Source: a virus
Virus record (IMG/VR): IMGVR_UViG_3300037070_003128
Span: 1-35,719 of that record
Reading direction: 5' to 3' (one strand)
Length of the DNA stretch: 35,719 nt
Both the position numbers and the translations under genes were made by a program. Positions within the stretch are counted from its first letter, which is position 1. Each line of letters starts with the position of its first letter. The notes under the pieces are model-generated. The model saw only the letters and a list, made by a program, of their open reading frames with translations. It did not search any database and was not told the DNA's origin. Shown here one piece after another: positions 1 to 35,719 of this stretch.

Positions 1-519
1 AAATCCTGGCCACCACGGCTCCCTCGTCCCATCCTCGAACCCGGGGTTGGGGATCGCAAGTGGGGAATCCTCAAACGAGTCGTTCAAGATCCGGTTCGAC
101 CCTCCGTACAGCCAGTCGGGATCTACCGGGGCGAAATCGTCGGAGCCGTCCCAGTCGAACGCTTCCACCCTCGCGTAGCCCAATATGCCTTTGATCGAAT
201 CCCCCGACACTTCCACTGTCAGATCCTCCCGGTTTTCGGCGGGGAGGAGATCTTCGGGGAGCCATTCGAAGATGGGGACGGTCGGGTCCAAACCCGAGTA
301 GACGCGGACCAGTGACGACACCGAGTTGAGTGGGGTGGTCGGATCGGTGAACACCAGATCATCGAAGAACGGCCACGACTCCGGGAGGCTCATGTCGCCG
401 CCGCCGACCCGGTTCAACCCTTCCGAAATCCCCGCCTGGGTGAACGGGACATAATCGTGGATACGTCCGAACGTCGCATGACCCGGCCGGGTCCACGCCT
501 CGAGCCACAGGTTGCTCAC
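1..519 (-). CDS. Minor tail protein, 3' part cut by the window edge
   Basis: An open frame of 173 codons runs from a GTG at 519 to position 1 with no stop, so the C-terminus is missing. The GTG lies one base past the stop of the preceding tail gene (stop 521-523), the tight spacing seen throughout this operon. The N-terminal part reads like an actinophage minor tail protein. Near residues 159-172 a segment NPGFEDGTREPWW resembles the first strand of carbohydrate-binding modules (family CBM4/9-like, NxSFE...W), and a similar NRILNDSFED stretch starts about ten residues earlier. This would suit a tail protein that touches cell-surface glycan. The start and frame are seen directly; the sugar-binding role is inference. 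Confidence 0.75.
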   Translation of the reverse strand, partial: MSNLWLEAWTRPGHATFGRIHDYVPFTQAGISEGLNRVGGGDMSLPESWPFFDDLVFTDPTTPLNSVSSLVRVYSGLDPTVPIFEWLPEDLLPAENREDLTVEVSGDSIKGILGYARVEAFDWDGSDDFAPVDPDWLYGGSNRILNDSFEDSPLAIPNPGFEDGTREPWWPGF

Positions 520-520
520 G

Positions 521-1300
521 TCAAACCCAATTCGAACGCCAGGTGACTCCGACCGAAACCGAAGAGGTGACCGTATTGGAACCTACAGTGAACCAGCCCC
601 AATCCCGGTCGGTTCTCCGAATCCGGTTCGCTGCGGGGTTCCCACCCTCAGTAACGGTTCTCTGCCCTAGGTCTACGGTGACCGCTCCTGCCGATCCGAC
701 GACGGTGATCGTCCACCCTTCCGTCGTGTTCGTGAACGTCCCATCACCGGCGAAGACGAGGACCGCGTCGTAGACCGCAGTTGACCCTCCTACGGTGAGC
801 GTGTCCGCCCCGGAGATAGTGTCGGTGGATTCGTTGCCGCCTTCATGCCAGTACGGCCAATCCCCGACGAGGGGGACAGTCCAGGTCCGTTCGGTTTTCG
901 GCTGACTAATCGTGAACGCGTCAAGGGGGGTGACGGTGAGGAACCTTGTGGTCAGGTCGGGCATGTCCAATTCGAGGATAGTGTCGGGTTGGAGGAGAGC
1001 CATGAACGTGTCAGTGTTCACCACTAGCTGTTCCGCGGGGGTCGGCTCAGTCAGTCCTCCCGCCGGGTCGGAACGTGTGGCCCGCAAGTTCAAGTTCAAA
1101 AAGCGGGGGCGTCCCAACAAATCCCCTGACAGCATCCCGCCCGGCCGACCGGAAACCTGGTTCACATCCCCCGCAATGCCCGGATAGCCGTACACGTCGG
1201 ACCATGACACCACTTCCAAAGCGGCCGAATTGATCGAAGTTCCCCCGGTGATCCCAGTACCGGAAAGGGTGCCACCCAGACGAAGATCATTGCAGATCAT
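521..1300 (-). CDS. Minor tail protein (distal-tail-like)
   Basis: 259 residues, starting at an ATG that overlaps the end of the dehydrogenase-like gene by 14 bases. It sits second after the tape measure gene, the place where distal tail (Dit) or the first minor tail protein is encoded in siphoviruses. The sequence is rich in beta-strand-like alternation with many Thr, Gly and Val. It has a Dit-like feel around residues 85-125, where phrases such as LLQPDTILELDMPDLTTRFL suggest a strand-rich domain that meets the tail tube. No catalytic motif is visible. Position is the main evidence, so the exact baseplate role is inferred. Confidence 0.65.
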   Translation of the reverse strand: MICNDLRLGGTLSGTGITGGTSINSAALEVVSWSDVYGYPGIAGDVNQVSGRPGGMLSGDLLGRPRFLNLNLRATRSDPAGGLTEPTPAEQLVVNTDTFMALLQPDTILELDMPDLTTRFLTVTPLDAFTISQPKTERTWTVPLVGDWPYWHEGGNESTDTISGADTLTVGGSTAVYDAVLVFAGDGTFTNTTEGWTITVVGSAGAVTVDLGQRTVTEGGNPAANRIRRTDRDWGWFTVGSNTVTSSVSVGVTWRSNWV

Positions 1301-1925
1301 GTTCCACCAGCCTCGCTATCGGATGATCCAACAATCCCATCGAAGGGAGAACACAGTGCCCGCCGATCCCCTCACCCATGTATTCGAGGATGGGACGGAT
1401 GAACCGGTCCTCACCCAGCTTGGAATAATCCCGGTTGTAATCCTCAGCGAACTCCGAATAGACCGCAGCAAAATCGAGATTCTGGGTTCGGCACCATTCG
1501 TGGATCGACTGCATCACCCGCACCTGTAATCCGTATTGGGCGAGTTCGAACAGTTTGCCCGCCTCCGTCAAACGGGCGGTCGGGTAGACCCGAACCGGGC
1601 CCGGCCACTCCGCCGCAGCCAGAAAACCCAGAGCCCCACCGAAGGTTTTGGTTGTCGCCTCGAAGCTGATCGGATGCTGCCCTCTCACCGGGGAGTGGAC
1701 CCAACCGTGAGGGTCGCAGGTTCCGACCGGCACCGTCGAATGGACAATGACCAGCGAAGCGTTGTGTTCGTCCGCATGGGTCCAGACTTGCTCCTCGAAG
1801 TCAGGGGTCCACGGGTAGGCGATATGGATCGTGTCGGCCTGCTCCCCTTCAGGTTCGATATCCCTGCCGGGCATGTTCAAATAAGCGGAGAGCGCCCGGC
1901 CGACTTCGCCCATACCGATGATCAT
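1287..1925 (-). CDS. Truncated UDP-glucose/ManNAc dehydrogenase-like protein
   Basis: 212 residues, about half the usual 400+ of nucleotide-sugar dehydrogenases (UGDH/WecC family), which oxidise UDP-sugars to uronic acids with NAD. The N-terminus has a Rossmann loop GMGEVG (residues 4-9). STVPVGT (63-69) matches the conserved strand of the family. EAGKL (121-125) aligns with the helix carrying the catalytic Lys (K124). GIGGHC (186-191) matches the WecC active-site cysteine loop, with C191 as the putative nucleophile. The Asn that normally follows the Lys by four residues is Leu here, and the C-terminal UDP-binding domain is absent. Its ATG overlaps the tape measure stop (ATGA). Activity is uncertain; it may be a reduced enzyme or a binding protein. 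Confidence 0.7.
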   Translation of the reverse strand: MIIGMGEVGRALSAYLNMPGRDIEPEGEQADTIHIAYPWTPDFEEQVWTHADEHNASLVIVHSTVPVGTCDPHGWVHSPVRGQHPISFEATTKTFGGALGFLAAAEWPGPVRVYPTARLTEAGKLFELAQYGLQVRVMQSIHEWCRTQNLDFAAVYSEFAEDYNRDYSKLGEDRFIRPILEYMGEGIGGHCVLPSMGLLDHPIARLVEHDLQ

Positions 1926-4090
1926 TGGTTCCCTTTGATCTTCGTCAACGACTGGGTGATCCTCGTCGTCGCGGTCGTCGGCTGGGGGGTGTCCATGAAA
2001 GTGATGTTGACATCGCCACCTCCTGTAACTGGTACTCCGACTTCGCGGATTCCAGTGAACGTGGGGAGCGGACCGAAATCAAGAAACGCTGGTACTGCGA
2101 TCGGGGGAAGGTTCAAAGTGTCGAACGATTCCTCCTCCAACGCCTGTTTGAACGAGTTGGTCGTATTCACCGCCGCGTCTCTTCCGACCTGGTCGGCGGC
2201 TTCCTCCAGCCGGGCGACCTGAGCCGGATCGTTGACCAGACCAGCGAGCGTTTCGGCGCCCTGCTCCGCTCCGAGACCTTCGAAGAAGGCGGCTGTCATG
2301 TCCGCGCCCGCCGCGCGTAGTCGAGCGATGTTCCCCTGGAACGCGGCTTCGGCTTTGATGTTCTCAATGACCCGGTCGACGAACCCTTTCGCATCGGAGG
2401 CGACTTCCCCCTCCTCGTCGGCTAGGGCATCGCTGAACGCGTTAGATAAGCCTTCGGCGGATTGGGCGAGGTCAGTGGTGAGCTGGTCGAAGTTGATCGA
2501 TTCGAAGTCGGGGGCGAACGCTTCAAGCGACTGGCCGGCCAAGGACAGGTCGAGTATCGCCTGAGCGGTATTCGAAATCGCGATCGCATCCTCAGGGTCG
2601 GTGCCGGGAAGGTTCGACCCTCCGGGGGTACGACGGGAGAACCCTTCCGATTCTGTCACTAGGAGCGAGAGTTGTTCTCGTAGTTCTTGGACTTGCGGTG
2701 CGGAGAATCCCGCGTCCACTCCAGTACGACGTAACTGTTGGCCAAGTTCCGCCGCCCGTTTCGGATCGAGATTGGCGATGGCTATGAACTGTTCTGAAAA
2801 CTTCTTGAAATCCTCGGGCCGTGATTGGGTTTGACGGTTGAGTTCAGCCAGAGCGTTCGCCAAAGCCAAAGCCGGGTCGACCCCTTCACGCAGATCGTTG
2901 ATGAACCCGGTTTGGAGACGGGCCACGGAAAGGTCGTCGATCGCTTGGAGGACATCACCGGAGAAAATGTTGGCGAAGGCTGACGCCACACCAGGAAGGG
3001 CACGTCCAACATCGAGGAGGAAAGACAGGAAGGGAGCGGAATCTTCGGCGGCTTGGGCGAGGCTCACACCCAGAGCAGCGAAGGACGGCGCGAGGTCCGT
3101 CACCTGAGCGATGAGCCCGGGCAGAATGTCGAGCAGTTGCTGATAGGCGGGGAGTAGCGCCTCTCCGATAGCGACTTTGGCGTCCTCCCAGAGGGCATTG
3201 ACACTCTTCTGTGTTCCTGCCAACCCTTCCGAGGTGCGGGCGAAGTCTCCCTGCGCGGTCGTGGTCTGCTCCAGAATCAACGCGTACCGGGCTTGCACCT
3301 TCGCCGCTTCGGTGATCTCACCATTTACCCCTACCAGCCCAAGTTCCAACGCTTTCGCCTTGGTCAGCGCCTCGTTGATGTTCACCCCGAAAACGCGCAA
3401 CGGTTCGGCTTCCCCTACCAGTCCAGAACGCAACTTCTCGAGGACTTCAGTCGGGTCTGTGATGTTGTTGAACGAGGCGAGGTCGACTCCGAGTTGGACG
3501 ATCTCGGGGGAGAGGTCCGCTGCGGCTTCCTGTGATAGGCCGAGCGCAAGGAATAGGTTGCCGAAGGTGGCGGTGAACTCGAGGGCTTGCTGGTTAGCGA
3601 GTCCGAGAGCCTGGGGGGCGCTCTGAGCGAACTTCTGGATCTTCCCGGAAAACTCCCCGAACACGACATTGGCCTTCGATGTTGATTCGGCCAGGTTCGA
3701 CGCGGCCTGTATCGCCTCGTTGGCGAAACCGGCGAACGCCCGGATTCCCACCGCGGCAGCAAGCGCAACCCCGAACGCTCCAGCGGCGACCGCCATCCCA
3801 TTAAAGGATGACACTCCCCGGCGTCCCGTCTGTTCGAGTTCCCTTCCGGCCCGATCCGCCGAACCGCGTATCCGATCCAACTCCCGGTCGGTCTCAGCCA
3901 GTTCAGAGTTCAGATCTCCGAAGCCGGCGTCGGCGCCCTGCACATCCCGGCGGAGTTCATCGATCCCCTGGTCCACATCGATGTCCACTGGAACCCGTAC
4001 CGGCTGGCTCAACCGGCGCAGTTCAGTTTCGAGCTGGTCGATCTGACGTTGAGCCTGGGAGATGTCTAGGAGTACGGCGTCGGTCAGCAC
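1922..4090 (-). CDS. Tail length tape measure protein
   Basis: 722 residues, the longest gene in the tail module. It lies directly after the two frameshifted tail chaperone frames, the standard siphovirus position. Residues 8-90 look like heptad-rich coiled coil (many Leu/Glu/Arg/Gln). A Gly/Ala-rich hydrophobic segment at about 98-121 is typical of tape measure membrane-active regions. The middle is Ala/Leu/Gln-rich and helical. Tape measure proteins set tail length at about 0.15 nm per residue, suggesting a tail near 110 nm (inference). The stop overlaps the start of the dehydrogenase-like gene by four bases. No lysozyme or peptidase motif was noticed. Confidence 0.92.
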   Translation of the reverse strand: MLTDAVLLDISQAQRQIDQLETELRRLSQPVRVPVDIDVDQGIDELRRDVQGADAGFGDLNSELAETDRELDRIRGSADRAGRELEQTGRRGVSSFNGMAVAAGAFGVALAAAVGIRAFAGFANEAIQAASNLAESTSKANVVFGEFSGKIQKFAQSAPQALGLANQQALEFTATFGNLFLALGLSQEAAADLSPEIVQLGVDLASFNNITDPTEVLEKLRSGLVGEAEPLRVFGVNINEALTKAKALELGLVGVNGEITEAAKVQARYALILEQTTTAQGDFARTSEGLAGTQKSVNALWEDAKVAIGEALLPAYQQLLDILPGLIAQVTDLAPSFAALGVSLAQAAEDSAPFLSFLLDVGRALPGVASAFANIFSGDVLQAIDDLSVARLQTGFINDLREGVDPALALANALAELNRQTQSRPEDFKKFSEQFIAIANLDPKRAAELGQQLRRTGVDAGFSAPQVQELREQLSLLVTESEGFSRRTPGGSNLPGTDPEDAIAISNTAQAILDLSLAGQSLEAFAPDFESINFDQLTTDLAQSAEGLSNAFSDALADEEGEVASDAKGFVDRVIENIKAEAAFQGNIARLRAAGADMTAAFFEGLGAEQGAETLAGLVNDPAQVARLEEAADQVGRDAAVNTTNSFKQALEEESFDTLNLPPIAVPAFLDFGPLPTFTGIREVGVPVTGGGDVNITFMDTPQPTTATTRITQSLTKIKGNQ

Positions 4091-4094
4091 ACGC

Positions 4095-4454
4095 TTAGGT
4101 TACCTTCGCTCGCTTCTCCGCCTTGCGTTCTCTGCTCCGAACCTTGCGCCGTTCCGCATAGCCGGACAGTTTCTCCATCCGCTGCTCCCTCGTCTCCTCG
4201 AAGTAGGCTTCGGACTTCTCGATGATCTCCCGTTCGGTGTAGTCCGCGATCGTCTCCACCCGGTGTAAGCCCATCGCCGCCGCCAACTCCCACAGTTCGT
4301 AGTCTTCGGCGACTGGAAGCGCTATCCCCGCGCGGGCGAGGGCGTAGATCAGTTCTGCTTCCACCGCCAGGTAGGTTCCGTCGTGGTGGGTGCGCCATGT
4401 CTGATCGGGGTCTGCTAGCTCGTCGCCCCAGAAACTTTTGGGTTTGTCCTCCAA
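4095..4454 (-). CDS. Tail assembly chaperone, frameshifted C-terminal part (T)
   Basis: This frame overlaps the end of the upstream chaperone frame and has no ATG: its first usable codon is TTG at 4454. It is most likely read only by -1 frameshifting from the upstream frame at CCCAAAA (4442-4436), giving a fusion of about 259 residues (146 from the first frame plus 113 from this one). The C-terminus is highly charged and basic (KVRSRERKAEKRAKV), as is common in lambda gpGT-type chaperones that coat the tape measure protein before tube assembly. It ends four bases before the tape measure start. Confidence 0.85.
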   Translation of the reverse strand: MEDKPKSFWGDELADPDQTWRTHHDGTYLAVEAELIYALARAGIALPVAEDYELWELAAAMGLHRVETIADYTEREIIEKSEAYFEETREQRMEKLSGYAERRKVRSRERKAEKRAKVT

Positions 4455-4873
4455 TGAGCGACGATCTGAGTCGGCACCGAAAGGTCCGCAGCCAACCAGA
4501 CCGGCCAGTCATCCTCAGATTCGGGGAGTTTCTTATCTCCAAGCTGAACGAACACTTCCCGCAGCCAGGGGATAGTCGTCTCGTAGAACGGTTGGATCTG
4601 ATACTCCCTCAACGCGGCCTGCGCTTTCGCCTGCGCCACCGCCGCCTTCTTCGTGTCGACACCCGCTTCTTTCAACGCTTCGACTTCCTCGTTCATCTCA
4701 GTGACACGACCAGTGAGTTTCAGCAGGGTCTCCCGGTTCTCGTCGTAGAGGGCTTGGAGTTTGCGGGAGAAGTAACGCCACTGGCCCATTTTCGGGCGGG
4801 TCAGCGTGTAGGTCTTATCGTCGAAGGAGACGATGATCGTCCCCAACTGTTCGTAGTCGATGCCTTCACTCAT
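4415..4873 (-). CDS. Tail assembly chaperone (G frame)
   Basis: 152 residues from ATG 4873. A longer frame to 4948 exists but its extra residues are Arg/Ser-rich shadow of the upstream HTH gene, and the ATG at 4873 overlaps that gene's stop by eight bases. The N-terminus (SEGIDYEQLG...VSFDDKTYTL) and a central Glu/Lys-rich helix fit siphovirus tail chaperones. The gene lies immediately before the tape measure gene with a slippery site near its 3' end, the conserved GT arrangement. The chaperone is not expected in the mature virion. Confidence 0.88.
   Translation of the reverse strand: MSEGIDYEQLGTIIVSFDDKTYTLTRPKMGQWRYFSRKLQALYDENRETLLKLTGRVTEMNEEVEALKEAGVDTKKAAVAQAKAQAALREYQIQPFYETTIPWLREVFVQLGDKKLPESEDDWPVWLAADLSVPTQIVAHWRTNPKVSGATS
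4436..4442 (-). other. Programmed -1 ribosomal frameshift site CCCAAAA
   Basis: On the minus strand the upstream chaperone frame reads C CCA AAA G, a canonical X XXY YYZ heptamer. A one-base backward slip re-pairs the tRNAs on CCC AAA and continues into the downstream frame with AGT TTC TGG. The zero frame stops at 4415-4417, so it codes only seven more residues past the slip site. Heptamer, frame relation (-1) and gene order all match the conserved G/GT mechanism. Confidence 0.88.
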
Positions 4874-5198
4874 CCTCTGTCTCCTCTGTCGTTGTCTCGT
4901 AGGTGATCGTCGCCCCGTCGAACCTTTGCAACACGGCGAGGATCGCATCGAGGCGGCGGTTCACTCCCCGCATCTCCAACACCAGCGCGTCGAGTGATCC
5001 GAAAGTCTCATCCTGTGGTTGAGGGTTCTCGCCAGACAGAAATTGATCTAGGTCGTCTTGTCTCCAGACCAAGCGGCGACCGCGCCGGACCCCGAGCGTT
5101 CCGGGTGGCTGGTTGCGCCGCCGGGATTCGTAAATGTCTAGGACCGTGACCCCGAGATATTCAGCGGCGGCTTCGGTTGTCAGGGTTGTAGCGGACAC
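4866..5198 (-). CDS. Helix-turn-helix (excisionase/MerR-like) protein
   Basis: 110 residues. The N-terminus LTTEAAAEYLGVTVLDIYES followed by RRGRRLVWRQDDLDQFL is the classic Xis/MerR-type winged HTH used for DNA binding (residues 6-55). The rest is an acidic, Leu-rich tail that may form a coiled coil (about 65-95) and ends in a Thr/Glu cluster. It overlaps the nuclease gene upstream by 38 bases and the chaperone downstream by eight, so it is co-transcribed with tail genes. A DNA-binding regulator in this position is odd. It could regulate late genes or act with the neighbouring nuclease. Confidence 0.75.
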   Translation of the reverse strand: MSATTLTTEAAAEYLGVTVLDIYESRRRNQPPGTLGVRRGRRLVWRQDDLDQFLSGENPQPQDETFGSLDALVLEMRGVNRRLDAILAVLQRFDGATITYETTTEETEDE

Positions 5199-5601
5199 GG
5201 TTAGTGACGTTAGCCAAAGTTGCCAACCATCGCAAGGTATCCGGTATCTCCCCTAAGCCTCGGCAATACACCCAGGACAGACCTGTGGAATCATAAGCCT
5301 CTCTCTGACGGACCTCCCCTCTCTTGTCCATCAGGCCCTCGGGCGGTAGGGGCTTTTTGACCTCAACCAAGCCGACCACCAAGCCGCCGTGGAAGAGGGC
5401 CAGATCAGCACGCAGCTTGGTCCGCGCCGGAGGGTACTTGGCCATGTAGGTCGGGAGGACGATCACCAGTTCGAGCGCCACTCGCAACCCAGCCAGGCGA
5501 GCCTGGTGGTATAGCTCGGCCTGGATGGTGGCCTCGGAGGGGTCAACGGGCAGGAGCGGATACGCGGAAGTATCATGGATCGGACTTGGACTCAACATCA
5601 T
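5161..5601 (-). CDS. PD-(D/E)XK nuclease-like protein
   Basis: 146 residues. TIQAELYHQARLAG (25-38) gives an early helix Glu. KLRADLALF (62-70) carries the Asp (D66), and VGLVEVKKP (76-84) gives the E80-x-K82 signature. RQREAYDS (98-105) resembles the Q-x3-Y helix of PD-(D/E)XK nucleases such as VRR-NUC and Holliday junction resolvase relatives. These are the metal-binding and catalytic residues of this superfamily. Two adjacent ATGs (5601 and 5598) could start it. It is unusual between tail genes. DNA cleavage is inferred from motifs only. Confidence 0.72.
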   Translation of the reverse strand: MMLSPSPIHDTSAYPLLPVDPSEATIQAELYHQARLAGLRVALELVIVLPTYMAKYPPARTKLRADLALFHGGLVVGLVEVKKPLPPEGLMDKRGEVRQREAYDSTGLSWVYCRGLGEIPDTLRWLATLANVTNRVRYNPDNRSRR

Positions 5602-5612
5602 CCAAGGATACC

Positions 5613-5638
5613 AGCCCCGGCTTTTCGAGGTCGGGGCT
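5613..5638 (-). terminator. GC-rich hairpin between tail terminator and nuclease genes
   Basis: A nine-pair stem (5613-5621 with 5630-5638, one G-U pair) and eight-base loop lies six bases past the stop of the gene ending at 5644. No T-run follows on the minus strand, so it may be a weak terminator, attenuator or mRNA-end-protecting stem rather than a full stop signal. It separates the connector genes from the nuclease/HTH pair. Confidence 0.5.
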
Positions 5639-5643
5639 CGGTA

Positions 5644-6105
5644 TTAGGAACTAGGACAGTCGTAGTCGACGGTCAGCGTGCCGGTCATCGAAGCCACACC
5701 CCCTCTTGGAGGGTCGGTGACCATTGGGGAGAGGGTGATCCGCTTGCATTCTCCGATCCCCATCAGCAACCCGGTGTCCTTATCGTCTACGAGGCCGCAC
5801 CAGACCGCCCGCCCGATCGTGTACAGGGTCAGCGCAGCGGACTCCTCCTGTGTCACGGTCAAATCTCGTTCTTGGACCGGGTAGCAGGAGTACAACCGGA
5901 AGGCGAGAGTCAGCCGGGAGAGGGTGGTGCAGATCTGCGGGTCGGTGTCTCGAGGTTGGACGGAGACCACCCAGACTTTGATGAGTTCGCATCCGGTCCC
6001 GGTCGGGTCGGCGGGCTCACCGAACGTGACCGCGGCTTCGAGTCCGGTGTAGGTTTCGAGATCCCCGGCAAGCAAGAGGGCGAGGTCGTTCACAGCCGGT
6101 TCCAA
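5644..6105 (-). CDS. Probable tail terminator / tail completion protein
   Basis: 153 residues. It follows the HK97 gp10-like gene (16-base overlap) and comes before the tail chaperones, which is where tail terminator (gpU-like) proteins are encoded. An N-terminal helix (AVNDLALLLAGDLETYTGL) leads into alternating strands, compatible with the small alpha/beta fold of that family. No enzyme motif. In most siphoviruses the tail tube gene would come next, but here the nuclease/HTH pair does. Function is inferred from synteny. Confidence 0.5.
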   Translation of the reverse strand: MEPAVNDLALLLAGDLETYTGLEAAVTFGEPADPTGTGCELIKVWVVSVQPRDTDPQICTTLSRLTLAFRLYSCYPVQERDLTVTQEESAALTLYTIGRAVWCGLVDDKDTGLLMGIGECKRITLSPMVTDPPRGGVASMTGTLTVDYDCPSS

Positions 6106-6494
6106 ATCTCGGACACTCGTCGGGGGAGGTCTCGGACGGAGTCGGTGAACCAGGGGTTAGGCCGTGTGCCGGGGTGGTTGACCTGTTTGAAGTAGACCGT
6201 TTTCCCGTGCCACTGGAACCGGAGGGCGCGTCCGCGGGCGCGGATGACGTGGGGTCTCGTCCCTGTGGAAACCATTTGGGCGTAGTCGGTGTCTATGACG
6301 GCGACGATCTTGATCGAGTTGACCCGTCCCCCCAATCCTCCGTTTACTTCGTCGCGGACTTTCGTCCTCGAGCGCATCTGCCCGGTGTCGACTGGTGAGG
6401 TCCGGCGGAGTTCGGACTCCCATGAGGTGGCAAGAGTGCGGCCGACGATGCGGGCTTTCTGGTCGAGTTCCCGTCGGAGTTGGTCTAGCTCCAT
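6090..6494 (-). CDS. HK97 gp10-like head-tail connector component
   Basis: 134 residues from ATG 6494, which overlaps the previous stop by ten bases; the longer frame upstream is Arg/His-rich shadow. ELRRTSPVDTGQMRSRTKV (39-57) matches the S-P-V-D-T-G-x-M/L-R signature of HK97 gp10-like proteins. The later HVIRARGRALRF...PGTRPNPWF also fits this family. The protein would sit at the head-tail joint, helping close the connector. Confidence 0.72.
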   Translation of the reverse strand: MELDQLRRELDQKARIVGRTLATSWESELRRTSPVDTGQMRSRTKVRDEVNGGLGGRVNSIKIVAVIDTDYAQMVSTGTRPHVIRARGRALRFQWHGKTVYFKQVNHPGTRPNPWFTDSVRDLPRRVSEIWNRL

Positions 6495-7255
6495 ACGCTT
6501 GTGGGAAGGTCGGGGGAGTAGACGCGGGGAGCCCTGAGAAGATGGTTCGGGTTCAACGCGTGGTTGATGACGTCCACCTCGTACAAACCGGTGGCGCCGG
6601 ACGCGACAATCTCGGCGGGGTCGAACAGTTCCATTGTGGCTCCCTGACGGACAATGGTTTGTGTGGTTTTCGGGAGGGCGCATTCCACACCTGAGCAGGC
6701 TTTCACCAGTTCCGAAGCGAGAACGGTTGCGGCACGTTTCAGCATGGAGGGGATGGGCCGGCCGTAGGTGAGTTCGATGATGAACGTGTTTGCCCCGGAG
6801 TCGGCGGCGAGGTTCTGACAGCAAGGCCAGCGCCCCCCATCAGTTCTCACTAGGAATTGGTTGGAGTCGAGGCGGTAGTCGGTGAAGTCGTCGCCGTCCA
6901 AAGTGACGGATTCGACCGTTTGAATATCCGTCCTCCCAAGGTTGACGTTCGGATACCCCGAACACCCGCAAGCATCCATTGAACATCCGCAGGGGCCCTG
7001 GTTGATCCACACGCCTCCGGTGAGAATCGGCACCCAAGGGAACGACCAAAACATCGCCGACCAACCCAACGATGAACCCGAGTTGCCGCAAGGTCTAACG
7101 GTGGCTTCGCATTCCCCCGGATACTGCTTCCCCGTCAGGAGGTATTCGATTTCGGAGGCGCTTTGGATTGCCAGCTCTATGACCGTGGGCGAGGCGTCTT
7201 GGGGGCAGTCGCATTCCACCAGATCCGCCGGCGTCAGATACGGCGTACACAACAT
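6485..7255 (-). CDS. Head-tail adaptor (gp6-like), cysteine-rich
   Basis: 256 residues. LTPADLVECDCP... (7-18) and the helix VIELAIQSASEIEYLLTGKQYPG (25-47) look like the start of actinophage head-to-tail adaptors. The C-terminal half carries ...IPSMLKRAATVLASELVKAC and a Val/Asp-rich end. A central insert CGCSMDACGCSGYP has five cysteines within 14 residues, and there are further Cys near both ends. This suggests metal binding or disulfides in the connector. Its start shares one base with the stop of the next gene upstream. Confidence 0.65.
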   Translation of the reverse strand: MLCTPYLTPADLVECDCPQDASPTVIELAIQSASEIEYLLTGKQYPGECEATVRPCGNSGSSLGWSAMFWSFPWVPILTGGVWINQGPCGCSMDACGCSGYPNVNLGRTDIQTVESVTLDGDDFTDYRLDSNQFLVRTDGGRWPCCQNLAADSGANTFIIELTYGRPIPSMLKRAATVLASELVKACSGVECALPKTTQTIVRQGATMELFDPAEIVASGATGLYEVDVINHALNPNHLLRAPRVYSPDLPTSVWS

Positions 7256-7539
7256 CAGGATGACACCAACACTGAGGACGGCACGATGCAGACGCTCCCT
7301 TCACAAATGGTTGTTCCTTCCGCGGTCTCCCCGACCCATTCGTAATACCAGATCCCCACCTCGTCAAAGAGCACAACCGAAGTGAACGTCCCGGTGTCGG
7401 GGTTAGCAACGACGGGAGTGGTGATCGTGTCCGAAGGGTCGCGGATGGTCAAGGTAACGGTCGGGTTGACCGGGTCTCCTGAAGAGTCGGTCCAGACGGA
7501 GCGGAGGGTGCGGGAGGAACCGAGGGTGATATTGCTCAC
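7255..7539 (-). CDS. Small beta-rich virion protein
   Basis: 94 residues, with strands suggested by TLRSVWTDSSGDPVNPTVTLTIRDP and GIWYYEWVGE. The layout recalls Ig-like or BppU-N-like domains, which are common as accessory head or fibre-attachment modules. It overlaps the repeat-protein gene by four bases and the adaptor gene by one, so all three are co-translated. The partner is probably the large repeat protein or the connector (inference). Confidence 0.6.
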   Translation of the reverse strand: MSNITLGSSRTLRSVWTDSSGDPVNPTVTLTIRDPSDTITTPVVANPDTGTFTSVVLFDEVGIWYYEWVGETAEGTTICEGSVCIVPSSVLVSS

Positions 7540-9296
7540 GAGGTGATACTACCGACGCAGAGTGGGCCTAGAGAGTCACAGTCCCCGGAAGGTCCGATAT
7601 CTTCGCATTCCCCTACAGGTCCGAGAAGGTCGCAGACCACGTTCTCGATGTGGCCTGGCACTAGAGCTTCGCCGGTTCCCTGAGAGGTAACCCCGTCCAA
7701 CGTTGAACTTCCGGTCCCGGTGACGGGGTCGGCGACGGTACCGGAGCCCTGCGACACCACCCCGTCCAGAGAAGACGAGCCAGACGCGATGATGCCGAGG
7801 ACCCCGGAACCAGAAGACGTAACGCCAGCGAGGGTGCTTGAGCCCGTCCCAGAGACGGGATTGGCTACGACTCCCGCTCCCGCGGAAGAGACCCCTGCGA
7901 GAGTTGAAGCGCCTGTAGCGGTGAACCCTTCAACGCCTACTCCTGCGGACGTAACGCCGGCGAGGGTTGAAGCGCCGGTCCCGGAGATCGGGTTGACCAC
8001 CGATCCCGATCCTGCAGAAGTAACCCCGTCCAAGGTCGTCGACCCGGTGGCGAGCATCGACTCCGATCCGGAGCCTGCGGAGGTCACATCGTCGAGGGTG
8101 GAAGAGCCGGTCCCGGTGATCGCCGCTGACGCTAGGTTCATCCCCCAGACCATGAACCGACAATCGAGAGCGTTCAGGGTGGTCGCGTCGTTGTCGTGGA
8201 TGAACAGGTCGTAGTCGAGAGTCCCCGATACGGAAGTTTGGAAGCCGAGCAGGTAAGTGTTTTTTAGGTCGCTCCCATCGTGTGAAGCCCAGTTGGAAAT
8301 ACCCGAACCGTCATCTGCGACCGGGTCGAGGATGGTGCTTCCACCGGATCGGACCCACATGAACCCTTGCTGGTCGGTCGCATCAGTCGTTTTCCGGGCG
8401 AGCCCACAGAAGATCAGATCCTGCGACGTGGAGAGCGTGTCGGTGAGAGTGGCGATCTGAACGTCGGTTGCGCCGGCTACGGACACGGTGCCGGGGAGGG
8501 TCGTGTAAATGTCCGACCAGGCCGACCGGCGGAAAATAAAAACGTTCGACGACCGGTGGTCGTTAGTCGTCGCCCCGCTGTCGTCTCGGGCTTGAACGTC
8601 CACGGTATGCGAAGCATTAGTTAAGGCTTGCGCGTGCCAGTGGAAGCGGGCCAGCTCCTCATTGGCGGACTCCCCCTCCTCTGATACCGGCCCGTAAACC
8701 ACGGCACCGTCGACCCGCAACTGGCTTTCGAGGTTGTCTGCGACCGTGTCGATAACGAATTGGCCCGACGACAGGACGACATAATCGTCGGCGGCTGGCG
8801 TGAATGTTTTAGTCGCGAACGACACCATCGTATTGGTTAAGGCGGTGAGGCTCGTGTTCTCGTTCCACCACCAGTCCGTATTCTCCGATCCGAAATCGGC
8901 GAGACGTACGACGGTGATCGTCGCTAACTCAACCGTGCAGGCTGTGGCTGCAGTATTAGTGGCGACATCCAAATCAATGTCGGCAAGGGTGGCGAGATCC
9001 AACCGGAACAGCCACGGCAGGTTCTGCTCTAAACCGGTCGACCCGGGACCGTTCGAATCCGTCTGTTGAATGTTCCCGATCAGCGAACCGTTATAAGTGA
9101 CCTGCCCTCTCGCTTCAGCAGCGCCGGCGGCACCACCACGAAACAACCCCCATACGAGGAGCAGCACTTCATCGTTGTTGACGAACCCCGCGCCGGACAG
9201 ATCCGCCGCGGACACGGTGAGCGCCGTCGTGAACGTTGTCGACGTGTTCGAAACTTGGCTCGTGAGCCGTTCGAAATAGTGGACGGCCTGCGCCAT
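7536..9296 (-). CDS. Virion structural protein with seven 22-residue repeats
   Basis: 586 residues. The first 390 residues look like two beta-rich domains; the segments LLLVWGLFRGG...ATITVVRLADF and YVVLSSGQFVIDT...FIFRRSAWSDIY have similar strand order. Residues 393-548 hold seven imperfect repeats of the pattern GTGxSTLxxVTSxGxG followed by about six variable residues, alternating between NP-type and aliphatic/aromatic-type linkers. The last 38 residues contain five cysteines in a CDLLGPVGECEDIGPSGDCD-type run. The gene sits within the head-connector block, so a head decoration or fibre is as likely as a tail fibre. The repeats are shared with the gene at 17795-19030. Confidence 0.7.
   Translation of the reverse strand: MAQAVHYFERLTSQVSNTSTTFTTALTVSAADLSGAGFVNNDEVLLLVWGLFRGGAAGAAEARGQVTYNGSLIGNIQQTDSNGPGSTGLEQNLPWLFRLDLATLADIDLDVATNTAATACTVELATITVVRLADFGSENTDWWWNENTSLTALTNTMVSFATKTFTPAADDYVVLSSGQFVIDTVADNLESQLRVDGAVVYGPVSEEGESANEELARFHWHAQALTNASHTVDVQARDDSGATTNDHRSSNVFIFRRSAWSDIYTTLPGTVSVAGATDVQIATLTDTLSTSQDLIFCGLARKTTDATDQQGFMWVRSGGSTILDPVADDGSGISNWASHDGSDLKNTYLLGFQTSVSGTLDYDLFIHDNDATTLNALDCRFMVWGMNLASAAITGTGSSTLDDVTSAGSGSESMLATGSTTLDGVTSAGSGSVVNPISGTGASTLAGVTSAGVGVEGFTATGASTLAGVSSAGAGVVANPVSGTGSSTLAGVTSSGSGVLGIIASGSSSLDGVVSQGSGTVADPVTGTGSSTLDGVTSQGTGEALVPGHIENVVCDLLGPVGECEDIGPSGDCDSLGPLCVGSITS
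7653..8120 (-). repeat. Seven tandem 66-base coding repeats
   Basis: Degenerate direct repeats of about 66 bases encode the GTGASTLAGVTSAGxG units of the 586-residue virion protein. Recurrent plus-strand words are gtaacgccggcgagggttga and close variants. They are coding, not CRISPR: no constant repeat with unrelated spacers is present. Confidence 0.85.
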
Positions 9297-9310
9297 GTCA
9301 GGCCTCTATA

Positions 9311-9709
9311 TCAGGGGTTGCCTTCGGTGAACACCAGAGAGGAGACGCTGACGTTCGCTCCGGTCACGATCGAAGTCGTGTTGAAGTTGATATCCGCACC
9401 CGAAGTCGAAACGCTCCCGTCCAACACGAACGCTGCCGCGGAGGTGACAATACGGAACCAGGTTGCGGTCCCGGTCGCATTCGCGCTTGCGTCCGCAGTG
9501 ATCGCCGAAAACGTCAGCACACCCGCCGCAGCGCCAGCCGCCGAAGGGTCCGAGAAGGTGAGTTCTGCGAGCAGCGTTGTTGCTGCGCCGCCGGTCGCCG
9601 GACGGGAACCGTCGTAGATACGGAGCAGTCCTGCGGTGCCGGCGTCGATCGCCGCCGTGATCACATCCAACCGTGAGTTCCGTACTGCCGCCACGATTCC
9701 AAGAGCCAT
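9311..9709 (-). CDS. Conserved phage virion-associated protein
   Basis: 132 residues. The opening MALGIVAAVRNSRLDVITAA followed by GLLRIYDGSRPATGG matches a widespread small phage protein family often found beside head or tail genes (roughly N-x-xLDAIxxxIDAG...LRIYDG). The rest is Ala/Thr/Ser-rich beta. The stop of the upstream microgene overlaps its ATG (TAATG). No enzyme motif. A structural role is inferred from position and family resemblance. Confidence 0.7.
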   Translation of the reverse strand: MALGIVAAVRNSRLDVITAAIDAGTAGLLRIYDGSRPATGGAATTLLAELTFSDPSAAGAAAGVLTFSAITADASANATGTATWFRIVTSAAAFVLDGSVSTSGADINFNTTSIVTGANVSVSSLVFTEGNP

Positions 9710-9822
9710 TAGTCCTCATCCTCCTCTAGAGCGCAGCAGTCGCCCGCGCACATGCAGGCGTCAGGGTGGGTTATGACACCCACCCCTTCGATCTTGATGT
9801 CCTCAGTTATTGACTCGTTCAT
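9709..9822 (-). CDS. Cysteine-rich microprotein (37 aa)
   Basis: ATG at 9822 overlaps the stop of the probable tail tube gene (ATGA), and its TAA overlaps the next ATG (TAATG), so it is held in frame by coupling on both sides. The product is acidic, with a cluster CMCAGDCC near residues 23-30 and an EEDED C-terminus. Four cysteines in eight residues suggest metal binding or a disulfide knot. It is too short for most gene callers. Function unknown. Confidence 0.65.
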   Translation of the reverse strand: MNESITEDIKIEGVGVITHPDACMCAGDCCALEEDED

Positions 9823-10487
9823 GAGCTGCAGTTCGGAGTGTCGATGAACCCGCATTCCAGAAGGTTCTGGTTGTACGGGGAGACGTCCGGGTCGGGAATG
9901 TCGGTTGCGGTCCAGTGAGCCTCAAAGTACGGGTCGACAATGGTCGGCACGTCTTCGAAACCGCCGGTCCCCAGGCTCGAGGATGGTGCCGCGGTCCCGT
10001 TCAACACCATTTGCAGGCTGTCACGTCCGAACGTGTAGTTGCCTAGCGTCCAGATGACGTGGGGGTAAACGTGGTGCCAGTACGAGTTGGGAGCCGCATT
10101 CTGGCTGGAGCCGTCGAGGCTCTTCGTCCAGAAGTGGGCTTCCACCGCGTCGGCGACCTGCACACCCTTCGCCCATCCCGGCTGCCCGTTGGCGGTCAGG
10201 ATCTCCGCGCCCACCGCGAGAGCGATGAACTCGGGGTCGTAGTTGCAGAGGGTCAACACCAGGTCGGCGCCGGTAGCAACATCAGGGTCGGTCCGGGTGT
10301 AGCAAATGTCGCCACATCCGGTTCGGGTGGTCACTGTCTCCCCCGCATCCAATGTGGGGGTCACCGCCAGTGAGATGGGGGTCATCGTGTAGACGGTCCC
10401 GTCGGGTTCGTCACACAGGGGGGAGCCGTCCGAGTCCAGCAGGCTGAACCTGACTGCACACAGATCGGCGCTATTCCAACAAGCCAT
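9819..10487 (-). CDS. Probable major tail (tube) protein
   Basis: 222 residues, mostly beta. A stretch around residues 68-95 (DVATGADLVLTLCNYDPEFI) resembles the conserved core of siphovirus tail tube subunits, which lists a xDVTLTLC-like strand before a loop. The later HVIWTLGNYTFGRDSLQMVLNG also fits. It lacks enzyme motifs and is followed by small virion genes. Its position, before the connector genes rather than after them, is unusual for a tube protein, so a head decoration protein is the main alternative. Confidence 0.5.
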   Translation of the reverse strand: MACWNSADLCAVRFSLLDSDGSPLCDEPDGTVYTMTPISLAVTPTLDAGETVTTRTGCGDICYTRTDPDVATGADLVLTLCNYDPEFIALAVGAEILTANGQPGWAKGVQVADAVEAHFWTKSLDGSSQNAAPNSYWHHVYPHVIWTLGNYTFGRDSLQMVLNGTAAPSSSLGTGGFEDVPTIVDPYFEAHWTATDIPDPDVSPYNQNLLECGFIDTPNCSS

Positions 10488-10521
10488 TAGCTATTTCCTT
10501 TCTGTGGCAGTTGGTGTCTCA

Positions 10522-11370
10522 TTAACTTGCTCCGCATTCCGGTCCCGGGTCTGGGATACAGACCGGGATTCCGATGTGGGCGCAAGGCGAGAAATATGCG
10601 GCGGCGGAGTTCTCCGAGTAGACGGTGAGCGTGTTCGTCTCCCAATCCACTGAGGAGAGGTTGATGGTGGGGGAGACCGCGACTCCTACCGGGCCGGTCC
10701 CGTAGATCCACGGTTCTCCGGCGGTCACGTTCCCGCCCGGGTCGGAGCCGTCGTATCCGGTGCCGGCGACGAGGAGATGGTCGGTGTGGTTCAGGCTCAG
10801 CACGTTCCCTTGACGGTCGATCTGGCCGTAGAACTGGAGGAACGGGATCAGAAAGTGGGGGACGTGGACGATGCCCCGCTCCCCACCCAAAGCAGCGTCC
10901 AAAGCGGCGACCATGTCCGCGAGCGCGGGGACGATCCCGGTGGCGACTCCCCCGTTCGGATCGGCGGCTCCTGACGAGGCGAGAAACCAGGAGTCCGCGG
11001 CGGGAACCGAATCGGCCCGGCCGTTCCACAGGCCGCGTTCCACGTTGAACGATTGGGAGTTGGCCGCTTTCTGCGCCACGTCCGTCATCAACCGTTCAAT
11101 AACGGAAGGGTCGGCGGCGGTGGTACAAGTCCCCGACTCGTAAAACCCGAACACTGGAAATTCGACTGACCCTTCCCCCGACGTCCCGGTCTTGTTGAGG
11201 TCGTCGGCGCAAGTGTCGAACAGGTCGTGTGGAACGTGGCAGACCCCCCCGAAGAAGGTTCCGGTGTCGACGAGGCGGTCGGCGTTCTCCTCCCAGGCGA
11301 TACCCAGGGTGTCACGCAACGATCCTGCTCGGACTCGGGTTCTGGTGGGGGTTGGCAGCGTGCGGGGCAT
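10522..11370 (-). CDS. Virion structural protein
   Basis: 282 residues. It recalls a family common in actinophage head regions: ERGLWNG (about 111-117), then a helix ALADMVAALDAALGG followed by GIVHVPHFLIPFL, then a loop VAGTGYDGSDPGG and EPWIYGTGPVGVAV, ending in a Cys-rich tail. It is probably a capsid-associated or second major structural protein. A dedicated promoter-like element and leader similar to that of the capsid gene precedes it, suggesting high expression. SD GGAGG lies six bases before the ATG. Confidence 0.65.
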   Translation of the reverse strand: MPRTLPTPTRTRVRAGSLRDTLGIAWEENADRLVDTGTFFGGVCHVPHDLFDTCADDLNKTGTSGEGSVEFPVFGFYESGTCTTAADPSVIERLMTDVAQKAANSQSFNVERGLWNGRADSVPAADSWFLASSGAADPNGGVATGIVPALADMVAALDAALGGERGIVHVPHFLIPFLQFYGQIDRQGNVLSLNHTDHLLVAGTGYDGSDPGGNVTAGEPWIYGTGPVGVAVSPTINLSSVDWETNTLTVYSENSAAAYFSPCAHIGIPVCIPDPGPECGAS

Positions 11371-11386
11371 AATCCTCCTAAGAGGG

Positions 11387-11443
11387 CCGCGACTACACGC
11401 TGACCTAACCCTGAACCTTACCTTGAGGGTCGGGCTCTAGCAA
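11387..11443 (-). promoter_or_regulatory. Putative late promoter and conserved leader element, copy A
   Basis: On the minus strand, TTGCTA (11443-11438) is followed after 17 bases by TAAGGT (11420-11415), fitting a -35/-10 pair with an actinobacterial TAnnnT -10 box. Just downstream, CAGCGTGTAGTCGCGG (11402-11387) matches 15 of 16 bases in the leader of the capsid gene. The ACCCTCAA word is also shared. The element overlaps the 3' end of the glycosyltransferase gene and serves the virion gene starting at 11370. Confidence 0.6.
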
Positions 11444-12035
11444 GGACTACGGGGGGGAGGGACCAGTCGACCAGTTCCGGTTGGTTGGCGAACCAGTAGG
11501 CGTGCCTGCCTCCGGTACGTCCTTGAACAAGGGAGGGCCCGTTCCGATGGTTCACCAGGGAAGGCCAGGTGTACCAGACGGGGACCCCGCTCCGTTCGAA
11601 CCATTTGGACAGTCTGAGATCGTAATTGTCGATCCGGTAATGCTCCCCCACTGCGAGAACCTTGCGGATCAGGTTGGTGGGGATCACGATGCCGGGCCCC
11701 CAAATGATCTGGCGCATCACCAGAAACGAGGCGTCTTTGACGTGGCGGACTTGGGAGCGGATCGAAGTTCCCGCGTAGAGAACCACCGGACTCCTTTCAG
11801 GAACATACTCGAGAGCTTTCGGGAGAATCCTGGTGAACCCGCGGCAGAGGACGGCGTCGTCTTGGATCACGCATCCGTATTCGGCTTCCGAATCTGCGAG
11901 GGCTTCCCACGCTCGTCTGCCGGTGTCCCACCGTGAGGACTGCTCATCCCAGGTGATCCCAGCTTTCAACGATTTGGCTAGGGGTCCGACCATCTCCATC
12001 CGGGAGGGGTGCGCCATCACCTGATAGGCGATCAT
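11418..12035 (-). CDS. Glycosyltransferase (GT25-like), paralogue of the 14.1-14.8 kb gene
   Basis: 205 residues from ATG 12035, chosen because it overlaps the previous stop (ATGA). Motifs shared with the plus-strand gene at 14111: AHPSR near the N-terminus, GITWDE...WDTGRRA, VIQDDAVL (about 56-63), YTWPSLVNHR and DWSLPPV at the C-terminus. The QDDA acidic pair is the likely metal/nucleotide-sugar site of a GT-A fold, as in LPS GT25 enzymes. It should move a sugar to a glycan or protein in the infected cell. It opens the island's left end, next to a virion gene. Confidence 0.75.
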   Translation of the reverse strand: MIAYQVMAHPSRMEMVGPLAKSLKAGITWDEQSSRWDTGRRAWEALADSEAEYGCVIQDDAVLCRGFTRILPKALEYVPERSPVVLYAGTSIRSQVRHVKDASFLVMRQIIWGPGIVIPTNLIRKVLAVGEHYRIDNYDLRLSKWFERSGVPVWYTWPSLVNHRNGPSLVQGRTGGRHAYWFANQPELVDWSLPPVVLARARPSR

Positions 12036-12331
12036 CTGACCCGCCCAAGATGGCTTAGGGCTTCGACACACTCATCCCCGAAGGCGGCGAAGAAAGTCGG
12101 GAACATAATCTCGGTGGGTTTCCCTTCACGTCCAAAGAGCAGTCGGTCGGTGTTCCTTAGCTCCCCGATGGCGGCGTCGGATTCCCATATGGCGAGACGC
12201 CAGAATGCTTTGACATATGGGAGGAGCGCGATGCCGTTCCGGTGGAAGATGAAGCGGTCCACCACCCACCGCGGAGTCAGGTAGTCGTCGGAAGTCTTCT
12301 CGGACTGCTCAACTTGGAATAGCTGGTTCAT
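12032..12331 (-). CDS. Shrunken Dam-like methyltransferase homologue (99 aa)
   Basis: Starts at ATG 12331 (ATGA overlap with FkbM gene). The N-terminal TSDDYLTPRWVVDRF resembles the start of phage N6-adenine methyltransferases. From about residue 28 the pattern ALLPYVKAFW...DRLLFGREGKPTEIMFPTFFAAFG matches their C-terminal half (RLRFG...APFPS). The middle, which should hold the DPPY/DPPF catalytic and SAM sites, is missing. It is therefore probably not an active DNA methylase; it may be a degraded gene or an adapted binding protein. The assignment is tentative. Confidence 0.5.
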   Translation of the reverse strand: MNQLFQVEQSEKTSDDYLTPRWVVDRFIFHRNGIALLPYVKAFWRLAIWESDAAIGELRNTDRLLFGREGKPTEIMFPTFFAAFGDECVEALSHLGRVR

Positions 12332-12987
12332 GGGTCCCAACGATGCTGCGGTGAGCCCATCTGGAGGATCTTCTCTAGGTGATAGCCCAACGGTTCGAGG
12401 ACCCGACGAATCCTCTCCTGTGCTAGTCGGGTGTGGGTTTCGCAGTAGACCACCGGACGGCAACTTTTCAAATGTTCGGTCATCCCTTCGAGGACTTCGG
12501 GTTCCATCCCTTCAACGTCGATTTTGACCACCGCCAGATCCGAGACTGAAAGCAGGTCGTCGATCCGGTGGACCGGAATGTCTCCTCGCTCCAACTTCAT
12601 CGTCGCGCCTTCCCGGGTGGGGTCGAACTCCATCCACATTCCTTTACTGAGCCGTCCGTGAGTCTCCCGGTTCCCTGCCGCCCATTCGAACACTTCGACC
12701 TCTAGTTGAGGGTTCAACCCGAGATTGTCGTAAAGCTGTTTCAACGATCCGTCGTGGGGCTCCCAGGCGTACACCTTGAACCCGCAGACCGCCCCGAAGT
12801 AGAGGGTGTGGTTTCCGATGTGCGCTCCCACGTCGAAGGCGGAACCGGATAGGCCGAGGTCGTAGACGTCTTCGAGGAGCATCAGTTCGTAGGCGGTCCC
12901 CATCGACAGCTTCGACCCGACCCGTCCTTCGCCGGGGTTGTAGATCCGGTACGGCTTGCCGTGGTAGTCGAGGGTCACAATCTCCAT
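12328..12987 (-). CDS. FkbM-family SAM methyltransferase
   Basis: 219 residues. FDVGAHIGNHT (51-61) is SAM motif I, with the acidic residue of the next strand in YAWEPHDG (E76). DLAVVKIDVEGMEPEVLEG (about 150-168) is the FkbM hallmark motif. FkbM-type enzymes put methyl groups on hydroxyls of sugars or macrolides. Among glycosyltransferases, O-methylation of transferred sugars is the best reading. Its 3' end is coupled to the next gene by ATGA. Confidence 0.85.
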   Translation of the reverse strand: MEIVTLDYHGKPYRIYNPGEGRVGSKLSMGTAYELMLLEDVYDLGLSGSAFDVGAHIGNHTLYFGAVCGFKVYAWEPHDGSLKQLYDNLGLNPQLEVEVFEWAAGNRETHGRLSKGMWMEFDPTREGATMKLERGDIPVHRIDDLLSVSDLAVVKIDVEGMEPEVLEGMTEHLKSCRPVVYCETHTRLAQERIRRVLEPLGYHLEKILQMGSPQHRWDP

Positions 12988-13502
12988 ATGGCCAGTCGTT
13001 CCGCTTCCACCGTGAAATCCCCGAGCATCCTTCTAAGACGCTCCGCGGCCCTGCGGACTCCCGGGTTTTTGGGGGTGTCCAAATCGTCGAGGATCACCAC
13101 CGCATCCGAAACCAGGTATTTCATCCAGGCGAGCACGTCGTTGTAGACCGCCTGTTCGGAATGGTCCCCATCGACGAACAACAATCCGACCGAGCCGTGA
13201 TCCCAGGTTTCGGCGATTTTCACGCTGAACCCCTGGATCGGGACGATGTTCGGATAGGGCTTGGTCTGCAGGTCGAAGTCGTCGCGGGCGGTGGTGAACC
13301 CGAACCGTCCCGCAGGGTTCCCCACCAGATCCCACGGGTCCACCGCGTACACCGTCTGTTTCGTTGCGGAGGCGAGGTAGCAGGTGGACTTCCCCTTGTA
13401 CGACCCGACCTCCACGATCGGATATTCGGCGAGCGCCGCGTACTTGGAGAGGGTTTCCCCGACCTCGGTGGGGATGAGGCCGGCAAGTTCAGACAGCGAC
13501 AA
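12975..13502 (-). CDS. Class I SAM methyltransferase (Methyltransf_24/CmcI-like)
   Basis: 175 residues. IVEVGSYKGKST (29-40) is motif I and VYAVDPWD (51-58) the acidic second strand. GLLFVDGDHSEQAVYND (106-122) and VVILDDLD (135-142) match metal-assisted O-methyltransferases that act on sugars such as CmcI or TylF relatives. It overlaps its neighbours by 13-14 bases on both sides, so it is made with FkbM and the OCH1-like transferase. Substrate likely a sugar hydroxyl (inference). Confidence 0.8.
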   Translation of the reverse strand: MSLSELAGLIPTEVGETLSKYAALAEYPIVEVGSYKGKSTCYLASATKQTVYAVDPWDLVGNPAGRFGFTTARDDFDLQTKPYPNIVPIQGFSVKIAETWDHGSVGLLFVDGDHSEQAVYNDVLAWMKYLVSDAVVILDDLDTPKNPGVRRAAERLRRMLGDFTVEAERLAIWRL

Positions 13503-14121
13503 AGGGTTTCCCCTGTATGCGTCTTTGGTTCTGCCAGTGATGCACCGCGTACGAGTCGGGGTAGTCGTTGGCGCCGAGGTGGAGTTCGTTCCAGCGGTAC
13601 GGGTAGAAGTACCTCTGCGGATATTCAGTGATCTTGTGTCTCCGGGCGATGGGGGTGAAGAACTGGGGCCCCGATTTGACAGTGTTCCCCGCGCTCGGGT
13701 TCTGTCGTTCGACGTTGGCGGGGAGGCGTGCGATCAACTCGAGGAGCATGTCATGTCCCGGGGGAGCGCCGATGAGAGCGTTGTTCAACCATTGTCGGGT
13801 CTCCTGCCCGGCGAAGATTCCGTGTGCTAATGCGTCGAAGGGTCGCTGGCAGACGAAGTCGGCGTCAGCCCAGATCCCCCCGTCGTGGTAGAGGATCTCG
13901 TACCTAGCAACGTCGGAGCGGAACTGTTCGGGCGCTTTCGGTGAGATCTTCTCCGCGTTGTCCCACAGCTCCTGGTTCACTAAGCGCGGGGCTTCCGTCC
14001 AGAGTTTGACCTCCCATTCAGGGTGGTGCTCTTTCCAGGATTGCATCATCTGGTAGATGTGGAGGGGGAGTGGAGGTCCGATCCACATCTGGTGGATTAT
14101 CTTGGGGAGCGTGTTGTCCAT
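13489..14121 (-). CDS. DXD sugar-binding glycosyltransferase (OCH1/Gly_transf_sug)
   Basis: 210 residues from ATG 14121; sequence further upstream is the shadow of the plus-strand gene. LPKIIHQMWIGPPLP (5-19) is the standard N-terminus, and SDVARYEILYHDGGIWADAD (69-88) includes the catalytic DxD (D86, D88) that binds Mn and the nucleotide sugar. This family covers OCH1 mannosyltransferases and toxin glucosyltransferases. Its start overlaps that of the divergent plus-strand glycosyltransferase by about 11 bases, so each promoter must lie in the other's coding region. Confidence 0.85.
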   Translation of the reverse strand: MDNTLPKIIHQMWIGPPLPLHIYQMMQSWKEHHPEWEVKLWTEAPRLVNQELWDNAEKISPKAPEQFRSDVARYEILYHDGGIWADADFVCQRPFDALAHGIFAGQETRQWLNNALIGAPPGHDMLLELIARLPANVERQNPSAGNTVKSGPQFFTPIARRHKITEYPQRYFYPYRWNELHLGANDYPDSYAVHHWQNQRRIQGKPFVAV

Positions 14122-14818
14122 AAGGATCGCCGCCCATCCTAAGAGGGAAGCCTGGGCGAACGAGTTATCGAAGGTGCTGGACGCTCCGATCACTTGGGAT
14201 GAGAGGGACAACACATGGGACACTCACAGACGCGCCCTGCTTTCGGCTACGGGCACGCATTGTCTCATCGTGCAGGATGATGCGGTCCTCTCCGAAGGTC
14301 TCGTGGAGAGCGTTTCAAGGGCGGTCGAATATTCGGGGGAACATCCGATCTGTCTGTACTCCCAGAACACGAAACGCCTCGAGCAGGTCGCCTATTTGAA
14401 CCCCGTCTCCTGGTGGGCGGGTCTCGGGCCGTTGTATGGAGTAGCGAACGTTCTCCCCGTCGAACACATCAAGGACATCGTCCGGGTGGGGGATGTTTAC
14501 CGGGGGCCTTCCTACGACCGGCGGTTGTGGATGTGGTATTCGGCGAAGAAGATCGACGCGTACTACTCGTGGCCTTCCCTGGTTGAACATCGGGGTGTCG
14601 AATCGCTCATGTGGAAAGGCCGCCATGAACGTCCCGCCCACTCCTTCGGATCAGGCTTAGACATCGACTGGAGCATCCCTCCCGTACAGGCCACCCCCGA
14701 CAATATCTATCCGAAGGTGGTGATGGAGTTGGACGGCCAGTCGGTGACAGTACGGAAAATGTCGACCATGTGGCGGCGCCGGGTGGACGCAGGATGGAAA
14801 GAGAAAGCCCCCCGCTAG
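14111..14818 (+). CDS. Glycosyltransferase on the plus strand, GT25-like paralogue
   Basis: The only confident plus-strand gene in the window. 235 residues from GTG 14111; TTG 14114 (giving M-S-I-R-I) is an equal or better start because GGGGAG ends at 14109. AAHPKR, PITWDE...WDTHRRA, IVQDDAVL, YSWPSLVEHR and DWSIPPV are shared in order with the minus-strand gene at 11418-12035, so the two are duplicated copies in opposite orientation. It has an extra basic C-terminal tail (TMWRRRVDAGWKEKAPR). A strong terminator begins inside its last codons. Confidence 0.8.
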   Translation: MLSIRIAAHPKREAWANELSKVLDAPITWDERDNTWDTHRRALLSATGTHCLIVQDDAVLSEGLVESVSRAVEYSGEHPICLYSQNTKRLEQVAYLNPVSWWAGLGPLYGVANVLPVEHIKDIVRVGDVYRGPSYDRRLWMWYSAKKIDAYYSWPSLVEHRGVESLMWKGRHERPAHSFGSGLDIDWSIPPVQATPDNIYPKVVMELDGQSVTVRKMSTMWRRRVDAGWKEKAPR

Positions 14819-14836
14819 GAGGGGCCTTCTCTTTTT
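14801..14836 (+). terminator. Intrinsic terminator, probably bidirectional
   Basis: A 13-pair stem with two mismatches (14801-14813 with 14819-14831, five-base loop containing the TAG stop of the glycosyltransferase) is followed by TTTTT on the plus strand. On the minus strand the same hairpin is followed by tttctcttt, so it can also end capsid transcription, whose gene stops about 60 bases upstream of it. Confidence 0.85.
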
Positions 14837-14894
14837 GTGAGGCGACAGTTGCGTCGCTCTCAGTTTAGGGCCGTGATAAGCCTTTTTCAGGTTA

Positions 14895-16484
14895 TCAGGA
14901 GTTGTTCGAGCAAGCGATGCTCACCCTTGCTCCGGTACCACCGGACGGGCAGACTTCGATGCTCATCGTGCGGATCTCATGCCCTGGGACACACCAGCCG
15001 ACGAACGGTTCGACGAAGGTCTGATAGTTGTTCGAAGCGTTAAGCGTCGAATCTCTGACCACTCCCAGGTCGAGGGTTCCACCATCGAGTTCGATGACGG
15101 TTCCCGGTGCGTACATGATGACCGTCGCCACGTTCTCCAGGTCACCGTCGGTCTGGTCGTCCAGGTCGTACACCCACTGGGGCCGAAGCCGCAGCGAGTT
15201 GAACAATCCGTCGATCTTCCCTCTGATATCCCCGTACTCCGTGGTCGAGTCCCGGGCGATCGCGTCGGCGAGGAGTGCGTCAGGCACCCACGCCGGCAGT
15301 ACCACGTCGAGGACCGCGTCACGCGACATCCCGTAGGTGGTCCGGTAGTCGTTGGCGTTCCCGGCGAGGTTGGTGGTGAGCTGGTTCAGCCCGCCTCCGG
15401 TCGTGTCGGTCACGTTTCCGGCCACGTCGTTCGCCAGGAGGAACGCGATCCGAGCCGCGTTCAACGTGCGGGCAGCGGCGACAACCGCCAGCGAGGTCAC
15501 GTTCGCGATCGCTTCTGGGTAGAAGCGGGACGCGAAGTTCCCGAACTGGAGGATCGTCGGCCACGCCGAGACTGTGCAGTCTTCGAAGTCGGGACAGTCG
15601 AACACGTACACCGGCTTCGTCGCCGGGGACGGAGTCTCCGACGCGTCGTTCGCTGCGGTCCATTCGGTGGCGATCCCGGATTGGCCCAGAATGTCACCCA
15701 ACGATGGGGACACCGGCAGCGAAATCGCTCCGCGGGGAGCGTTCACTGCGGGCAGGTTCAGGATTCCCGCCGACGTGGCGATGTTGAAGAACCCGTACAG
15801 CACTTCCGGGGGTGCGCAGATACCGCCGGCGGCAGTCAGAATGTCCGACTGTGCGTCTTCGGTGATCGCAGCGAACACTCGAGCGTTGTGCTCGTCGTCG
15901 CCCTTACGAACCTCGTACTTGTGTCGTACCGGCGCCGAAGCGATCCGGTGTTCACCGGGGCCCGACTGCCAGACGTTCATGGCGAGTTCCGCGTAGGAGG
16001 ATGCGGTGAGGACTTCCCCCATGTGCATTCCTGCGGAGGCGACCAGGACTTCTGGGTCTTCGGGGTCTACCGGCTTGCTGGAGCGGGGAGCGAGTTTGGC
16101 GATCGCGCCGAGGGTGGGAGCAGAAGCCACCACCACTTCGACCTTCGCCTCCTCCTCTGACTCCTCTTCGTCTTCGTCTTCCGGGCCGGCCTCTTCCGCG
16201 ACGATCTCTTCGACCTCTTCCGAGGTGATCCCGAGCGCAGCGTCCAAAGCGGCGATCTCTTCGACCTTGCGCGCCTCGTCAGCGAGGAGAGCGTCTTCCC
16301 GTTCCGTCAGTTTGCCTGCAAGGGCTACGGCTTCGGCGATCTCATCTGATCCGGCTGGTACTTCACCGGCCTTGATCGCAGCGGACAACGCTTCGAGTTC
16401 GGCGCGGGCTTCCGCGATCTGCTCGGCGGTGAACTCAGCGATCAGGTCGGGGTTCTGTGAAATTGACTTGAGCAGTTCGCCCAT
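14895..16484 (-). CDS. Major capsid protein with N-terminal scaffold-like domain
   Basis: 529 residues. Residues 14-100 are Ala/Glu-rich helix (EFTAEQIAEARAELEAL...), followed by an acidic patch EEAGPEDEDEEESEEE. This is like the HK97 delta/scaffold domain removed by the protease made from the next gene upstream. The remaining part (about 150-529) has HK97-fold phrases such as GGICAPPEVLYGFFNIA, LPVSPSLGDI and a C-terminal VRDSTLNASNNYQTFVEPFVGW. SD GGAGG lies eight bases before ATG. A duplicated promoter/leader precedes it. A small TGATAA/TTATCA hairpin overlaps the stop. Confidence 0.85.
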   Translation of the reverse strand: MGELLKSISQNPDLIAEFTAEQIAEARAELEALSAAIKAGEVPAGSDEIAEAVALAGKLTEREDALLADEARKVEEIAALDAALGITSEEVEEIVAEEAGPEDEDEEESEEEAKVEVVVASAPTLGAIAKLAPRSSKPVDPEDPEVLVASAGMHMGEVLTASSYAELAMNVWQSGPGEHRIASAPVRHKYEVRKGDDEHNARVFAAITEDAQSDILTAAGGICAPPEVLYGFFNIATSAGILNLPAVNAPRGAISLPVSPSLGDILGQSGIATEWTAANDASETPSPATKPVYVFDCPDFEDCTVSAWPTILQFGNFASRFYPEAIANVTSLAVVAAARTLNAARIAFLLANDVAGNVTDTTGGGLNQLTTNLAGNANDYRTTYGMSRDAVLDVVLPAWVPDALLADAIARDSTTEYGDIRGKIDGLFNSLRLRPQWVYDLDDQTDGDLENVATVIMYAPGTVIELDGGTLDLGVVRDSTLNASNNYQTFVEPFVGWCVPGHEIRTMSIEVCPSGGTGARVSIACSNNS

Positions 16485-16520
16485 TGGTCAAACCTCCGAT
16501 AGTAGGGAATGGCTTGACCC

Positions 16521-16579
16521 CCGCGAATACACGCTGCCGAGTCGATGTTGACTCTAAACCTCTAGTTGAGGGTTAGCAA
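16521..16579 (-). promoter_or_regulatory. Putative late promoter and conserved leader element, copy B
   Basis: TTGCTA (16579-16574), 17 bases, TAGAGT (16556-16551) on the minus strand, then CAGCGTGTATTCGCGG (16536-16521) before the capsid SD and ATG. Box order and the leader word match copy A at 11.4 kb, where the same 17-base spacing holds. Both precede highly expressed virion genes. The leader word would lie near the 5' end of the mRNA if transcription starts about 7 bases past the -10 box. Confidence 0.62.
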
Positions 16580-16582
16580 GGA

Positions 16583-16657
16583 TCAGAAGACGCGGGTAGC
16601 GATGAAGATGACGAGCAGGACAAGCAGGACGATGACAAGGGCACGTTCAACGCTCAT
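16583..16657 (-). CDS. Tiny single-span membrane peptide (24 aa)
   Basis: ATG 16657 overlaps the protease stop (ATGA). The product is a charged start (SVER) followed by about 16 hydrophobic residues (ALVIVLLVLLVIFIAT) and RVF. It is a clean transmembrane helix between capsid protease and capsid. It could be a holin-like or assembly-membrane peptide, or a translational link only. No homologue recognised. Confidence 0.5.
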   Translation of the reverse strand: MSVERALVIVLLVLLVIFIATRVF

Positions 16658-17781
16658 AGGACAGAGGCGAGTTTGCCCCACTCCTGCTCCTCGATGGGTT
16701 CGGGCGTGTCGGGAACTTCGAACTTGGCTTCGAGCGCCGAGACTCGTTCTATGAGTTCGGCCAGCGGGTCGGGCTCTTCCTCTTGGACGATCCCCGCAGC
16801 CACCAAAGCGACCTGCTCCCCGTTGAACGTGGACGCCTGCAACCTGGGTGGTGCGAAGCCGGGAGTGTTCACCGCAAGCGCAGCCAACAGTTCCATGTTC
16901 CCGGCGATCTTCCGCCAATCACCGGAGAGGGGGGACGCCATCAGGATTTGAGCGTCGACCCCTTCCCTCACAGCCCCAGCAACCCAGATTCCGAAGTCGT
17001 CCTCACCCGCGCACACGTCGGCAGCGCAGGTGCCGGTGTTGTCGTAGTGGGCTTGACGGGCTTCCGTCGCTGAGAAGGTGAGGGGGGCGTGGCCGGTGTC
17101 CATCGTGATTTTCCCCACCTCGATTTTCTCCCCTTCCACTTCGAGGGTTCCGGTGTGGAAGTAGCGGTAATCGGTCCCCTTGGGAGGCGTCTTGCAGACG
17201 TTGGCATAACCGGTGTGGCATTCCCCCCAGGTTGCGAGGTGGCCGTACACCCGGCCTCCGTCGACGGTCAACCTGGTCGGGCCGTCGAGTTGTGGGTTTT
17301 TGAACCAGTCCCGTTTGACTTCAGGGGGTAGCGCGGCGACGAGGACGGGGATTTGGGTTTCGGTGAGAATTCGTGCGTCTCCGAAGGCGGGCATCGGAAT
17401 CTGCGTGGCTCCGACGATTTCGGCGGACACCATGGCGAAGACGGGAAGTCCCATCTCGTCTAGTTCGCCGGTCTCCTCGAAGATCGCAGCCACATCGGCG
17501 GACACTCCGGGGATCTGGTTTTCGACGGCGAGCCGTTCGGCTTCGGCGGCTTCAGCGTCGATGTCGTAGGAGAGGTCCCCGATAATCCACGTCTGCCCTT
17601 CGAAGGTTTGCCGGCGGACGTTGGTGATGACTCCGACTTGGAAGGCGCCGCCATGTCCGTCGGTGGTTTCGTCGGTGAACATGAGAGGGATCGTCTCCCG
17701 CCAGGAGAGGACGCCTGCGTTGTAGGAGCGTCCGTCTGAGGATTCGATCCCTTCGGGGATGATGAGCACCGGATAACTCAT
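16654..17781 (-). CDS. Capsid maturation (prohead) protease
   Basis: 375 residues. The N-terminal domain (1-150) opens with YPVLIIPEGIESSDGRSY and contains DGHGGAFQVGVITNV, then an Ile/Pro-rich IPMPAFGDARI. GHLATWGECHTGY (about 181-193) and YRYFHTGTLEVEG, then TGHAPLTFSATEARQAHYD are characteristic of the actinophage-type capsid maturation proteases. The C-terminus is a likely coiled coil (LAELIERVSALEAKFEV). It should cleave the capsid scaffold domain during prohead maturation. Catalytic residues were not assigned with certainty. Confidence 0.78.
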   Translation of the reverse strand: MSYPVLIIPEGIESSDGRSYNAGVLSWRETIPLMFTDETTDGHGGAFQVGVITNVRRQTFEGQTWIIGDLSYDIDAEAAEAERLAVENQIPGVSADVAAIFEETGELDEMGLPVFAMVSAEIVGATQIPMPAFGDARILTETQIPVLVAALPPEVKRDWFKNPQLDGPTRLTVDGGRVYGHLATWGECHTGYANVCKTPPKGTDYRYFHTGTLEVEGEKIEVGKITMDTGHAPLTFSATEARQAHYDNTGTCAADVCAGEDDFGIWVAGAVREGVDAQILMASPLSGDWRKIAGNMELLAALAVNTPGFAPPRLQASTFNGEQVALVAAGIVQEEEPDPLAELIERVSALEAKFEVPDTPEPIEEQEWGKLASVL

Positions 17782-17794
17782 AGTGTCACTTTAC

Positions 17795-19030
17795 CTACCT
17801 TCCGGCTCGTCGTGCGGGTCTTCCCCCCGCCCGTCTCCCCCCGCGTCTGGTGTACTGGGCTCGGAGGACCGCTCTCGCTTCTTCTGGGTGTCGTCTGACT
17901 GGCCCTCCCCCTGAGGGTGGCGGGTTGGATATGAAGCCTGATCCGACACATTGCACCGGGCCCAATGTTGAAGCGCCGGTCCCGACCACCGCTCCGGGAG
18001 CAGCCACGATCCCCGAACCTGCGGAGGTGACATCTTCAAGGAGAAGGTTCCCGTCGCCGAGGATCAACAGTTCTGCGGACCCTGCCGAAGTCACATCGCC
18101 CAACGTTGTCGCGCCTGTGCCTGTGATCCCGAGTTCACCCGCGCCCGAAGAGGTGACGTCGTCCAACGTTGAAGCGCCGGTCCCGGTGATGTTGAGGCTT
18201 GCGCTTCCCGAACTGGTCACCCCGTCGAGGGTTGAAGCACCGGTACCGGTGATCCCGGTCAGGGAGGTTCCGGTGCCTGCCGAGGTCACGTCGTCGAGGG
18301 TTGACGTGCCGGTCGCGGTGAAGTTCTCCGACCCGACACCAGATGAGGCAACCCCGTCCAGAGTGGATGTTCCGGTGCCGGTGACCGGGTTAGCTACGAG
18401 GCCGGTCCCGACAGATGTGACCCCTGTGAGTGTGGTCGAACCGGTAGCGGTGAACGTTTCGGCGCCTACCCCCGCGGACGTAACCCCGGCGAGAGTCGAG
18501 GAGCCTGTGCCCGATACCGGGTTGGCGACAACCCCTGAGCCTGTTGATGTGACACCGGTGAGAGTCGATGATCCGGTGCCGAGGAAGCCTTCCGCCCCGG
18601 TTCCCGCGGAGGTGATCCCTGCCAGGGTGGACGCACCAGTACCGGTGATCGGATTCGCAACAACGCCCGACCCTGCCGAAGTCACTCCTGCCAGGGTTGA
18701 AGCGCCGCTCCCGAGGAAGGATTCCACTCCGGTTCCCGCGCTGGTTACTCCTGTAAGAGTTGAAGCGCCTGTGGCTAGGAACTTTTCGGTTCCGGTGCCT
18801 GCGGAGGTGACCCCTCCCAACGTGGAAGCTCCGGTGCCGGTGACCGGGTTGACAACGGTTCCCGAACCGGCCGAGGTGACTCCGGTGAGCGTCGAAGCGC
18901 CGGTGGCTATGAGTTTGAGTTGCCCCGTGCCGGCTGAAGTTACGCCGGTGAGGGTGCTAGATCCGGTCCCTGAAAGGTTATCGGGGAGGGACGATATTGC
19001 GAGGTCGGAGATCGGCGCGATGCCGAGCAT
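17795..19030 (-). CDS. Repeat-rich virion protein, sixteen 21-22-residue repeats
   Basis: 411 residues. The start MLGIAPISDLAISSLPDN is of a kind often seen in phage structural proteins. Residues about 20-365 are sixteen repeats of GTGASTLxGVTSAGxG plus a variable linker; linkers alternate between (V/A)NP(V/I) and F(L/T)-type, so the true unit may be about 43 residues. The regular spacing fits a beta-solenoid shaft (inference). The C-terminal 46 residues are Pro/Arg-rich and basic. The gene lies between protease and portal-side genes, favouring a head fibre or decoration. Confidence 0.7.
   Translation of the reverse strand: MLGIAPISDLAISSLPDNLSGTGSSTLTGVTSAGTGQLKLIATGASTLTGVTSAGSGTVVNPVTGTGASTLGGVTSAGTGTEKFLATGASTLTGVTSAGTGVESFLGSGASTLAGVTSAGSGVVANPITGTGASTLAGITSAGTGAEGFLGTGSSTLTGVTSTGSGVVANPVSGTGSSTLAGVTSAGVGAETFTATGSTTLTGVTSVGTGLVANPVTGTGTSTLDGVASSGVGSENFTATGTSTLDDVTSAGTGTSLTGITGTGASTLDGVTSSGSASLNITGTGASTLDDVTSSGAGELGITGTGATTLGDVTSAGSAELLILGDGNLLLEDVTSAGSGIVAAPGAVVGTGASTLGPVQCVGSGFISNPPPSGGGPVRRHPEEARAVLRAQYTRRGGRRAGGRPARRAGR
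17936..18973 (-). repeat. Sixteen tandem 63-66-base coding repeats
   Basis: About 1 kb of degenerate direct repeats encodes the repeat domain of the 411-residue protein. The plus-strand mirror contains runs of ccggcgagggt and gttgaagcgcc variants, and an apparent plus-strand reading frame made only of mirrored repeats. Units differ at wobble positions, so selection on the protein is likely. Confidence 0.88.
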
Positions 19031-19033
19031 GAC

Positions 19034-20155
19034 CTAATCCCACTGGCCGACAGATACGACCGAAGTGGTGCCGGTACGCCAGATCTCCCAGTATGAGCCG
19101 GGGGTGAGAGTGGATGCAGCAGCGGTGACCATCGCCGTACTAGGGATCATCGTGCCGGCGACTGTGACTTCGAATGATCCGTTGAGGAGAACACCTAAAC
19201 CCGTTGCGATGGCCGCGGTGACTACTGAGGCGGGGGAGCCGACAGCCGCGTTGAACCCGACCGACCCGGCTCCTGGTGTGCCGTCCGAATCCATGCCGAC
19301 AGCGATCCAGGCGACAGTCCCGATGGTGGCGGTGCCCGCTCCGAGAATGTTGATGCTCCGGTTCCCGGACGTGGCGCTCATCGCTGCGAATTGGAGGTGA
19401 GCTTGGAACCGGTAGGTGCCGGTTTCTAGGGTGATTCTTCCGTTCGCGGGTGAGTTGAAAATGGTTTGGGAGGAAGTGTTCGACGTGAAAGTGCGGGTCG
19501 TGTCAGCGCGGATGTAATGCACGAGGGGGATGTATCCGCGGTTGCCAACATCGGTGGTCCCGTACATGTTGGTGGCGTCCATCTCGACCGCACCATCAGA
19601 CGGGGTGGTCATCAACGTTCCAACAACCAGCGACATTTGCGGGAAGGTTGTGGTGCCTGCCGCCGTCGAGAAACTACCCCCGGTTATTGAGAGCAGATCG
19701 GTGGAGTGGGCGAGGGTGACCGCACCGTTATTCCAGATGAGCTGTCCGCCGGTAGCGAGCCACAGGTCAGCCCACGACAACGAACCGGAACCTAAAGCGG
19801 CAAGATCGTTCGTCGCCGGTGTCAACGCTCCCGTAAAGCTCATGCCGGGTTGACGTACGGAGGGGGTGAACGTCATGAAAATGTCCTTAGTCCCCGCCGA
19901 CAAGGTGACAACAGCGTTGCTGTTGGACGATCTGATCACTGTTGTGCGGGTGAGAGTGTTGCCCGTGTTCCACGTTCCGAGGCCGACTTCCCACTCGTTG
20001 ACGGTCCGGTGGACGATCGCGTACACGGTCGTGTCCGTGTTCGCCATTTGAGAGTCGAAGTCCTGATAGTTAGCGACCGCCCCACCCAATGCGATCGCTC
20101 CGGTCCCTGTGGTGGTAGTAGTTTCCCGGACCCTATCAGTGACGATGTGGGCCAT
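19034..20155 (-). CDS. Fibre-like virion protein
   Basis: 373 residues. The N-terminus HIVTDRVRETTTTTGTG followed by GAVANYQDFDSQM is a module found at the start of many tail or head fibre proteins of aquatic and soil phages (roughly DRV.ETTTTTGTG...L.GA..GY..F). It continues with strand-rich repeats and a C-terminal ...SYWEIWRTGTTSVVSVGQ that could be a receptor-binding or trimerisation domain. It lies between an HNH gene and the repeat protein, so a head fibre is possible. Confidence 0.65.
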   Translation of the reverse strand: MAHIVTDRVRETTTTTGTGAIALGGAVANYQDFDSQMANTDTTVYAIVHRTVNEWEVGLGTWNTGNTLTRTTVIRSSNSNAVVTLSAGTKDIFMTFTPSVRQPGMSFTGALTPATNDLAALGSGSLSWADLWLATGGQLIWNNGAVTLAHSTDLLSITGGSFSTAAGTTTFPQMSLVVGTLMTTPSDGAVEMDATNMYGTTDVGNRGYIPLVHYIRADTTRTFTSNTSSQTIFNSPANGRITLETGTYRFQAHLQFAAMSATSGNRSINILGAGTATIGTVAWIAVGMDSDGTPGAGSVGFNAAVGSPASVVTAAIATGLGVLLNGSFEVTVAGTMIPSTAMVTAAASTLTPGSYWEIWRTGTTSVVSVGQWD

Positions 20156-20179
20156 TAGGCGACCTGCTCTGCGGCCACC

Positions 20180-20728
20180 TCAGTGATGCTTGGCTTCGTG
20201 TCGGCGCCTGGCATCTCGCTGGCACTCGGCGCAGCGTGTCTTGCCGGTAGAGCGTTCCACGATCCGATTCTCGGGGTAAGGGTGTAGGCCCGCTTGGCAA
20301 GTCGTCCACTCACGCCGATTGCGGAGGGCGACCCTGCGCATGTTCTCGTCGTTGGTGACTGGTTCAAGATGGGCCGGATTGACGCAGGCCCGGTTGAAGC
20401 AGAGGTGATCGAGCTGCATCCCCTCAGGGATCGGACCAACAAGAAGTTCGAAGGCCGCCCGATGGGCAAGCTGAGAGCGCCCGTCGTCTCTGTAGAACCG
20501 GCCATACCCTCGCTGCAGGTGACCGAGCCATGTCCAACATCCGCTCGGTTGTCGCATGACTCGATCCCAGAACCGATCTCCTTCTGATCGTCCTCTTGGC
20601 GCGCGGCGAGACATGTCCCGGATTGCGATGTAGGGGCTTCCGTGTCGGCGCCAGCGTTCGTAATGCATGCTGCACCATTCCCGGCAACGCAACACCTTCT
20701 CGCAGCCTTCAATTGAGCACCGATCCAT
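20180..20728 (-). CDS. HNH homing-type endonuclease, copy 1
   Basis: 182 residues. Two N-terminal cysteine/His patches (MDRCSIEGCEKVLRCREWCSMHYERW, residues 1-26) may bind zinc or DNA. GCWTWLGHLQRGYGR leads into AHRAAFELLVGPIPEGMQLDHLC (core HNH, with H and N of DHLCFNRACVNPAHL). Typical of phage HNH homing nucleases placed next to essential genes. It lies five bases before the portal stop, in the portal-to-fibre junction. Paralogues are at 23.5 and 27.3 kb. Confidence 0.85.
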   Translation of the reverse strand: MDRCSIEGCEKVLRCREWCSMHYERWRRHGSPYIAIRDMSRRAPRGRSEGDRFWDRVMRQPSGCWTWLGHLQRGYGRFYRDDGRSQLAHRAAFELLVGPIPEGMQLDHLCFNRACVNPAHLEPVTNDENMRRVALRNRREWTTCQAGLHPYPENRIVERSTGKTRCAECQRDARRRHEAKHH

Positions 20729-20732
20729 CTAC

Positions 20733-22853
20733 TCATGCTACCTGCTCCTGAGGGATAGGGACCACTACCAGGTCTGCAATACAAACGCAGCCGCGATGGT
20801 CTGACGGGTGCATGAAGTCCACTCCCAACCATGCTGCAGACAATGGGGGTTTGAGTCTCGGGTCGGTCCAGGAGGTGAACCGGAATCCGTTGAGATGCTG
20901 GTGCGGTTCGAACGGTACGGTCGGCGCTCCCACACTCCATTGGCGTTCTTCGACTTGGAACCCGATCGTAGTGATGAGGTTCTGTCCGTATTCTCCGGTG
21001 GCGAGTCCTCGAGTGTTGAAATCTCCGGGTACCCCCCCACCAGCAACGGTCATGCCGTCGAAGACGAGGGAGGCTGGGATATCAGTGCTTCCGACTTCTC
21101 CGGTTTCGGCGGGGTCCGGTTCCAGGTCAGGTGTGAACAGGCGTCTCCGCGCTAAACCGATGAGCCCTCCCACTAACCCGGCCAAAGCGGCGGTGATCCA
21201 GTTGTCTTCTTCGGGTGGGGCTTCCGGCTTGATCCCGGTGAGTTGTTCCAACGTGGAACGGGTTTGGGCTTGCCCCTCGGTGAGCAATCTCTTCGCCCGT
21301 TGGCTGAAACGGTCGAACGCCCCCTCAGGTATCAGGTCTTCTTCGGAGAGCTGCAACGTTTCCACCGTGGCCCGTCCCACAGTGAATGGGACGATGATCG
21401 GGTCGAGCCCCTGAATCGACATCGCAAGAGGGTCTTTGGGGCTTCGTCGTGAGTCGCCGCGGATCTGGCTTCTTACTCTTTGGCCGGCCTTCTCCAACGC
21501 TCTGTCCAGTGAGGCTTGAGCGGCTTCGGCGAGTTGGGTGAACAACCGGTGGTCGATCGCGGCTAGTGAGGGGGGAGGGGAAGCGGCGGTGAGAGTGTCG
21601 GGGATACCCTGAACCTCCACTAGAGGGTTGGTCTGAGTAGGAACCGGGTCGGATTCGTCGGGTGCGTCACCCTCAGTGAACCCGATCGTTCTGCGGGCGG
21701 CGGAAGCGGAGATGATCTGCGCTTCGAACGAAGCCAACGCGTCGGCAGCGGTGACACTTCTCGAGGTGAGGTCGGAGTAGTCACGCCAGAACAGGTAACG
21801 GTCAAAGTCCTCCACCCCCGCAGCTTGAAGGGCCGGCCACAGATAGCCTCGAGTGAACGAGTCGAGCACGTCGAGGACGAGAGGGTCGACATAGTTCAAC
21901 CTCAGCGAATCGTCGATGAGCCACTGGCCCCAATGGTTCACATCCGCCAAACCGGTGAGGATCTCGGCGGGGATGTCCAACCCAATCGCGATCTGACGCA
22001 AGATGCGCTCCATGACCTCCGGCACCCACTCCTGAATGTCCCGAGTCAGGTCAACCGTCTTCACCCCATCAGCGAAAGCGAACGGCACTTCAATGGAGAT
22101 CGGAGTGATCCGGTTCGCGTTGCGTGGGTCCGACACCGCGGCGCTCATCGCCTTGTTGAGCCAGGAGCCGAACGTCTGCGCGTTCCCGTTGTCGTCGGTG
22201 GTGGGGAAGTCCATCTCCGAAGGGGTGATGACCAGCGGAGCGACCAGACGGGATTGGGCCAGGGAGGTGAGCATGTCGGAAAAGGCGATGTACTGTTCGC
22301 ATTGTCTGACCACCCCGCGCATCCCCGAATCAGGCTTGGACCGTTTCATCGGGTGGGCCCGCCAGGAGCGCATGATGAAGTCTCCGGTTTTGATCGCCTT
22401 GGCTGCATCATCATCCAAGTCCGAGCGGAGTCCTTGGCGGTTCTCGTCGTATTCCACCGGAGACCAGATATCCCACTCCTCATCGCCGTCGAGGTTCTGG
22501 CCTACCAGATACCCTTCCCCGGGGATCTCCCAATGCAGAGCCATTTCAGCGACGAAATTCCCGAAATCCCCGTTAGGCCCCTGAAGACGGTCGTACGCTT
22601 CCCGAGCCGGCCCATCATCGATCGGGACCGGGTCCTCGTCGGGGTTCTCGATGACCGCGGGGAAATAGGTGATCTTCGATGCGGCTTGGAACTTGGAGCG
22701 CAACGCGGCGTGAACCGGACCCAACTCCGAATACAACGAGTACAGGTAGGCGGCGTCTGGAGCTTTCGACCGCGCCGAAGGGTCTTGAGGGTCGAGGATG
22801 CGGGATGCGGCGGCGGTGAGGACAACAGGATAGGAACGGCGGAATAGTGCCAC
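20733..22853 (-). CDS. Portal protein with MuF-like C-terminal domain
   Basis: 706 residues, longer than the about 450-500 of actinophage portals. The first 400 residues fit HK97-type portals: helices such as AYLYSLYSELGPVHAALRSK, then ERILRQIAIGLDIPAEILTGLADVNHWGQW, the signature of the family. After a linker the C-terminal 130 residues contain GLVGGLIGLARRRL, then PFEPHQHLNGFRFTSWTDP and HPSDHRGCVCIADLVVVP, which resemble MuF-type ends (HxxCRC). The two proteins are usually separate genes, so this looks like a fusion. The portal is the DNA channel of the head. Confidence 0.85.
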   Translation of the reverse strand: MALFRRSYPVVLTAAASRILDPQDPSARSKAPDAAYLYSLYSELGPVHAALRSKFQAASKITYFPAVIENPDEDPVPIDDGPAREAYDRLQGPNGDFGNFVAEMALHWEIPGEGYLVGQNLDGDEEWDIWSPVEYDENRQGLRSDLDDDAAKAIKTGDFIMRSWRAHPMKRSKPDSGMRGVVRQCEQYIAFSDMLTSLAQSRLVAPLVITPSEMDFPTTDDNGNAQTFGSWLNKAMSAAVSDPRNANRITPISIEVPFAFADGVKTVDLTRDIQEWVPEVMERILRQIAIGLDIPAEILTGLADVNHWGQWLIDDSLRLNYVDPLVLDVLDSFTRGYLWPALQAAGVEDFDRYLFWRDYSDLTSRSVTAADALASFEAQIISASAARRTIGFTEGDAPDESDPVPTQTNPLVEVQGIPDTLTAASPPPSLAAIDHRLFTQLAEAAQASLDRALEKAGQRVRSQIRGDSRRSPKDPLAMSIQGLDPIIVPFTVGRATVETLQLSEEDLIPEGAFDRFSQRAKRLLTEGQAQTRSTLEQLTGIKPEAPPEEDNWITAALAGLVGGLIGLARRRLFTPDLEPDPAETGEVGSTDIPASLVFDGMTVAGGGVPGDFNTRGLATGEYGQNLITTIGFQVEERQWSVGAPTVPFEPHQHLNGFRFTSWTDPRLKPPLSAAWLGVDFMHPSDHRGCVCIADLVVVPIPQEQVA

Positions 22854-22864
22854 GGGTTAGGAGA

Positions 22865-23137
22865 TTACTCCCAAGATGAGAGGAGTCCTGCTATTGCCGA
22901 CAACGCGAACGGTAAACCCAGCCAGGCGACACCGGGTAGGACGAGTCCCCCGGTGGCGTACAAGACGATTGTGGCGGCGAGTGAAACCCAGAATCCGGCA
23001 CACCAGTAACAGTCCAACAGGGCTCCGACCCACTCGTTTCGGGCGGTAAGCCAGTCCCGCGGAACATCGAAGATTGAATCTTCAACAACCAGACGAGTGA
23101 TCCGGAAAACGGCCAGTGCGGTGATGAGGAGGATCAA
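22865..23137 (-). CDS. DUF1360-like membrane protein
   Basis: 90 residues. LITALAVFRITRLVVEDSIF (3-22) and LLDCYWCAGFWVS (40-52) match DUF1360, a family of small membrane proteins with a conserved CxxC and R-x-T-R start. Two or three transmembrane spans are visible (about 1-14, 48-62 and 65-85). Its start is coupled (ATGA) to the preceding small gene. The role in the portal/terminase region is not known. Confidence 0.7.
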   Translation of the reverse strand: MILLITALAVFRITRLVVEDSIFDVPRDWLTARNEWVGALLDCYWCAGFWVSLAATIVLYATGGLVLPGVAWLGLPFALSAIAGLLSSWE

Positions 23138-23370
23138 AGAGCGTCGAGGAGACTCTTACGGTTCTTGCCGCGTTCCTCCACGATCCGGGCGGCCACCGCG
23201 CGGAGAGGATCATCCCCCACCCAGGCGAGCACCTCGGAGACCGTCCCCGAAGGGACCTTCAAAGGAGCTGTTGTAAGTTCGGTCCACCGACCCGAATTCC
23301 GGTAGCGGTCGGCTAGCCCTTCTCCGACTGTGACAGTGCGGCCGGTCCTCTTGTGTGTGAAGTCAACCAA
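23134..23370 (-). CDS. Small conserved phage protein beside portal
   Basis: 78 residues from TTG 23370, with a stop that overlaps DUF1360 start. FTHKRTGRTVTVGEGLADRYRNSGRW (4-29) is a motif I associate with small phage proteins encoded near the portal. The C-terminal part (LAWVGDDPLRAVAARIVEERGKNRKSLLDAL) looks helical. A role in head assembly is inferred from context only. Confidence 0.6.
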   Translation of the reverse strand: MVDFTHKRTGRTVTVGEGLADRYRNSGRWTELTTAPLKVPSGTVSEVLAWVGDDPLRAVAARIVEERGKNRKSLLDAL

Positions 23371-23497
23371 CTTTCACCTTCTTCTGTTCGGCTTGCGCAA
23401 GGCGCTGGGTTCGTAGCTGTTGCCGAACTTGTTGCTGTTGGGCGCGCTTCGCTTCGCGGGCTGCACGCTTGGCGGGGTCTGAACAGCTGCAACTAAT
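23363..23497 (-). CDS. Small Gln/Arg-rich protein with possible ATT start
   Basis: 44 codons beginning with ATT 23497. AGGAGG lies about seven bases upstream, inside the HNH gene end, and no ATG, GTG or TTG exists in this frame in the region. The product ISCSCSDPAKRAAREAKRAQ... has Cys-Ser-Cys near its start and a long basic helix with four consecutive Gln. Its TGA overlaps the TTG start of the next gene by eight bases, as expected for coupled genes. It may alternatively be a remnant cut off from its old start by the HNH insertion. Confidence 0.42.
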   Translation of the reverse strand: MSCSCSDPAKRAAREAKRAQQQQVRQQLRTQRLAQAEQKKVKVG

Positions 23498-23984
23498 TTG
23501 GGGCCTCCTCTCGACACGATCGACAGCGACCGTTGATGCAATCGCAGTCTCGCTTACGGACCGTCTTGTCCTTGCCTTCTGCTCGGTACTGACGGTGACG
23601 TTCGTTGGCGCAGGTCTGACAATGGCGACTCGTTGGGAGGCGGTGCCCTCGCTGGCAGTAGACCTTTCGAGCGTGCTTGGCTTGAGGGGAGTAGCCGCGC
23701 ATCACGTTCTCGACCGCGGACACGACATCAAGGTGGTCGGGGTTGACGCAGATCTTGTTACGACAGAGATGGTCGATCGTCATGCCTTCGGGGATCGGGC
23801 CTCCTAATGCCTCGTAGATCAGCCGGTGCGCTTTCCATTGGGTCCGGCCCACGGTGGTCACCCCATAGCCTTGAACGGCCTTGGTGCCAGTCCACTCCCA
23901 GCAGTCGCCAGCGGCGTCAATCTGGTCAGCAAATGAAGGGCGCCGATCCCAGGGCAGACCCCGCTCTGCGAACAGGTCGATCAT
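23493..23984 (-). CDS. HNH homing-type endonuclease, copy 2
   Basis: 163 residues. GDCWEWTGTKAVQGYGV (26-42) then AHRLIYEALGGPIPEGMTID HLC and NKICVNPDHLD give the HNH core. The C-terminus has Cys/His pairs (CQRGH, CQTCANERH, CDCINGRCRSC) of zinc-ribbon type. It is inserted between terminase and portal-side genes, leaving only four bases after the terminase stop. Same family as copies at 20.2 and 27.3 kb. Confidence 0.85.
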   Translation of the reverse strand: MIDLFAERGLPWDRRPSFADQIDAAGDCWEWTGTKAVQGYGVTTVGRTQWKAHRLIYEALGGPIPEGMTIDHLCRNKICVNPDHLDVVSAVENVMRGYSPQAKHARKVYCQRGHRLPTSRHCQTCANERHRQYRAEGKDKTVRKRDCDCINGRCRSCREEAPN

Positions 23985-23988
23985 GGCC

Positions 23989-25296
23989 TTATCCTACAGC
24001 CCCAGTAGCGGCGCTCCACGCTTTCACGGAGCGCGCCTCTGCGAGTCCGAGTTCAGTCAGAGCCCACACCAACGCGTCGAGTCGGTTGGGAGACCAGCCG
24101 GCGTCGATCGTGTAGGTGGTCATCTCCGACTCCAACTCTGCGAACTCTCTGACATGGTGGACCCGGCCTTGTTCGTAGAGAGCGGCGATCGGTTCCGCCC
24201 GGACCAGTTTCCCTCGTGTCGCCCGCACCGGGTAGAAGGGGATTGACTGGCGTACGGAGCGGACCACCTTCTCCACCATGTCACCGCCGTAGTTGACCTC
24301 ACCGACGATCCGGTCGGCGGACTGGTCGTCGTAGAGAGCCACCGCAGCGTGACCCCACACGTCGGGGCTTCCAAGAGTGGACACGTCGTCGAGGATGAAG
24401 GCGTGAGCACCCGACCCACCGCAAGGACATTTGAGGGTCATCCCCGCAGCGACGATCCCCGCTTCGGTAGCACCGCCGGGAGGGTCTACTGCTACCACCA
24501 CTCTTGACAGGTCCGGTGCAGCACGGCGGTTCTTTTCGATCAGGTCGTATGTCCACAATGCGCCTTCGATGTCTTCGACGTAATGCCCTTCAAGTTCCTG
24601 GCGTCCGAGAGCGGTCCCGCCGTAGAGGGAGATGAGAGCGTCGATCGCTTCGGGGGATAGGTTGTCGCGGTTGTCGTCCATCGTCATTGTCGCAATGGGA
24701 ACTTTCGGATCGTCTATGAGACGTTTGGCGAGTGGGCCTCGTCGGCCTTTCGGAGTGCCGGTGCAGATGATCTTCGCCGGGCTCATTCGGACTGCGGGGA
24801 GGAGGGATTCGTCCCAGGCTTGCACCCGGTTCACCCCTCCGAGTTGGGCGGTCTCCATCTTCGGGGTCCGCCACAAGCCGATCTCGTCACACCAGGCGCC
24901 GCGGAGATTCTTGCCCTGTGTGCGTTTTGCTCCGTCGTCGGCGCCGTCACAGAAGATCGTCGAACCGTCGGAAAGATGAAGCTGGCCTTGTGACCGGTTC
25001 CAACGTTCCACGAACCCGGCGAGAGTTCTGAGCAGGCCGGACGGACCTTCCACGCAGGTGTCCCGAGCGTCGGCGAAGGTTGGTGCGATAACCGCCCAGT
25101 CTCCTTCCCCGTCGTCTGAGAGGATGATGAGGTCCGCTAGACCCTCAGCGCCGGCGCGGGTTTTCCCTGATCCTCTACCCCCCGAAATGTAACACTGGGA
25201 CCATCCCGGGTGGGGGAGTCTCTGCGGCTCCCTCGAGAGGAGGTAACGCCAGGTGTCTCTACGTGTGAGGACTTGTTGACTGGCGACGGAATTCAT
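23989..25296 (-). CDS. Terminase large subunit
   Basis: 435 residues from ATG 25296; residues before it in the longer frame are shadow of the small terminase. ISGGRGSGKTRAG (37-49) is Walker A, LRGAWCDEIGLW (131-142) is Walker B with catalytic D137/E138, and CTGTPKGRR is the coupling motif. The nuclease half shows VVVAVDPPGG, GEVNYGGDM and NRLDALVWAL, the three acidic sites of the RNase H-like fold. The enzyme packages DNA into proheads and cuts concatemers. Overlaps the small subunit by 38 bases. Confidence 0.95.
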   Translation of the reverse strand: MNSVASQQVLTRRDTWRYLLSREPQRLPHPGWSQCYISGGRGSGKTRAGAEGLADLIILSDDGEGDWAVIAPTFADARDTCVEGPSGLLRTLAGFVERWNRSQGQLHLSDGSTIFCDGADDGAKRTQGKNLRGAWCDEIGLWRTPKMETAQLGGVNRVQAWDESLLPAVRMSPAKIICTGTPKGRRGPLAKRLIDDPKVPIATMTMDDNRDNLSPEAIDALISLYGGTALGRQELEGHYVEDIEGALWTYDLIEKNRRAAPDLSRVVVAVDPPGGATEAGIVAAGMTLKCPCGGSGAHAFILDDVSTLGSPDVWGHAAVALYDDQSADRIVGEVNYGGDMVEKVVRSVRQSIPFYPVRATRGKLVRAEPIAALYEQGRVHHVREFAELESEMTTYTIDAGWSPNRLDALVWALTELGLAEARSVKAWSAATGAVG

Positions 25297-25747
25297 CGAG
25301 GGCTCGTTGTAGTTCCATGTCGACAGAAGTGAAAGCGTCGGTCCTCTGAGTGTGTTCGCCCATCTCCAGACGGTACTTGTCGATGAGAATGCCGATCGAA
25401 GTGGCGTAGGCTCTGATGTCTCCGGAGGTGGCAGCATCCCACTGCACCCTGACCACGTCCTTCCCCCGGTAGTCATAGTGGGGTTCGTCGAATCTGTCTA
25501 GAAGGTTGTCGACCTTCTCGAGGAGCCGGCGTCGGATGCTCTGACGTAGAGAGGTTTGGTAAGCGTCTTCGGCTTGGATCTGTTCTGCCGTTTTTTCGGG
25601 ACGTTGCGCTACGTCGTCCCTCAACCAGCGGTAAATCTGCGTCCGATGGCATCCTGTGGCCTCTGCGGCGGCTGTGGCGCCCCGCTCGTGGAAGAGTTCG
25701 AGCGCTTTGGCTCGTTGTGGTGGGGTGAAGGTTGGGGGTCGGGCCAT
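25259..25747 (-). CDS. Terminase small subunit
   Basis: 162 residues. The N-terminal TPPQRAKALELFHERGATAAAEATGCHRTQIYRWLRDD is a helix-turn-helix of the kind used by small terminases to bind the packaging site. A central helix-rich region (QSIRRRLLEKVDNLLDRF) would form the oligomer ring. It immediately precedes the large subunit. Confidence 0.85.
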   Translation of the reverse strand: MARPPTFTPPQRAKALELFHERGATAAAEATGCHRTQIYRWLRDDVAQRPEKTAEQIQAEDAYQTSLRQSIRRRLLEKVDNLLDRFDEPHYDYRGKDVVRVQWDAATSGDIRAYATSIGILIDKYRLEMGEHTQRTDAFTSVDMELQRALDEFRRQSTSPHT

Positions 25748-25850
25748 TACCGGATAATCCTAAACGTCCATAAGACGCGGAGGATGGAAGCCAGCCAGCT
25801 CATACCGCAGGATTCGGTTTTCACGGGGGCGTATCCGGCTTCTAAACCGC

Positions 25851-26087
25851 TCAGGGTGTCTCCTGTCCTCCACCAACGATCCGGTTTACCAGAATGAGAA
25901 TTCGCCATAACAGAACGCCAATGAGCGCAGCGAACCCGAGGGCGACGGCGACTTCAGGGAACCACAACACGACCACCAGGCCAGTTTGAACTACGGCCAC
26001 CATAGGGAGCCACAAGACGCGGTTGCCCTTCTCGATCCTGTCCAGGTCCCCGCGGATGTCAGCGATTCGATCTTCCAATTCACTCAT
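25851..26087 (-). CDS. Coiled-coil plus two-TM membrane protein
   Basis: 78 residues from ATG 26087, which overlaps the previous stop (ATGA). ELEDRIADIRGDLDRIEKGN (3-22) is a heptad-rich helix. Two hydrophobic spans follow (about 25-42 and 44-66), then a short basic/Gly end. This shape recalls actinophage holins and membrane anchors. It lies between regulators and terminase, far from the endolysins, so a lysis role is only possible. Confidence 0.6.
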   Translation of the reverse strand: MSELEDRIADIRGDLDRIEKGNRVLWLPMVAVVQTGLVVVLWFPEVAVALGFAALIGVLLWRILILVNRIVGGGQETP

Positions 26088-26257
26088 TCCTTGTCTCCCC
26101 TTCTGGATTGCCACAGTCGGAACTGTTGCCACAAGCGCCAGAACCCGGTCGGGTGTGGAGTCCCGTGAATGTGGCAGAACCGTCCGCTGCTCGCAGGCCA
26201 ATTACCGTTACAGGTGCAGCCCCACACAGGACAGTTGCAAGAAATGCCAGAGGTCAC
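26084..26257 (-). CDS. Cys/His-rich zinc-finger-like microprotein (57 aa)
   Basis: A GTG start at 26257 overlaps the previous stop (GTGA) and its stop overlaps the next ATG (ATGA). Cysteines at residues 7, 9, 14, 16 and 28 with His at 29 and 31 (SCNCPVWGCTCNGNW...FCHIH) suggest a zinc ribbon. A C-terminal Trp/Arg-rich helix (TGFWRLWQQFRLWQSRR) may contact DNA or membrane. Its short length and GTG start make it easy to miss. Confidence 0.65.
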   Translation of the reverse strand: MTSGISCNCPVWGCTCNGNWPASSGRFCHIHGTPHPTGFWRLWQQFRLWQSRRGDKE

Positions 26258-26502
26258 GGTCTGTCGCTCCTATCTGAGAGAGCATCGAGGGCGAGACGAG
26301 CAGCGGTCGTCGCATCGAATGGATCGGTCGGGCTACCGAGATTGTTCCAGGCGTAGCCACCAATGGCCTCACGCATTGCGATCACAACCTCATCGGGCCA
26401 TTCTCCGTTCTCGTCCCTTCTGATGACTAACGCACCTGCCTCACGCAGAAGGTCGGCAGCTTCCTCGTAGGAAAGGCTGTTCCCGTAGTCATGGCTTCTC
26501 AC
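26254..26502 (-). CDS. Hypothetical protein (82 aa)
   Basis: No family recognised. The start SYEEAADLLREAGALVIRRDENGEWPDEVV looks helical then stranded, and the C-terminus ends in ARLALDALSDRSDRP. Acidic overall. The ATG overlaps the upstream stop by four bases and the stop is shared with the GTG of the zinc-finger-like gene, so it is co-translated in this accessory operon. Confidence 0.65.
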   Translation of the reverse strand: MRSHDYGNSLSYEEAADLLREAGALVIRRDENGEWPDEVVIAMREAIGGYAWNNLGSPTDPFDATTAARLALDALSDRSDRP

Positions 26503-27035
26503 TCCTCAACCTCCGTGTCGGGCCGATCCTCGTAACGCTCATTAGTACAGGAGCAGAACGAGATCGTGTGGGTATGGGCCGGATTCGGAGTGTGCCGCCC
26601 TTCACAACCACCCACTACACCTTGGCCATGACAACGCTCACAGTTCGGATCGGGCTTATCAGTGATTAGGACTCTCATTGTTCTCCCAGGATGGACCAAA
26701 GGGACCGACAAGCGAGCGACTTCGGATTTCCAGTCGACACGTTCATACCGCAACGCTTCCGTGGTGAGCTGATCCCACCGGCCCGGATACTGCGCTTCAA
26801 TCCACTGACGGAATTCGAGGGGCCGATGCGTGTAGAACAAGTGGCAGCCCTGGCAGAGACACAACGCGTTCAATTCGTTCGTCCGAATCGACTTGTAGCC
26901 GCGACCGATGATATGAGCGCACTGAAGATTCCCAGAATGAGTGGGACGGTCGGATTCGCAGTAGCCCCGAGCCCGGACGAGTTGCGAGAACAGCACGTCG
27001 GCGCGGTACATGTAGTTGGTCCGCTTCTTACTCAT
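26499..27035 (-). CDS. HNH/NinG-like protein with C-terminal zinc domain
   Basis: 178 residues from ATG 27035; the longer frame upstream overlaps the wHTH gene. RARGYCESDRPTHSGNLQCAH (about 20-41), IRTNELNALCLCQGCHLFYTHRP (50-72) form Cys/His metal sites with an HNH core (CAHIIGRG...N.LCLC..CH), as in recombination/NinG-type and HNH nucleases. The C-terminal 50 residues (CERCHGQGVVGGC...CSC) look like a separate zinc module joined in frame. It may act on branched DNA. Confidence 0.65.
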   Translation of the reverse strand: MSKKRTNYMYRADVLFSQLVRARGYCESDRPTHSGNLQCAHIIGRGYKSIRTNELNALCLCQGCHLFYTHRPLEFRQWIEAQYPGRWDQLTTEALRYERVDWKSEVARLSVPLVHPGRTMRVLITDKPDPNCERCHGQGVVGGCEGRHTPNPAHTHTISFCSCTNERYEDRPDTEVEE

Positions 27036-27231
27036 CGGTAACTCTGATCGTTCGCATCTTCCCCGAATCCCAGGTGACAAGATTCTGGTCGCGCAACCTC
27101 TCGAGGCACCACCAGACTGTCGCCGGCGAGGAGAGTCCTGCTCGGGCGCCGATCTCCCGGACGGTGGGACGGCCTAGCGAATGGACCGCTTCGTACACTC
27201 GGAGGACGCTGGCGTCGGAGGCGTGAGTCAC
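27028..27231 (-). CDS. Winged-helix transcription regulator
   Basis: 67 residues. The sequence VLRVYEAVHSLGRPTVREIGARAGLSSPATVWWCLERLRDQNLVTWD is a compact LexA/MarR-like winged HTH (residues 9-55), ending with short strands. Its start lies 28 bases past the HNH gene stop and its stop overlaps the next gene. Probable control of early or middle genes. Confidence 0.7.
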   Translation of the reverse strand: MTHASDASVLRVYEAVHSLGRPTVREIGARAGLSSPATVWWCLERLRDQNLVTWDSGKMRTIRVTDE

Positions 27232-27258
27232 CTGTTCAGAATAGCGAACATGGATTCG

Positions 27259-27702
27259 CTAGGCAAGTAACCCAGCTCGCTTCCTGCGTTGATACTCCCG
27301 ACTTCGGATGCGCCCGCACTCGTCACACCCCCGGTTCACGGCAGTCCGCCCGGTGACGCGCTTGTCATGACCCGCAGGGCAGATAAAGATACGACGGGGG
27401 AACCCGCGGGCGACGTTCTCGATCATCGACACTGGCTCCAGGTGGTCAGGGTTCACGCACCGACGATTCCTACACAGGTGGTCGAGTGTCATCTCCTCCT
27501 GAATAGGCCCGACCAGATAAGCCCAGACGACTCGATGCGCGAGTACCTCCCCGGTCGCTTTGCTCTTGACTCGCCCATAGCCTTTGGGGTTGAGATACCC
27601 GGTCCACTCCCAACAATCGCCGGAGGCGTCGATGGAATCCGAGATCGGGGGATGAACGGTCCCGGTCGAATCTACCCGAGAAGCGAAAAGATCAAGCGTC
27701 AC
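27259..27702 (-). CDS. HNH homing-type endonuclease, copy 3
   Basis: 147 residues from GTG 27702; frame sequence before it belongs to the neighbouring lytic gene. SGDCWEWTGYLNPKGYGR, AHRVVWAYLVGPIQEEMTLDHLC and NRRCVNPDHLEPV give the HNH core in the same order as the copies at 20.2 and 23.5 kb. CGRIRSREYQRRKRAG at the end is basic. It lies next to the transglycosylase gene. Confidence 0.8.
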   Translation of the reverse strand: MTLDLFASRVDSTGTVHPPISDSIDASGDCWEWTGYLNPKGYGRVKSKATGEVLAHRVVWAYLVGPIQEEMTLDHLCRNRRCVNPDHLEPVSMIENVARGFPRRIFICPAGHDKRVTGRTAVNRGCDECGRIRSREYQRRKRAGLLA

Positions 27703-27719
27703 TAAGTGGATAGTAGTCG

Positions 27720-28232
27720 CTATAAACCACAGACACGGCGCGTTCTCGGACTCCACGGTTGCCAGCCGGACTTCTCCCATATGCGGGCGGCGGCCCATAC
27801 GTTCAGTTCAGGGACGTAAAGGTCTTCGTACTCCCAACCAAAGTAAGGAGTCCAAACGCTGGCCATAATCTGAAAGAGCCCTTTCGCCGAAGATCGAGGA
27901 TTGGCGGCGTTGCTGTTCCCGCCGCTTTCCGAGTTGATGACGCAGAGCGCGTTGTCAACCTGCTCGGCGGGGAATTGCGTTGCGACAAGGGTCCGCCACT
28001 GTTCCACTGAAGATCCCATCCCCCGGTAGACGTAGTCCGACGTGGTTTGGAGGGTGACCGCCGTGTGGGATTCGGGGAGTCGCATGACAGCATCCCACCC
28101 TTCACTATGTGTTTCCCATTCCAGGTTGATCCGTTCAAAGACGGGGAGGGGAGGTGGGGGCGGTTCGGGAAGCCGGAGCGGTTCAGGACTCAGAACAGAA
28201 ACGACGAATAGAAGAGGGAGGAGGAGCTGCAT
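27720..28232 (-). CDS. Secreted lytic transglycosylase / lysozyme-like
   Basis: 170 residues. The start MQLLLPLLFVVSVLS is a signal or anchor segment, followed by a Pro-rich linker (PEPPPPPLP). ALCVINSESGGNSNAANPRSSAKGLFQIM (95-123) is the SLT/lysozyme core, with E102 as the catalytic acid. ELNVWAAARIWEKSGWQPWSP fits the end of the fold. Cleaves peptidoglycan glycan strands. It has no obvious SD. A second wall enzyme, an M15 peptidase, lies at 33.8 kb. Confidence 0.82.
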   Translation of the reverse strand: MQLLLPLLFVVSVLSPEPLRLPEPPPPPLPVFERINLEWETHSEGWDAVMRLPESHTAVTLQTTSDYVYRGMGSSVEQWRTLVATQFPAEQVDNALCVINSESGGNSNAANPRSSAKGLFQIMASVWTPYFGWEYEDLYVPELNVWAAARIWEKSGWQPWSPRTRRVCGL

Positions 28233-28297
28233 TGTGCCGGGTCGCCTTCGGTCGACGGACGTTGCAAAACCGAATCTACGGTGTCGACTCCATCAGG

Positions 28298-28618
28298 TCA
28301 ACCACCGAGACCTCGAGTACGGGAACGTTCCACCAACCCTTGCACCGCAGGGAACGGACACGGCCAGCCCGGATGTTCACGGATCTTCCGGCCGCACTGG
28401 TAGCAGTCCAATACGCCGGCGCCTTTGAAGTCGGGGTCAGCGAACCCTGGCATGGAACGGGTTTTCTGTGGTCGGTTGTTGCGGGTGTTCTCCCGGTTAC
28501 AGGAACGGCATGTCACATCCCCGAGCTGGTCGGTCAAATACTCGTCGGGGATACGCAGCCCACAAGCGGACAGTTCCCCTTCCGTTGTGCGGTGGGTGAG
28601 CATCCCATGTTTCGCCAT
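28298..28618 (-). CDS. Zinc-finger protein (106 aa)
   Basis: ATG 28618 overlaps the previous stop (TGATG). Cys pairs at DVTCRSCNREN (about 36-46) and VLDCYQCGRKIREHP (about 71-85) suggest one or two zinc ribbons. A typical regulator or nucleic acid-binding accessory protein. No enzyme motif. The downstream 65 bases before the transglycosylase hold nothing recognised. Confidence 0.6.
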   Translation of the reverse strand: MAKHGMLTHRTTEGELSACGLRIPDEYLTDQLGDVTCRSCNRENTRNNRPQKTRSMPGFADPDFKGAGVLDCYQCGRKIREHPGWPCPFPAVQGLVERSRTRGLGG

Positions 28619-28794
28619 CAGTCCAGCTCCCAGAGAGCGACGATGACACCGCAACAGACGACCGAAGCGCCGAGCCCCAAGAACAGGGGGCCGTACCCTG
28701 GACGCAACCCCGCGACCGTGATCCCCTCAACCACCGCGACCAGTAGGAGAGCAGTGGCGGCACCGCGGACAATGCGGAATGTCCTATCCAACAT
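28618..28794 (-). CDS. Two-TM membrane peptide (58 aa)
   Basis: ATG 28794 lies inside the end of the previous microgene, and its stop shares one base with the next ATG (TGATG). Hydrophobic spans at about 11-27 (AATALLLVAVVEGITVA) and 34-55 (LFLGLGASVVCCGVIVALW) flank a Gly/Pro turn. Function unknown; membrane association likely. Confidence 0.6.
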   Translation of the reverse strand: MLDRTFRIVRGAATALLLVAVVEGITVAGLRPGYGPLFLGLGASVVCCGVIVALWELD

Positions 28795-28927
28795 GGCCGC
28801 CTAAATCGTGGAACCGTGTGAGTCCGATCCCCTGATTCGGGAAGTAGACCAAAGCTATAAGGATGAGAGCAGCAGCGACCAGAACACCGATCAGCAGATA
28901 CAGACGAACGTAATACCAGCGGGTCAT
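28784..28927 (-). CDS. Single-TM membrane peptide (47 aa)
   Basis: ATG 28927 overlaps the previous stop (ATGA). The start MTRWYYVRLYLLIGVLVAAALILIAL is a basic end plus one membrane span, followed by a polar tail (YFPNQGIGLTRFHDLG). It is one of several small membrane genes in a row. Confidence 0.6.
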   Translation of the reverse strand: MTRWYYVRLYLLIGVLVAAALILIALVYFPNQGIGLTRFHDLGGHVG

Positions 28928-29148
28928 AGGAGGCTCATCTGGTCGGAGGTGGCGAGTTCCCAAACGAACATCGGCGCCTCATGGTCATGGTGGGAGAACC
29001 GGCAGGGCCGCTTGTCGATCAGGTAACCCAACTGTTTCAGTTCTAGAATCCGCGCCGAATAGCGGGCGATGTACACGTCGAGGAAGTCTTTGCCGCATCG
29101 GGGTCCGGCTTGGAGCATCGACAGCACTTTCTTCTGTTGTGGGCTCAT
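28924..29148 (-). CDS. Small wHTH-type protein (74 aa)
   Basis: The sequence QQKKVLSMLQAGPRCGKDFLDVYIARYSARILELKQLGYLIDKR (3-47) resembles a HTH in which the recognition helix follows a Cys-containing turn. It ends with a His/Trp-rich tail. Overlaps both neighbours by four bases. DNA-binding role likely. Confidence 0.6.
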   Translation of the reverse strand: MSPQQKKVLSMLQAGPRCGKDFLDVYIARYSARILELKQLGYLIDKRPCRFSHHDHEAPMFVWELATSDQMSLL

Positions 29149-29474
29149 GTGTGAAACACCTCCGGTGATTTGAGAGCAGCCCGCAGCTCAGTTTCGTTCC
29201 GTACCGGGGAGCCGATCTTCCCAGACAACCCCCCGGCACGCTCGCGCTCATGCTCCTTTCTCTTCTTTAGGAAGCAGGATTTGCACCGGCCCAACCGGCC
29301 ATCCCTGCTCCGGTGGAACCTGTAGAAACTCTCAGGCCGTTTCAGCTTGTCGCATGTGCTGCACCGTTTCCAACCTCTCGGAGTTTTCTTCCCGTCCTTC
29401 ACGTCGAGCATGTAGTCCAGGCTGTACGCAAGCCAACCGGCAGTCTCATTGACTCGCCGCTCAAGGTCGTTCAC
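29145..29474 (-). CDS. Zinc-binding HNH-related protein (109 aa)
   Basis: ATG 29474, stop coupled to the next gene. WKRCSTCDKLKRPESFYRFH (35-54) and RLGRCKSCFLKKRKEHERERA (60-80) form a CxxC...CxxC ribbon found in HNH-related and DNA-binding phage proteins. The HNH catalytic His is not obvious, so it may only bind DNA. Confidence 0.6.
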   Translation of the reverse strand: MNDLERRVNETAGWLAYSLDYMLDVKDGKKTPRGWKRCSTCDKLKRPESFYRFHRSRDGRLGRCKSCFLKKRKEHERERAGGLSGKIGSPVRNETELRAALKSPEVFHT

Positions 29475-29749
29475 TTTGAAGTCACCTGACGGTAGAAATC
29501 CTTCATCTGTTCTTCAGTGAACGCGGGGCCGGGGTTATACGTCGAGATCGTGTTGGGACGCTTCGGGGCATCATCCTCCGCGCAGCGTTGGAAGGCGTCC
29601 CACTGTCCCTCAGTGACAGGCCCAGCCGCAGCGTCCAGCCAGCCCTTCTTTGGCGGCCACTCAACCCCGATCGCATCCAGTTGGCGCCTCGACCATCCGC
29701 CGTTGCTGCTTCGCTGGCTCCTTATCATTTCAGTCGTCATGTAAATCAT
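29471..29749 (-). CDS. Hypothetical protein (92 aa)
   Basis: ATG 29749 has GGAG seven bases upstream. ATG at 29740 is an alternative. Near the start is a basic patch (RSQRSSNGGWSRRQLDAIGVEWPPKKGW). The rest is polar. No family recognised. Likely a small regulator or accessory protein. Confidence 0.6.
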   Translation of the reverse strand: MIYMTTEMIRSQRSSNGGWSRRQLDAIGVEWPPKKGWLDAAAGPVTEGQWDAFQRCAEDDAPKRPNTISTYNPGPAFTEEQMKDFYRQVTSK

Positions 29750-29828
29750 TGTGGTTCTCCATAGACCCTTCCCTTACCCATACTCGGATAAGAGGGGTTC
29801 GATCCTTCTGGTGCGGGTATCCACTCAT
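29730..29828 (-). CDS. Candidate short protein (32 aa)
   Basis: ATG 29828 overlaps the stop of the 147-codon frame (ATGA), and the frame ends 20 bases inside the next gene. The product is basic then acidic (MSGYPHQKDRTPLIRVWVRE...HNDLHDD). Coupling supports expression, but its size leaves doubt. Confidence 0.35.
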   Translation of the reverse strand: MSGYPHQKDRTPLIRVWVREGSMENHNDLHDD

Positions 29829-30268
29829 GCCACCAGCCTTAGCTGGGAGTTCCAGTCCGTGTCGTGGACTAACGCCATACTCGACGCCTTACGGTTGGTC
29901 GGTCCCTTGCGGGAAACTCGATGGGAGGTCAGCCGTGGCCGCCTTCTAGCCTTCGAGCGTTGTTGGGCCCTTTCGGGTATCCGATGTAGAGGGGTGTTGA
30001 ACTCGCCCACCTCTAGGTGGAATCCGTGTTTGAAGTCATCAGCTAAGAGCTGGAATGGTTCGGTAGCTAACAATGGTCGTTTGGAAACTAACGATCTGCT
30101 AGCATGCCGCTCGGTTCGTAAAACACAGCGCCAACCTAGCATGGCCCCCAGCTCCTCGACGGTTCCTGGGGGCCTGCTCTTTTCCGCAATGTTTCGCGCT
30201 CTCGGGTACAGCTCGCCGGGGGTTGGGAGGCGGGAGACGTTGGGGAACCAACCCCCGGCAAGGCTCAC
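29825..30268 (-). CDS. Hypothetical basic protein (147 aa)
   Basis: GTG 30268 overlaps the previous stop (GTGA) and the stop is coupled to the next short gene. The middle LLADDFKHGFHLEVGEFNTPLHRIPERAQQRSKARRRP is Arg/His-rich and looks like coding. Two strong GC-rich inverted repeats fall in its first half. No family recognised. The first 80 residues are less protein-like than the rest, so a later start is possible. Confidence 0.5.
   Translation of the reverse strand: MSLAGGWFPNVSRLPTPGELYPRARNIAEKSRPPGTVEELGAMLGWRCVLRTERHASRSLVSKRPLLATEPFQLLADDFKHGFHLEVGEFNTPLHRIPERAQQRSKARRRPRLTSHRVSRKGPTNRKASSMALVHDTDWNSQLRLVA
30143..30174. other. Nine-base perfect inverted repeat (hairpin)
   Basis: GGCCCCCAG at 30143-30151 pairs with CTGGGGGCC at 30166-30174, loop 14 bases. 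Plus-strand downstream sequence tgctctttt resembles a T-run, so it could act as a plus-strand terminator, though no confident plus gene precedes it. On the minus strand no T-run follows. Confidence 0.5.
30215..30259. other. Twelve-base perfect inverted repeat (hairpin)
   Basis: GCCGGGGGTTGG at 30215-30226 pairs perfectly with CCAACCCCCGGC at 30248-30259, with a 21-base loop. The stem lies at the very start of the 147-codon frame, right after the stop of the 58-aa gene. It could lower translation of the GTG start or act as an RNA element. Confidence 0.6.
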
Positions 30269-30441
30269 GAAACTCGCTCAGCAATCTCAGCGGAATCGAT
30301 ACCAGCGGCAGAGTCCAGTTCGCGTGAACGATCCAGTGTCGCTTGGCCTATCTTCTGCGCCTGCTCGTCCACCAGCCGAAACGAAACCTCATCAAGTTCG
30401 GGGTAGTCCTCCCACTCCAACCATGATTCAGTGTCCTTCAC
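30265..30441 (-). CDS. Acidic hypothetical protein (58 aa)
   Basis: GTG 30441 opens KDTESWLEWEDYPELDEVSF, an acidic, protein-like sequence, then a helix DEQAQKIGQATLDRSRELD. The frame could extend upstream only by non-standard starts. Its TGA overlaps the next GTG. No homologue recognised. A 14-codon ATG frame sits just before it. Confidence 0.55.
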   Translation of the reverse strand: MKDTESWLEWEDYPELDEVSFRLVDEQAQKIGQATLDRSRELDSAAGIDSAEIAERVS

Positions 30442-30493
30442 CTTCAGCCCGACTATCCGTAGGCGAGAGCTGCAGCCTCCAATTCAGACAGTC

Positions 30494-31090
30494 TCATTCG
30501 TCCTCGCGTCCTGACATGACGAACACCCAACCGAGAATCATCGACGCTGCAGCAGCGAAGGCGAGAGTCGTCCACATGAACTCCGACAACCCGGTGAAAG
30601 GCAGTGTGCTACCCGATCCGGGAACCGAAGAAGATGTTGAAGGTAGGGAAGTCGTGGTCGATCCGGCAGGGCTCGTCGTGGTAGTCGTGGCAAGAGAGGA
30701 CGTCGTGGTCGTGTCGGATAATGTGGTCGACGTTTCCTCTATCCCGGTAGTGGTGGTGGTGTCCTGAACCGTCGTCGTTGTTTCCAGTTCCGTAGTAGAA
30801 GTGGTCGCCACCGTCGTAGTCGTTCCGTTGTGACATTTCTTCACCACATCCCATGATCGGCCAGCCGCATAGTCCGCCGGGTTCACGAACGTGTCGTGCC
30901 CGTTGGTCTGCACCGTTGTTACGAGTTGGCCGTCCTCGTAGAATTCGGCGTAATCATACGACCCGGGGATACGCCCCGAATGGTTCTGGAAGGTTTGACA
31001 GTTCCCAGTAGCCCCCGCGGGCAGGGTGAACAGCAGCCACCCGGCCAGTACAAGCCCCAGAATCGTCACTCCGCTCAACAGTTTTCTCAT
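30494..31090 (-). CDS. Secreted Thr-rich protein with LPFTG sortase-type signal
   Basis: 198 residues from ATG 31090 with GGAG upstream. MRKLLSGVTILGLVLAGWLLFTLPAGA (1-27) is a signal peptide. A small domain with two cysteines (31 and 86) follows (to about 88), then a Thr/Ser stalk (90-162). STLPFTG (161-167), a TM span (172-192) and a short SGREDE tail complete a wall-anchor layout. Sortases of Gram-positive hosts would cut between T166 and G167. Tail charge is acidic rather than the usual basic. A surface-displayed phage protein may alter phage adsorption to the host (inference). Confidence 0.82.
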   Translation of the reverse strand: MRKLLSGVTILGLVLAGWLLFTLPAGATGNCQTFQNHSGRIPGSYDYAEFYEDGQLVTTVQTNGHDTFVNPADYAAGRSWDVVKKCHNGTTTTVATTSTTELETTTTVQDTTTTTGIEETSTTLSDTTTTSSLATTTTTSPAGSTTTSLPSTSSSVPGSGSTLPFTGLSEFMWTTLAFAAAASMILGWVFVMSGREDE

Positions 31091-31113
31091 CGTCTTCTCC
31101 TTGTCGCTTCGCT

Positions 31114-31410
31114 TTACCGGGCGCCGAACCGTTGATCCAGTGCCACGTCGAACCATTCCCTCACAGTCGGCGCGTCAGGCTCTACTACCGGACCCACCGA
31201 AAGACTCGTATCCAACTGGCCGGGAAACATGACGTCATACTCCGCAACGGTCACGCAGCCGTCGTCGTCCGCGGTGGTGCCGTTCCACACTCCGAGCACG
31301 CCGTTGTCTTCGCAGACTCCGTTGCCAAGGTCGGTGGCGGCGTCCGCGGGGAACGCAAACATCAACACCAATCCGATCACGGCCAACGTCTTCCTGATTA
31401 TCTGTCTCAC
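31114..31410 (-). CDS. Secreted small protein (98 aa)
   Basis: GTG 31410 has GGAG about seven bases upstream; the longer frame to 31605 is shadow. RQIIRKTLAVIGLVLMFAFPADA (2-24) is a signal peptide with an Ala-x-Ala-type cut. The mature part has two cysteines and the acidic sequence NGTTADDDGCVTVAEYDVMF, faintly like a calcium-binding loop. Neighbour of the LPFTG protein, and both would be exported. Confidence 0.72.
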   Translation of the reverse strand: MRQIIRKTLAVIGLVLMFAFPADAATDLGNGVCEDNGVLGVWNGTTADDDGCVTVAEYDVMFPGQLDTSLSVGPVVEPDAPTVREWFDVALDQRFGAR

Positions 31411-31421
31411 TTGTTCTCCTT

Positions 31422-32015
31422 CTAGAACGGCAGAGCATCCGGTTTGTCCTCGTAGTAGGTGGCTGTCATGTGAGCGACCACCTGTTTCGCTTGTTCCATC
31501 GTCAACGGATTCTTGAATCCGAGGTCGGCCATCGCCGCGTTTCCCGCCTTCTTCTTCTGCTCGGGCGTCCACAGTCCGAACATCGCAACCGAATCGGCGA
31601 GCCATTGTTTCGGGTCCAACTCAGGATCTGTACGAACCGGCGCCGGCGGAGGGGTCTGGTCGGCTTTCCTGGTGGGCCGCTCCTGAGATCTCGCTACTTC
31701 GTCCCGTGAGGCGATCCCCCTCGATGCGTCAGCTATCAGCCCGGCGATCAGCGCTCGACCCCAGGCGGCGGTCTCGGCGTTCTGGAGTTCGGAGTCCTTG
31801 GTGAATGGCGTCGGTCCCGGTACGGGCTCCCACGCCAAACCGACACCGGGAGTGAGATCGTCAGGGCTCTTGTAGGCGTAAGCCTTGACCGCGACGAACC
31901 CAGGGAACCCGGCGTCTATCACTTCGGATTCGAGCCGCCCACCCGGGTGCGCCTCTTTGAATTGGGCGATTCGCTCAGACACCGGGACGTAATCGGACAG
32001 GTCGATCTTGCTCAT
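31422..32015 (-). CDS. Probable single-strand annealing protein (Erf/Rad52-like)
   Basis: 197 residues from ATG 32015 (ATGA overlap). DYVPVSERIAQFKEAHPGGRLESEVI (7-32) and FVAVKAYAYKSPDDLTPGVGLAWE, then ELQNAETAAWGRALIAGL (about 76-93), follow the pattern of phage Erf/Sak-type annealing proteins. The C-terminus carries a Pro-rich linker and a short helix-turn tail. The protein would promote recombination-dependent replication or repair. No exonuclease or SSB partner was seen in the window. Confidence 0.65.
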   Translation of the reverse strand: MSKIDLSDYVPVSERIAQFKEAHPGGRLESEVIDAGFPGFVAVKAYAYKSPDDLTPGVGLAWEPVPGPTPFTKDSELQNAETAAWGRALIAGLIADASRGIASRDEVARSQERPTRKADQTPPPAPVRTDPELDPKQWLADSVAMFGLWTPEQKKKAGNAAMADLGFKNPLTMEQAKQVVAHMTATYYEDKPDALPF

Positions 32016-32194
32016 TTGGTGTCCTTCGCTTTGTACATATCGACCGTCATCGGAAGAACCCACTTATCCCCGAACTCAGCCACGAACTCCTCCCAGGCAC
32101 CCGGCCCCGAGAAGTCCACGCTCATCACAACACGGGGAGAGTGCGGTAAGTCAGCGGATGTTTCGATCCGCACTACTGATGCGACCACTTTCAT
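32012..32194 (-). CDS. Hypothetical protein (60 aa)
   Basis: Overlaps both neighbours by four bases. KVVASVVRIETSADLPHSPRVVMSVDFSG then GAWEEFVAEFGDKWVLPM. Beta-rich then helical. No family recognised, but the sequence is protein-like and position beside the annealing protein suggests a DNA-metabolism accessory. Confidence 0.6.
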   Translation of the reverse strand: MKVVASVVRIETSADLPHSPRVVMSVDFSGPGAWEEFVAEFGDKWVLPMTVDMYKAKDTK

Positions 32195-32625
32195 TTGATC
32201 CCCTCAACCTTGTACCGAGACTTCCAAACTTCTCCAACATGGTCTGCCTCACCGGATGCCGGGTCAACTTCATGCCCAGCGATGCGAAGCCCGATGTCCT
32301 CCTTGATTGCGAGGTTCCGCATCTTCGTCCACTGCCAAGAAAGCCGGACCACATCCATCTCGACCAGCTTGTCGGTGTCGTAGTGCAGCCCGAAGTCCGA
32401 GAGCAGTAGCCGCGTGTTGTAGCTCCGCTCCGAGTAACGCTCCTCCACTATCCGGTACTCCCGCCCTGATACGGGGCCGGGCAGTTCGTCCATGATCGTT
32501 TTCCGGTGCCCCTGAAGGGTGCGGATGACACGATCGAGTCTCCCCACATAATCCGCTGCTTCCGTGTCTTCCGGCAAGGATTCGAGGCCAGCAGCAGCAG
32601 CCTCTAGGCGGGCTAGGTCACTCAT
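32191..32625 (-). CDS. Hypothetical helical protein (144 aa)
   Basis: Helix-rich N-terminus (LARLEAAAAGLESLPED...YVGRLDRVIRTLQGHRKTIMDEL). A central part with RYSERSYNTRLLLSDFG and WQWTKMRNLAIKEDIGLRIAGHEVDP. Similar in size to small phage replication or RecBCD-inhibitor proteins, but no motif confirms this. Coupled by ATGA to the next gene. Confidence 0.6.
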   Translation of the reverse strand: MSDLARLEAAAAGLESLPEDTEAADYVGRLDRVIRTLQGHRKTIMDELPGPVSGREYRIVEERYSERSYNTRLLLSDFGLHYDTDKLVEMDVVRLSWQWTKMRNLAIKEDIGLRIAGHEVDPASGEADHVGEVWKSRYKVEGIK

Positions 32626-32854
32626 GGCGGTACCCCCAATATTCGGTCTTGTGGCCGACCATCGGGTCGAAGGTTTGGGTGATGTCAGTGACCGTGAACC
32701 CGTTACGGACCAGGTTGTCCCGTTCGGCGTTGATGGTCCATTCAGACAGTTTGAACTGGGTGACGTCGTAGAGGATCGAATGGATGACGGGGAGGCGGCG
32801 CATCGGCTGCGGCTCCCACCCCAGATCGTCGGCTGCCTGATCGTACGGGTTCAT
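32618..32854 (-). CDS. Hypothetical protein (78 aa)
   Basis: ATG 32854 overlaps the HTH stop by four bases. The sequence has a basic core (LVRNGFTVTDITQTFDPMVGHKTEYWGY). No family recognised. Likely part of the operon controlled from 33.25 kb. Confidence 0.6.
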   Translation of the reverse strand: MNPYDQAADDLGWEPQPMRRLPVIHSILYDVTQFKLSEWTINAERDNLVRNGFTVTDITQTFDPMVGHKTEYWGYRHE

Positions 32855-33030
32855 ACCAGTCCTTCTTTCTTAGCCCATGCGTCGATGGTCGACTTCAGCC
32901 ATAACGGCTGGCGGAACATGACTTCGGGTTCGGGGAGTTTCCCCCGCGCCTTCCAAACGTAGAGGGTGGCGACCGGGATGTTCACCAACCGTGAAATATC
33001 CTCGTAGCTCATGAGGTCGTCGCCGGTCAC
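32851..33030 (-). CDS. Small Xis/HTH-type DNA-binding protein
   Basis: 59 residues from GTG 33030, which overlaps the previous stop (GTGA); ATG 33012 is an alternative. MSYEDISRLVNIPVATLYVWKARGKLPEPE is a MerR/excisionase-like HTH with a wing (QPLWLKSTIDAWAKKEG). It could bind the nearby inverted repeat at 33.25 kb or act as an excisionase without an integrase being visible. Confidence 0.7.
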   Translation of the reverse strand: MTGDDLMSYEDISRLVNIPVATLYVWKARGKLPEPEVMFRQPLWLKSTIDAWAKKEGLV

Positions 33031-33221
33031 ACCGACTCCTCGAGCATCCGATCTACTTCCAAGTCGATGACCCATGAAGGTATCGTGGGGTCTTGGGCCG
33101 GCCGGCGGGTCGTTGTGCTGTCCTCATTTCTCCCCGCCGGCGACCCATGTTTCACGTCGGCGCCGCAGGTCGGACAGTGGACCGTGTAACGGTCGAGGCG
33201 GGCTCTGAACTTGGTCCTCAT
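33027..33221 (-). CDS. Small zinc-knuckle protein (64 aa), first gene of the operon
   Basis: ATG 33221 with GAGGAG upstream. CPTCGAD (about 16-22) gives one CxxC, with no second pair visible, so zinc binding is incomplete or shared. Ends in an acidic helix (DLEVDRMLEESV). It is the first gene after the strong promoter. Confidence 0.6.
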   Translation of the reverse strand: MRTKFRARLDRYTVHCPTCGADVKHGSPAGRNEDSTTTRRPAQDPTIPSWVIDLEVDRMLEESV

Positions 33222-33247
33222 TTCTACTCCTCACACTGGAACGTGTA

Positions 33248-33282
33248 AGGTCACCATACAGCAGTGATAGGTGACCTGTCAA
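33248..33282 (-). promoter_or_regulatory. Sigma70-like promoter with inverted-repeat operator
   Basis: Minus-strand TTGACA (33282-33277), 18-base spacer, TATGGT (33258-33253). An 8-base inverted repeat AGGTCACC/GGTGACCT (33248-33255 and 33270-33277) overlaps the -10 box and abuts the -35 box. A repressor bound there would block transcription. The promoter points at the operon beginning at 33221. The palindrome half-sites lie about two helix turns apart, centre to centre. Confidence 0.75.
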
Positions 33283-33359
33283 GACTCAAGTACCAGATTC
33301 GGGAATGACCGGACGGACTAGCCACTCAAGTTTCCGGCTCGGATGGACGATGAGCAGGG

Positions 33360-33464
33360 ATGAGCGAATGCAGAACACATCCGGCCACAATCCGAATCGG
33401 CAGCTGCCTATGGCAGTGCGTGTGCGGCGTCTACCTCTGGGACAACGTCGACGTTATTGAATGA
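33360..33464 (+). CDS. Possible plus-strand microprotein (34 aa)
   Basis: An ATG frame on the plus strand, MSECRTHPATIRIGSCLWQC... with four cysteines, crosses the stop of the minus-strand membrane gene. It looks protein-like, but has no clear SD and no plus-strand neighbours. The rest of this 230-base intergenic stretch holds only the promoter/operator and a pair of ACTCAAGT words 40 bases apart. Confidence 0.25.
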   Translation: MSECRTHPATIRIGSCLWQCVCGVYLWDNVDVIE

Positions 33465-33741
33465 GCTGGTTGTCTACGGGGACGAAGTCGGCGATCACAC
33501 CGGCGGACGATCCGAGGGCGACACCCCACAGGATGAGGTCAGCCAGTCCGAGGTCGGCTAGGCCAAGGTCCGCAGCAAGGGACGAACCCGCCACTAGGGC
33601 GATAAGTCCGGTGCCGAGCACCCAGGAGCCGACCGTCAACGCGAAGGCTCGCCATTGGACGGATTCGCCGTCGAAGATGAACCGGTAGGCGTCGATGATT
33701 TTCTTCACCGCCGGAATCGCAAGCAGAAGTGCAATATCCAT
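33454..33741 (-). CDS. Holin-like membrane protein
   Basis: 95 residues. An N-terminal hydrophobic helix (DIALLLAIPAVKKIIDAYRF), then strongly hydrophobic spans (FALTVGSWVLGTGLIALVAG and ADLILWGVALGSSAGVIADF). It follows the endolysin gene, the usual place for a holin in actinophages. The repeated LADLGLADL turn lies between spans 2 and 3. Confidence 0.65.
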   Translation of the reverse strand: MDIALLLAIPAVKKIIDAYRFIFDGESVQWRAFALTVGSWVLGTGLIALVAGSSLAADLGLADLGLADLILWGVALGSSAGVIADFVPVDNQLIQ

Positions 33742-33771
33742 GCCCGTAAGACTAACCGTCTGGGAGATGGG

Positions 33772-34398
33772 TTACGGGTTAATGGCCGCGTTGGCGAGAG
33801 CTTCGGTCTGCACTTCGAGGTAGAACGACACCCAATCCGGGTTCGTCGGTGTCCCGAGGATGGAGAGGTAATAGTTGGTGATGGTCGTCCGATCCGAAGA
33901 GCCCGGGGAGATCACCCACACTCCCCCCTGACCTTTCTTGTTGCAGATCGCTTTGACCTGCTCCTGGCTGAGCTTCGACGCGAATTCGGTTGCGGTCATG
34001 TCATAGTCTCCTATCGGTGGCGGAACGTAGGGTTCAACGTTGAAGGTGCGGCCGATCGTCCCGTCCTTATGTTTCACCCTCAGAGGTCCCCCCTTACAGG
34101 GTGGGGTTCCGATCCCGGTCGGCCAAGTGTCTAAGTGGACATGGTCGAAATGGTTTTTGACTCTCCACAGGACGGCTTTCACGTTGGGTTGTTGACGGAG
34201 ATACCAGGCGACCGAATCGAGAATGGGGATAGGTCCGAAAAAGTCGGCGGCGTTCCCCTCATACTCCCCCTCCGTATACGAATGTTGCGACCATGTGAAC
34301 GTCCCCAAAATGTACCGGCATGACCAGGCGCCGACCGTGACCACCTTGTACCGGTCGATCACATCGTCGACCAGACCCTGCACTCGGGGAGTTTTCAC
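33772..34398 (-). CDS. Peptidase M15-type endolysin
   Basis: 208 residues from GTG 34398 (GTGA overlap). SQHSYTEGEYEGNAADFFG (37-55) and KNHFDHVHLD (81-90) carry the M15 zinc site: H39, D52 and H88 (H86 as alternative). These enzymes cleave peptidoglycan cross-links. A C-terminal segment (ATEFASKLSQEQVKAICNKK, then VWVISPGSSDRT) may bind the wall or membrane. The neighbouring TM proteins are probable holin partners. Confidence 0.8.
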   Translation of the reverse strand: MKTPRVQGLVDDVIDRYKVVTVGAWSCRYILGTFTWSQHSYTEGEYEGNAADFFGPIPILDSVAWYLRQQPNVKAVLWRVKNHFDHVHLDTWPTGIGTPPCKGGPLRVKHKDGTIGRTFNVEPYVPPPIGDYDMTATEFASKLSQEQVKAICNKKGQGGVWVISPGSSDRTTITNYYLSILGTPTNPDWVSFYLEVQTEALANAAINP

Positions 34399-34673
34399 GA
34401 TCCGAGAGTAGCAATCAGTTGGACGACGAGCCCGCTGAGAGCGGCGATGATCGCCACCCACACCGGGATGGGCAGCCGGATTTTGATTCCCCCATTGTTC
34501 AGAGTTCGGATCAGCTCATCCACCTTCGCGATGAGTCCCTCCTCCTCAGCTCGGCCGCCCCCACGGAAGTCTGACACTTTCGGACCGACAACGGCGACGG
34601 CGAGTTCCTCCACATTCTTTTCAACGTGGTCGATACGTTGTTCCAGGTCGGCGTTGGTGGGTTCGTCGGGCAT
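34395..34673 (-). CDS. Coiled-coil plus single-TM protein
   Basis: 92 residues. ADLEQRIDHVEKNVEELAVAV (8-28) and GLIAKVDELIRTLNNGG are heptad helices, then a span IPVWVAIIAALSGLVVQLIATLG. Upstream of the endolysin, so a holin, antiholin or spanin-like membrane partner is likely. Coupled to the endolysin GTG. Confidence 0.65.
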   Translation of the reverse strand: MPDEPTNADLEQRIDHVEKNVEELAVAVVGPKVSDFRGGGRAEEEGLIAKVDELIRTLNNGGIKIRLPIPVWVAIIAALSGLVVQLIATLGS

Positions 34674-34684
34674 GACCCGGAATA

Positions 34685-35182
34685 CTACTTAACGTGGTCA
34701 CAGTTGACAGTACGGAACGTGCCCGGTTTCGCACCCCACGACCAGTCACCAGGACAGACCAGTTTCACCACACCCGTCTCAACCTCCCGGACTTCGCATT
34801 GAGCAAGGACGGATTCGGTGATCTGCCCCCACTGGTTCCCGACTACTCGAATGTCGGAGGGGAAGGCGGAGGCGCACAGCGAAGGCCACCGTCCCAACCT
34901 GCGGCCGTCGCAGCCTACGAAATCCGCCCGCCCATGAAGCAGCAATCCCGGCTCCCACTCTTCGAGTATCCGCGCATGGTCGGTGGGGTAAGAATCGTGG
35001 TCGTCGACCTTCAAAACCACCGGATTTTCCGCAAGGCTTAGGACTCGGTTTACGGCGTCCGCGAACGTTCCTGAAGTGTGCTCCATGAATAGTGGAACCG
35101 CCCCGAGGCGGCGAGCCTGAGCCTTCTGGTGGGCTCCTAAACCTCTGCGGGTGACGCAGACAGCTTCACACGATGTGGTCAT
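34685..35182 (-). CDS. Small GT-A-like glycosyltransferase
   Basis: 165 residues from ATG 35182. VLKVDDHDSYPTDHARILEEW (about 57-77) is the DDxD pocket of GT2-type transferases (lvLKxDDDDxY). HGRADFVGCDGRRLGRW then SAFPSDIRVVGNQW fits the rest of the fold, though the protein is shorter than a full GT2 domain. Placed beside the tailspike gene, which could be its target or donor system. Confidence 0.6.
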   Translation of the reverse strand: MTTSCEAVCVTRRGLGAHQKAQARRLGAVPLFMEHTSGTFADAVNRVLSLAENPVVLKVDDHDSYPTDHARILEEWEPGLLLHGRADFVGCDGRRLGRWPSLCASAFPSDIRVVGNQWGQITESVLAQCEVREVETGVVKLVCPGDWSWGAKPGTFRTVNCDHVK

Positions 35183-35719
35183 CGGTGGCCACTGTTCCGG
35201 TTCCCGCATCGTTGTAATGCCCCGTCGATCCGGCGAGCAGGAGAGAAGCCTCAATATTGCTGTCGCAGGTGCTTGCGGAAATGTTGAGTCCGTAGCGGGC
35301 CTGGTTCCCCGAACCGAGATAGGTGACGGTGAACGCGGTCCGGTTCCGATCCGAATTCCCCGCCAAGATCACTCCGTCGTAAGTGTTGTTCGTGTCTTTC
35401 CCCGCGTCGATCACCTGACCTGACAACCGGTTGTGGGAGGAATCAGTGATAGAGATGCCATGTCGGCCCGAGTTGTAGACGGTCGCCTCGAGTATCCCAT
35501 GATCCGACGAGGTGATCAGTATCCCCTCATTGTCGGCGGCTTGGACGTTCACGTTGCGAGCCTGCCAGCGGGTCGCCCCCGAAATTTCCAGTCCGGTGTC
35601 GTCGGTGTTCGAGGTGAGCCCGTTCAGGACGCAGTCGGCGCCGGTGATCCGCACTGCGGACGCGGTACCCGACGAGTTCGACTTGATATTCGAGAGCTGG
35701 GCACGCTGGCCGGTCATCT
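35166..35719 (-). CDS. Beta-helix tailspike/tail fibre, 5' end beyond window
   Basis: At least 183 residues reading from the right edge. Repeated Asn/Asp/Gly turns such as GLEISGATRWQARNVNVQAADNEGILITSSDHGILEATVYNSGRHGISITDSSHNRLSG mark a right-handed parallel beta-helix of the pectate-lyase/NosD type, common in receptor-binding or glycan-cleaving tailspikes. An ATG lies two bases from the edge, but most of the protein is probably outside. The C-terminal end looks like a capping segment. Confidence 0.7.
   Translation of the reverse strand, partial: MTGQRAQLSNIKSNSSGTASAVRITGADCVLNGLTSNTDDTGLEISGATRWQARNVNVQAADNEGILITSSDHGILEATVYNSGRHGISITDSSHNRLSGQVIDAGKDTNNTYDGVILAGNSDRNRTAFTVTYLGSGNQARYGLNISASTCDSNIEASLLLAGSTGHYNDAGTGTVATDDHIV

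What the first reader, a model, noticed from the sequence alone, without database searches (positions are those of the whole stretch)
30494..31090. Phage gene for a sortase-type (LPFTG) Thr-rich wall-anchored protein
Signal peptide, small Cys-containing domain, about 70-residue Thr/Ser stalk, LPFTG, TM span. Sortase-substrate proteins are bacterial surface proteins and rarely phage-encoded. It may coat the infected or lysogenic host to block superinfection, or act in phage-host recognition. The many Thr are potential O-glycan sites for the phage's own transferases.
Basis: partly seen in the sequence, partly recalled or inferred. Interest (0 to 1): 0.82.

Follow-up and report, generated by a model that had tools for sequence, protein, structure and literature searches.

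The report
Phage family of sortase-anchored surface proteins
This phage carries a gene for a protein built to be exported and fixed to its bacterial host's cell wall; related phages with different packaging genes carry the same phage-only head domain on the same kind of anchor, which suggests that these phages redecorate the infected cell's surface, most likely to keep rival phages out.

Summary
It encodes a signal peptide, a two-Cys beta domain, a Thr/Ser stalk, LPFTG, a transmembrane helix and a short tail. Composition-matched shuffles reproduce the sorting-signal geometry in 2 of 200,000 cases. The gene is not an orphan. Two other viral contigs carry clear homologues of the head domain (about 50-55% identity), a third carries a distant one, and all keep signal peptide, stalk, LPFTG and TM span. 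The window's terminase is not detectable in any of the three. The head domain was found in no cellular genome (0 of 395 Acidimicrobiia, 0 real in 251 Actinomycetota) and in no Pfam, NCBIfam, PHROGs, PDB or fold library. Stalk and anchor look like those of Acidimicrobiia surface proteins, and the two genomes checked encode sortases; these phages do not. Four further viral contigs carry LPFTG-anchored proteins with unrelated heads. Best explanation: a host sortase displays the phage head domain on the infected cell, most likely as superinfection exclusion. Export and anchoring are well supported by sequence; the function is inferred. Prophage LPXTG proteins (SasX) are known; this head family is new.

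The parts
30494..31090 (-). LPFTG-anchored protein gene (198 aa, P0001)
   Evidence: ORF and translation; 100% identical over residues 1-181 in contig IMGVR_UViG_3300037119_002018; homologues L219, L220, L197
31097..31102 (-). ribosome-binding site AAGGAG
   Evidence: sequence
31010..31090 (-). signal peptide, residues 1-27, ending A-G-A
   Evidence: hydropathy; helix 2-20 in model; signal-peptide-like N-termini in all homologues
30824..31009 (-). head domain, residues 28-89, beta fold, Cys31 and Cys86 probably a disulfide
   Evidence: AF2 pLDDT 92.5; 53% identity to L219 and L220 heads; pN 0.29-0.30 against pS 0.68-0.72
30605..30823 (-). Thr/Ser-rich stalk, residues 90-162
   Evidence: composition; pLDDT below 50 over most of it
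30590..30604 (-). LPFTG sorting motif, residues 163-167
   Evidence: sequence; invariant in the family
30512..30583 (-). transmembrane helix, residues 170-193
   Evidence: model; hydropathy
30497..30511 (-). cytoplasmic tail, residues 194-198
   Evidence: sequence; Acidimicrobiia proteins end similarly in RRDEE or RRDEG
31114..31410 (-). small secreted-type protein (GTG start, signal peptide, two Cys), 23 bases upstream; possible partner
   Evidence: sequence and AAGGAG site; no family match
31422..32063 (-). probable recombination-type gene (phrog_23738, function unknown) heading the tight three-gene group
   Evidence: PHROGs 4e-36; a single-strand-annealing-type gene (phrog_3290) lies two genes upstream of the homologue in G400
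33253..33282 (-). promoter-like site TTGACA-18-TATGGT before the gene block that includes the LPFTG gene
   Evidence: consensus scan only

Best explanation
The gene encodes a phage-specific surface-display protein. After infection the protein leaves by the Sec route, is held at the membrane by its C-terminal helix, and the host's own sortase (the phage has none) cuts at LPFT|G and links it to peptidoglycan. The Thr/Ser stalk lifts a compact disulfide-type beta domain through the wall to the surface. The most likely role of that domain is superinfection exclusion: it blocks an adsorption or DNA-injection component of competing phages during the lytic cycle. Well supported by sequence: export signal, anchor, stalk, conserved head under purifying selection, spread across phages with unrelated terminases. 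Inferred: sortase processing, timing, and the exclusion function.
For: Architecture and LPFTG kept in all homologues. Clear head homologues in L219 and L220, a distant one in L197. The window terminase is not found in those contigs, so the gene sits in different phage backgrounds. Head under purifying selection: pN 0.155 against pS 0.75 between L219 and L220. Head absent from 395 Acidimicrobiia genomes and 251 Actinomycetota genomes sampled, so it is not simply a captured host gene. Anchor is host-like: exact GSTLPFTG in a real sorting signal only in Acidimicrobiia and Thermoleophilia MAGs among 25 genome matches; 5 of 6 ELPFTG matches in 148 Acidimicrobiia genomes are real sorting signals; both genomes checked encode sortases while 8 phage records have none. 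Gene is outside the virion module, in a tight group with a recombination-type gene, as in G400. Precedents: Ltp, a phage-encoded surface lipoprotein causing exclusion (PMC3952083); CwpV, a wall protein that blocks phage DNA injection (PMC4737114).
Against: No functional data. The head has no significant fold match, so its ligand is unknown. The tail has one basic residue here and none in L219, weaker than the canonical positive tail. No integrase, so the protein would act only in the short lytic window; most known exclusion proteins come from temperate phages, though T4 Imm and Sp are counterexamples (cited in PMC4737114). Host not identified directly. The shared tape-measure domain is not specific to carriers: 541 phage records match it.
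Confidence: 0.5

Rival explanations
1. The protein is displayed on the infected cell but serves another purpose: adhesion, aggregation of infected cells, protection from grazing, or holding progeny near new hosts.
For: Same anatomy as bacterial adhesins. Other viral contigs put quite different heads on the same stalk and anchor (L203, L213, L238, L241), including a helix-hairpin-helix domain, so surface display may serve several roles. SasX is a prophage LPXTG protein linked to colonisation (PMC7285666).
Against: A lytic phage gains little from long-term adhesion; no adhesin family or fold matched.
Confidence: 0.25
2. The protein acts on the host wall locally, for example as a regulator or partner of the phage's own wall enzymes (secreted SLT protein 27720-28232, peptidase-type lysin 33772-34461) or of the secreted protein encoded just upstream.
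For: Same strand and region as a signal-peptide transglycosylase and a small secreted protein.
Against: The SLT and upstream secreted genes have no detectable relative in the homologue-bearing loci; the head shows no wall-binding family.
Confidence: 0.12
3. It is only a single-pass membrane protein; LPFTG is inherited decoration and no sortase acts on it.
For: Weak basic tail here, none in L219; the host is unidentified.
Against: LPFTG is invariant in the family and is the local sorting motif in Acidimicrobiia, while the rest of the C-terminal region varies freely (pN 0.43-0.50).
Confidence: 0.1
4. It is a recently captured host surface protein or misassembled host DNA with no phage function.
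For: Stalk and anchor are host-like.
Against: The gene is flanked by phage genes, is present in a second contig assembly that joins the window's two ends, and the head occurs only in viral contigs.
Confidence: 0.03

Closest known systems
SasX / SesI (phiSPbeta-like prophages of staphylococci)
   Same: Phage-borne gene for a signal-peptide, LPXTG-anchored surface protein (PMC7285666, PMC6048232)
   Different: Temperate staphylococcal prophage and a role in colonisation; sequence relation not tested; here no integrase, a different head, an actinobacterial-type LPFTG anchor
Ltp-type superinfection-exclusion lipoproteins (phage TP-J34)
   Same: Small phage-encoded domain displayed outside the membrane of a Gram-positive host (PMC3952083)
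   Different: Ltp is lipid-anchored; this protein has no lipobox and carries a wall-sorting signal and a long stalk
CwpV of Clostridioides difficile
   Same: Cell-wall surface protein that blocks phage DNA injection (PMC4737114); functional analogy only
   Different: Host-encoded; not anchored by an LPXTG signal (own knowledge)
Acidimicrobiia Thr-stalk LPFTG proteins (L163, L170, L181)
   Same: Signal peptide, small Cys domain, TTTT stalk, LPFTG, TM span, in part RRDE-type tails
   Different: Head domains unrelated; cellular genes

Membership tests
LPXTG sortase substrates | N-terminal signal peptide | tested here: met
   Hydropathy 2.22, basic n-region MRK, A-G-A before T28; helix 2-20; no dedicated predictor was available
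LPXTG sortase substrates | LPXTG motif near the C-terminus, conserved in homologues | tested here: met
   LPFTG at 163-167, invariant in 4 of 4
LPXTG sortase substrates | Hydrophobic span directly after the motif | tested here: met
   Helix 170-193, hydropathy 2.16
LPXTG sortase substrates | Positively charged tail | tested here: inconclusive
   SGREDE has one Arg; L220 VRRVSDET and L197 VRVARD have more; L219 SVGEPE has none
LPXTG sortase substrates | Covalent anchoring by a sortase | not testable with these tools
   Sortases found in the two host-type genomes checked, none in the phages
Ltp-type exclusion lipoproteins | Lipobox with the lipidated Cys at the cleavage site | tested here: not met
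   Sequence around the first Cys is A-T-G-N-C31, no lipobox
Superinfection-exclusion proteins (functional class) | Protects the expressing cell from a second phage | not testable with these tools
   Needs an experiment
SasX/SesI | Sequence homology to SasX | not tested
   No direct comparison was made; no Pfam, NCBIfam or plasmid match for P0001
Any Pfam, NCBIfam or PHROGs family | Significant profile match of the head domain | tested here: not met
   None for P0001 at useful E-values; none for the homologues in PHROGs, and only low-complexity or sub-cut-off stalk matches in Pfam

The most novel reading that the evidence does not exclude
Phages of Acidimicrobiia-like actinobacteria use a common, undescribed strategy: they mount interchangeable phage-specific head domains on host-style Thr stalks with LPFTG signals, so that the host's sortase coats the infected cell with them during lytic infection to exclude rivals. 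The NHSG/PGSYDYA head is one of several such modules moving between unrelated phages.
Probability: 0.3. Interest if true: 0.8.

Novelty: new variant of a known kind. Interest (0 to 1): 0.6.

Why it matters
Phage takeover of the sortase pathway is known mainly from a few prophage virulence factors. A phage-only head-domain family spread across phages with unrelated terminases and apparently without integrases would make sortase display a general way of remodelling the infected cell. It is testable with one displayed domain, and the heads could reveal which virion components or receptors are contested among phages of little-cultured actinobacteria.

Tried and rejected
(1) Orphan or chance ORF: rejected by homologues and shuffles. 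(2) Captured host protein: head not found in the actinobacterial genomes sampled (395 and 251, with some overlap); the single hit, L445, has two stops and is false. (3) Tape-measure protein as a carrier-specific shared target, suggested by Ltp: all carriers share a tape-measure domain, but 541 diverse phages match it too, so it is not specific. (4) Fold-based function: best PDB match E 0.14 and best viral match E 0.17, not significant. (5) PDB sequence match to complement control proteins, E 0.46, chance. (7) A first attempt to find homologues by peptide patterns of P0001 alone found only the same phage population. (8) Pattern PGSYDYA gave no further family member. (9) Terminase relatives: no convincing anchored protein in 80 loci, but many loci are short.

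Full report
Observation. The gene is at 31090..30494 on the minus strand, the strand of nearly all genes in the window, with AAGGAG six bases before ATG. The 198-residue product has a signal peptide, Cys31 and Cys86 in a small domain, a stalk that is 66% Thr+Ser, LPFTG at 163-167, a hydrophobic span and the tail SGREDE. Third-position G+C is 0.67, in the range of the other genes (0.64-0.77), while the first two positions are skewed by the Thr codons. Shuffling the mature chain 200,000 times produced an LPxTG with sorting-signal geometry twice.

The phage. The window is an IMG/VR record. A second contig, identical wherever it overlaps, covers both ends of the window and separates them by 2,304 bases, so the genome is about 38.0 kb and circular or circularly permuted. 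The missing stretch completes a tail protein and a repeat-rich tail-spike-like protein. Terminase, portal, tape measure, a peptidase-type lysin and holin-like proteins are present. No integrase was recognised: the ORFs above 280 aa are assigned to virion, portal or terminase genes or have no Pfam match. The tape-measure domain is closest to cultured Microbacterium and Arthrobacter phages, in line with an actinobacterial host.

A family, not an orphan. Direct searches with P0001 in phages, plasmids, genomes, Pfam, NCBIfam, PHROGs and PDB gave nothing useful. Scanning viral contigs for codons of ELPFTG gave 63 matches; seven are real sorting signals at the end of Thr-stalked ORFs. Two, L219 and L220, share the head domain clearly (BLASTP E 3e-25 for L219; conserved NHSG-x-x-PGSYDYA-x-FYE ... 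SWD-x-V-x-KCH), and L197 shares it distantly. All four keep signal peptide, both Cys, stalk and LPFTG. A search with the head alignment recovered the two clear relatives and the window's own population. The window's terminase is not detected in those contigs; the carriers otherwise share only scattered genes such as HNH/NinG, a small HTH-like gene and the tape-measure domain. So the gene moves between phage backgrounds. Between L219 and L220 the head has pN 0.155 and pS 0.75: selection keeps it.

Head specific to viruses, anchor like the host's. Profile searches for the head in 395 Acidimicrobiia genomes and 251 Actinomycetota genomes found none (the one weak hit contains two stops). The search tool warns that an empty answer without a positive control is weak, and this applies. 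The rest of the protein is typical of Acidimicrobiia: full-length searches found cellular proteins with Thr stalks, LPFTG and tails such as RSRRDEE and ARRDEG; 5 of 6 ELPFTG matches in 148 Acidimicrobiia genomes are real sorting signals, against 2 of the 5 matches outside those genomes in a phylum sample; exact GSTLPFTG sorting signals turned up only in an Acidimicrobiia MAG (two contigs) and a Thermoleophilia MAG. Both MAGs encode sortases. Eight phage records, the window included, have none.

Structure. With four sequences AlphaFold2 folds the head at pLDDT 92.5, pTM 0.77, four strands and a short helix. The two Cys lie in the first and last strands; a disulfide is inferred. The full-length model shows signal helix, head, unstructured stalk and TM helix. 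Foldseek gives no significant match in PDB or BFVD, so the fold gives no function.

Position. The gene follows, within 23 bases, a small secreted-type protein gene, itself 11 bases after a recombination-type gene (phrog_23738). In G400 the homologue overlaps by four bases a small gene that follows a single-strand-annealing-type gene. A promoter-like site lies at 33282-33253 before this block. This suggests transcription with DNA-metabolism genes rather than with virion genes, which fits a role during infection; timing is inferred.

Wider pattern. Four other viral contigs (L203, L213, L238, L241) carry LPFTG proteins with unrelated heads: one lies antisense between tail genes behind a small possible regulator gene, one directly follows a lysin-type gene and contains a helix-hairpin-helix domain, the others lie among DNA-metabolism genes. 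The scans covered only some codons, so these counts are lower bounds.

Mechanism. Shown by sequence: export signal, sorting signal, stalk, conserved phage-specific head. Inferred: host sortase anchoring (about 85% likely), display on the infected cell, and superinfection exclusion (about 50%). Ltp and CwpV show that small surface domains on Gram-positive cells can stop phage DNA entry (PMC3952083, PMC4737114). Phage-borne LPXTG proteins are known from staphylococcal prophages (SasX/SesI; PMC7285666, PMC6048232). I found no report of this family, nor of sortase substrates in actinobacterial phages, in the held library, which lacks most subscription papers.

Limits. No dedicated signal-peptide or sortase predictor was run; host not proven; collection scans were codon-restricted; bacterial genomes were sampled, not exhausted.

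Noticed in passing
window 1 and 35719; L133:1372-3675: A second contig, identical in the overlaps, bridges the two window ends with a 2,304-base stretch, so the window is most of a roughly 38.0 kb circular or circularly permuted phage genome.
   Followed up: yes
L379/L380 (G402) 21803-22644: LPFTG protein gene encoded antisense between tail genes, directly after a 58-aa possible regulator gene; looks like a moron.
   Followed up: partly
L373 9009-10019 (-) and L378 5660-6523 (+): Two head-family carriers share a second Thr-rich secreted protein (about 34% identity over 91 residues) with a Cys pair before the stalk and no LPFTG, next to lysis genes.
   Followed up: no
window 17795-19030 and 7536-9296 (-): Two proteins with many copies of a GTGASTLxGVTSAGxG-like peptide repeat; similar protein in G403. 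Tandem Repeats Finder reports no DNA array there.
   Followed up: partly
window 20180-20728, 23493-23984, 27259-27798 (-): Three related HNH endonuclease genes, also related to HNH genes in the head-family carriers.
   Followed up: partly
window 27720-28232 (-): Signal-peptide protein with an SLT transglycosylase domain outside the lysis cassette; no match in the phage collection.
   Followed up: partly
window 14057-14818 (+): A rare plus-strand ORF resembling the glycosyltransferase at 11418-12071, inside a block of methyltransferase and glycosyltransferase genes among the virion genes.
   Followed up: no
L386 (G405) 6034-6777 (-): LPFTG-anchored protein with a helix-hairpin-helix domain directly after a lysin-type gene; might bind DNA at the cell surface.
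   Followed up: no
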